Assembly: GCA_004377355.1 (NCBI GenBank)
Contig: SOIB01000127.1
Coordinates: forward strand, 1-48,947
Origin: Candidatus Stahliibacteriota bacterium
GTDB taxonomy: Bacteria; Hydrothermota; UBA3072
Reading direction: 5' to 3'
DNA: 48,947 bases
Below are positions 1 through 48,947 of the stretch, piece by piece; the first letter of the stretch is position 1, and each line of letters begins with the position of its first letter. The notes below the pieces were generated by a model. That model did not search any database. It was not told the origin of the DNA and worked only from the letters and a program-made list of their open reading frames with translations. The position numbers and the translations under genes are program-made.

Positions 1-514
<514 letters not shown>

Positions 515-522
515 AAAAACTC

Positions 523-1617
523 CTAATCAAATTGCTTGCGTAAGAATGTTGGAACATCAAGGTCTTCTATCTCAGTTTTTATTTCACTTATTTCTCTGAA
601 GTTCTGCTGAATTGGAGGGGCTTGTTTAAAACCACGGAATTCTATTCTGTCTAATTCATCCTTCTCAGGTTCTCCAATCCCTGTGGCAATAAGAGTTATC
701 TCAGCTTTATTAATATTATCTTCAAAAACGACTCCCATAAACACTTCTTTACTATCTCCCATTGCATCATTTATTGTATCCATAGATTCCTTTAAATCCT
801 TAAGTGTAAAGCTCTCCCTATCCACTGTTAGATTAATCAATGCAGCCCTTGCTTGAGAAATATCTGTATTATCCAGAAGAGGTGAATTTACAGCGCCATG
901 TGCTGCTTCTAGAGCTTTATTTTCTCCTTCCCCTTCTCCAATTCCCATAATAGCCTTACCACGTTTTAACATTACTGATTTGACGTCGGCAAAATCCATA
1001 TTTATATAACCATTCTTGAGTACAAGATTGCTGATACCTTGAACTGCTTTCAAAAGAACATCCATTGATTCCTTGCTGAGTGCATCTGCAAGACTTATAT
1101 TTCCCATACTAAGTAGTCTATCATTTGGGACAACAAGAAGTGTATCAATAACAGGTGAAAGCTCTTTAATGCCTTCCTTCGCAGTATCAATCCTTTGTGA
1201 CTCATATGAGAATGGAGTAGTCACGACTCCAACAGTTAGAACACCTGCCTCTTTTGCAAGTGAGGCTATAACTGGCGAAGCACCTGTACCAGTTCCACCG
1301 CCCATACCAGCAGCTATAAAAAGCATATCAATATCCTGAACTAATGTCTGCAATTGTTCCAGATTTTCTTCTGCTGCTTTCTTACCCAGAACAGGATCTC
1401 CACCTGTTCCTCTCCCATGAGTCAATTCTCTACCAATCTGTATTGTTTCACTTGTCGGCACCTGATTCATATCCTGAACATCGGTATTAACAGCCCAGAA
1501 TTCAACCCCCGTCATCCCTGACTCTATCATAGTTGTGATAGCATTACCACCACATCCACCAATACCTACCACTCTTATCTTCGCCGGATAACTATTCTTT
1601 ATCTTAGATTTAAACAT
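523..1617 (-). CDS. ftsZ: cell division protein FtsZ
   Basis: GGGTGTG tubulin signature ([17 protein letters not shown]) and C-terminal [11 protein letters not shown] tail. Start moved to the internal ATG (MFKSK...) preceded by GGAGGG; the ORF track begins at 1647. Confidence 0.98.
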
Positions 1618-1630
1618 TTTTCCCTCCTTT

Positions 1631-2863
1631 TTAAAAGAATTCCTCAAACCACTGCTTCATACGTTTGAGTACTGTATCAAACATGCTTTTCCCTTTTTCC
1701 TCTACAAGTTTACTGCCAGCATGTATAGCACCATACTTTATAAGACCTACAGATGTTGCAAATGACGGATCAGAAACTGCTTCTTTAAGACCAGTAATGC
1801 TCTCTGGAATACCTATCCTTACTGGTAGAGTGAATATATCCTCTGCTAACTCTGCTATTCCATCCAATATAGCAGTACCACCTGTAAGTATTATACCAGC
1901 ACTCAACATTTCATATAGCGGATCTTCCGAAAGCTCCCTATGTGCTAATGTTAGTATTTCATCAATTCTAGGTTTAACTATCTGCGCTAACATCTCACAC
2001 GACACTTGCTTATCCCCTCTTCCAGAAAGACCCTGAACCGTTATCATTTCCTTTTTATCCTCATCAGAGAGTTCTCTTACGGTTGCATACTCAATTTTAA
2101 TCCTTTCAGCTTCTCTTGGAGAAGTCCTGAGGCCCACTCCAATATCATTAGTCACATTTTCTCCACCGAGACCAATTACAGAGGTTTTCCGGAGGCTTCC
2201 ATTATAAAAAACCGCCATATCTGTAGTTCCTCCACCAATATCAACGAGTATAGCTCCTACCTCCTTTTCTTCGTCTGAAAGGACTGAATAGGAAGAAGCA
2301 AAGGGTTGCAAAACGATATCGTTAACATCGTAACCTGCCTTGTTTACACACTTACATATATTCTTTGCCGAAGTCACAGCTCCGGTGACAATTACCACAT
2401 TAGCCTCCAATCGTTGAGCAAACATTCCTAAAGGGTCTCGTATTCCACCCTGACCATCAAGTATAAATTCTGTAGGTATAATATGTATAACTTCTCTATC
2501 TACTGGAAGCGCCATAGATTTTGCACTCTCGAGTACACGATTAACATCCTCATCAGTAACTTCATTATCCTTTCCAGTGACTGCAACTACGCCACGACCC
2601 TGTATATTTCTGATATGATCTCCTGCAATACCTGTATAAACACCACTAGCCTCTTTCCCCGCCATCATTTCAGCCTCTCTCATCGCTTTAATGATGGATT
2701 GCACTGTTTTGTCTATATTTATAACAATACCTTTGCGGAGACCCTCCGAAGGGTATTTACCTACCCCCATAATATTTACCCCATCATCAACTTCGGCTAT
2801 CACAGTTGCAATTTTTGTTGTTCCAAGATCTAACCCAACCACAATATCATTATCATCATTCAC
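1631..2863 (-). CDS. ftsA: cell division protein FtsA
   Basis: VGLDLGTTKIATVIAE, VDIGGGTTDMAVF and IILTGGTAILDGI actin-fold motifs; adjacent to ftsZ. Confidence 0.97.
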   Translation of the reverse strand: MNDDNDIVVGLDLGTTKIATVIAEVDDGVNIMGVGKYPSEGLRKGIVINIDKTVQSIIKAMREAEMMAGKEASGVYTGIAGDHIRNIQGRGVVAVTGKDNEVTDEDVNRVLESAKSMALPVDREVIHIIPTEFILDGQGGIRDPLGMFAQRLEANVVIVTGAVTSAKNICKCVNKAGYDVNDIVLQPFASSYSVLSDEEKEVGAILVDIGGGTTDMAVFYNGSLRKTSVIGLGGENVTNDIGVGLRTSPREAERIKIEYATVRELSDEDKKEMITVQGLSGRGDKQVSCEMLAQIVKPRIDEILTLAHRELSEDPLYEMLSAGIILTGGTAILDGIAELAEDIFTLPVRIGIPESITGLKEAVSDPSFATSVGLIKYGAIHAGSKLVEEKGKSMFDTVLKRMKQWFEEFF

Positions 2864-2866
2864 TTA

Positions 2867-3511
2867 TTACCTCCTTAAAACAACTTGATTATCAAATCTG
2901 AAATCCAACTTCCCGGATGAGATAATCGCTTTTTTATAAATTCTTTTCAATAGCCTGTATTTTTCTGGATAGCCACCTTCTCCCCAAATAATGTTTATAT
3001 CCCCAATTCTACTCTCCAAACCATAGGATGTGACTTCCACTTCTTTTACATTCATATCTTTAGTAAGTAAAAGTAACTGTACTGCTTCTTTTATTCTCTC
3101 TGTCTTTAAGTCATCGTTGACTTTGATTACAGGTAATGTATCTATATCAGCAACCCTAAATAACATTCCTTCCTTATCTACACCAAATTCTTTCATACCG
3201 TAAATCCTGGAAACTGGAACTCTCGGTCTTATAAAAATTGTCATTACTCCTTTTAAACTCTTATGACATCTTACATCCTTTACCCAATCTAATCGCAGGA
3301 TTGATGAGGTGACCGGTCGAAGTGACTTAGGAAGTGCTTCCGGAATTAATCTCTTTACCTCATATTCTTTATACTCTTCTACCGGATAAGACCATTTTAT
3401 TATATAGCTATCTACTGGGAAAAATGCCTTCCACCCTTCGTATAAAAGGAAGAGAATAAATAACAAGAATAGATATCTTACTTTAAATCTGGATTTCTTT
3501 CTCTTTCCCAA
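2867..3511 (-). CDS. ftsQ: cell division protein FtsQ/DivIB-type (POTRA)
   Basis: N-terminal TM (VRYLFLLFILFLLYEGW), POTRA-like segment (PEALPKSLRPVTSSILRLDWVKDVRCHKSLKGVMTIFIRPRVPV), position between murB and ftsA. Confidence 0.8.
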   Translation of the reverse strand: MGKRKKSRFKVRYLFLLFILFLLYEGWKAFFPVDSYIIKWSYPVEEYKEYEVKRLIPEALPKSLRPVTSSILRLDWVKDVRCHKSLKGVMTIFIRPRVPVSRIYGMKEFGVDKEGMLFRVADIDTLPVIKVNDDLKTERIKEAVQLLLLTKDMNVKEVEVTSYGLESRIGDINIIWGEGGYPEKYRLLKRIYKKAIISSGKLDFRFDNQVVLRR

Positions 3512-4385
3512 CTATTACAACCTCCGTTTCCAGGATAATTCCATATTTTTTCTCCATAGCATCTCTAATTCGTCTAATTAGTTCAACAACATCTTGAGAT
3601 TTTGCATATTTATTGGTAAGTATGTAATTCGCATGTTCCATAGAAATCATAGCCCCACCAACTCTCCTTCCTTTAAGCCCAATTCTATCTATCAAAAAAC
3701 CTGCATGTTTGTTTTCTGGATTTTTAAAGACCGAACCGCACGTTCCTGTATCTTTTGGCAATTGAGGGAGATTAATTTTTCTCTTTTCTAATACTTCCTC
3801 CATTCTCCCCTCGATCTCATTTCTATCTCCTTCATTCACCATGAGAATAACCTCAAGAATAATCTCTCCTTTAAGTGTTGATTCCCTGTATCCAAAATGA
3901 AAATCCTCCAATTGTATTATATCTCCTTTTCTTAGAATAGAGACAGCTAAAACTAAATCTCCAATTTCACATTCATAGGCACCTGCATTCATAATAACTG
4001 CGCCTCCAATAGTTCCAGGGATACCGGATAAAGATTCTAGACCAGAAAGAGAAGCTTCTTTACAGCGTTTGATAATTTCAATAAGAGAAGCACCTGCTTG
4101 TGATCGAATTACATTTTCATTTACTTCAATTATATCAAGTCTTTCCGTAGTTATAACTAAACCACTGAAACCTTCATCTAAAAAGAGTACATTTGAGCCT
4201 TTACCTATTATATAGTAAGGTATTCCATCGTGTTCACAGAATGATAAAGATTTCATTATATCATCAACGCCCTCAGCATACAAGAAATAACGAGCCTCTC
4301 CACCAACAAGGAGAGATGTATGTCTTGACAGAGGTTCTTTTTCCCTCAATTCACCTTTTATTTCTAATTCCTTCAATAATATCAT
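3483..4385 (-). CDS. murB: UDP-N-acetylenolpyruvoylglucosamine reductase MurB
   Basis: LSRHTSLLVGGEARYF, GKGSNVLFLDEGFSGLVI, LSGIPGTIGGAVIMNAGAYECEI, CGSVFKNPE. Confidence 0.97.
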   Translation of the reverse strand: MILLKELEIKGELREKEPLSRHTSLLVGGEARYFLYAEGVDDIMKSLSFCEHDGIPYYIIGKGSNVLFLDEGFSGLVITTERLDIIEVNENVIRSQAGASLIEIIKRCKEASLSGLESLSGIPGTIGGAVIMNAGAYECEIGDLVLAVSILRKGDIIQLEDFHFGYRESTLKGEIILEVILMVNEGDRNEIEGRMEEVLEKRKINLPQLPKDTGTCGSVFKNPENKHAGFLIDRIGLKGRRVGGAMISMEHANYILTNKYAKSQDVVELIRRIRDAMEKKYGIILETEVVIVGKEKEIQI

Positions 4386-5730
4386 CCGCTATTTTATATA
4401 TATTCCCGGCTCCCAGGAGAAGAATCATATCTCCCTCTTTTAACTCTGGAAGAAGATATTCCGGAATATTTTTTATATTTTCTAAATAAATAACATCCTT
4501 ATGACCAAAGTCTTTGCACTGATCTTTTATTATCTCACCACTTACACCGGGTATTTCTTCCTCTCTCGCGGGATAAATATCTGTTATTATCACCTTATCA
4601 GCCTGAAAGAATGCTTTCCCAAACTCTTTTTTAAGTAAGATCGTTCTGGAATATAAATGAGGTTGGAATACAGCAATTATTCTTCCTTTCCAACCCTCTC
4701 TAGCTGACTTAAGAGTGGCTTCAATCTCACTTGGATGATGCGCGTAATCATCAATAACAAGGATTCCATTTTCAAATCCCTTTCTTTCAAATCTTCTTGA
4801 AACTCCTTTACACGCTTCAATACCCTCTTTTATCTTATCAAAACCTATACCTAATTCCAAACACACACCACACGCAGCTACTGCGTTAATCATATTATGG
4901 ACTCCCGGGAGGGAAAGATTAATACGCCCCAATTTCTCACCATTGCCGATGAGGTCAAAAGAATAGGTGAAATCTTTCCTCTCTATATCTAATCCTTTTA
5001 TATCTGCATTTGGGGAAAGACCAAAAGTTATAACTCTTTTATCTATGTCAGAGCGTATAGATAGAGAATTTGGGTCATCCATACAGAGATAGACGCTTCC
5101 GTAGAAGGGAACAGAGTTTGCAAACTTTGTAAAAGTTTGCTTGATATCATCCAGATCTTTATAGAAATCGAGATGTTCACGGTCTATATTAGTTATAACT
5201 GCAATCGTTGGGAAAAGCTTTAAAAAGGAGCGATCACTCTCATCTGCCTCTGCAACCAAATATTCACTCTCCCCCAGTTTTGCATTGTCACCAGAACTTT
5301 TTAGTCTTCCTCCAAGAACGATTGTAGGATCAAATTTACTACCTGTTAGTATTGAACCAATGAGTGATGCAGTAGTTGATTTACCATGGGTACCTGCAAC
5401 TGCAATTGAAAATTTCATACGCATTAGTTCTGCTAACATCTCTGCACGTGGAATAACAGGAATTTTTCTCATAAATGCTTCTTTTAATTCAACATTCTCT
5501 TCTAAGTCAAGAGCAGATGTGTAGACTACCACATCTGCATCACCGAGATTTTCCTTTGAATGTGAAGAAAAAACTTTAATACCAAGTTCTTGGAGTCTTT
5601 TGGTATTTTCGGATTCCTTAATATCACTTCCCGTAATAATATAACCCATATTATGAAGTAGTTCAGCAATTCCACTCATACCAATACCACCAATACCTAC
5701 AAAATGAATTTTTTTAATTCTCCCAAACAT
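4351..5730 (-). CDS. murC: UDP-N-acetylmuramate--L-alanine ligase MurC
   Basis: IHFVGIGGIGMSGIAELLHNMGY, GTHGKSTT, DDYAHHPSEI. Confidence 0.97.
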   Translation of the reverse strand: MFGRIKKIHFVGIGGIGMSGIAELLHNMGYIITGSDIKESENTKRLQELGIKVFSSHSKENLGDADVVVYTSALDLEENVELKEAFMRKIPVIPRAEMLAELMRMKFSIAVAGTHGKSTTASLIGSILTGSKFDPTIVLGGRLKSSGDNAKLGESEYLVAEADESDRSFLKLFPTIAVITNIDREHLDFYKDLDDIKQTFTKFANSVPFYGSVYLCMDDPNSLSIRSDIDKRVITFGLSPNADIKGLDIERKDFTYSFDLIGNGEKLGRINLSLPGVHNMINAVAACGVCLELGIGFDKIKEGIEACKGVSRRFERKGFENGILVIDDYAHHPSEIEATLKSAREGWKGRIIAVFQPHLYSRTILLKKEFGKAFFQADKVIITDIYPAREEEIPGVSGEIIKDQCKDFGHKDVIYLENIKNIPEYLLPELKEGDMILLLGAGNIYKIADDIIEGIRNKR

Positions 5731-6760
5731 ATTCTTCCATCTTTTTTATTATCTTTTCTGTTGCATCTTCCCTTCTGACAATTAATCTCTTATCTGATAA
5801 ATGATTTATTATTCCAATCAAATTCTCTATATTAATCTCTCCTTCTCTTATTACCCTTATATTAGCACGGTTCTCAGCAAGTCTTTTTGCATTATAGAAT
5901 TGATGGTCCTTATAAGCATAGGGATAAGGAATAAACACAGTAGGAATACCAGACTGCTCAATTTCCGCTGTGACCATTGCACCGGAACGTGCTATAATTA
6001 TATCAGCTATAGCATAAGCTAAATCAATCCTATCTATGAATTTAAACTCTTTGATATTTTCGCCCTTGCATTTCAACTTATGGTCTCCTGTCTGTATTAT
6101 AAATTGCCAAATATTTTTATCCATTTTAGGAATCAACTCTTCTGCTAATTCCACCAGTGTCTTTGCTCCCCTGCTCCCTCCTATTACAAGTAGGGTTTTC
6201 TTATCGTTATCAAGTGAAAAATATTTTATTGCCTCATTTTTATCAGCAGTAAGTATATAATCTCTTACAGGGATTCCCGTGACTGTCTTATTTGAAGCAG
6301 GAATTGTTGAGAAATCATTATCGAAAGGTAAGAAAACTTCTACTGAGTAACGAGAAAAAAGACGCACAGCAAGACCTGGATATGAATCAAGTATAAGAGT
6401 AAAGATTGGTAATCTACAAATGATACCAGCTATACCGATAGGACCAGAAGCAAATCCTCCAGTTAGGAGAATAGCCTTAGGCCTATACCGGAGTATAATA
6501 TACATTGAGAAAAGTATGGAAGGGATAAACCTTAATAAAAAGGCAAATTTTCCAAAAATATTTCTATCTACCCACCCTATTACAGGTAAAAGATACATCC
6601 TGTCTCTTCGGACTATTCTCTTTTCAATACCCAAACTGCTTCCGATATATATTACTCTAACCCCCTCTCTGTCAAGACGATTAGCTATGGAGAGCGCCGG
6701 GAATATATGACCCCCGGTTCCTCCTCCTGATATAACTACCGTTTTTTGCGATAGAAACAA
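5714..6760 (-). CDS. murG: UDP-GlcNAc transferase MurG
   Basis: ISGGGTGGHIFPALSIA, LVIGGSRGAKTL, ARSGAMVTAEI. Apparent TTG start with GGAGG five nt upstream, inside ftsW. Confidence 0.95.
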   Translation of the reverse strand: MFLSQKTVVISGGGTGGHIFPALSIANRLDREGVRVIYIGSSLGIEKRIVRRDRMYLLPVIGWVDRNIFGKFAFLLRFIPSILFSMYIILRYRPKAILLTGGFASGPIGIAGIICRLPIFTLILDSYPGLAVRLFSRYSVEVFLPFDNDFSTIPASNKTVTGIPVRDYILTADKNEAIKYFSLDNDKKTLLVIGGSRGAKTLVELAEELIPKMDKNIWQFIIQTGDHKLKCKGENIKEFKFIDRIDLAYAIADIIIARSGAMVTAEIEQSGIPTVFIPYPYAYKDHQFYNAKRLAENRANIRVIREGEINIENLIGIINHLSDKRLIVRREDATEKIIKKMEEYVWEN

Positions 6761-7760
6761 TAATACCTCCAGCTATATAATTTGTTACCAAAGATGTTCC
6801 TCCACTGCTTATAAAGGGAAGCGGTACACCTGTAACAGGTATACTGCCAAGTGCTACAAAAATATGGATTAAAGTATTCACGAATATCATAGAAATAAGT
6901 CCAAGTCCTAAAATGCACGCATATTTATCTCTTGCCCGTATACTATATCTTGAAGCAGTAATCAAATAAACAAGAAATAGTCCAAGAACAAGAAAGGTTC
7001 CTGAGAAACCTAATTCTTCTCCAATTATTGAGAATATAAAATCTGAATCAGGAAATGGTATATAGAAAAATTTTCTCATCCCACTACCAAGACCTAAACC
7101 ACTCCAACCCCCCGTTGCGATAGCCTTCACAGTATTGCTTATAGAATCAGAGTTAATATAATCTGTTATCCTATCTATTGCATAACCCTGAGTAACTATA
7201 TAACCAACACCTACTAGTAATAATACAAGAGATATTAGTGCGACCTTCCAGAGGTCTGTTCCATTAAGATACATCATAACACCACCAATAAATGCGGTCA
7301 CTAATGCTGTTGAAATGTCAGGCTGAAATAAAATTAAACCTGCGGTAATAGAAATAACCAGAACAGATATCCCAAAATCCCTCTTCTTTGCAAGAAAAGC
7401 AATAAGTGCTAACTGCGCGAGAATAGAAGGCTGTATGGAAATTCGTCCAATGTATAACCATCTTCTTGCATAATTTATTTCTGTTCCAAAGAAGTAGGTA
7501 AGAGCAAGAAGAATAATAGCAAGGATAATAAGCTTGCCACTTAATGCTTCCCATATTTTGGATTTAATCTTAGAAAATGCAAAGAAAAGGATGATGGCCA
7601 GAAAAAATATAGCCAGTTGTTTTATAAACGAAACAGGTACAACTCTTTCATAAACCGATATACCTGATGCAGCAGAAAATACCATAATAAGCCCCAAAGC
7701 ACCCAAGAATAAGGGTAATATTTCCACTATAGATATTCTAGCTCTTTTCTTAACCTCCAT
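6681..7760 (-). CDS. ftsW: peptidoglycan polymerase FtsW (SEDS family)
   Basis: Polytopic protein with a SEDS C-terminal motif (VPLPFISSGGTSLVTNYIAGGIIVSI); dcw position. Confidence 0.95.
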   Translation of the reverse strand: MEVKKRARISIVEILPLFLGALGLIMVFSAASGISVYERVVPVSFIKQLAIFFLAIILFFAFSKIKSKIWEALSGKLIILAIILLALTYFFGTEINYARRWLYIGRISIQPSILAQLALIAFLAKKRDFGISVLVISITAGLILFQPDISTALVTAFIGGVMMYLNGTDLWKVALISLVLLLVGVGYIVTQGYAIDRITDYINSDSISNTVKAIATGGWSGLGLGSGMRKFFYIPFPDSDFIFSIIGEELGFSGTFLVLGLFLVYLITASRYSIRARDKYACILGLGLISMIFVNTLIHIFVALGSIPVTGVPLPFISSGGTSLVTNYIAGGIIVSIAKNGSYIRRRNRGSYIPGALHS

Positions 7761-9045
7761 AGACAGCTCTCACTGATTTTTTAAAATCATTTCCCCTTTC
7801 AGCAAAATTCTTATAAAGGTCAAAACTTGAACCACCCGGGGAAAGCATTACCTTATTATTTCCAGAATCCTTTGCAATTCTTACAGCGTCCACCATTGAA
7901 GAAGCTATCTTGTATCGTTCAAATCCAGCTTTTGTAAGGTTTCTCTCGATTAAAGAGCTTGATTCTCCAAGTAAAATAACGCATGTTGCCCTCTCACATA
8001 TTGCCTCTATTATGGGAACAACACTATCAACCTTCATTCTACCTCCCACTATCACACAACAGTGCGGAAAGGCTTCAAGTGATTTTGAAAATGCAATCGG
8101 ATTTGTACACATTGAATTATTTATAACATACAAATCTTCTTGCTTTATAACATACTCCATCCTGTGTTCTACCCCTTTAAATAAACGGATACCATTCTTT
8201 ATCTCTTCCCATGAAAGACCCAAGAGTTTTCCCACAAGAGATGCAACCATTCCATCTTCAATGAAGATATTTCCAGGAAAAAATAAATCATCGATAGAGA
8301 AAGCCACCATGCCATCACTGCCTATTACATATTTTCCATTATAGTATATATCTGCCTTTTCCTTCATTGAGAAATAGAAGATTTTAGATCGGGTATTTAC
8401 AGAAGACAGATTTTCATCATCCAGATTCAGGATGGAATAATCAGAATCTGTTTGATTCTTTAAAATATTCAATTTTGCACTTCGATAATCTTTAAAGTCT
8501 TTATAACGGTCAAGATGATCCGGGTTTATATTTATTATTGCAGAAATATTGGGTCTGAAATCGACAATCCTCTCAAGTTGAAAAGAACTAACTTCAACCA
8601 CTGTGATTGTGGACTCATTGCTCATCGGTACAAGTTCACTTAATGGAACACCAGGGTATATATTACCACCAAGTAAAACTCTCTTGAACCTATTTGACTC
8701 AGAGAGAATTTTGGAGGTAAGTACAGCTGTGGTAGTCTTTCCATTCGTCCCTGTAATTGCAACCATCTTACCTTTTAAGTATCTAGAAGCAAATTCTAAT
8801 TCACCAATAATTGAGATACCCTTCTCACGCGCCTTTTTAAGTATAGGAGTACCCAGTGCTACACCAGGAGATGCAATAAGAAGATCCATTTTCAGTAGTT
8901 CCTCTGAATGACAACCCACTTCATTTGGATATGGTATGTCTGAAATAGTCTCATTTATCTCACTGATGAAAGGAGTATTACCCAGACTTTCTATTAATCT
9001 GGCGACTGCCTTTCCACTTCTACCATATCCTATAATTCCTATCAT
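7750..9045 (-). CDS. murD: UDP-N-acetylmuramoylalanine--D-glutamate ligase MurD
   Basis: GYGRSGKAVARLI, AITGTNGKTTTAVL, NINPDHLDRY, LSPGGSSFDLYKNFAERGNDF. Confidence 0.95.
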   Translation of the reverse strand: MIGIIGYGRSGKAVARLIESLGNTPFISEINETISDIPYPNEVGCHSEELLKMDLLIASPGVALGTPILKKAREKGISIIGELEFASRYLKGKMVAITGTNGKTTTAVLTSKILSESNRFKRVLLGGNIYPGVPLSELVPMSNESTITVVEVSSFQLERIVDFRPNISAIININPDHLDRYKDFKDYRSAKLNILKNQTDSDYSILNLDDENLSSVNTRSKIFYFSMKEKADIYYNGKYVIGSDGMVAFSIDDLFFPGNIFIEDGMVASLVGKLLGLSWEEIKNGIRLFKGVEHRMEYVIKQEDLYVINNSMCTNPIAFSKSLEAFPHCCVIVGGRMKVDSVVPIIEAICERATCVILLGESSSLIERNLTKAGFERYKIASSMVDAVRIAKDSGNNKVMLSPGGSSFDLYKNFAERGNDFKKSVRAVYGG

Positions 9046-9055
9046 ATTCTCATCC

Positions 9056-10132
9056 TCAACGTATTTTAAGAGTGCTTAAACCCAAAAGAGCAAATAAAAT
9101 GCCACAGATCCAGAACCTTATTACCACTTTAGATTCATCCCATCCAAGAAGATGGAAATGATGATGAATCGGGGCCATTTTAAAAATTCTTTTACCCCTA
9201 ATTCTAAACGAGCTAACTTGCAAGAAAACTGATAATGTTTCTATAACAAAGACTCCTCCAATAATTAGTAGTAAGATTTCCTGTTTAAGAAGCACCGAAA
9301 CAAGACCCAGAATACCACCAATAGCAAGAGAACCTGTATCTCCCATAAATACCTCGGCAGGTTTGCTATTGTACCACAAGAATCCTATTGCTGAACCAAG
9401 GAAAGCTGTACAGAAGATAGCAATCTCTCCAGTTCCATCTATAAATAATATATTGAGATAACCTGAAAACTTTATATTTCCAACAACATATGCAACTACA
9501 GCAAAAGCAGTTGCTATAATTCCTGAAAGACCTATAGCCATACCATCCATACCATCGGTAATATTTACTGCATTAGTGGTTCCAATAATCACAAGAATTA
9601 TGAACGGGATATAGAAATAACCTAAGTTTAAGAATATATGCTTGAAAAAGAGAAAACTGGTTAATGTTTCGTATCCAACTCGAAGAGGATGATTTATAAG
9701 TAAAATCCCTATAATAATGGCCGGGATCATCTGTATTACTAATTTTTGCCAAACACGGAATCCATCTCCATTTTTTACCTTGAACCAATCATCTATGACC
9801 CCAAACCCTCCCATCCATATTGTTATTGAAATAAGATAAAGAATAAGTCTATTAGTCAAATCACACCAGAGGAGAACCGATATTAAAAGTGAGGAGAGTA
9901 TTATTATGCCACCCATTGTAGGCGTTCCCTCTTTATGACCATGGCTATCCTTTATATATTTTGATATGGATTCTCTTATATTTTTCTCCTTTAACCAGCC
10001 TATCATTCTCCTTCCAAGAATTAGGGATATAGCTAGTGATGTTATTGTGGCGTAAGCAGATCGAAATGTAATGTATCTGAGTAAATTGAAGATTGTAAAA
10101 TGCTCTCTTAAGGGGTATAAGAAATAGAGCAT
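9056..10132 (-). CDS. mraY: phospho-N-acetylmuramoyl-pentapeptide transferase MraY
   Basis: HGHKEGTPTMGGIIIL, NITDGMDGMAIG, FMGDTGSLAIGG, APIHHHFHLLGWDE. Confidence 0.97.
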   Translation of the reverse strand: MLYFLYPLREHFTIFNLLRYITFRSAYATITSLAISLILGRRMIGWLKEKNIRESISKYIKDSHGHKEGTPTMGGIIILSSLLISVLLWCDLTNRLILYLISITIWMGGFGVIDDWFKVKNGDGFRVWQKLVIQMIPAIIIGILLINHPLRVGYETLTSFLFFKHIFLNLGYFYIPFIILVIIGTTNAVNITDGMDGMAIGLSGIIATAFAVVAYVVGNIKFSGYLNILFIDGTGEIAIFCTAFLGSAIGFLWYNSKPAEVFMGDTGSLAIGGILGLVSVLLKQEILLLIIGGVFVIETLSVFLQVSSFRIRGKRIFKMAPIHHHFHLLGWDESKVVIRFWICGILFALLGLSTLKIR

Positions 10133-11442
10133 ATATCCTCCTCAAAAAGTGAAACCATTGTTTCAAGATGAAGAAGATGTGAAGATTTAAACAGTATTAC
10201 ATCCCCATCTCTAAGAATAGACTTCAATTTTTTAAAGGCTTCGTCCTTATCTTTCACAAGTATCCCCTCTCCAAACCCTTCCATGAAACCCTTTGCTTGT
10301 TCTCCTATTGCAATCAATCTATCGATTTTACCACGAATTCTCATTCCCGAGTCCCGATGTAGTTTGTGGCTTTTACTTCCAAGCTCCAACATAGGTCCAA
10401 GAACAGCCACTTTCCTACCAGACAACCGCTTCACAACCGAAATACTATTCAATAGCGAATCGGGATTACTGTTATAGGAATCATCTACAACAGTAATACT
10501 TCCTCTCCTTTTTATTTCCAATCTATGAGGTATAGGCGCTACTGAAGCGAGTCCTTTTCGAATTGCATCTTTTGCAATTCCATAATGCATAGCAACAGAA
10601 GTTGCTAAGATTGCACTCTTAATAGCTCCCATACCTGGCAAGCGAATATAAAACTCATCTCTGTCAATACTAAACACACTGCCATCAATAGATTCCTGGA
10701 GAACCTTAAATGAATAATCGCACTCTTTATTGAAACCTACCCTAATCAATTTATCAAATTTAATTGTGGATAATAAATCATCGTCACCGTTAACAAAAAG
10801 TGCTCCAGAGAGTTTTGAAATAATATCCTTTTTTTCTTCAAGAACACCTTGCTTGTTTTTAAATGCTTCAAGATGAGAGTTGCCAATTCCTGTTATTAAT
10901 GCAATGTTTGGGATTACTATTTCTGTAAGTGTCTTTATTTCTCCCTTCTGGTTAGTAGCAAGCTCAAGTATGGCAACTTTTTCATCGTTTAATCTAAATA
11001 TGTTAAGTGGAACACCAACACGATTGTTATAATTCTTAAATGAGACAAGAGTTGGCTTTACAAAGGAAAATATTGCACCAAGAAATTCCTTAGTTGTAGT
11101 CTTTCCAACAGAACCGGTAATACCGATCATAAATGGGTCAACAATTCCCCGATAATAATAGGCAAGGTCACCCAGAGCTCTGTAAGTATTATCAACAAGT
11201 ATAAGATTGTCATCTCTAATTTTCTTCTCAGAAACTACAGGTAGAGCAGATTTTTCTATCGCTTCACCTAAAAAATCATGTCCATCAAATTTTTCACCCG
11301 AAAGAGCAAAGAATAACTCACCGTTATTTATAGTCCTTGAATCCACACTTATACCATTTACAATCTTTCTTTGAACCTGGTTTATACCAAACGCTCTACC
11401 CTTAATTACCTCTATTATTGTTTTAAGCCCTAAAGACCTCAT
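10108..11442 (-). CDS. murF: UDP-MurNAc-tripeptide--D-Ala-D-Ala ligase MurF
   Basis: ITGSVGKTTTKEFLGAI, SRTINNGELFFALSGEKFDGHDF, VDDSYNSNPDSL. Confidence 0.95.
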   Translation of the reverse strand: MRSLGLKTIIEVIKGRAFGINQVQRKIVNGISVDSRTINNGELFFALSGEKFDGHDFLGEAIEKSALPVVSEKKIRDDNLILVDNTYRALGDLAYYYRGIVDPFMIGITGSVGKTTTKEFLGAIFSFVKPTLVSFKNYNNRVGVPLNIFRLNDEKVAILELATNQKGEIKTLTEIVIPNIALITGIGNSHLEAFKNKQGVLEEKKDIISKLSGALFVNGDDDLLSTIKFDKLIRVGFNKECDYSFKVLQESIDGSVFSIDRDEFYIRLPGMGAIKSAILATSVAMHYGIAKDAIRKGLASVAPIPHRLEIKRRGSITVVDDSYNSNPDSLLNSISVVKRLSGRKVAVLGPMLELGSKSHKLHRDSGMRIRGKIDRLIAIGEQAKGFMEGFGEGILVKDKDEAFKKLKSILRDGDVILFKSSHLLHLETMVSLFEEDICSISYTP

Positions 11443-12860
11443 TATTTGAAATACTCCTTAACACATTCTCTATCAGAAAAGGGTATCCGCTGCCCTTTTA
11501 TCTCCTGATACTCCTCATGCCCTTTACCTGCAATTAGAACAAAGTCCCCCTTACGGGCAATATCTAAAGCCTTAAATATAGCCTCTTTCCTATCCTCGAT
11601 ACGATACACTTCCTCGTCCTCAATACCTTCAAATATATCATCTATAATTGCTTCTGGGTCTTCACTCCTTGGATTATCAGAGGTGACAATAACAATATCT
11701 GAAAGTTTTGAGGTAATCATACCCATAATTGCTCTCTTACCCTTATCTCGTTCTCCACCAGCACCAAATACAGTTATTACTCTATTACAATTTAAGTCCC
11801 TGAGAGAGGAAATCGCATTATTCAGAGCGTCGGGTGTGTGAGCATAGTCCACGATAACAGAAAAAGGCACTGGAACATTGACTTTTTCCATTCGTCCTTG
11901 AGGAGAATAAACTTCTTGGATTCCTTCAATAATTCGAGAATCTTCTACATCATCAATTATTGCAACAGATGCAGAAGCTAAGATATTATATGCATTGTAT
12001 GTGCCAATAAGAGGACTTCTAACCGTTAAACTTCTATCCATACCCTCTATTTTCAAAATTAGATTGTAAAAAGTGTTTTCTATAATCTGTCCTTTAATAT
12101 TTCCTTTCTTAAATCCATAAGTAATTACTTTTGAGTCTGTGTTTTTTATAAAGTATGGAGCATTCGCATCATCCACATTTATTAATGCCATTTTATCCCG
12201 ATGTAAAGACTTAAAGAATCTTGATTTAGCTTCTCTATAAGCCTCAAAAGTCTTATGGTAATCAAGGTGGTCTCTGGAAATATTTGTAAATACTCCATAA
12301 TCAAAATCTATTGAAAAAATTCTATCCTGAACAATACCATGAGAGGAAACTTCAATTATGGCAGTTTTAATACCTTTATTTAAAGCACTATGTAGTTCTT
12401 TCTGCAGGATAAGGGGGGCAGGTGTAGTATTTATTGACTTTTTTTCACCGTCAGATGTTATGTATTTAATTGTACTAAAACAAATTGAATCTCTATAAAT
12501 CGAAGAAAGTAGTAATGATGTTGTAGTCTTCCCATTGGTCCCAGTAACTCCGATAATCTTCATTTCCGAAGAAGGATTTCCATAGTAGTTCGATACAATT
12601 TTAGCAAAGGCTTTTCTTGTGTTTGGAACTTTTATATTGGGAACATTCTCACTAAGGTCCTCCTCAACTAGAAGAATCGCTGCACCGTTCAGAATGGCTT
12701 CATTTACAAACTTATGTCCGTCTACTTTCTCACCCCTTAAAGCGGCAAATAGATAACCGGTAGAGGTCTCCCTGGAATTATCAGTCACTCCAGTAATATG
12801 ATCTACTTCACCCTCTATTTTTATAATATCTATCCCATTTAGAAGAATATCCATTTGCAT
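11442..12860 (-). CDS. murE: UDP-MurNAc-dipeptide ligase MurE, predicted DAP-adding
   Basis: GVTGTNGKTTTSLL, NISRDHLDYH, VDYAHTPDAL. The DNPRSEDP motif is the meso-DAP-type specificity motif. Confidence 0.95.
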   Translation of the reverse strand: MQMDILLNGIDIIKIEGEVDHITGVTDNSRETSTGYLFAALRGEKVDGHKFVNEAILNGAAILLVEEDLSENVPNIKVPNTRKAFAKIVSNYYGNPSSEMKIIGVTGTNGKTTTSLLLSSIYRDSICFSTIKYITSDGEKKSINTTPAPLILQKELHSALNKGIKTAIIEVSSHGIVQDRIFSIDFDYGVFTNISRDHLDYHKTFEAYREAKSRFFKSLHRDKMALINVDDANAPYFIKNTDSKVITYGFKKGNIKGQIIENTFYNLILKIEGMDRSLTVRSPLIGTYNAYNILASASVAIIDDVEDSRIIEGIQEVYSPQGRMEKVNVPVPFSVIVDYAHTPDALNNAISSLRDLNCNRVITVFGAGGERDKGKRAIMGMITSKLSDIVIVTSDNPRSEDPEAIIDDIFEGIEDEEVYRIEDRKEAIFKALDIARKGDFVLIAGKGHEEYQEIKGQRIPFSDRECVKEYFK

Positions 12861-12861
12861 C

Positions 12862-14520
12862 TTATAGAAATCTTTTCCTATAACTTTTCAAGAGAACAAT
12901 CATTTGTGCTACTTTACGAAAAGCTGGGCATACAATAACGGATGAGTAATATGAGTTCTTTGGATTATCAACAAATATCCCAATAACAACCTCAGGATCT
13001 GGATAAGGTAACATCCCAACAAATGATGATACATATTCACCTTTTTTATATCCACCGTCAGAATATTTCCATGCAGTTCCTGTTTTTCCTGCAACAGGAA
13101 GCATTGTAAGAGAGGCTAACGTTCCTGTTCCTTCTTCAACTGTATCATAAAATATCTCTAAAAGTGTATTCATAATCTTTGGGTTTCCCACCTTCCTTGT
13201 TACTTCGGTTTTGCTACGCGCTATGCGCTTATCTTTATTTCGTATCTCCTTCATTACTCTAGGTCGTAGCAATACACCATCATTTGCTATTGCCTGATAA
13301 GCCATAACAATCTGAAGTGGTGTAGTATTGACACCTTGCCCAAAACTAACTGTGGCAAGTCTTATGTCCCTCATACGTTCAAGAATTGGTAAATTACCTG
13401 AATATTCAACAGGAAGGTCAACTCCTGTATTACACCCTATACCAAAAAAACGTGCACAACGATATAATTCTCTCTTCCCGACCCTTTTTCCAATATTAAC
13501 AAATGCGGAATTGGATGAATAAATAAGAGCATCTCTAAATGAATATGCATGATGTGGATGTGGATCCTTGAACACTTTACCACCAAAATCAGTAGAACCT
13601 GTAGAATCCACAACCGTATCTGTGAGAGAATAACCCGCTTTAATCCAAGCAAATGCTGGAATCAATTTAAAGATTGACCCTGGTTCAAATTGCCATGCTA
13701 TGCAACCATTACTTCTCCATCCTTCATCTGGAATATATTCTGGTATATTCACCATCGCCAGAATCTCTCCTGTTTTAACATCCACACAGAGTCCAAAAAC
13801 CTGATCTGCATGTGTATCTTCCTTTAATTTATGTAACTCGTTTGCCATAATATACTGTATATCAAGGTCAATGGTTAAATATATGTCTTTACCAGGAACT
13901 GGGTCTTTATAATCTTCTTCGTACCGCTTCAGTAATTTTATCCCAGAATACATAGGCACCTCAAGGTAATGAGCCCATCCATTTGAACCGGAGAGAAATT
14001 CATTGTATTCTCGCTCTATCCCACTCATCCCCTTCCTTTCCCAATTGAGAGAGCCTATAACTGTTCTACCAACCCTACCTGATAGGTAGTATCGGAACCA
14101 TTCCCTAACAGCATATACTCCTTCAAGGTTAAGCTCTCTAACAATGGAATCACTTACTCCTCGAGTGACTCTAATAAGTTCAGATTCATTTTGAAGAAGT
14201 ATTTCCAGATTAGTAGCGCTCCCCAACCCAAACTCTGCCAATTTAGAAGCGGTCTCTTTTATATCAGTAATTAGAGCCTTCTCTGCATAAAGTGTAAAGA
14301 GTTTAAGGTCAGTTGCCAGCACCTTGCCATTCCTATCAAGTATTTCACCTCTCCTGGCTTCTGTTTCAAGATAACGCATCTGTTCAGCTTTACTCTTTCT
14401 GCCAATATTTCGTGATTGTATGATTTGAAGGTAAAACAACCTTCCAAATGCTAACATCCACAAAATGAACAAAAAGGAGATAAGAAATATAGCTTTAATA
14501 CGAAAACCTTTTATAAGCAT
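12862..14520 (-). CDS. ftsI: septal peptidoglycan transpeptidase (FtsI/PBP3 class B PBP)
   Basis: N-terminal TM, dimerisation domain (LETEARRGEILDRNGKVLATD), SIFK, SSNSAF and KTGTA catalytic motifs. Confidence 0.94.
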   Translation of the reverse strand: MLIKGFRIKAIFLISFLFILWMLAFGRLFYLQIIQSRNIGRKSKAEQMRYLETEARRGEILDRNGKVLATDLKLFTLYAEKALITDIKETASKLAEFGLGSATNLEILLQNESELIRVTRGVSDSIVRELNLEGVYAVREWFRYYLSGRVGRTVIGSLNWERKGMSGIEREYNEFLSGSNGWAHYLEVPMYSGIKLLKRYEEDYKDPVPGKDIYLTIDLDIQYIMANELHKLKEDTHADQVFGLCVDVKTGEILAMVNIPEYIPDEGWRSNGCIAWQFEPGSIFKLIPAFAWIKAGYSLTDTVVDSTGSTDFGGKVFKDPHPHHAYSFRDALIYSSNSAFVNIGKRVGKRELYRCARFFGIGCNTGVDLPVEYSGNLPILERMRDIRLATVSFGQGVNTTPLQIVMAYQAIANDGVLLRPRVMKEIRNKDKRIARSKTEVTRKVGNPKIMNTLLEIFYDTVEEGTGTLASLTMLPVAGKTGTAWKYSDGGYKKGEYVSSFVGMLPYPDPEVVIGIFVDNPKNSYYSSVIVCPAFRKVAQMIVLLKSYRKRFL

Positions 14521-14526
14521 CTATCA

Positions 14527-14805
14527 CTATCTTTCATCGGGGAGGTCTTCCAATTTAATTATTTCCCTTTTGCGGGGATATCTCATATTCAATTCATCAC
14601 TAGCTCTATTTTCAATCACGGGAATACTGGTAGCTTCTCGGTATTTAGCTCTGAGTTTAACCAACTCGTTCCACATAATACTTGCTTCCTTCCTCAGGAT
14701 TTCAATCCGAATGTTTAGATTATTTACTGTATTTTTTCTCCAGATATGAAGAAGAAATGGAGATATAATAATGAGAATTATAGCAAGTAATCTCAACATT
14801 CTCAT
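14527..14805 (-). CDS. ftsL: FtsL-like cell division protein
   Basis: 92 aa, one N-terminal TM then a predicted coiled coil; located between rsmH and ftsI. Confidence 0.7.
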   Translation of the reverse strand: MRMLRLLAIILIIISPFLLHIWRKNTVNNLNIRIEILRKEASIMWNELVKLRAKYREATSIPVIENRASDELNMRYPRKREIIKLEDLPDER

Positions 14806-15641
14806 TTCTCAAATGCTCTAAGATGCGCACTTCTACACCTGGGATTTTCCTCAAATTCCAAATTTTTCGGAGTAATTGGTTTCTTTGTAAGTGTAGTTAG
14901 TCCTAATTCATTAACTGTGTTAATCAATAATTTCTCTTCCCCGGAATGATAGGTAATAACTACCAACCTTCCATTGATTTTTAGTATTTTATAAGCACCC
15001 ATAATACCCTCCTTAATATTTTCCATTTCATTGTTAACTGCTATCCGAAATGCCTGAAATATTCTACTTAGATGCTTATGTCCAAATTTTCGCGGGACCG
15101 ATTTTCTTACAAGTAAGGCTAGTTCACTTGTTGTTTTAGGCTTCTCATTTTTAATTTTCTTTGCAATTCTTCTTGAATGACGCTCTCCGCCATATTTATA
15201 AAGAACATCTGCAATCTCTTCCTTACCCCACTCTTCAATTATATCATAAGCTGATTTACCCTCCCTCCCATATCTCATATCCAGAGGTCCATCCAATCGG
15301 TATGAAAAGCCTCTTTGCGGGTCATCGAGTTGAAAAGAAGAATAACCAAGATCAAAAAGGACTCCATCTATAGGTTTCCCAACAAAACTATCAATAAATC
15401 TAAAGTTACCTTGAATAAGCATGAATCTATTCTCAAATCTTGAAAATCTTTCTTTTGCTAGATTTAACTGTTCGATGTCAAGGTCTATTCCTACAATAGA
15501 AGCTTCTGTTCGCTGTAGAATTTCAAGAGAGTGACCTCCACATCCAAGAGTAGCATCAAGGTAGACTCCATCGTTCTTCACTATTAACCAGTGAATCACA
15601 TTATCCACCATTACAGGACGATGAACTACCTGATTCCCCAC
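14802..15641 (-). CDS. rsmH: 16S rRNA (cytosine1402-N4)-methyltransferase RsmH
   Basis: HRPVMVDNVIHWL, YLDATLGCGGHSLEIL, GVLFDLGYSSFQLDDPQRGFSYRLDGPLDMR. Confidence 0.97.
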   Translation of the reverse strand: MGNQVVHRPVMVDNVIHWLIVKNDGVYLDATLGCGGHSLEILQRTEASIVGIDLDIEQLNLAKERFSRFENRFMLIQGNFRFIDSFVGKPIDGVLFDLGYSSFQLDDPQRGFSYRLDGPLDMRYGREGKSAYDIIEEWGKEEIADVLYKYGGERHSRRIAKKIKNEKPKTTSELALLVRKSVPRKFGHKHLSRIFQAFRIAVNNEMENIKEGIMGAYKILKINGRLVVITYHSGEEKLLINTVNELGLTTLTKKPITPKNLEFEENPRCRSAHLRAFEK

Positions 15642-15650
15642 TTTCCCCCG

Positions 15651-16085
15651 CTATAGTTCCAACAATGAAAATAGTTCATTTGTATCTCCCTTATCCTTTG
15701 AATACTTTTCAAATATAGACGGAGACCATAATTCTACTTTATCAATGGCACCGAGGAAAAATACACCATCCTTAATCTTAGCATAATCTCTTAAATCCTT
15801 GGGAAGAACAACCCGACCCTGACTATCCATTGTTAGACATTCGGCTCCATATGAAAATGCTCTTATAGCATCCCTTATCGTCTTTTGTGAGTATTTCTTC
15901 TCTCTGAGTTGCTCAATAAATTCATACCACTTGCTTAAGGGAAATAACAATAAAGAAGTCTCGAATCCTTTGGTTATATAAAAACTATTATCATCCTCCT
16001 CATTTAAAACAGCTCTGAATTTTACAGGTATGAACACTCTTCCCTTATGATCCACTGAGTAAATGTCGTTTCCTATAAAATACAT
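15651..16085 (-). CDS. mraZ: transcriptional regulator MraZ
   Basis: Two SpoVT-AbrB-like repeats (YSVDHKGRVFIPVKFR and LTMDSQGRVVLPKDLR), first gene of dcw. ATG at 16085 preferred (AGGGGGTGACTATG); the ORF track starts at GTG 16091. Confidence 0.95.
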   Translation of the reverse strand: MYFIGNDIYSVDHKGRVFIPVKFRAVLNEEDDNSFYITKGFETSLLLFPLSKWYEFIEQLREKKYSQKTIRDAIRAFSYGAECLTMDSQGRVVLPKDLRDYAKIKDGVFFLGAIDKVELWSPSIFEKYSKDKGDTNELFSLLEL

Positions 16086-16112
16086 AGTCACCCCCTGATT
16101 GGTTTACTAAAC

Positions 16113-16138
16113 CTCCACTATTCCCCACTTATCCCCAC
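16113..16138 (-). promoter_or_regulatory. putative MraZ operator: three direct repeats GTGGGG/GTGGGG/GTGGAG at 10-bp period
   Basis: Minus-strand sequence GTGGGGATAAGTGGGGAATAGTGGAG immediately downstream of the -10; matches the published TGGG-type MraZ box repeat layout. Confidence 0.8.
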
Positions 16139-16139
16139 A

Positions 16140-16168
16140 ATTTTACTATAAAAAATAGCTTTTGTCAA
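16140..16168 (-). promoter_or_regulatory. sigma70/sigmaA-type promoter of the dcw cluster (TTGACA-17-TAAAAT)
   Basis: Minus strand: TTGACA (16168..16163), 17-nt spacer, TAAAAT (16145..16140). Confidence 0.75.
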
Positions 16169-16372
16169 GGGGTTAAAGTGATTTTTTTTCTTTTTTAGAC
16201 AAAAAGTCGTAGTTTTATTTGGGAATCATTTTATCATGCTAAAAAATTTGTAGTTTAGAATTTATTTTTGTTTAATTTGTTAGCCTTCTCTGATATGTTA
16301 ATTTTTCAATATTAATAAATAACTTATGATTCTTCAAAAAAATTAAATAAAACTCTTAACTTCCCTTTATTT

Positions 16373-17155
16373 TTACTTTAAAAGAGCCTTTATTTCAGTA
16401 AACTTCCCGGTGTAATATGGTAAATTAGTCCCGCCAATTTTTTCTATTTGTTTGTTTCCATTATTGATTCTATCCTTTGTAGGTGGGTGTGATGCAATTA
16501 ATGTCTCAAAAACTGAAGGAGGATTATCTTCCATGTCTTTAAACTTCTCAAAAAGTTGAATCATACCTTTTGGATTGTAATTTGCCTTTTTTGTGTATAG
16601 TATTCCATAATTGTCAGCCTCAAATTCGTTATCTCTACCATAACCTTGTAAAATCAAAAAAGCAGCAGCATCAATCATTTGCCTTGCAACATCACTCATC
16701 TTATCCCCCAACAATACATCAATTAGAATACTATAACCATAAACTGTCTGAAGATGCTTTACTGAATGTCTTGCAACAACATGACCCACCTCATGAGCTA
16801 AAACAGATGCCAATTGTGCCTCATTATCCAAAATCTTTATAAGACCTGTATAGATATAAATAAATCCACCAGGACATGCAAAAGCATTCACCTCAGCCTT
16901 ATCAATCACTTTAAATGTATATTTTATATCTCTACGATCACATACTTTCACTATCTTCTGACCTACATCATTTACATAATTTTGCACCTTTTGGTTATTG
17001 AGTAATTTCTCGTTGGACTCAACCTCAGAAGATACCTTTCTTCCAATTTCGACTTCTGTTGAAGTTGGTATAAGAATTAGACTCTTTTTACCACCTGGTC
17101 CTGTAGTTGCACAGCTTAAGAATAAAAATATAAACCCGATTAAAAACTTCTTCAT
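16373..17155 (-). CDS. M48-family zinc metalloprotease lipoprotein
   Basis: Lipobox FLFLSCATTG; HEVGH zinc motif (LAHEVGHVVARHSVKH); downstream glutamate region (DNEFEADNYG). Confidence 0.9.
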   Translation of the reverse strand: MKKFLIGFIFLFLSCATTGPGGKKSLILIPTSTEVEIGRKVSSEVESNEKLLNNQKVQNYVNDVGQKIVKVCDRRDIKYTFKVIDKAEVNAFACPGGFIYIYTGLIKILDNEAQLASVLAHEVGHVVARHSVKHLQTVYGYSILIDVLLGDKMSDVARQMIDAAAFLILQGYGRDNEFEADNYGILYTKKANYNPKGMIQLFEKFKDMEDNPPSVFETLIASHPPTKDRINNGNKQIEKIGGTNLPYYTGKFTEIKALLK

Positions 17156-17245
17156 AATGAAAGATAATATTCAACAGAATTAAAAAATCAATGGTAAAAT
17201 TTTTGTCTATTCTAAAACCCGAAATAAAAATTTACAATTTAGATT

Positions 17246-18133
17246 TTAATTTACAGAATCAACCACCTTTCTTATGGCTCTGATATGCTCTGGTGTTGTT
17301 CCGCAACAGCCACCAATGATTGACACACCCACGTTAACCAACTCTTTTGCTTTTTCTGCCATAAATAGAGGGGTTTCAGGATAAACAGAAGTGTTTTCTC
17401 TTATCTCTGGAATACCTGCGTTTGATTGGATGACAATTGGAAGGCTACTAAATTCCCTGAATTCTTTGGCAATCTTTATCATGTTTTCTATGCCATTACC
17501 ACAGTTTGAACCTATGATATCAGCTCCTTCGGATTCCAGTCCACCTGCTGCCTCTTCTATGTTTACACCCATCACTGTGTAAAAACCTCTTGGTGTGGGA
17601 TCAAATGTCATTGTTGCAATAACAGGGGTTGACGACGAAACAGTTTTCGCCGCTTTAACAGCAATTGTTGCCTCTCTCAAATCGGTCATTGTCTCTATGC
17701 ATATAATATCAACGTCTGCACTGATGAGTGCCTTCATCTGTCTTTCAAAACTATTGTACATTTCGGAATCTGATGTATCCCCATAAGGTTCCAGGAGTTT
17801 TCCACTTGGGCCGCAGGAACCAGAGATGTAAGCGCATTCTCCTACGACTTTTCTTACAGCAAGGACAGCATTTCTGTTTATTTCCTCTGTTTTATCCTCT
17901 AACGAATAAAATGAAAGCTTCAAAGGTGAAGCCCCAAAGGTATTGGTTTGAATTATATCAGCTCCTGCATCAAGATAAAGAGTTGCAATCTCACTGAGCA
18001 CCTTAAGACGTGCAAAGTTAAAAGATTCTGGAGGTTCTCCTACCTCAAGACCACGTTCCATAAGCATCGTGCCCATCGCGCCATCAGAAACCAATATCTC
18101 ACCCCTATTTAATCGCATAAGTAAGTCTTCCAT
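17246..18133 (-). CDS. homocysteine S-methyltransferase domain protein (MetH N-terminal-like)
   Basis: SDGAMGTMLMERGL, NTFGASPLKL, GSNCGNG and GGCCGTTPEHI (Zn-ligand cysteines). Confidence 0.93.
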   Translation of the reverse strand: MEDLLMRLNRGEILVSDGAMGTMLMERGLEVGEPPESFNFARLKVLSEIATLYLDAGADIIQTNTFGASPLKLSFYSLEDKTEEINRNAVLAVRKVVGECAYISGSCGPSGKLLEPYGDTSDSEMYNSFERQMKALISADVDIICIETMTDLREATIAVKAAKTVSSSTPVIATMTFDPTPRGFYTVMGVNIEEAAGGLESEGADIIGSNCGNGIENMIKIAKEFREFSSLPIVIQSNAGIPEIRENTSVYPETPLFMAEKAKELVNVGVSIIGGCCGTTPEHIRAIRKVVDSVN

Positions 18134-18134
18134 C

Positions 18135-18785
18135 TTAAGTCATTCCTGTGAGTCCCTTAACTTTTTCAATAGCGTTAATGCTATCATATCCAAAAGCATC
18201 TGCTCCGATTTCTCTCGCAAATTCTTCAGTAACTGGAGCTCCACCAATTATTGTTTTTATCTTGCCTATTAATCTTTCTTCTTTTAAAAGATCAATAACT
18301 ATCTTCATAAAAGGCATTGTTGTAGTAAGAAGAGCACTCATTCCAATTACCGAAGCGTCTTCTTTTTTTGCTATCTCTATGAATTCTGATGGTGAAACAT
18401 CATTACCAAGGTCTATAACTTCAAAGCCAGCACCCTTAAGCATAATACCTACAAGGTTCTTTCCTATATCATGTAAATCCCCTTGAACCGTCCCGATGAC
18501 CACCTTTCCAATAGTTGGTATCCCTCCTTTTATAAACATCGGTCTAAGCAAATCCATTCCCGCATACATTGCCTTGGCAGCAAGAAGCACATCCGGAAGG
18601 AAGATTTCGTGAGCCTTGTACTTTTTACCTATTATGTCCATCCCAAAAATTAATCCATTATTAAGTATCTCTTTGGGAGATATTTTTGCTTTTATCGCCT
18701 CCTTTGTGAATATTCTTACCTTTTCATCGTCACCCAGTTGTAAGTGCTCTGAAATCTTGTTTAATATATCCATTTTTGTAATCAC
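18135..18785 (-). CDS. corrinoid (cobalamin-binding) methyltransferase protein, MtbC/MttC/MtqC-like
   Basis: DLHDIGKNLVGIMLKGAGFEVIDLG (DxHxxG B12-ligand motif), GMSALLTTTMPFMK, GGAPVTEEFAREIGADAFGYD. Confidence 0.95.
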   Translation of the reverse strand: MITKMDILNKISEHLQLGDDEKVRIFTKEAIKAKISPKEILNNGLIFGMDIIGKKYKAHEIFLPDVLLAAKAMYAGMDLLRPMFIKGGIPTIGKVVIGTVQGDLHDIGKNLVGIMLKGAGFEVIDLGNDVSPSEFIEIAKKEDASVIGMSALLTTTMPFMKIVIDLLKEERLIGKIKTIIGGAPVTEEFAREIGADAFGYDSINAIEKVKGLTGMT

Positions 18786-18797
18786 TCCCTCACTTTT

Positions 18798-19526
18798 TCA
18801 TTCTCTAAACAACTCACTTATCCTATCTCTACAGAAATGAGTTTTACATTGACTGCAGAAAGCATAAGAATCTATAAAGTTATGAATCTCTTTCTCTCCT
18901 ATAACTATTACGCCTGATATTGATTTCAACGGTTTCATTAGGTAACTATCAAGTAGTGTAACACCAATATCCTCTGGATGTAAAAATTCAAAGAGTTTTT
19001 TCTGCCCGCTCATATGCCAACCGCAATAACCGGGGCAATATCTTAATATCCCTGTGGATGACGTAATCTCATCACTCTTTGCGAGCAACTCAGAAAAACG
19101 GTTTTCAACAATATCGGCTACTTTCTCAGTCCCTTCTGAAGCAACAGCATCCAACATACTCCCAAGAGCGAATTCATCTAATTCAAAAAGTTCACCTATC
19201 TTTTGACTCAACTTCTCACCGATTGTAACAGCAAATAGAGCAAGATAATCTGCCTTTTTAAAAATTTCATCAAGGGGTGTTTTCTTTTCATTTAAACCCT
19301 CTCCGAAGTATACAACTTCAAATTCGGGAATGGGTATTTCTGAAACTAGCCCTTTTGGATGAGAAAACTCAATAAAAAGTTCCATAGCTTCGGTGAAAAG
19401 TGTCTCCACTTTAAGAGAATGTTCTCTGTTAAGGGGGATGTCCTGATTTTTAAAGACATTTGCCTTTTCTAGCTTTATATCACTGATTCTAATTTCAACA
19501 ATTTCTCTTATAATTTTCATTTTCAT
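18798..19526 (-). CDS. stand-alone vitamin B12-dependent methionine synthase activation-domain-like protein
   Basis: YCPGYCGWHMSGQKKLFEFLHPEDIGVTLLDSYLMKPLKSISGVIVIG resembles the MetH reactivation domain; sits in the corrinoid operon. Confidence 0.8.
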   Translation of the reverse strand: MKMKIIREIVEIRISDIKLEKANVFKNQDIPLNREHSLKVETLFTEAMELFIEFSHPKGLVSEIPIPEFEVVYFGEGLNEKKTPLDEIFKKADYLALFAVTIGEKLSQKIGELFELDEFALGSMLDAVASEGTEKVADIVENRFSELLAKSDEITSSTGILRYCPGYCGWHMSGQKKLFEFLHPEDIGVTLLDSYLMKPLKSISGVIVIGEKEIHNFIDSYAFCSQCKTHFCRDRISELFRE

Positions 19527-19654
19527 AATTTTGCCTTATGATTTTGATTTTCAAAAAAAATATTTTTAAATCTATAATTATCTTAAGTTTAATACATTAA
19601 AGGTTTCAAGGGGCCGAGGGTTCTCTGTATCTATCTATGTTCATCTGGGTTTCA

Positions 19655-21112
19655 TTATTCATGTTCTGGTAGGTTCCTCATTCCATAAAGGTGAGCTTCT
19701 TCGGTCATCAGTTTCGTTAACTCCTTTTTTGTATCATCTTGTAATCTTGAGGAAACATAATTCTTTATTATTCTTTCCACCTCACCATGTGCCCTTTCTA
19801 AAAGAGTTATACTCCCTTCCTCTTGCCATCTTGTTCTACTTGCCCTGTCAATAACTACTCCAGGGAAATAGAATTCTTCATTTAGATAACGACGTGTATG
19901 CTCTGATATAAGTAGGTGTTGTTCCTTTAGAAGTTCCTGGAATCTTGGGAGCGAGGGAAAATCCTCTTTAGGCTCAATACCTTTTAACAAATGAATCGTC
20001 ATTCCACAGATTTCATTATCTAAAACAAGCTTTTCCAGACTCTGGCAGCTTTCAAAATCAAGCATTCCTGGTCCAGAAATGTTGTTTATTCCACAAAGAG
20101 CAGCAAGGGTTGCCCCCACTCCCGATTCAAGCCCTGCTTGAGCATCAAGCTGTTTTGAATCACTTAAGGATATATACCCCTGAGTTGGCATACCAAGGTA
20201 TTTCCCAATCTCATTATATGCGCAATCTATCATCATTGTTTCTACAGCACCCATTGGAGTCGTTTCATATCGGACATCAAATATGGCTGGCGAACCACCA
20301 TAAAGGATTGGTGTTCCTGGATTTGTAAACTGGCTAATTACAACACCACTCAGGGTTTCGGCTGTATGTTGAATCAATGTTCCAACAAGGGTAACAGGTG
20401 CCATAAATCCCGATAATGGCATGGAAACAAACTCCACTGGAATTGAAAAGTTGGCACAGTCTACAACATTTTGGGATGTTACATTACTCCATTTTATAGG
20501 TGAAGTTGGACAGCATGAGAATATTGTAAGTGGTTTTGATTTAAGTTCCTCTTTTGACCCTCGAATTATAACCTGAAACTCTTTCATAATATTGAATGCT
20601 TCCATGGTAAACGTACCGGTGACTACAGGTTTCTCACAGTAAAGAAAGCTTAAGTAAAGTCGATAACTATCTGAAATCTTCTCACAGACATCAGCTGGAA
20701 TAAATGCTGTACTCTGAGAAGCAATGTTATCAAGCTGACTTACAACTTTCACATACCTTACATAATCTGTTGTTTTTGGCTTACGAATCTCATTTGTTTC
20801 ATAATCCAGGATATTTAATGCAGCTGAACCGGGTGTAAAATATACATTATAATCTGAAAAATGATGTGTTTCATTACCAAGAACATCATAGAGTTTAAAG
20901 GATTTAGGAACCGCCTTTAATGCGCTTTCAATAATCTCATCTGTAAGGAAAACGTGGTACCTATCCATCTCAACCTTTGCTCCATGCTCTCCTAGCATGA
21001 AAAGGATATCCTTGTTGTGGATTTCCACACCAAGTTTACAAAGAATTTCCCTTGCTTCTCCTACTATCTTCTCTATAAGTTCATCGCTCAAGAATCTTAA
21101 TACCGGTCTCAT
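19655..21112 (-). CDS. MttB-family (trimethylamine/quaternary-amine:corrinoid) methyltransferase, non-pyrrolysine type
   Basis: 485 aa; SDSKQLDAQAGLESGVGATLAALCGINNISGPGMLDFESCQSLEKLVLDNEICGM and LSGFMAPVTLVGTLIQHTAETLSGVVISQ; no internal amber codon. Confidence 0.9.
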   Translation of the reverse strand: MRPVLRFLSDELIEKIVGEAREILCKLGVEIHNKDILFMLGEHGAKVEMDRYHVFLTDEIIESALKAVPKSFKLYDVLGNETHHFSDYNVYFTPGSAALNILDYETNEIRKPKTTDYVRYVKVVSQLDNIASQSTAFIPADVCEKISDSYRLYLSFLYCEKPVVTGTFTMEAFNIMKEFQVIIRGSKEELKSKPLTIFSCCPTSPIKWSNVTSQNVVDCANFSIPVEFVSMPLSGFMAPVTLVGTLIQHTAETLSGVVISQFTNPGTPILYGGSPAIFDVRYETTPMGAVETMMIDCAYNEIGKYLGMPTQGYISLSDSKQLDAQAGLESGVGATLAALCGINNISGPGMLDFESCQSLEKLVLDNEICGMTIHLLKGIEPKEDFPSLPRFQELLKEQHLLISEHTRRYLNEEFYFPGVVIDRASRTRWQEEGSITLLERAHGEVERIIKNYVSSRLQDDTKKELTKLMTEEAHLYGMRNLPEHE

Positions 21113-21186
21113 TTTATACTCCTTTCAAGTAAATAATTTATTTAATCTTATATCAAATCCTTAAATATTTCAAGGACGTTTCTATA

Positions 21187-21508
21187 AAGTTAATTAGTTG
21201 AATCGTTAATTAGTTGATTAGTACCCCTACTTTCCCTACCTCCCTATTTAACTATTTAAAAATAAACTATTTAACTAACTTAATTTGCGCCTTTGCGTGA
21301 ACTAAAGGGTCGCTGATGGGATGTAATTTCTTAAAAAATATAAAAATCTTTCTCTGTGCTCTCTGTGACAAAAATGACCGATGACGGACGACAGTAGAAA
21401 TGAAGCAAAGTAAATATCTCTGTTATCTCTTTTTAACATTCCTTAATCTCTTTGTGCTCTTTGTGACTTTGTTGTGAATATTTCTTTGCGATCTTTGCGA
21501 GAGAAACA
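21187..21508. repeat. cluster of degenerate word-like intergenic repeats
   Basis: GTTAATTAGTTGAATCGTTAATTAGTTGATTAG; GCGCCTTTGCGTGA; TCTCTGTGCTCTCTGTGAC; CTTTGTGCTCTTTGTGACTTTG; CTTTGCGATCTTTGCGAG. Confidence 0.7.
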
Positions 21509-21550
21509 GGTGACAACTTGCAAAATGTGAGTTTACAAATATATTGGACT

Positions 21551-21943
21551 ATGTCACGTTGGATAGGTCTTGATATAGGAAGTAAATGGACGGGAATTGC
21601 AATGACCGATGAGCTTGATATCGTAGAACCCAGAGAAACTGTTAAAACTAAAGACTTGATTAAGGAGTTAAAGAGATATAAGCAGGAATATGACATCGAA
21701 GGTGTAGTAGTGGGGTTTCCTCTGACAACAAAAGGAAAAGTAGGAGAAAGGGCAAAAATGGTAGCGAAAATAACAAATGAGATAAAGTCTGCATTAAACT
21801 TTACTATCAATCTTCAGGATGAACGATTCACAACCAAAGAAGCTATGGAGATAGCTACGCAAATGGGTAAAGTAAAGGATAAAAGACTGCTTGATAGGAT
21901 AAGTGCAACATTAATCTTAAAGAGTTATCTTGAAGATAATTAA
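21551..21943 (+). CDS. ruvX: RuvX/YqgF-family Holliday junction resolvase-like protein
   Basis: MSRWIGLDIGSKWTGIAMTDE, VVVGFPLTTKGKVGERA, DERFTTKEA. The track ORF starts at 21518; the ATG at 21551 fits family N-termini better. Confidence 0.9.
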   Translation: MSRWIGLDIGSKWTGIAMTDELDIVEPRETVKTKDLIKELKRYKQEYDIEGVVVGFPLTTKGKVGERAKMVAKITNEIKSALNFTINLQDERFTTKEAMEIATQMGKVKDKRLLDRISATLILKSYLEDN

Positions 21944-22901
21944 GATAATCTGTATTTTTTTAATTAGCGCAGTTCTTTTATTCCCAATAGCCCTTTGGCA
22001 AATAAACCTTGGAGAAATTGCTATAAAAATTGAAAAGGGTAAAAATCTAAAAGAGATTGCAGAACTATTAGCGCAAAACAAAATAATAGAGGATAGTTAT
22101 GGCTTCAGGATACTGTGTATTCAGAGCGGGAAAGCCGATAAGCTTTCCTATGGATGGTATAAATTACAATTTTATCAAAACCCACGAAAAGTTTTAAGTA
22201 TTCTATCAAAGGGAGAGCGAATGACAGTATGTATAACCATACCTCCCGGATTAACAGTTGTACAAACGCTTAATCTTTTAGCGAATAAGACCGATATCGA
22301 TATAAAAAGTATGGATTCTCTAATCCATACCGAGGATTTCATACATAGATTAGGAATCAATGTAAATTCCATCGAAGGGTTTCTCTTCCCTGACACCTAT
22401 ATCCTCTATAGAAGCGAAGAGCCTGAAAAGGTTATAAAAAAGATGGTTTTCACCCTATTTTCAATAATAAGACCCGATTCCAGATTAACAATTGATTTAA
22501 AAGAATTTAGTGCTTATGAGATACTAACAATAGCTTCTATGATTGAGAGGGAAGCAATGGTAGACAGAGAAAAACCAATTATAGCTTCAGTAATCTACAA
22601 TAGATTAAAAAAGGGTATGAGGCTTCAGATAGATGCAACAGTGCTTTATGCTTTGGGATACCATAAAGCGCGTATTTTTTACAAAGACCTAAGAGTAGAC
22701 TCACCTTATAATACTTATAAATATAGAGGTATTCCTCCAGGACCAATAGCGAATCCAGGATATCAATCAATATTAGCAGCTATGCATCCTGCAAAAACGG
22801 ATTATCTTTATTATGTGGCAACCGGAAAAGGAGACCACATATTCACAAAAACCCTTAGTGCACACAATAAGGCAAAATTTGAGGTAAAAAGGAATTGGTA
22901 G
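21930..22901 (+). CDS. mltG: endolytic transglycosylase MltG (YceG-like)
   Basis: N-terminal TM; LTIASMIEREAMVDREKPIIASVIYNRLKKGMRLQIDATVLYALG; YNTYKYRGIPPGPIANPG. Confidence 0.95.
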   Translation: MKIIKIICIFLISAVLLFPIALWQINLGEIAIKIEKGKNLKEIAELLAQNKIIEDSYGFRILCIQSGKADKLSYGWYKLQFYQNPRKVLSILSKGERMTVCITIPPGLTVVQTLNLLANKTDIDIKSMDSLIHTEDFIHRLGINVNSIEGFLFPDTYILYRSEEPEKVIKKMVFTLFSIIRPDSRLTIDLKEFSAYEILTIASMIEREAMVDREKPIIASVIYNRLKKGMRLQIDATVLYALGYHKARIFYKDLRVDSPYNTYKYRGIPPGPIANPGYQSILAAMHPAKTDYLYYVATGKGDHIFTKTLSAHNKAKFEVKRNW

Positions 22902-23021
22902 ACGGGTAGATGAGGTGTGTTCATTGTGAACTTTGTGGTGAAATTTCTTTATCTTTGCACTTAATATCTCTTTGAGTGCTTTGCGACTTTGCGAGATATT
23001 TTTTCCAAGAGTTGAAAGCCA

Positions 23022-23798
23022 TTATTTCTTCAGAGCTTGAATCAGTCTCGGAACAGTATATTCAATAGGAACGTTGATACCATTCTCCCTCAGTTTTTTT
23101 GATACTAAAGTAGCATATGGGATATCACAACCAGCGTTAAAAACCACATCCCAATCTACATCCTCTGATGGTTTAGTAAACACAATCTCCCCATCTACAA
23201 TAAGAGTAACTAAGTCTACATATTCAATAATATCATCCATTTGATGAGCTATTAATATTATCCCCATATTATCCTTTAGATTAACAATCGTTTTCACTAT
23301 CTTCTTTCTCGCCTGCCAGTCAAGCCCACTAAAAGGCTCATCAAGTATTAACCAAGATGGCTCCCAAATAATAATTGAAGCAAGGGCTACCAATCTTTTT
23401 TCACCTTCAGAGAGTGTGAAGGGAGGCCTCGATAGAATTTCATCATTCAATCCAACCATTTCTAACACACGTGATACTAGTCCATCGATATGTTTTAGAT
23501 GATGTTTCTTTGCGCCATAAGCAATCTCTTCATAAACAGTATCATTAAAGAAAAGGTCTTCTGGGGTTTGAAATAGAAAACCCATTTCCTTACGTACATC
23601 TTTTATATTGCCTCTTGGTATAATTATCCTCCCGCTACGAGGTTTTAAGAGATTGGCAACTATAAGAGCAAGGGTAGTCTTACCAGCAGCAGTAGGACCA
23701 ATAATAATATGCATTTCATCCATTTCAAATCTAAGAGAACAATTCTTTAATACTAAGGAATCTCTATACCTAAAACTTACTTTCTTTAGAAGTATCAT
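23022..23798 (-). CDS. ECF/CbiO-type ABC transporter ATP-binding protein
   Basis: Walker A GPTAAGKTT, signature LSEGEKRLVALA, Walker B WLILDEPFSGLD; paired with the adjacent ATPase. Confidence 0.9.
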   Translation of the reverse strand: MILLKKVSFRYRDSLVLKNCSLRFEMDEMHIIIGPTAAGKTTLALIVANLLKPRSGRIIIPRGNIKDVRKEMGFLFQTPEDLFFNDTVYEEIAYGAKKHHLKHIDGLVSRVLEMVGLNDEILSRPPFTLSEGEKRLVALASIIIWEPSWLILDEPFSGLDWQARKKIVKTIVNLKDNMGIILIAHQMDDIIEYVDLVTLIVDGEIVFTKPSEDVDWDVVFNAGCDIPYATLVSKKLRENGINVPIEYTVPRLIQALKK

Positions 23799-24553
23799 CA
23801 GATTATTTCCATAATCCGTTCAAAATTGTAAATATCATCTTTATTTTCCTTCAAGAGTTTTTCAAAAAGAGTTTTCTGGGTTGGAATAATATCCTTCTCC
23901 ATTAGCTCCTGAATTTCGGATTCAAAACTAATCTCTCCATTCTCAAGTAAAATTACTCTATCCCCCCACTTTATCTCTTCAAAATTTTGCGTTATTATAA
24001 GTAAAGATGAGGAGCAATTATCCCACAATCTATAAATCCTCTCTCGAGACTTCCTATCAAGAAATGATGTAACCTCATCAAAAATGATATAATCTGGAGA
24101 CATCGCATAGATACTTGCTATAGCGACAAGTTGTTTCTCTCCCCCTGAAAGTTCAGATGGATCTCTATTAATCATTTCCTTTAAATCTAATTTATCAATG
24201 ATGGAATCTACAGTATTATGGATTTTTTCCCTGTCCTGTTTAATATTACTCAAACCAAAGGCAATCTCTCGCTTTACATCAGTTGTTACAAATTGAGTCT
24301 CAGGATCCTGGAACACAATACCTATTTTCTGTCGTAAAGAAGTGAGGTCATAATCAGATACAGATTTTGAATCAATAATTATATGTCCAGAATCTTGTTC
24401 AATCATACCTGCAAGTGATAACGCTAAGGTAGTTTTTCCAGCACCGTTGGGACCTAAAATAACCAAATTTTCCCCTTTATGCCAAGATAAAGAGACGTCA
24501 TGGATGACAATTTTCTTGCCTCTTTTAATTGTTATGGAATTGATTTTTATCAC
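23798..24553 (-). CDS. ECF/CbiO-type ABC transporter ATP-binding protein
   Basis: Walker A GPNGAGKTT, signature LSGGEKQLVAIA, Walker B YIIFDEVTSFLD. Confidence 0.9.
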   Translation of the reverse strand: MIKINSITIKRGKKIVIHDVSLSWHKGENLVILGPNGAGKTTLALSLAGMIEQDSGHIIIDSKSVSDYDLTSLRQKIGIVFQDPETQFVTTDVKREIAFGLSNIKQDREKIHNTVDSIIDKLDLKEMINRDPSELSGGEKQLVAIASIYAMSPDYIIFDEVTSFLDRKSRERIYRLWDNCSSSLLIITQNFEEIKWGDRVILLENGEISFESEIQELMEKDIIPTQKTLFEKLLKENKDDIYNFERIMEII

Positions 24554-24562
24554 AAGAAGAAA

Positions 24563-25468
24563 TTAATAAGTATTCTTATATATATCTAAATAGTCATATG
24601 GATCAACAGGCTGGCCAATCACCCTGACCTCATAATGTAAATGGGGTCCTGTAACCCTACCTGTGGAACCCATACAACCAATCCTTTTACCTCTCTTTAC
24701 CTCCTGACCTACTCTCACATAGATATTTTTCAGATGAGCATATCTTGTCTCTAAACCATATCCATGATCTATCTTTATAGTTTTACCATACCCGGGTCTC
24801 CATTTGGTTGATATTACAATACCATCAGCACCCGCCACTACAGGAGTCCCAGAATAATTCGCTATGTCAAAACCCTCATGCCACTGACGCTTACGGGTTA
24901 TAGGATGTTTTCTCCATCCAAAGCCATCGGTAACCCATCCATATGTGGGCCAAATGGAGGGTGTATGTGAGAGGCGTCTTTTTAGTTTAGAAAGTCTTTC
25001 TTCTGAACTTTTTAGAGAACTTTTTTCAAGTTCAACTAATTTTTCAATTCTATTAATATTAAATTCCACATGCTTTACACTTGCATCAATCTCAGTAGAA
25101 TAGAATTCTTTTCTCTCAGGAAATCCACCGATACCCATTTGTTTCACAGATTTACTTATTGGATTCAACTCGCTGGCAAGCAGGAGTAAAGTATTATTAT
25201 AACCAACTTTTTCCAGATTTCTATCAATAATAGAAACCTCATTTCTTATTTTCCCAAGATCTATGAGATATTTTTCATTTTCCTTTTTAAGCTCTATATA
25301 TTCTTTACATAGTACTTTTTTCCTGTTATCTTCCAATATTATATAACTTAATGCTCCACCTAATATACCAATTAATATAATAAGTAAAAAAATTATCCTC
25401 TCGGAAACACAAATTCCCCATACTTTGTCACCTGTATTAAATATTATACTCCATTTATGCAAACGCAT
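24563..25468 (-). CDS. M23-family (LytM) murein endopeptidase-like protein, membrane anchored
   Basis: TM segment, coiled coil, then HEGFDIANYSGTPVVAGADGIVIS ... GRVTGPHLHYEVRVIGQPVDPYDYL. Confidence 0.93.
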   Translation of the reverse strand: MRLHKWSIIFNTGDKVWGICVSERIIFLLIILIGILGGALSYIILEDNRKKVLCKEYIELKKENEKYLIDLGKIRNEVSIIDRNLEKVGYNNTLLLLASELNPISKSVKQMGIGGFPERKEFYSTEIDASVKHVEFNINRIEKLVELEKSSLKSSEERLSKLKRRLSHTPSIWPTYGWVTDGFGWRKHPITRKRQWHEGFDIANYSGTPVVAGADGIVISTKWRPGYGKTIKIDHGYGLETRYAHLKNIYVRVGQEVKRGKRIGCMGSTGRVTGPHLHYEVRVIGQPVDPYDYLDIYKNTY

Positions 25469-25476
25469 AATATTTA

Positions 25477-25504
25477 CTTATAATGATTTACAATCAAATG
25501 TCAA
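25477..25504 (-). promoter_or_regulatory. promoter of the M23 peptidase gene (TTGACA-16-TATAAG)
   Basis: Minus strand: TTGACA (25504..25499), 16-nt spacer, TATAAG (25482..25477). Confidence 0.6.
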
Positions 25505-25674
25505 GTGTTTTTTATAAAAAAATTAGAATTTATTTACAATAAAAATTTAAAAATTATCCGAAAATTTTGATAATTTTCCTGAAGATATATAAAGTTCAAA
25601 GACTATATACAAAATATTTCATATAAATGAAGATTTAAAATTCAACATAAGAAACAGCCACTTCTATTACTAAT

Positions 25675-25752
25675 TGTGGATAAATATAGATATACACCAG
25701 TTTTCAGTCAATTATATAACATTTGAATCGGGATGTGGACAATTGTGGATGA
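25675..25752. promoter_or_regulatory. cluster of DnaA-box-like 9-mers (one perfect, two with single mismatches)
   Basis: TGTGGATAA at 25675-25683 (reverse complement of TTATCCACA), TGTGGACAA at 25734-25742, TGTGGATGA at 25744-25752. Confidence 0.5.
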
Positions 25753-25792
25753 ACAACTTAAATAATCAGCTAATTAACCAATAACTGATCAA

Positions 25793-26350
25793 CTACTCTT
25801 TATAAAGACCATTTTTATTAATATAATCAAATACCTTATCTGGTAAATAGTAATCTACAGGTTCGTTGTTATTTAAAGCTTTTCTTATTTCAGTAGATGA
25901 GATTTCAATAATTTTTGACGGTAATAAATTTAAATAGACAGGGAATTTTTGGGGGGATTCACTCCTTCTAAAGACATATACTTTAACCATTTTAATAATA
26001 TCTTCCCATCTATGCCAGGAAGTAAATTCTTCTGCCTGGTCTTCCCCTATAAGAAGACAAATATCAGCCTCATTCTCCATAACTTCCTTCAGGGTATCAT
26101 AGGTATAAGAAACACCTTTTCTTCTGCCCTCTAACTCAAGTACTTTAAAGAAAGGTTTATTCTCTGTGGCAAGTTTTAACATCTCTAAACGATGTTTGAA
26201 AGGTGTGGATTTATCTCCTTTTTTAAAAGGTGAAATCCAAGCGGGAACAAAAATAATTTTTTTAAGCTTTAAAATTCGAATAGCATCGATAGCTACAATT
26301 AGATGACCGATATGAACAGGATTAAAATTACCTCCAAAAACTCCCTTCAC
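25793..26350 (-). CDS. nadD: nicotinate-nucleotide adenylyltransferase NadD
   Basis: GVFGGNFNPVHIGHLIVA; LLIGEDQAEEFTSWHRWEDII; ISSTEIRKAL. Confidence 0.95.
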   Translation of the reverse strand: MKGVFGGNFNPVHIGHLIVAIDAIRILKLKKIIFVPAWISPFKKGDKSTPFKHRLEMLKLATENKPFFKVLELEGRRKGVSYTYDTLKEVMENEADICLLIGEDQAEEFTSWHRWEDIIKMVKVYVFRRSESPQKFPVYLNLLPSKIIEISSTEIRKALNNNEPVDYYLPDKVFDYINKNGLYKE

Positions 26351-27060
26351 TGAATCTCTTCTAACCTTTCTTTTGCTTCATCTTCATACTCCCCACCCAC
26401 TTTACTATAGTAAAAGTATGCAAGAGAATCATTACCTTCTCTTCGAAAAATGTCTCCAAGTAGTAGATATGCCTTATCTGCCCACTTATCACTTTTATAA
26501 ATAACTCCGTTGAGATATATCTTTGCTGATTCTTCTTTCCCCATTTTTATATAGATTTTCGCCGTCTCAAGTAGTTTTTGATTTAGCTTCTCATACATTC
26601 TATTTCTTCCCTCTATTGCTTCTTCTAGATATATTGAGTAGGGATACCTGACAATAAACTCTTCATATATTTCGAGAGCCTCTTTTGTCATTGTCTGGTC
26701 ACGCTGTGCTATAGGAGATAAATTCCCAAGGCACTGTGCCTTTCGTAGATATGCCATCTCGGTATATTCAGAATTTGGAAAATTTACTATCAAAAATTGA
26801 AATTCCGGAAGGGCTTCTTCATACACTTTCATCATATAGAAAGACTCTGCATAGTAAAATTGTGCATCATCCACCCATTCACTACCTGGATGTCTATTGA
26901 AGAAATATTTAAAAAGTTCTATACTTCTGTTATAATCTTTCTTCTCGAAATATCCATATGCCCTCTGATATTCCTCATCAGCTGATAAAATAGTTGGAAT
27001 TATATCACGGGTGCATAATATAAAAGCAAAACATATGATTAATGGAATTAGTTTTTTCAA
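26347..27060 (-). CDS. bamD: BamD/YfiO-like outer membrane assembly lipoprotein
   Basis: Lipobox FAFILC; TPR pattern with YQRAYGYFEKKDYNRSIELFKYFFNRHPGSEWVDDAQFYYAESFY and YEEFIVRYPYSIYLEEA. Confidence 0.8.
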   Translation of the reverse strand: MKKLIPLIICFAFILCTRDIIPTILSADEEYQRAYGYFEKKDYNRSIELFKYFFNRHPGSEWVDDAQFYYAESFYMMKVYEEALPEFQFLIVNFPNSEYTEMAYLRKAQCLGNLSPIAQRDQTMTKEALEIYEEFIVRYPYSIYLEEAIEGRNRMYEKLNQKLLETAKIYIKMGKEESAKIYLNGVIYKSDKWADKAYLLLGDIFRREGNDSLAYFYYSKVGGEYEDEAKERLEEIQ

Positions 27061-27932
27061 GAGCTCTCCTCCATACTTTTTACAATTTTAAGTCTCTCTT
27101 CAGCATCCCTTACAATCTTAGGCTTCGCAAATTGGTTTATTAGTAGGACCTTTTCATAACAGGACTCTGCTTCCTTATATTTCTCCTGACCAAGTCTGAT
27201 ATCACCTAAAAGAAAATAAGCATCGTCTAAAAGCACTTTTGGAATACCAAGTGATATAATTTGAGCCAGATACAATTCGGCAGAAGAATAATTGCCCTCA
27301 TCAAACCTCTTCTTTGCAAGAGTGTAAGACACCTTACCTAACCAGTATTTAAATTTCCAGTGTTTATGTGTCTCTACTCCCTTTTTCAGGTTTTGATACG
27401 CAGACAATAATTCATCCTCATAGAGATAACATTGTGCCATTCTGAATCTTGCATTTAAATTTAAACTGTCGTACTCAATTCCAGACTCATAAAAATCGAT
27501 TGCCCTGTCATACTCTCTTGAATCAAAGTACCAATCTCCTAAAAAGAAATTTCTTATTCCCAGTTCAAATTCAGGATCGTATTCGAGTATCTTTTCAAGC
27601 ATCAACTTTGCAGTAAAACCCATGTCTCTTGCTATTGCTTTATCAACTGCTTCCTCTAACACTGAAATGACCTTCGGTGACCACCCTGGATCAATCTCGA
27701 TAAGTCTATCAAAAGCTTTTACTGCACTTCGAGGGTCATTTAAACGTAAATAAATATCTCCCTCCAAATATATTTCCCTTGGGACATTTGAATTTTTTAG
27801 TAAAAGTAATGCTTGAGTAGTTTTCATTGAAGTGTAATACTCCATTGCTTTCTCAAAATTGCTTTTCCTGCTGCAATCGAGAGAAAACAGAAGGAGTATT
27901 ATAAAGATTATTGACTTATAAACGTTCAACAA
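27057..27932 (-). CDS. TPR-repeat lipoprotein
   Basis: Lipobox LLFSLDCSRK; multiple TPR-like repeats. Confidence 0.8.
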   Translation of the reverse strand: MLNVYKSIIFIILLLFSLDCSRKSNFEKAMEYYTSMKTTQALLLLKNSNVPREIYLEGDIYLRLNDPRSAVKAFDRLIEIDPGWSPKVISVLEEAVDKAIARDMGFTAKLMLEKILEYDPEFELGIRNFFLGDWYFDSREYDRAIDFYESGIEYDSLNLNARFRMAQCYLYEDELLSAYQNLKKGVETHKHWKFKYWLGKVSYTLAKKRFDEGNYSSAELYLAQIISLGIPKVLLDDAYFLLGDIRLGQEKYKEAESCYEKVLLINQFAKPKIVRDAEERLKIVKSMEESS

Positions 27933-28755
27933 TGTTAATGACTAATTCTGATAGTTTTGGTTCAGCTTCTATTGAAGCTTTTAAAACCATTTCATGATTT
28001 ATTGGTTCAAGTGCATCAGGAAGACCCATATCACTTATAATTGAAAGACCTAAAACCTTAGAACCCATCCATCTTGCTACAATTACCTCGGGTACAGTTG
28101 ACATCCCTACTGCATCAGCACCAATTGTTCTTATCATCCTGTATTCAGCTGCAGTTTCAAAAGTTGGACCCTGAAGACCCAGATAAATCCCTTTTCTAAC
28201 CTTAATACCTGTATCCAGAGCTGTAACTTCGGCAAGTTTTATCAAATCCTTATCGTACGTATTGTACATATCAGTAAATCTCGGACCTAATCTTTCATCA
28301 CTTGAACCTCTCAAGGGATGTTCTGGAAACAAGTTTATGTGATCGGTTATTATCATTATATCACCCCTCGAAAATTGAGGATTCAATCCACCAGCAGCAT
28401 TTGAAACTATGAGAGTATCAATCCCCAAGAAGCACAATAACTTTGCTCCATACGTAACTTTGCCCATGTCATACCCTTCATAATAATGAAATCTACCCTT
28501 CATTGCACATACCTTCTTCCCTGAAAGTTTTCCCCCGATCAACATGCCTTCATGTCCTTTTACTGTAGAAATAGGGAAATTTAGTATTTTCTGATATGGA
28601 ATTTCTACCTGGTCCTCTATTCTGTCTGCAACTCCTCCAAGACCTGTACCAAGAATAATTCCAACATCAGGTTTATCAAAGTTTAAATTTTCAAGGATAA
28701 ATTTCTTACTCTCGGAGAGTTTTTCGAACTCTAAATTCTTCTCTTCTATTCCCAT
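27916..28755 (-). CDS. punA: purine nucleoside phosphorylase (PNP, trimeric type)
   Basis: GIILGTGLGGVADRI, GHEGMLIGGKLSGKKVCAMKGRFHYYEGYDM, SNAAGGLN, GADAVGMSTVPEVIVARWMG. Confidence 0.95.
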   Translation of the reverse strand: MGIEEKNLEFEKLSESKKFILENLNFDKPDVGIILGTGLGGVADRIEDQVEIPYQKILNFPISTVKGHEGMLIGGKLSGKKVCAMKGRFHYYEGYDMGKVTYGAKLLCFLGIDTLIVSNAAGGLNPQFSRGDIMIITDHINLFPEHPLRGSSDERLGPRFTDMYNTYDKDLIKLAEVTALDTGIKVRKGIYLGLQGPTFETAAEYRMIRTIGADAVGMSTVPEVIVARWMGSKVLGLSIISDMGLPDALEPINHEMVLKASIEAEPKLSELVINIVERL

Positions 28756-28763
28756 TCTATTAA

Positions 28764-29300
28764 TTATTCTTTGAACAGTTCGCCTACTTTCTTACCAGAT
28801 TTTGAGTTCTCTTGCTCCTCCCTTGCTTTCTTCTCTTTCATTTCATATGCCTTTATTCTCTCCATCTCATCCAACATTTTTAATTGCGAAGAGAGAAAGC
28901 CTCTAAGTTGAGCTATAAAGCCATCTCTTTGACTCTTTAAAGCACTTATCTGATTTCTTAGTTCTCGGAGCTGGGCTTGAACATCTTCCAAAATCTCGCT
29001 TGCTTCAATTTTAGCCTTTTTTACTATCATTTCTGCTTCTTTACGTGCATTCCTTCTTATTTCATCTGTAGTTTTTTGTGCAGATGTTAGTGTGTCCTGA
29101 AGGGTTTTCTCCATTCTCTTATAATCTTCAATCTTCAGGTCTAATTCCCGAAGTTGCTCCTGCATACTTTTGTTCTCTCGAACTAGATTTTCCATCTCCT
29201 TTGCTGTTATCTCAAGAAAAATATCTACTTCATTCTTATCATAACCTTTAAATGATTTCTTAAATTCTTGCTTCCTTATATCTAATGGTGTAATTTTCAT
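28764..29300 (-). CDS. divIVA: DivIVA-domain protein
   Basis: MKITPLDIRKQEFKKSFKGYDKNEVDIFLE plus coiled coil. Start at 29300 chosen for GGAGGTAATTATG; the ORF track extends to 29333. Confidence 0.88.
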   Translation of the reverse strand: MKITPLDIRKQEFKKSFKGYDKNEVDIFLEITAKEMENLVRENKSMQEQLRELDLKIEDYKRMEKTLQDTLTSAQKTTDEIRRNARKEAEMIVKKAKIEASEILEDVQAQLRELRNQISALKSQRDGFIAQLRGFLSSQLKMLDEMERIKAYEMKEKKAREEQENSKSGKKVGELFKE

Positions 29301-29332
29301 AATTACCTCCAGGGCTTTGGAAATTTTATTCA

Positions 29333-29682
29333 TGGTGGAGGCGGCGGGAATCGAACCCGCGTCCGAAATGGTAGTTTAGAAGCGTCTACATGCTTAGTGG
29401 CTGTTTTTTTATCGCCTTTCCCACACCCAACCACAGGATTAGGTAAGGCTATGCCAGTTATTTTTCATCCACAATCCCCTGGCAATGATTGTAGCTTATT
29501 CTCCTTCTATGACACCCTTCGAGAAAGTAGGAGAAGAACTTTCTCGAGAGCGAGCAGCTAAGTTAAGCTGCCAGGGCGTAATTAACGTTGCCATTTATGT
29601 TTATTACCACAGTTTTCCGAGTTATGGTGGCTCGGCATGCAACTTCCAATCAATTCCATCTCGTCGAAACCTTTTCGCCCCC
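29333..29682 (-). ncRNA. ssrA: transfer-messenger RNA (tmRNA)
   Basis: 5' GGGGGCGAAAAGGTTTCGACGAGAT and 3' GGTTCGATTCCCGCCGCCTCCACCA; 7-bp acceptor stem GGGGGCG/CGCCTCC (one G-U). Tag reading frame 29592..29563: GGC AAC GTT AAT TAC GCC CTG GCA GCT TAA = GNVNYALAA*, preceded by UA at -5/-4. Confidence 0.97.
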
Positions 29683-29694
29683 GTTCTTTCTAAT

Positions 29695-29722
29695 ATTTTA
29701 ATTCTTTATATATAATAGTCAA
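29695..29722 (-). promoter_or_regulatory. tmRNA promoter (TTGACT-16-TAAAAT)
   Basis: Minus strand: TTGACT 29722..29717, 16-nt spacer, TAAAAT 29700..29695, then 12 nt to the mature GGGGGC 5' end. Confidence 0.7.
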
Positions 29723-29734
29723 GGGGGGCTAACA

Positions 29735-29930
29735 TAGTCATTAGTCTTCAGTCTTTAGTCATTAGTCTTAATTCATTTTTAGTAAATAACTTATAAAAAA
29801 ATTTATTACGTCTTACAATTAGTAACAATACTCATGACTATAATAAATATTAAAATTCAAAAGAAAATATATCCCAAAACCTAATATTTAGATTTGACTA
29901 CAGACTATCGACTATAGACTAACGACTATA
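29735..29930. repeat. inverted pair of AGTC-word arrays
   Basis: Left TAGTCATTAGTCTTCAGTCTTTAGTCATTAGTC (29735-29770); right GACTACAGACTATCGACTATAGACTAACGACTAT (29895-29930), the same words on the opposite strand. Confidence 0.6.
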
Positions 29931-29957
29931 TCCTCCATCTTGCAGGAGATTAAGGGG

Positions 29958-29987
29958 TTGACAAATTGCACTCAGATATATTAGATA
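29958..29987 (+). promoter_or_regulatory. candidate promoter of the P5CDH-citrate lyase operon (TTGACA-18-TAGATA)
   Basis: TTGACA at 29958-29963, TAGATA at 29982-29987; about 180 nt upstream of the ATG. Confidence 0.4.
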
Positions 29988-30165
29988 TAGATAGGATAGA
30001 TCTACGGTTTCGGGGCTAATTGTAATTAAAAATGAAGTATAGATACCAAATTGTTAAGGAAATAAAAAAAGTGGAACTTTACCACAGAAGCACACAAAGT
30101 AAATGAAGAAGAGAAACAGAAAGTGTGGACTCTGTGTCTCTATGACAAATTAAAATGGAGGTAAC

Positions 30166-31800
30166 ATGGGAAATGCCATTTATAAAATAGAAAAACCGTC
30201 AAATGAACCTATTTATCCCTATGGTCCCGGAAGTTTAGAGAAAAAGGAATTAAGAGAAAAAATAAAAGAACTTAAAGGCAAAGAGCTCGAGATTCCACTT
30301 ATTATAGGTGGTGAAGAGATAATGACAGGAGATATTGGAGAATGTGTTATACCACATGAAAACGATAAGATTTTGGGCAAGTATCACAAGGCTGGAAAGG
30401 ATGAAGTAGAGATGGCGATAGAAGCAGCTCTAAAAGCAGGGAAAAAGTGGTCAGACACACCATGGGAGCATCGTGCTTCAATCTTCAAGAGAGCAGCTGA
30501 ACTCCTATCAGGACCTTGGAGAAGCACCGTAAATGCAGCCTGTATGCTATGTCAGAGTAAAACTGTGTTCCAGGCAGAGATTGATTCTGCATGTGAGTTG
30601 ATAGACTTCTTCCGCTTCAACACTTATTATATGACAGAGATATATAAAGAGCAGCCAGATTCAACTGGGACATCTTATAATAGATTGGAATACAGACCTC
30701 TTGAAGGATTTGTCTTTGCTGTGACACCATTTAACTTTGCATCAATAGCAGGAAACCTCCCTTCTGCACCAGCTATTATGGGTAGTGTATCTGTCTGGAA
30801 ACCTGCATCCTCTGCAGTTTATACTGCATACTGGCTAATGAAACTGTTCCAGGAAGCAGGGGTTCCTGATGGAGTAATAAATTTCGTTCCAGGTTCAGGA
30901 GGAAATGTTGGTCAGCCTGCCCTCGCCAATGCAAACCTTGCCGGTGTACACTTCACTGGCTCTACTGCTGTATTCCAGCATATGTGGAAAACAATTGGAG
31001 ATAACATCATGAATTATAAGACCTATCCAAGAATTGTTGGAGAAACAGGTGGAAAAAACTTTGTCTTTGTCCATGAAAGCGCTAATATGAAAGAAGTCCT
31101 TACAGCACTTGTAAGAGGAGCTTTTGAATATCAGGGACAGAAATGTTCCGCTGCTTCACGTGCATATATTCCTCTTAGTATGTGGAAAGGAGGATTAAAA
31201 GAGGAACTCATCAACACGACAGAGGACATAAAAATGGGGTCCCCAGAAGATTTCAGAAACTTTCTGGCTGCAGTGATAGATAAGGCTGCTTTCAATACAA
31301 TAACAAAATACATAGATGAAGCGAAAAAATCTTCTGATGCTGAAATAATTGCTGGTGGAGAATACGATGATTCAAAAGGATTTTTTGTAAGACCTACAAT
31401 AATTCTCACCAAAGACCCAAAATACAAGACAATGAAAGAGGAGATATTTGGTCCAGTCCTCACATTATATGTATATAAAGATAATGAATATGAAGAAACA
31501 CTCAAAATCTGTGATGAGACTTCTCCATACGCTCTAACCGGTTCTATATTCGCAAAAGACAGAGATGCTATTATAAAGGCTGCAAAAGTTCTCACTCATG
31601 CTGCCGGTAATTTCTATATTAATGATAAACCAACAGGTGCAGTGGTTGGACAACAACCATTTGGAGGAAGTCGCGCATCAGGAACTAACGATAAAGCAGG
31701 GAGTAAATTAAATCTCATTAGATGGGTTTCTCCAAGAACAATAAAAGAAAACCTTTCTCCTCCTACAGACTATCGATATCTATTTATGCAGGAAAAGTAA
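30166..31800 (+). CDS. 1-pyrroline-5-carboxylate dehydrogenase (ALDH4A1-like)
   Basis: IQAEIDSACELIDFFRFN-like (VFQAEIDSACELIDFFRFN), GETGGKNFVFVHESAN, FEYQGQKCSAASRAYIP (catalytic Cys), GNFYINDKPTGAVVGQQPFGGSRASGTNDKAG; SD GGAGGT at 30157. Confidence 0.95.
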   Translation: MGNAIYKIEKPSNEPIYPYGPGSLEKKELREKIKELKGKELEIPLIIGGEEIMTGDIGECVIPHENDKILGKYHKAGKDEVEMAIEAALKAGKKWSDTPWEHRASIFKRAAELLSGPWRSTVNAACMLCQSKTVFQAEIDSACELIDFFRFNTYYMTEIYKEQPDSTGTSYNRLEYRPLEGFVFAVTPFNFASIAGNLPSAPAIMGSVSVWKPASSAVYTAYWLMKLFQEAGVPDGVINFVPGSGGNVGQPALANANLAGVHFTGSTAVFQHMWKTIGDNIMNYKTYPRIVGETGGKNFVFVHESANMKEVLTALVRGAFEYQGQKCSAASRAYIPLSMWKGGLKEELINTTEDIKMGSPEDFRNFLAAVIDKAAFNTITKYIDEAKKSSDAEIIAGGEYDDSKGFFVRPTIILTKDPKYKTMKEEIFGPVLTLYVYKDNEYEETLKICDETSPYALTGSIFAKDRDAIIKAAKVLTHAAGNFYINDKPTGAVVGQQPFGGSRASGTNDKAGSKLNLIRWVSPRTIKENLSPPTDYRYLFMQEK

Positions 31801-31801
31801 G

Positions 31802-33013
31802 ATGAAAGAAGCAACAGTTGGCACATTAGGTGAAGAAAAAGTCGTAGACTGTAATATACACCTCAAGATAAAACGCTCTGGTGGTATCGATCTTGAACTT
31901 AAATCAAAAGTCGATGTTACATATGGTAAATCCATCCGTCAACTTGTTCATAAGGGATTATCATTCTTTGGAATAGATAATGCCAAAATAGTGATTGATG
32001 ATTATGGAGCATATCCTTTTGTCATGCAGGCAAGAATTGAAACTGTTGTAAAAAGGGCTCTTCCAGATGTGGATAATGAATTCCTTCCGGAGTTTTCGGA
32101 TAAATGTTTATACAAATCATCAATGGATAGATTTCGAAGGACTCGCTTATATCTACCAGGGAGTTTTCCAAAGTTTATGATAAATGCAGGGATACATAAT
32201 CCTGATGGAATCATACTGGATTTAGAGGATTCCGTTGCTCCAACAGAGAAAGATGCTGCAAGAGCACTGGTGCGGAATGCTCTTCGCGTTGTAAACTTTT
32301 ACAATGCAGAAAGAATGGTAAGAATAAATCAACTTCCTATGGGGCTTATTGACCTCGAATGGGTAATACCACACAACACTCATCTAATACTCATTCCTAA
32401 ATGTGAATCTACCGGTACAGTCCTAAAGGTTGATGAAAAAATAGAGGAAATAAAGAAAAAAAATAATATTGAGCAGGATATATTCTTAATGCCAATTATA
32501 GAGAGCGCATTGGGTGTAATCAAGGCATATGAGATAGCTTCGATATCTTCCAATGTAGTTGCTCTTGCTATTGGTCTTGAAGACTATACTGCTGATATAG
32601 GTACCGAGCGATCAATTGAAGGTAAAGAAAGTTTCCTCGCTCGTTCGGTTATCGTAAATGCAGCACGTGCAGCAGGTGTACAGCCCATTGATACTGTATT
32701 CTCGGATGTTGATGATACAGAAGGATTACGCAAGAGCACTCTTGAAGCAAAATCCCTTGGCTTTGAGGGAAAAGGTTGTATTCACCCTCGTCAAATTGAG
32801 ATAATACACGATGCATTCGCGCCAAAAGAAGAAGAAATTGAAAAGGCAAAAAAGATAGTCAAAGCTTTTGAAAAAGCAAAAGCTCGTGGTCTCTCTGTAG
32901 TTTCACTCGGAAGCAAAATGATAGATCCTCCGGTTGTAAAACGAGCAGAGAAAACAGTCCAGCTTGCAATGAAGATAGGTAAACTGGATGAGAATTGGAG
33001 GGATAATGAGTGA
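31802..33013 (+). CDS. fusion of citrate lyase acyl-carrier-like domain (CitD) and citrate lyase beta subunit (CitE)
   Basis: N-terminus VGTLGEEKVVDCNIHLKIKRSGGIDLELKSKVDVTYGKSIRQLVHKGLSFFGIDNAKIVIDDYGAYPFVMQARIETVVKRA resembles CitD; then CitE motifs RRTRLYLPGSFPKFMINAG, DGIILDLEDSVAPTEKDAAR, VALAIGLEDYTADIG, GCIHPRQIEIIHDAF. Confidence 0.88.
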   Translation: MKEATVGTLGEEKVVDCNIHLKIKRSGGIDLELKSKVDVTYGKSIRQLVHKGLSFFGIDNAKIVIDDYGAYPFVMQARIETVVKRALPDVDNEFLPEFSDKCLYKSSMDRFRRTRLYLPGSFPKFMINAGIHNPDGIILDLEDSVAPTEKDAARALVRNALRVVNFYNAERMVRINQLPMGLIDLEWVIPHNTHLILIPKCESTGTVLKVDEKIEEIKKKNNIEQDIFLMPIIESALGVIKAYEIASISSNVVALAIGLEDYTADIGTERSIEGKESFLARSVIVNAARAAGVQPIDTVFSDVDDTEGLRKSTLEAKSLGFEGKGCIHPRQIEIIHDAFAPKEEEIEKAKKIVKAFEKAKARGLSVVSLGSKMIDPPVVKRAEKTVQLAMKIGKLDENWRDNE

Positions 33014-34571
33014 GGATTACAGGTTAAAGAAAAATGCAGTGGGTAGATTGGTTCCTACAATAATAAATGGAGAAAATGCTATTCCCTATCAGGGGGTAGG
33101 TAAATATAAACCAAAAGGTAGGAAAACTATCCCTCCCATTTCAACATGTGCAGATTATCCTGATGATGGGAATAAGGTAGTAAAGAACTTAAAAACTGCA
33201 CTACAAGCAGCTGGAATAAAAGACGGAATGACTATCTCAACCCACCATCACTTCAGAAATGGAGATTATGTAGCAAATGCTATCTTTGACGCAACAGCCA
33301 ATATAGGAGTAAAAGACCTCCGGTGGTTTCCTTCAGCCTCATTCCCATGCCATGCACCCATAATAGAGCATTTAAAATCCGGTGTGATTCATCATATAGA
33401 AGGTAGTCTGAATGGACCCTTAGGAGAATTCGCTTCCAAAGGCAGTATGAAGGGTATGGGGGTTCTACGTTCCCATGGTGGTCGATATCAGGCTGTGCAG
33501 GATGGAGAAGTCCACATAGATATTGCTGTAATTGCAGCTCCAACTGCAGACCCCTTTGGTAATGCAAATGGTCTTTATGGAGAATCAGCATGTGGATTAC
33601 TTGGTTTTGCACTGGTTGATTCACAATATGCAGATCAGGTTATCATAGTAACTGATAATCTAATAGAATTTCCCTGCTATCCCTGGCAGATACAGGGTAA
33701 CTACGTGGATTATGTAGTGATCATGGATAAGATAGGAGATCCTGAGAAAATAGTATCAGGGACAACAATGATAACAAGAAGTCCTGATAGACAGCGAATT
33801 GCAAGGTTGGCAGCGCAGTTCTTAAGAGATACAGGTATAATGAAAGAAGGATTCTCCTTCCAGGCAGGAGCTGGTGGCACATCACTTGCCTTTGTTGATT
33901 ACCTTTCAAACTATATGAGGGAAGCAGGGATAACCGCACAATTTGTCAGGGGTGGTAGTACACAATACCTTGTTGATATGCTTGAAGAAGGCCTAACCAA
34001 TTACATATTGGATGGACAGACTTTTGACCTCAAAGGCGTCCAGTCAATGAGGGATAATCCAAACCATGCTGATACCAGCCCCTTCACGAGTTATAATTAT
34101 CACGGGAAAGGTATGTTTGCCACGATGGTGGATGCAGCTATCCTGGGTGCAACAGAGGTAGACATCAATTTCAACGGAAATGTTAATACCCATTCAGATG
34201 GGCTGTTACTACACGGTATTGGAGGCTGGCAGAATACAATATTCTCTAAATGCACTATACTCACTATTCCCACCTTCAGGAACAGGATTCCTATCTTAGT
34301 GGATGAAGTTACAACCCTCACGGGACCCGGTGAACTCATCGATGTTGTTGTTACCGAGCGGGGAATTGCGATAAATCCAAGAAGGAAGGACCTACAAAAT
34401 GCTATAAAGGGTTCAGACCTCCCAATCCGTTCCATAGAAGAGTTAAAAGAGGAAGCAGAGGATATATGTGGTGGTAAACCAAATAAGCCAAAACTGGGAG
34501 ATAGAATTATCGCTGCAATCAAATGGGTTGATGGGACAGTGATTGATGCAGTAAGGCAAGTCCTGGATTAA
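33006..34571 (+). CDS. citF: citrate lyase alpha subunit (CitF)-like CoA transferase
   Basis: ISTHHHFRNGDYVANAIFD, GVLRSHGGRYQAVQDGEVHIDIAVIAAPTADPFGNANG, GAGGTSLAF, GQTFDLKGVQSMRDNPNH. Start at 33006 has SD GGAGGG; the track ORF begins at 32988. Confidence 0.93.
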   Translation: MSEDYRLKKNAVGRLVPTIINGENAIPYQGVGKYKPKGRKTIPPISTCADYPDDGNKVVKNLKTALQAAGIKDGMTISTHHHFRNGDYVANAIFDATANIGVKDLRWFPSASFPCHAPIIEHLKSGVIHHIEGSLNGPLGEFASKGSMKGMGVLRSHGGRYQAVQDGEVHIDIAVIAAPTADPFGNANGLYGESACGLLGFALVDSQYADQVIIVTDNLIEFPCYPWQIQGNYVDYVVIMDKIGDPEKIVSGTTMITRSPDRQRIARLAAQFLRDTGIMKEGFSFQAGAGGTSLAFVDYLSNYMREAGITAQFVRGGSTQYLVDMLEEGLTNYILDGQTFDLKGVQSMRDNPNHADTSPFTSYNYHGKGMFATMVDAAILGATEVDINFNGNVNTHSDGLLLHGIGGWQNTIFSKCTILTIPTFRNRIPILVDEVTTLTGPGELIDVVVTERGIAINPRRKDLQNAIKGSDLPIRSIEELKEEAEDICGGKPNKPKLGDRIIAAIKWVDGTVIDAVRQVLD

Positions 34572-34776
34572 TCTTTCGCAACCACGCAAAGAACATTCTA
34601 AAAAGTAGTTGAATAGTTGAATAGTCAAATAGTTGATTAGTTAAAAACTCAACAAACTCTATAAACTCTACAAACCCAATGAACTCGGAACTCGGAACTC
34701 AGTACTCAGTACTCTTAACCTAAATCCTAATCTCAAAATCCCAATAATCGGTCACATGTCTTCGGTCTCCGGTCAA
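34571..34776. repeat. cluster of degenerate word-like intergenic repeats
   Basis: CGCAACCACGCAAAGAA; AGTTGAATAGTTGAATAGTCAAATAGTTGATTAG; CTCGGAACTCGGAACTCAGTACTCAGTACTC; GTCTTCGGTCTCCGGTC. Confidence 0.7.
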
Positions 34777-34825
34777 ACTTTATATCTCCCTTGACTTCTT
34801 TCTCTTTTTCACTAGCGTTTTATCA

Positions 34826-35578
34826 ATGATAAAAATGGAGGAGGAACAGATGAATTATTCAAAAAAGTTTTTTGTAACCATTTCTATTCTTTTGATTTTT
34901 ATTTGTTGCACCAAAAAGAGCGAGGCCTGGGACAATACATACGGTGGAAGAGGAAGAGATTGGGGACAATCTGTTATTCAAACCTCAGATGGTGGATATA
35001 TCCTAGTCGGACGAACATCTTCTTTTGGTAAAGGTAAAGAAGATGTTTATCTGGTAAAAGCAGACCGTATAGGAAAGGAACAATGGTCAAGAACATATGG
35101 AGGAAGGAAATTTGATATGGGCTTCTCAGTCCAGGAGACTTCTGATGGTGGGTTTATTATTGTAGGGAGTACATCATCCTTCGGTAAAGGTTACTATGAT
35201 GTCTATTTAATAAAGACCAACGAATCTGGATATGTAGAATGGTCAGAGACATTTGGAGGAAAGGATGATGATTGGGGATTTTCAGTCAAAGAGACTCTTG
35301 ATAATGGATACATAATTGCAGGATGGACCGCATCTTTCGGTTCTGGCAAAGATGATGTTTATCTCATAAAAACAGATGCATATGGTAATGAAGAATGGTC
35401 AAATACATATGGAGGTAGGGACTTTGACCTTGGTTTCTCAGTCCAGCAAACAGAAGATGGTGGTTATATTATTGTGGGTTGGACATCTTCTTTTGGAAAA
35501 GGTAGGGGTGACGTCTATCTAATAAAAACGGATGAAAAGGGTAGTAAAGAGTGGTCAAAGGAAATTGCAAGGAGATAA
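34826..35578 (+). CDS. secreted lipoprotein with four tandem ~51-aa repeats
   Basis: Lipobox-like LIFICC; repeat consensus WSxTYGGxxxDxGxSVQxTxDGGYIIVGxTSSFGxGxxDVYLIKTD. Final repeat is cut short (EWSKEIARR*). Confidence 0.75.
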   Translation: MIKMEEEQMNYSKKFFVTISILLIFICCTKKSEAWDNTYGGRGRDWGQSVIQTSDGGYILVGRTSSFGKGKEDVYLVKADRIGKEQWSRTYGGRKFDMGFSVQETSDGGFIIVGSTSSFGKGYYDVYLIKTNESGYVEWSETFGGKDDDWGFSVKETLDNGYIIAGWTASFGSGKDDVYLIKTDAYGNEEWSNTYGGRDFDLGFSVQQTEDGGYIIVGWTSSFGKGRGDVYLIKTDEKGSKEWSKEIARR

Positions 35579-35619
35579 CATAATTGACTTCTCACTTCCT
35601 AAAACCACTGATGGTGGAT

Positions 35620-35640
35620 AAGTATCACAGATACTTTTTC
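35620..35640 (+). terminator. weak hairpin terminator-like element
   Basis: AAGTATC-ACA-GATACTT followed by TTT (35620-35639), downstream of the repeat lipoprotein. Confidence 0.35.
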
Positions 35641-35881
35641 AATTAGATAAAGCAACACCTCCAATACCTACCCCTCCACAAACTTCAAGGACTTTAATAT
35701 CCTGCTTTTTTGATATTATATCTTTTATCCAGTTATGACTAATTAATATTTCCGTAAACTTCAGCGCCCTCTTAAAAGACTTCTTTTCCCATTCACTTAA
35801 GGGATCATCCGGCCAGATATATGTTTTGTAGAATTTCGAAAGCTTCAAAGATAATTCTGCACTTTCCTTTTTATTTTTCAT
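35639..35881 (-). pseudogene. truncated SAM-dependent methyltransferase N-terminus
   Basis: 80 aa ending directly after the Rossmann motif I (IKVLEVCGGVGIGGVALSN*); rest of the domain missing. Confidence 0.55.
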
Positions 35882-35919
35882 ACAACAACCTCCTTATAAT
35901 TCTGCACAGGGCAATTCAA

Positions 35920-36570
35920 CTACGGCACAATTCTCCCAACGGTTATATTTCTATCTTTATCACCTCTTCTATTAGAATAAAATATAGCCGATGAATATGT
36001 TTCTTCTGGAAAGTGATAAAAAGTTGTTATCCCCATTTCCTTCATTTCAATCATGTTTGCTTCTTTAAGGTCAAGAAAATGGTTATTCTCCTTAATATGA
36101 ACACCTGGGATTCTTTCTATTTTAAATAATTCGCATATTTCAACTCCAACCTCATAATTATCCCTTCCGATAGATACTCCAAAGGCGACAATCCACTCGG
36201 GAACACTCAGTTTCAATTCATTTTTCATTTGTATAAGGAACTTCTTTGTGATTCTAAGCAAGGTTCCTCGCCATCCAGCGTGAAGTATTGCAAGAATTTT
36301 CTTGGGGTAGTAAAGTATGATTGGAAGACAATCCGCTGTTTTTACATAGAGAACAACGTTCTTTTCATTTGTAAATATACCATCACCAACAAGTGTAATT
36401 CCAGAACAAGCTTTGTGAATTACAGCAGAATGAATCTGCTTAAGTCCACAGGAGATTCCCTCCATTTCATTCAAGGGATCAAATGTCTTGGTTCCCTGAA
36501 GGACCAGAGTATCAGAATCAAATTCTAACTCATACCAGATTTTACCTGATTTTTCCTTCTGCTTCCACAT
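35920..36570 (-). CDS. pgeF: YfiH/LACC1-family purine nucleoside phosphorylase (PgeF, formerly polyphenol oxidase)
   Basis: LKQIHSAVI, VKTADCLPIILYYP, AILHAGWRGTLLRI, NRRGD. Confidence 0.9.
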   Translation of the reverse strand: MWKQKEKSGKIWYELEFDSDTLVLQGTKTFDPLNEMEGISCGLKQIHSAVIHKACSGITLVGDGIFTNEKNVVLYVKTADCLPIILYYPKKILAILHAGWRGTLLRITKKFLIQMKNELKLSVPEWIVAFGVSIGRDNYEVGVEICELFKIERIPGVHIKENNHFLDLKEANMIEMKEMGITTFYHFPEETYSSAIFYSNRRGDKDRNITVGRIVP

Positions 36571-36835
36571 TTTTACTTTAAAATAATATCTAAAACTACG
36601 AGATGGTCAATCACCATTCTGGATAGTTCCCAAATTTATCATAAATATATAAGTCTTTAAGGTATAAAAAACAGAGACTCTAACTGTAAATTTATGGAGA
36701 TTAACAAAATAGCATGGAAATGGATTGGTTTCTCTTTTAAATAAGTTTCACAAATGGCTTTGTGCACTTTGTGTCTCCGTGGCTTTCCTTATTTATATCA
36801 TTTATAACTTTAACCGTGTGTTTCCATAGCTAAAA

Positions 36836-37945
36836 TTAGAATCGATGAGAAAGCATTACATAAGCACGATTGTGAGGACTTTGGAGAATATCTGTTAGTA
36901 ACCACTCAAGGTCAACTATTCCTTTAAAAGCAATATAAGTTTTCTTTTTATATCTGTATTCAATACCCAATACGCCCCATATCTCTTTACTGGCTTCCCC
37001 ATTTAATCTTCCCCATGATTTTTGAATACTAAAGGGAAAATTCAGCCATTCGTGAATCCTATAATTGTAATGAAATTTAATACCTATCCATTTCCTTTCG
37101 TATTCTAATTCATTAGGTTCTTTTCTATATGCCATTGGTAATCCAATGTGAAGATTGTCTCTATCAAACAACCGAGTCTCAACATATAGTTCTGTAAAGA
37201 GATACTCCCAGTCCCATTGAAAATCCTCTTCTAATCCAAACATGATATAAGTCGAGTCCCTACCCCATTCTAAATATCTTAACCTTAATCCTAAAAGTAA
37301 ATTATTCATAAATTGATAATTAGAACTCATTAATAGTGTCTTGCCTCTTCTCTCTTCTACTTTTGCAAATGCGTCATATAAATTAAATTCTTTTTTAATT
37401 GATTGTGTATAACGATAATAATAATAAAGACTTGCCCATTTATTACGTAATCTCCCCTCAAGTTCTAACCTTAAAGGCAAGTTACTATATCGACCTTTAT
37501 TATAAAAATCCTCTAAAATAATATAAATAGAATGATTATTCGATAAGTTCTTCCAAAAGCCAAATCCTAAACCTAAAAGATCAATATCTATACTATTATT
37601 CTTATAAGCTGGAGCAATTACAAATGAATAAGTTAATAGAAGGAAATCACCAGTTCTTGGTATCCAGTTAAGTTCAAATCGGTGAAGTTCTTCATCTAAA
37701 TCAAAATATTTCTCTTTATGAAAACGATAATAAAGTGAAAGTTCTGAAAATAGGGGTATCTCGAATTTAGCTTCATATCTATATCGTAGTTCACCATTAT
37801 CTGGAAACCCCTGAATAATCCTGATGGCTCTCCTACTTGAATTAAATAAAATTTCCTCATTTGTTGGGAAAAGTGTAAAACTTTCATCCATTAAATAAAA
37901 AGTGTTACTACTTGTAGAGAGGAGTAAAAGAAATAAAATAATCAA
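36836..37945 (-). CDS. putative outer-membrane beta-barrel protein
   Basis: N-terminal signal-like segment; alternating aromatic/polar strand pattern; C-terminal ...AYVMLSHRF (terminal Phe). Confidence 0.5.
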   Translation of the reverse strand: MIILFLLLLSTSSNTFYLMDESFTLFPTNEEILFNSSRRAIRIIQGFPDNGELRYRYEAKFEIPLFSELSLYYRFHKEKYFDLDEELHRFELNWIPRTGDFLLLTYSFVIAPAYKNNSIDIDLLGLGFGFWKNLSNNHSIYIILEDFYNKGRYSNLPLRLELEGRLRNKWASLYYYYRYTQSIKKEFNLYDAFAKVEERRGKTLLMSSNYQFMNNLLLGLRLRYLEWGRDSTYIMFGLEEDFQWDWEYLFTELYVETRLFDRDNLHIGLPMAYRKEPNELEYERKWIGIKFHYNYRIHEWLNFPFSIQKSWGRLNGEASKEIWGVLGIEYRYKKKTYIAFKGIVDLEWLLTDILQSPHNRAYVMLSHRF

Positions 37946-38769
37946 TCTAATTCAAGAGATATATCAATTGATTGATATGAATGTGTAAGAGCCCCAACAG
38001 AGATATAATCAACACCTGTTTCTGCAATCTCTCTTACATTTGATAGAGTAACTCCTCCTGAAACTTCAAAGGTTACATTCTCATCCTTTGCTATAGCAAC
38101 AGCATCTCTTAATTCCTTAATACTCATATTATCCAGCAAGAGATGAGTCGCTCCACTCATGATTGATTCCTTCAGCTCTTGAAGGTTTCTAACCTCTATC
38201 TCTCCCTTAACCCTTGAAAGTGCTTCCTTTATCCCTCCAGCGATACTTATATGGTTCTCTTTTATAAGGACTTCGTCATAAAGCCCCATTCGATGATTGA
38301 CCCCTCCTCCAACTCTTACTGCATACTTCTCTAAATATCGAAAGGTGGGAGTGGTCTTTCTTGTATCGAGGATTCTGGCACCAGTTCCTTCTACTGCATC
38401 AACAAATCGCTTAGTAAAGGTCGAGATACCACTAAGGCGCGCAATAAAATTAAGTGCAACCCTTTCACCCATAAGGATTGCTCTTGCATCACCTTTAATG
38501 GAAATAATTGCCCTGGGTTTGTTATCTTCAGGGTCAATCCAGACTCCTTCCTCAACAAGGACTTTCGTCTGTATTTCTCCAAGTTCCTCAAATACCCAGC
38601 CAACTATTTCTAAACCGGAAAGCACAGCACTTTCTTTTAATAGTATTCTACCCGAAGCAATATAACCCTCTGCGACTATTTGCTCGGTAGTGATATCTCC
38701 TTTACCGATATCCTCTCTCAAAGCCCTTCTTATTAGAAGAAGAACCTTTTCTTTCTCTAATCTGTTCAC
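37942..38769 (-). CDS. nadC: nicotinate-nucleotide pyrophosphorylase (carboxylating) NadC
   Basis: ALREDIGKGDITT, ALNFIARLSGISTFTKRFVD, ILDTRKTTPTFRYLEKYAVRVGGGVNHRMGLYDEVLIKENH; GTG start with AAGGAGG upstream inside uvrB. Confidence 0.96.
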   Translation of the reverse strand: MNRLEKEKVLLLIRRALREDIGKGDITTEQIVAEGYIASGRILLKESAVLSGLEIVGWVFEELGEIQTKVLVEEGVWIDPEDNKPRAIISIKGDARAILMGERVALNFIARLSGISTFTKRFVDAVEGTGARILDTRKTTPTFRYLEKYAVRVGGGVNHRMGLYDEVLIKENHISIAGGIKEALSRVKGEIEVRNLQELKESIMSGATHLLLDNMSIKELRDAVAIAKDENVTFEVSGGVTLSNVREIAETGVDYISVGALTHSYQSIDISLELD

Positions 38770-40756
38770 TCATTATCCTCCTTATTTCATCCCGCAGTTT
38801 TGCGGCTTTTTCAAACTCAAGTAGTTCAGCATGTTCTTTCATTTTACTCATAAGTATTTCTATCGCTTCCATTCTTTCCATTTCTGAAGAGAATTTTTCT
38901 GGGATATCAAACATTTCTTTAATATCCTCTGTCACTTCCTTCTTTGCACCAGCCACAGCAGTGGTTCTAAGTATTTCCTCCCTGGATTTTTCAATACTCC
39001 TGGGAGTTATATTGTGTTTTTTGTTATATTCTATTTGAACCTTCTTACGTCGCTTTATTTCTTTTAATGCTCGTCTGATAGCATCTGTTTCTTCATCTGC
39101 ATAAAGAATTACTCTTCCTTTCAAATTCCTTGCGGCTCGTCCAGAAGTCTGGATAATAGATGTCTCAGACCTCAAGAACCCGGCTTTATCAGCATCCAGG
39201 ATTGCAACAAGAGAAACCTCAGGAAGGTCTAGACCTTCCCTGAGGAGGTTGATACCCACTAGACAATCGAAATCCCCCAGTCTTAAGCCTCTCAAAAGGT
39301 CAACCCGTTCAACAGAATCTATTTCAGAATGTAAATAACGGACATTTAAACCTACATTTAACAAATATTCAGTTAACTCTTCCGACATCCTTTTAGTGAG
39401 TGTAGTAATAAGAACACGTCCCCCATCCAGAACTACTTTTCTTATCTCCTCTATCAGGTCATCTATCTGATTTTTAATAGGTCGAATTTCCATCTCAGGG
39501 TCAACAAGTCCAGTTGGTCTTATCAATTGCTCTACGACCAAACCTCCAGATTTCTTGATTTCCCATTTATCTGGTGTTGCAGAGATATATATGACTTTAT
39601 CCACCTTTCCCATAAATTCCTCAAAATTCAAGGGTCTATTATCAAGAGCAGAAGGTAGTCTGAATCCATATTCAACAAGGGTTTCCTTCCTTGAACGATC
39701 TCCACGGTACATCCCTCTTATCTGGGGAACTGTTCGATGTGATTCATCGATTATGGTAAGGAACTTGCCAGGAAAGAAATCAATCAGAGTATAAGGGGCC
39801 TGGCCCTCTTCCCTCAAAGAGAGGTATCGGGAATAATTCTCAATACCAGAACAATAACCTATTTCCCTCATGAATTCAATATCGTATTTTGTCCTGCTTT
39901 CGAGCCGCTGTGCTTCCAGGTATTTTTCCATACGAAGAAAATATTTAACCCGTTCTTCAAGTTCACGCTCTATCTGTTCTATTGCATATGAAATCCTATC
40001 ACCAGGAAGGACAAAATGATGAGCAGGATAGATATGAAAGGCTTCCAGCTCTTCTATTTTCTTACCACTGACAGGGTCTATTCGGTGAATACTATCGATC
40101 TCATCACCTAAGAATTCAACCCGTAACCCTTTAAATTCATATGAGGGATAGATATCCACCACATCCCCCCTTACCCGGAAATTACCCTGAATAAATTCTA
40201 AATCATTTCTCATGTATTGATCACTTACCAGCCTTTTAAGTAGATTATCTCTGGAAATTTCCATACATTTATTAATCTCGATAACCTGGCTTTTAAAATC
40301 TGAAGGTGAGCCAAGACCATATATACAGGATACAGATGCTATGATAATAACATCTCTTCTTTCAAGTAGTGATGTGGTGGCTTTCATCCTTAGTCTTTCA
40401 ATCTCTTCATTAATAGAAGCATCCTTCCCTATATAAGTATCGGTCTCCGGAACATATGCTTCTGGTTGATAGTAATCATAATATGATACAAAATACTCAA
40501 CTGCACTATCCCCGAAGAACTGTTTGAATTCTCCGTATAACTGTGCCGCAAGGGTCTTGTTGTGTGAGATTACAAGGGTTGGGAGACCAACCCTCTCAAT
40601 AACATTAGCCATAGTGAAGGTCTTTCCAGAACCAGTTACCCCGAGCAGTGTCTGGTGCTTCTTACCTTTCTTTATACCTTTCGTTAATTTTTCTATTACC
40701 TGGGGCTGATCCCCTGTGGGCTCGAAACTTGAAACTAATTTAAATTCACCCGTCAT
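38702..40756 (-). CDS. uvrB: excinuclease ABC subunit UvrB
   Basis: FEPTGDQPQVIEKL, GVTGSGKTFTMANVI, YYDYYQPEAYVP, UVR C-terminal motif. Confidence 0.98.
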   Translation of the reverse strand: MTGEFKLVSSFEPTGDQPQVIEKLTKGIKKGKKHQTLLGVTGSGKTFTMANVIERVGLPTLVISHNKTLAAQLYGEFKQFFGDSAVEYFVSYYDYYQPEAYVPETDTYIGKDASINEEIERLRMKATTSLLERRDVIIIASVSCIYGLGSPSDFKSQVIEINKCMEISRDNLLKRLVSDQYMRNDLEFIQGNFRVRGDVVDIYPSYEFKGLRVEFLGDEIDSIHRIDPVSGKKIEELEAFHIYPAHHFVLPGDRISYAIEQIERELEERVKYFLRMEKYLEAQRLESRTKYDIEFMREIGYCSGIENYSRYLSLREEGQAPYTLIDFFPGKFLTIIDESHRTVPQIRGMYRGDRSRKETLVEYGFRLPSALDNRPLNFEEFMGKVDKVIYISATPDKWEIKKSGGLVVEQLIRPTGLVDPEMEIRPIKNQIDDLIEEIRKVVLDGGRVLITTLTKRMSEELTEYLLNVGLNVRYLHSEIDSVERVDLLRGLRLGDFDCLVGINLLREGLDLPEVSLVAILDADKAGFLRSETSIIQTSGRAARNLKGRVILYADEETDAIRRALKEIKRRKKVQIEYNKKHNITPRSIEKSREEILRTTAVAGAKKEVTEDIKEMFDIPEKFSSEMERMEAIEILMSKMKEHAELLEFEKAAKLRDEIRRIMSEQIRERKGSSSNKKGFERGYR

Positions 40757-40787
40757 AAGTCTCCCGTCTCCGGTCTTCGGTCTCCGG

Positions 40788-41471
40788 TCACTTTATCCTC
40801 TCCCCAAATATCAAGGAGCCTATCCGCACCATATTAGAGCCTTCCTCAATAGCAACTTTATATGAATTGCTCATTCCCATAGAGAGTATCTCCATCATAG
40901 AATTTTTTGTTTCAACCTCTTTCAGCCTCTCAAAGATTTCCCTTGTGATTTTAAAATAAGGACGAGCATTCTCTGGGTTTCCATACATTGGTCCCATAGT
41001 CATAAGACCCTTAATCATAATATTTCTTAATTCTTCTATCTCTAAAATCGCCTCTTTTATAATGGACAAGTCCGGTAGAAAACCTGATTTTGACTCTTCC
41101 CGCCCACTATTTATTTCAAGTAATACAGGAATAATAGATTTACCAGCTCTCTCTACGCGTTTATCAATTTCTCTTGCAATATGTAAAGAACCAACTGTCT
41201 GGATTAAATCGAATATCAGAAGTGCTTTGTTTATCTTATTCTTCTGTAGGGGACCTATAAGATGCCATCTAACCCTTTCTGCTTTCTCTCCTAATAATTG
41301 ATATTTATTTAAAGCCTCCGGATACACATAATTCTCCCCTATTAAAGTTGCACCTGCTTCTATAACCTCCCCGACTTCATTATATGTTCTTGTCTTTGAT
41401 GCAACAACTATACTTATATCCAGATGGATTGATTCCCTTAATCTTTTATAATTGTCGCCTATTTTACCCAT
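40788..41471 (-). CDS. yggS: YggS/PLPBP-family PLP homeostasis protein
   Basis: VVASKTRTYNEVGEVIEAGATLIGENYV, WHLIGPLQKNKINKAL, GLMTMGP, LSMGMSNSYKVAIEEGSNMVRIGSLIFGER. Confidence 0.93.
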   Translation of the reverse strand: MGKIGDNYKRLRESIHLDISIVVASKTRTYNEVGEVIEAGATLIGENYVYPEALNKYQLLGEKAERVRWHLIGPLQKNKINKALLIFDLIQTVGSLHIAREIDKRVERAGKSIIPVLLEINSGREESKSGFLPDLSIIKEAILEIEELRNIMIKGLMTMGPMYGNPENARPYFKITREIFERLKEVETKNSMMEILSMGMSNSYKVAIEEGSNMVRIGSLIFGERIK

Positions 41472-41594
41472 TTTTTTAAAAAAATGGACATTGGTTAGTT
41501 GGATTGTTAGTGAGTTGGTCCCCTAAATTTAAAACCAACTGCTGATAGCTGATTTTGAGCCAAAATCTAGTCATATAAGTATCTTCGTTGTAGG

Positions 41595-41774
41595 GCCTGC
41601 CCCGTGTAATGATATGCGAGCGTCAACGGTAACTATTACACGGGGCATAGCTTTAGCTATGCAGAAGCTCTTGCAAATCAATTGGTTAGCTTCACGAGTG
41701 ACTGGCAGGCAAGATAAGTTAGTAATGACTAATTCTTTCACAATGATTCTGTTAAATTGAGGTTTGGAAACCTC
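41595..41774. repeat. nested palindromic intergenic element
   Basis: Outer 7-bp inverted repeat GCCTGCC (41595-41601)/GGCAGGC (41704-41710); perfect 13-bp IR TGCCCCGTGTAAT (41598-41610)/ATTACACGGGGCA (41635-41647); 8-bp hairpin GCATAGCT-TT-AGCTATGC (41645-41662); GAGGTTT-GG-AAACCTC (41759-41774). Confidence 0.75.
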
Positions 41775-41849
41775 CCACATTAGCTGTTAACTATTTAATA
41801 TCAACTGATGATTATAGACTTCGGACTTCGGACTATAAAGATACTCATT

Positions 41850-42806
41850 TCACCTCTTTCTTCCCGCATGAGCTCTTATAAAGAACCTTTTACCACCATA
41901 TTTGGTATCAATAATCTCTCTATCCTCTATCATACGTGATACAACTTCCCAATCTTTACCTGATCTCTTTAGCATTTTTCTAACATCATCCTCAGTCATT
42001 GGGTGTACAGCTGTTATATCAAGGATATCATTCCTGACATTTCCACTTCCAGCAAAGTCGTTATCTGCATATCCAATAAGGAGCTCCACCTTCTCGAGTT
42101 TTTCACTAAAGATATTGTAAGCAGTATTTATTACCTCTTCATGTGGAGGTCTTATCCACTTACAAAGAGGAGGACGTGTTGGAATTGCAATATAAGTCTT
42201 TTCTACTTTAAGCTGTTTAATAAAATCTGCAATCCTCTTCATTTCTTCAACATCATCATTTATCCCTTCAATAAACATTGTTTCAGTATTAAGAGCTCCT
42301 CTGTAGTTTTCACTGAATTTTATCATCCCAGAAAGTAAATCAGCGAGGACAATCTCAGTATGTGGACGGTCAATTCTTTTCCAAAGTCTTTTAGTGACTG
42401 AATCAATTTTCAAGGATACCCAATCAGCTTTTCCTAACTCTTCCCTCACTAAAGGATGTGTTAAGAATGTACCATTGGTGATTACCGCAATTGGAATACA
42501 CAGGTCTTTTAATAATTCTATCTCTTTCCCTAAATTTATATCAAGAGTAGGTTCACCGTCAGGTACAAAACTTAAGTAATCTATTCTTTCACCTTTTTCT
42601 TTCAATTCTTTTACTTTCCGTACTATCTGAATCCGTATCTCTTCTGGATTATAAAATGATTGTCTTTTATTAGTTAGTCTTAATGTTTTTCCAACTTGAC
42701 AGTAAATACATGAATAAGTGCATATTTTTGGGGGAATATGATTTATTCCAAGGCTCAGGTTTAGTCTCCTTGATGGGACGGGACCAAAAGGAATCCTATT
42801 CCTCAT
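41850..42806 (-). CDS. radical SAM protein (COG0731-like)
   Basis: FGPVPSRRLNLSLGINHIPPKICTYSCIYCQVGKT (CxxxCxxC), FVPDGEPTLD, ITNGTFL. Confidence 0.9.
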   Translation of the reverse strand: MRNRIPFGPVPSRRLNLSLGINHIPPKICTYSCIYCQVGKTLRLTNKRQSFYNPEEIRIQIVRKVKELKEKGERIDYLSFVPDGEPTLDINLGKEIELLKDLCIPIAVITNGTFLTHPLVREELGKADWVSLKIDSVTKRLWKRIDRPHTEIVLADLLSGMIKFSENYRGALNTETMFIEGINDDVEEMKRIADFIKQLKVEKTYIAIPTRPPLCKWIRPPHEEVINTAYNIFSEKLEKVELLIGYADNDFAGSGNVRNDILDITAVHPMTEDDVRKMLKRSGKDWEVVSRMIEDREIIDTKYGGKRFFIRAHAGRKR

Positions 42807-43776
42807 CCTCCTCCACTAGAAAATATTTCCTACTTCTTTTTCGGAGTTTCCTTACCAATTCACTCTCATATATCTCTCCAAAATAAAACCCCACACCTTT
42901 ACACAAATAGTCCATTGCCACAACCTCTACAATAGTGGCTATATTTTTACCCGGAATTATTGGGATCTTTACTTTAGGAATAATAACTCCTAGAATATCA
43001 ACCTCCTCTGTTTCCAGACCAGTTCGAGTATAATCTTTTCCTTTCTGCCACTTCACAAGTTCCATTTGCATCTCTACTCTTTTATCTATCCTGATGCCTT
43101 TTATACCATAAAGTACAGCTACATTAAGAATACCAACACCTCTAATTTCAATATTATGCCTAAGTACATCTTCTTTCTCTAACTCTTCACCAAACAACAT
43201 CTCTTTCTTCCTTTTTACGATAACAACATCATCTGCTACCAAACGGTGACCCCTTTCAACCAAATCAAGGGCTAATTCACTCTTGCCTATTCCACTTTCC
43301 CCTGTAATCAGCAATCCTACCCCATACACAGATACCAGGTCACCGTGGAAGCTCACTGAATCAGCTAACCGGTCCTCAAGATATGACTGTATAACTTCGC
43401 ACACTTTCCAGCTTGGTGCTTTAGATCTTAAAAGAGTAACTCCTGATTCCTCACATCCTTTAACTAATTCAGGTAGCCCTTTATGGCCCAAGCTGATAAT
43501 TAAAGCGGGAGGTTTGAAAGAGAGTAGTCGAGAGATTGCATTAACTCGCTCTTTTTTATTTAAACTAGAAAGGAAACCTATATCACGATTCCCCAATAAC
43601 TGAATAGCTTCAACTGGAAAATATTTGTCATATCCCACAAATATGTAACCGGGTCTGTTTGCAAACTTCTCTTTGATTGCTCTTTTTAGACCCCTCTCTC
43701 CGGCTAGGATCTCAACGTCAATATATCCCTTAAGATCATTAAATAGATCTTCTACTGTTACTTTAGCGGTAACCAT
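42796..43776 (-). CDS. hprK: HPr kinase/phosphorylase HprK
   Basis: GVGLLITGESGIGKSELALDLVERGHRLVADD (Walker A), NIEIRGVGILNV (HprK signature). Confidence 0.95.
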   Translation of the reverse strand: MVTAKVTVEDLFNDLKGYIDVEILAGERGLKRAIKEKFANRPGYIFVGYDKYFPVEAIQLLGNRDIGFLSSLNKKERVNAISRLLSFKPPALIISLGHKGLPELVKGCEESGVTLLRSKAPSWKVCEVIQSYLEDRLADSVSFHGDLVSVYGVGLLITGESGIGKSELALDLVERGHRLVADDVVIVKRKKEMLFGEELEKEDVLRHNIEIRGVGILNVAVLYGIKGIRIDKRVEMQMELVKWQKGKDYTRTGLETEEVDILGVIIPKVKIPIIPGKNIATIVEVVAMDYLCKGVGFYFGEIYESELVRKLRKRSRKYFLVEEDEE

Positions 43777-44062
43777 GATGATCAGTAACCCTGCTTTCGA
43801 ATTCTTTTATCTGTCTCTCAATCTTTAAAAAAGCCTTGGCAAAGGTATTGTATGCATCCATACCCTCAACTTTTGCATTAATTTGCTTGTGTTCAAGAAA
43901 AGCATTGATCTCGGTACTCTTTCTATCTCCTTCTCCATTTATAATAATATCTAGATGATTTATCCATTTATCGAATTTAACCATTTTCTCCATCTTCTTA
44001 TCTATTTGATTCTGCAGTTCTTTAGATGCATCAAAATGCCTTGTTATAAGCTTATAGTCCAT
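43763..44062 (-). CDS. hpf: ribosome hibernation promoting factor, short form (HPF/RaiA)
   Basis: MDYKLITRHFDASKELQNQIDKKMEKMVKFDKWINHLDIIING...; start at 44062 with GGAGGG; the track ORF begins at 44098. Confidence 0.88.
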   Translation of the reverse strand: MDYKLITRHFDASKELQNQIDKKMEKMVKFDKWINHLDIIINGEGDRKSTEINAFLEHKQINAKVEGMDAYNTFAKAFLKIERQIKEFESRVTDHHGYR

Positions 44063-45639
44063 TATCCCTCCTTTCTTATTATTGTATGATTCTTGCATTG
44101 TTCATTCTCATCAGGATGGTCTTTATTGAAATGCAATCCTCGTGACTCATTCCTGGATAGAGCTGATCTTGTTATAAGGTATGCTACTGTAATTAATGAG
44201 TGTAATTCTATAATATCCTGAGAAAGATAACTATTTCTATAGAGTTCCTCAATTTCTTCTAAATATAGTTCGAACCTTCTCATAGCTCGGTTGAGCAAGT
44301 AATCCCTTCTCACAATACCTACATAATCCCACATAGTCTGTTTTATCTCTTTCTTTGTGTGAACAGCCAATACACTTTCCTCAATGGTGGTTATCCTTTC
44401 CGTAGAAGGTAATATGTCCTCTACAGGAACACCACCAACCATCCAATCCAATGCTTCCTTTCCTGCCCTTGCTGAAAAGACCAACGCTTCAAGAAGAGAA
44501 TTGCTCGCTAAACGGTTAGCACCATGGACTCCTGTAAAAGCTACTTCTCCTGCCGCCAACAAACCTCTTATATCTGTTCTCCCAAAGAGGTCAGTATAGA
44601 CACCTCCGCACATATAATGTGCTGCAGGAACCACTGGTATAGGTTCCTTTGTTATATCAATTGAATATTTTAAACATTCCCTGTAAATATTGGGGAATTT
44701 ATTCTTTATCTCATTGCTGTCTTTATGAGAAATATCAAGATAGACATAATTATCTCCTCGCTTTTTCAATACGGAATCACAAGCTCTTGCCACAACATCA
44801 CGTGGAGCAAGTTCCATCTTTGGATGAATACCCTCCATAAATCTATTACCATCCATATCATATAACCTTCCACCTTCACCCCGGACAGCTTCTGAGATAA
44901 GAAACTGCCTTTCCTCTGGCTCTGGTGTGTATAATGTGGTTGGATGGAACTGGAAAAACTCCATATCTGCTATTCTACACCCTGCATTATAAGCCATTGC
45001 AACGCCATCTCCAGTGGCAACACCTGGATTCGAAGTATGCTGATAAACCTGTCCTGCCCCACCTGTTGCCAGTAGAGTTAATTTTGAAATCACTTGAATT
45101 ATCTCTCCTGTTGACACATCAAGAGCATATACTCCATAGCAGGAATTATTCGCCATAATTATTTCAAAAGCGAGATGATGTTCAAATATTCGTATATTTG
45201 GATGGCTCTTTATCGCTGAAATAAGTCCCTTTTCAACCGCTCTCCCTGTAAAATCACCCGCATGAACAATCCTTCTGTGGGAATGTCCACCCTCCTTCCA
45301 TAACTCAAGATCAGAAGATTTATCTTCAGTGAATTCTACTCCCCAATTAATAATATCTTTTATTCTTGAGGGCCCTTCTCTCACCATAATATCAACGGCT
45401 TCTTCTTCTGATAACCCTAATCCGGCTCTTACTGTATCTTCCTTATGGCTCTTAAAAGAATCTTCTTTATCAAAGACAGATGCTATACCACCTTGAGCAT
45501 AGTTTGTGTTTGCATCTGTTCTTTCTTTCTTGGTTAGTATAAGGACATTACCCTTATCTATGACACGTAGTGCAAAATTCAAGGCTGCAATTCCACTTCC
45601 TATTAATAGGAAATCTGTTTCTATTCTTTTAATCTCCAA
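44062..45639 (-). CDS. nadB: L-aspartate oxidase NadB
   Basis: FLLIGSGIAALNFALRV, NTNYAQGGIASVF, EGGHSHRRIVHAGDFTGRAVEKGL, HYMCGGVYTDLFGRTDIRGLLAAGEVAFTGVHGANRLASNSLLEALV. Confidence 0.97.
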   Translation of the reverse strand: MEIKRIETDFLLIGSGIAALNFALRVIDKGNVLILTKKERTDANTNYAQGGIASVFDKEDSFKSHKEDTVRAGLGLSEEEAVDIMVREGPSRIKDIINWGVEFTEDKSSDLELWKEGGHSHRRIVHAGDFTGRAVEKGLISAIKSHPNIRIFEHHLAFEIIMANNSCYGVYALDVSTGEIIQVISKLTLLATGGAGQVYQHTSNPGVATGDGVAMAYNAGCRIADMEFFQFHPTTLYTPEPEERQFLISEAVRGEGGRLYDMDGNRFMEGIHPKMELAPRDVVARACDSVLKKRGDNYVYLDISHKDSNEIKNKFPNIYRECLKYSIDITKEPIPVVPAAHYMCGGVYTDLFGRTDIRGLLAAGEVAFTGVHGANRLASNSLLEALVFSARAGKEALDWMVGGVPVEDILPSTERITTIEESVLAVHTKKEIKQTMWDYVGIVRRDYLLNRAMRRFELYLEEIEELYRNSYLSQDIIELHSLITVAYLITRSALSRNESRGLHFNKDHPDENEQCKNHTIIRKEG

Positions 45640-46883
45640 ATAGATGCTCCTAAAACAGCTAACCTATCTTCTATTTTTTCATAACCTCTATCTATATGGT
45701 AAATTCTTGAAATCTTTGTCGTTCCCTCTGCAGCAAGTCCAGCAATTAAAAGAGCAGCAGAAGCGCGGAGATCAGAAGCCATAACCTCTGCTCCAGAGAG
45801 ATATGGAACACCTTTGATAATTACATAGTCACCCTCACGTTTGAGATCTGCCCCCATTCTAACAAGTTCAGGGACGTGCATGAAGCGTTCTTCGAAGATT
45901 TTGTCTTTGACTATTGAAACCCCATTTGCCAGGGAGAGTAGACTGGTAAACTGCGCCTGCATATCAGTTGGAAAACCTGGATGTGGAGCTGTTTCTATAT
46001 TTGTTGGCATTATATCACGAACCATTTTAACTCCGATCCAGTCATCCCCTAAAGAAATATCAGCTCCAATTTCCTTTAGCTTATCCAGAACAGTTTTGAT
46101 ATGTCCGGATTCCGCACGTCTAATTATTACATCTCCTTTTGTAATAGCAACCGCTATGGCAAATGTTCCTGATTCGATTCGGTCGGGAATTACCCGGTAT
46201 TTACATCCAGAGAGTTTTCCAATCCCTCTGATTTTAATTTTACTAGACCCTGCACCCTGAATGTTGGCTCCACATTCTTTTAGAAAATTTGCGACATCAA
46301 CAACCTCTGGTTCCATAGCAGCGCCTTCAATAACCGTAACACCATTTGCTCTAACTGATGCCATCATTGTATTAATTGTTGCACCAACCGAAGGACCATT
46401 TTGTCCTTCTAGTGGTATGTTAGAACCATCCAGGCTTTTACCATATGCTTCAATATACCCATGAACAATTGAAATATCTGCTCCCAGTGCTTTAAGCCCT
46501 TTTATATGTAGATCAATTGGTCTCGAACCTATAGCACATCCGCCTGGTAAAGAAACCCTTGCTCTACCTAATCTTGAGAGAAGAGGACCAAGAACATAAT
46601 AACTTGCCCTCATCTGCTTCACCAGTTCATAAGGTGCCTCATATCCAACTGTTCCCCTTGTATCAATATAAGCGGTATCATCTTCTATGGAGATAGAAAC
46701 TCCAAGGGTTTCTAACACCCTCTTCATAGTGAAAATATCTTTTACCCTGGGGATATTTTCTATTATAAATTCATCCTCTGTTAATAATGTAGCAGCAAGA
46801 ATAGGAAGAGTGGAATTCTTAGCACCCTTTATTTCCACTTCTCCCTCTAATCTTTTCTCACCTTCAATTATAAATTTATCCAT
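45621..46883 (-). CDS. murA: UDP-N-acetylglucosamine 1-carboxyvinyltransferase MurA
   Basis: LEGEVEIKGAKNSTLPILAATLLT, MRASYYVLGPLLSRLGRARVSLPGGCAIGSRPIDLHIKGL. Confidence 0.97.
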   Translation of the reverse strand: MDKFIIEGEKRLEGEVEIKGAKNSTLPILAATLLTEDEFIIENIPRVKDIFTMKRVLETLGVSISIEDDTAYIDTRGTVGYEAPYELVKQMRASYYVLGPLLSRLGRARVSLPGGCAIGSRPIDLHIKGLKALGADISIVHGYIEAYGKSLDGSNIPLEGQNGPSVGATINTMMASVRANGVTVIEGAAMEPEVVDVANFLKECGANIQGAGSSKIKIRGIGKLSGCKYRVIPDRIESGTFAIAVAITKGDVIIRRAESGHIKTVLDKLKEIGADISLGDDWIGVKMVRDIMPTNIETAPHPGFPTDMQAQFTSLLSLANGVSIVKDKIFEERFMHVPELVRMGADLKREGDYVIIKGVPYLSGAEVMASDLRASAALLIAGLAAEGTTKISRIYHIDRGYEKIEDRLAVLGASIWRLKE

Positions 46884-48594
46884 TTCTTTTGATTGCTTTT
46901 AAAAAGTCTTTTAATGTTAGTGTATTTACTATTGCACTGGAAGGCAACCATGCCCTCCTGGCAATACCAATTCCAAGAATCATCCAGTCAAACATTCTCA
47001 GATTATGAGCATCTGTATTAATCATGAGTTTTATTCCCTTTTTATAAGCTTCCCTTGCATTATGTTCATCAAGGTCCAATCTATCATAATATGCATTTAT
47101 TTCTAAAATCTTCCCTTCCTTATTGGCTTTATCCAACACGCTTCCAAGATCAACATCATATCCTTCTCTTTTAGATATCAAACGCCCTGTAGGGTGAGCA
47201 AGTACTGTAAGATATGGATTCTCAAGGGCTTTCTCCATCCTCTGTGTTACCTTCTTTTTAAAGTTAGAATGTATAGCACCAATCACAAAGTCAAGAGACT
47301 TTAAGATATTTTCGTCATAGTCAAGGCTTCCATCTGGTAGAATATCGCATTCTATTCCCTTTAATATCCTGATTTTATCAAATTCTTTATTAAGTTTATC
47401 AATCTCGTCACACTGTTTCTTAAGGTCATTTACTGATAAACCATTTGCATAGCTTGCTGTTTTAGAATGATCAGAGATACCCAAATATGAATATCCAAAT
47501 TCAATAGATTTCTTGACCAATTCTCTAATTGTATTCTCTCCGTCTGAATACCTGGTATGGGTGTGGAGATTTCCTTTTATATCATCATATCCAAGTAGCT
47601 TCGGAAGTTGACCCTCTATAGCTTTTTCAACTTCTCCCCTATCTTCTCTAATCTCAGGTGGTATAAACTGCAAGTTTAAAAATTTATAAATCTCTTCTTC
47701 TGTTTTTCCTGCAACCATGGTATCATTCCTGAAAACGCCATATTCATTGACTTTTAATCCCCTCTTTAAAGCAAGAGAACGGATACGCACGTTATGATCT
47801 TTCGAACCGGTGAAATACATAAGTGCTGCTCCAAAGGATTCTTTGGGAACCACGCGTAGATCCATTTGTATATCCAACCCTTCTACTACTATGGAGGTTT
47901 TTGTCTCACCAGATTCAAGGACCTTTTTCACCTCTGAAAAAGCTGTAAACTTCTTCATCACTTTTCTATTATCATTTGACTCAACAAGTATGTCCAAATC
48001 TCCAACAGTCTCTTTCACTCTTCTATAGGAACCCGCAGGCGCTACCCTTGAAACTGAATCAACTTCTTTTAACTTTTTTACGATTTGGTCAACTGTTGCC
48101 ATAACTTCACCGATCAAGAAACGATGTTCTTTACCCATCCTCTCCTCATATACCTTAATATTCTCTATAATTTTTTTAGCAGATTTATCTCCTAATCCTT
48201 CTAATTTCTGAAAGGAACCATCTTCTATTACCTTTTTCAGGTCATCTAAATTTTCTACTCCTAATTCCTTATGGAGGGCTCCGAGTGTCTTTGAACCAAG
48301 GTCTCTTATGTCAAGAAGGGTGAGGAAGGATTTGGGTATATCTCGTGTAACCTCTTCATATTTAGACATTTTACCGGTTTCTAAATATTCTTTAACCTTC
48401 TTAGCTATACCTTCTCCCACACCGGGTATATTAGTAATTGATTCTTTTTTGCTTATTTCTTCTATATCTTCAGGCAGGTCTTTTATTGCTCGTGCAGCTC
48501 GACTGTATGCTCTTATTTTAAAGAAATTTTCATCTTTTAGGGCTAGTGCTTTAGCGATTTTAGAAAGAATTTCAGCAACCTCGTGGTTCTTCAT
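46876..48594 (-). CDS. polX: family X DNA polymerase with PHP domain (PolX)
   Basis: HhH N-terminus (ITNIPGVGEGIAKKVKEYLETG), GSYRRVKETVGDLDILVES, GNLHTHTRYSDGENTIRELV PHP domain. Confidence 0.95.
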   Translation of the reverse strand: MKNHEVAEILSKIAKALALKDENFFKIRAYSRAARAIKDLPEDIEEISKKESITNIPGVGEGIAKKVKEYLETGKMSKYEEVTRDIPKSFLTLLDIRDLGSKTLGALHKELGVENLDDLKKVIEDGSFQKLEGLGDKSAKKIIENIKVYEERMGKEHRFLIGEVMATVDQIVKKLKEVDSVSRVAPAGSYRRVKETVGDLDILVESNDNRKVMKKFTAFSEVKKVLESGETKTSIVVEGLDIQMDLRVVPKESFGAALMYFTGSKDHNVRIRSLALKRGLKVNEYGVFRNDTMVAGKTEEEIYKFLNLQFIPPEIREDRGEVEKAIEGQLPKLLGYDDIKGNLHTHTRYSDGENTIRELVKKSIEFGYSYLGISDHSKTASYANGLSVNDLKKQCDEIDKLNKEFDKIRILKGIECDILPDGSLDYDENILKSLDFVIGAIHSNFKKKVTQRMEKALENPYLTVLAHPTGRLISKREGYDVDLGSVLDKANKEGKILEINAYYDRLDLDEHNAREAYKKGIKLMINTDAHNLRMFDWMILGIGIARRAWLPSSAIVNTLTLKDFLKAIKRNG

Positions 48595-48682
48595 TCCTTT
48601 TAATTATAGTTTGAAAAATATAAAAAGTCAACCATAAAGCTCTCTATATTATCTTAAGACCATGATATTGAATTTCAAATTC

Positions 48683-48711
48683 TTGACTTTTGCTTTCTAA
48701 TCAATTATTAT
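48683..48711 (+). promoter_or_regulatory. candidate promoter (TTGACT-17-TATTAT)
   Basis: TTGACT 48683-48688, TATTAT 48706-48711; upstream of the plus-strand gene starting at 48907. Confidence 0.45.
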
Positions 48712-48906
48712 AGTCCTAGAAGAAATAGTAGTAAAGTTAAGAAAGAACCACAATGGCATAGAGAACACAAAGAGAGCATGCAATTTAAGGGGTCGAGGAT
48801 TCAGGATTAAGTGGTAAGAATCAAAGTGAGCTTAAAAAAACTAGGACCCAAAACCTAATACCTATTTTATCTGTGTCTCTGTGGTAAAAAATATGGAGGT
48901 GTACTT

Positions 48907-48947
48907 ATGCAATATATATTTATAATTTTGGCGTTGACAGTCCAGGA
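48907..48947 (+). CDS. start of a CDS truncated by the window edge (signal-peptide-like N-terminus)
   Basis: GGAGGT SD at 48895-48900, ATG at 48907, reads MQYIFIILALTVQ... Confidence 0.5.
   Translation, partial: MQYIFIILALTVQ

Follow-up and report, generated by a model that had tools for sequence, protein, structure and literature searches.

A CitD–CitE fusion without the prosthetic-group serine as a proposed subunit of a free-CoA homocitrate lyase in lysine breakdown

Related lyases and the CitD–CitE locus

Citrate lyase of Klebsiella and E. coli (CitDEF, EC 4.1.3.6) is among the systems most like the locus described here, sharing with it the CitD fold, CitE and CitF homologues, the gene order D-E-F and the CitE catalytic residues. 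The citramalate lyase of Clostridium is a complex of the same type that acts on another substrate and is annotated as citrate lyase (PMC4682846). It belongs to the methylaspartate pathway and has CitC, CitX and CitG, and its substrate and pathway differ from those we propose for the fusion. Malyl-CoA lyase, CLYBL and citramalyl-CoA lyase use a CitE-like barrel with an IHPxQ motif on free CoA thioesters and are the top PDB matches, but they have neither a CitD domain nor a CitF partner. In malonate decarboxylase, MdcC resembles the N-terminal domain of the fusion in fold and bears its arm on Ser25, at the tip of a loop between two antiparallel strands (PMC5534430), whereas this loop is free of serine in our protein. 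Lysine synthesis by the fungal aminoadipate pathway employs homoaconitase together with a second aconitase, homoisocitrate dehydrogenase (HICDH) and saccharopine enzymes (PMC3556520); the route proposed below would run in reverse, with a lyase at its end instead of homocitrate synthase at its start.

The window, i.e. the whole stretch of 48,947 nucleotides analysed here, corresponds to contig C145 in an assembly of 1.81 Mb and 95.1% completeness. Three co-directional genes at 30166-34571 encode an aldehyde dehydrogenase, a CitD–CitE fusion and CitF:

30166..31800 (+), aldehyde dehydrogenase of the P5C-dehydrogenase type (TIGR01236, 787 bits, cut-off 614), 1 nt upstream of the fusion gene
31802..33013 (+), CitD–CitE fusion, proposed acyl-CoA lyase subunit, 403 aa (PF06857 and PF03328)
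31805..32059 (+), CitD/MdcC-like ACP domain, residues 2-86 (PF06857; nearest PDB fold MdcC 5vit_C)
31823..31849 (+), loop T-L-G-E-E-K-V-V-D, residues 8-16, without serine, at the prosthetic-group serine site of CitD/MdcC (alignments, AlphaFold2 model)
32129..32986 (+), CitE (HpcH/HpaI, TIM-barrel) lyase domain, residues 110-395, with R174, E234, D261, D375 and H328 (IHPRQ) conserved
32988..34571 (+), CitF-like acyl/CoA-transferase of 527 aa, whose gene shares 26 nt with that of the fusion (PF04223, 474 bits)

Within the single open reading frame, PF06857 (CitD/MdcC-type ACP) covers residues 2-86 (56.3 bits against a cut-off of 25.1), and PF03328 (CitE) covers residues 113-329 (172 bits). These profile searches bear out the fusion that a first-pass annotation had recognised by eye, and its placement of the ACP-like part at 31802-32060 agrees with the domain found. 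No other PF06857 match occurs in the window's genome, and the fusion is intact in about 30 relatives. In the AlphaFold2 model (pLDDT 92.8 for the whole chain, 93.2 for the ACP-like domain alone), residues 8-16 form the loop joining the first two strands (E3-7 and E17-23). The closest PDB fold of the ACP-like domain is MdcC (5vit_C, E 3e-4, TM 0.67), while a search with the whole chain gives malyl-CoA lyase and CLYBL, both free-CoA enzymes. Decay of the ACP-like domain is ruled out by the intact frames, the high model confidence and purifying selection (dN/dS 0.07-0.33, all below 0.35, as rough values with dS near saturation).

In the CitE half, R174, E234, D261 and D375 are kept in all 67 fusions and all 8 canonical CitEs compared; they correspond to the catalytic Arg, the Mg ligands Glu and Asp, and the lid Asp of CitE-like enzymes (PMC3832036). 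The IHPxQ motif containing H328, common to free-CoA enzymes, is likewise present in 67/67 fusions, at a position where canonical CitE mostly has Asn (6/8).

The CitF partner has PDB matches to 2hj0/1xr4. A CitF gene is found in 87 of 93 fusion loci and lies within 150 nt of the fusion in 80 of 89 same-strand pairs. These partner CitFs branch apart from canonical CitF (support 99), and six differences are fixed between 84/84 partner and 8/8 canonical sequences (S117A, R142N, L389T, G402H, G409H and A410G). The six sites point to a CitF whose function may have shifted. Among the hallmarks of citrate lyase, the window genes thus retain the CitE catalytic residues and the CitF alpha subunit (PF04223, TIGR01584), though the latter in a separate, supported clade. 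They differ from citrate lyase in the fusion of CitD to CitE, in the missing arm serine of GTLES(S/G)D, in the missing CitX/CitG/CitC set and in their linkage to lysine genes.

Attachment site and arm-attaching enzymes

All seven canonical CitDs examined carry the motif ES(S/G)D, with serine two residues before the aspartate (D-2); the E. coli CitD reference sequence was verified against its database record (100%). The attachment region of the window protein reads VGTLGEEKVVDC, in which D-2 is Val14, D-1 is Val15, and no serine is found in residues 1-25. The prosthetic-group serine is indeed missing from the loop TLGEEKVVD, as the first-pass annotation had stated. Its alignment was anchored on GTL, about three residues off, and the invariant Asp16 is the better anchor; the conclusion stands with either.

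The loss extends beyond the window protein. Among 95 aligned fusion rows, three near-duplicates included, D-2 is occupied by Arg in 80, by Lys in 7 and by Ser in only 1, so the serine at the canonical position is missing throughout the fusion family, which had not been foreseen. Serine occupies D-1 in 85 of the 95 rows, with R-S-D as the commonest motif. This serine is gone too in the window protein and in two genomes of the same family (VVD, RVD and NLD). Other members without it are G131 and G141 (TAAD, RAD), a Calditrichaeota member (SNND) and divergent WOR-3 groups (KQD, KAD). On the CitE tree, the D-1 pattern needs four changes, three of them within the core clade, i.e. about three independent losses.

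A further genome of the window's family, G129, encodes an 88-aa stand-alone CitD-like protein (L053, 10197-10460, -; PF06857, 75 bits) whose loop GQEDKGD has no serine. Its gene overlaps a CitE gene, which is followed by CitF; on its sequence, this protein is a case of serine loss without fusion.

Neither CitX nor CitG is found in 40 genomes of the window's phylum (the window's own and 39 relatives), and profile matches to CitC are absent from the window's genome. Candidate CitC genes in the relatives were rejected: their matches are weak (at most 28 bits), mostly cover the first 60-100 model positions and lie in frames of 161-197 aa, which look like phosphopantetheine adenylyltransferase rather than CitC. 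The pattern holds in other phyla: among 50 genomes with the fusion, 48 have it as their only PF06857 protein and have neither CitX nor CitG. The remaining two (G158 and G195) possess a second, stand-alone CitD, with the motifs AGTFESSD and AGSFESSD, accompanied by CitE, CitF and a fused CitX-CitG. The presence of CitX/CitG thus matches that of a stand-alone CitD exactly over the 50 genomes (Fisher p = 0.0008). Many of these genomes are incomplete drafts, and it is not credible that CitX and CitG dropped from 48 assemblies by chance. Matches to CitX and CitG within one frame of about 465 aa, hence a CitX-CitG fusion, are observed at L158 (10370-11755) and L159 (10996-12393), in two Bacteroidetes with canonical citrate lyase.

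A fusion complex without a covalent arm is therefore well supported. Because both the attachment serine and the arm-attaching enzymes have been lost, the window lyase very probably works with free CoA, for which characterised CitE-like enzymes provide a precedent (PMC3832036). The first-pass annotation had offered two explanations for the missing serine. Loss of the covalent cofactor with use of free acyl-CoA gains support from the lack of CitX, CitG and CitC in the window's genome and from the IHPxQ motif; use of another attachment residue is unlikely, since the attaching enzymes are missing.

Gene neighbourhood and a proposed route of lysine breakdown

After CitF, the most frequent neighbours in the fusion loci are genes for aconitase-family proteins (32), HD-domain proteins (30), isopropylmalate/homoisocitrate dehydrogenase-like (HICDH-like) proteins (28) and PrpD-like proteins (13). 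By TIGR00139 (844 bits, cut-off 530), one of the neighbouring aconitase-family genes encodes a homoaconitase. The linked dehydrogenase has homoisocitrate dehydrogenase as its best models, yet it scores below cut-off. Two isomerising enzymes are often present in the clusters; in fungi, homocitrate isomerisation takes two aconitases (PMC3556520). In the Cloacimonadota loci L063, L071 and L096, the gene immediately upstream of the fusion encodes lysine-ketoglutarate reductase (LKR), and in two of these loci it is preceded by saccharopine dehydrogenase. The Carboxylicivirga locus L195 contains a co-directional series of genes for CitDE, CitF, HICDH-like dehydrogenase, HD-domain protein, two aconitase-family proteins, L-piperidine-6-carboxylate dehydrogenase (NF050084, 801 bits, cut-off 730), LKR and saccharopine dehydrogenase. 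This genome also has a separate canonical citDEF-XG with the motif AGSFESSD. These four loci hence tie the fusion to genes of homoaconitase, HICDH and the saccharopine pathway, and 28-32 loci tie it to HICDH-like or aconitase-family genes. The small HD-domain protein (about 185 aa, PF01966; L195, 11554-12105, -) is a recurrent neighbour of the homoaconitase-like and HICDH-like genes.

Since the gene context points to homocitrate and lysine rather than citrate, a turn that the first-pass annotation had not anticipated, we consider it probable that the fusion and CitF form a CoA-dependent homocitrate lyase in lysine breakdown. From sequence comparison we infer free-CoA use, homocitrate as the substrate and the cleavage direction; the label ‘citrate lyase’ is doubtful. 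The complex would be of the citrate-lyase type minus its covalent arm. CitF would move CoA from acetyl-CoA onto the substrate acid, homocitrate, and the CitE half would cleave homocitryl-CoA into 2-oxoglutarate and acetyl-CoA, which is thereby regenerated. The CitD-like domain would be retained as a structural or docking module. In the proposed route, lysine would be converted via saccharopine and aminoadipate semialdehyde to aminoadipate and 2-oxoadipate. Reductive carboxylation of 2-oxoadipate would then yield homoisocitrate, which would be isomerised to homocitrate and finally cleaved into acetate and 2-oxoglutarate. With one NAD(P)H consumed by LKR, one gained by saccharopine dehydrogenase, one gained by the semialdehyde dehydrogenase and one consumed by HICDH in reverse, the net reaction would be redox neutral:

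Lys + 2-oxoglutarate + CO2 + H2O -> 2 Glu + acetate

Candidates for several of these steps are encoded in the window's genome. LKR and saccharopine dehydrogenase genes are adjacent on contig C128, and an HICDH-like gene on C206 is up to 74% identical to the clustered copies. The aldehyde dehydrogenase beside the fusion keeps its position in two other genomes of the window's family and could take the alpha-aminoadipate-semialdehyde step, although its profile says P5C dehydrogenase. With the lyase itself, these are the steps found. A dedicated homoaconitase is not found in this genome, whose one aconitase-family large subunit is of the TCA type and adjoins NADP-isocitrate dehydrogenase. G125 has no aconitase-family match at all, and G128 has one cluster-type aconitase. 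Homocitrate isomerisation is thus unaccounted for in the window's genome and in G125. Within the phylum, LKR is found in 19/24 genomes with the fusion and 9/24 without it (one-sided p = 0.004, for hand-picked genomes and without correction for kinship); it is missing from 5/24 fusion-bearing genomes of the phylum and from 11/32 elsewhere.

The fusion family is spread over at least a dozen phyla. The balance tilts toward a widespread, unnamed, arm-free homocitrate lyase that would use free CoA and close a CO2-consuming, redox-neutral reversed aminoadipate route in many anaerobic bacteria. The terms ‘homocitrate lyase’ and ‘homocitryl-CoA’ are not used in 5.39 million open papers, a set outside which most subscription journals lie, and nothing relevant to the CitD–CitE fusion itself was found in the open literature; the novelty of the pathway is provisional. 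If true, it would be a new way of breaking down lysine that fixes one CO2 and gives glutamate and acetate, and an acyl-carrier enzyme could shed its covalent arm while retaining the carrier domain as a scaffold. Standard profiles score the gene pair as citrate lyase, a label with which carbon-flow models of uncultured anaerobes would go astray.

Alternative readings and further loci

The complex might be a genuine citrate lyase working with free CoA, cleaving to acetate and oxaloacetate a citrate formed from 2-oxoglutarate by reverse isocitrate dehydrogenase and aconitase. The window CitF still scores 512 bits with TIGR01584, the citrate lyase CitF equivalog, just over the cut-off of 501.5, which is a counterpoint to homocitrate. 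No citrate synthase is found in the window's genome, where NADP-isocitrate dehydrogenase lies beside aconitase. We nevertheless regard this reading as unlikely, given the clusters with homoaconitase, HICDH-like dehydrogenase, LKR, saccharopine dehydrogenase and piperidine-6-carboxylate dehydrogenase, the separate canonical citrate lyase in two fusion genomes and the six fixed CitF differences. Furthermore, the HICDH-like dehydrogenase shares only about 31% identity with the true isocitrate dehydrogenase of the window's genome.

It is quite improbable that the complex operates in reverse and, as part of the aminoadipate route to lysine, joins acetyl-CoA and 2-oxoglutarate into homocitrate, even though fungi use homoaconitase, HICDH and saccharopine enzymes for making lysine (PMC3556520). 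The L-piperidine-6-carboxylate dehydrogenase of the Carboxylicivirga cluster is oxidative, the LKR is nearest to the animal catabolic AASS, and the scanned clusters show no aminoadipate reductase. As with citrate lyase, the equilibrium of such lyases lies on the side of cleavage.

Very improbable indeed is an arm that is still covalent, attached by some undescribed transferase to the D-1 serine in most members or to another residue in the window protein: the R-S-D serine that most members retain is modifiable in principle, but the window's family lacks it and it was lost about three times, CitX and CitG for making or attaching an arm are missing, and G129 has a serine-less stand-alone CitD with CitE and CitF.

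Two further assignments were set aside. Proline or glutamate breakdown, considered because of the P5C-dehydrogenase-type neighbour, was downgraded, as this neighbour occurs only in the window's family and at one locus in Bacteroidetes, while lysine genes recur. Against a citramalate lyase, genes of the methylaspartate pathway are not seen near the fusion, and the known operons of that lyase have CitC, CitX and CitG (PMC4682846).

Elsewhere in the window, a gene of the trimethylamine methyltransferase (MTTB, PF06253) family at 19655-21112 (-) is stop-free through 485 aa, and a DivIVA-domain protein (PF05103, 131 bits) is encoded at 28764-29333 (-). In G004, genes for CitF and butyrate kinase come after a divergent fusion with the motif SKQD (L050, 6349-7407, -), and the lyase of this WOR-3 subgroup may serve another pathway. 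Groups f5 and f10, the divergent ones of WOR-3, one of which has butyrate kinase as a neighbour, may differ in function. In the Bacteroidales loci L074, L088, L095, L108, L112 and L114, the fusion follows mmdA-like, OadB-like and biotin carrier genes of the methylmalonyl-CoA decarboxylase/Na+ pump type, hinting that its product is coupled to propionate formation or sodium pumping there.
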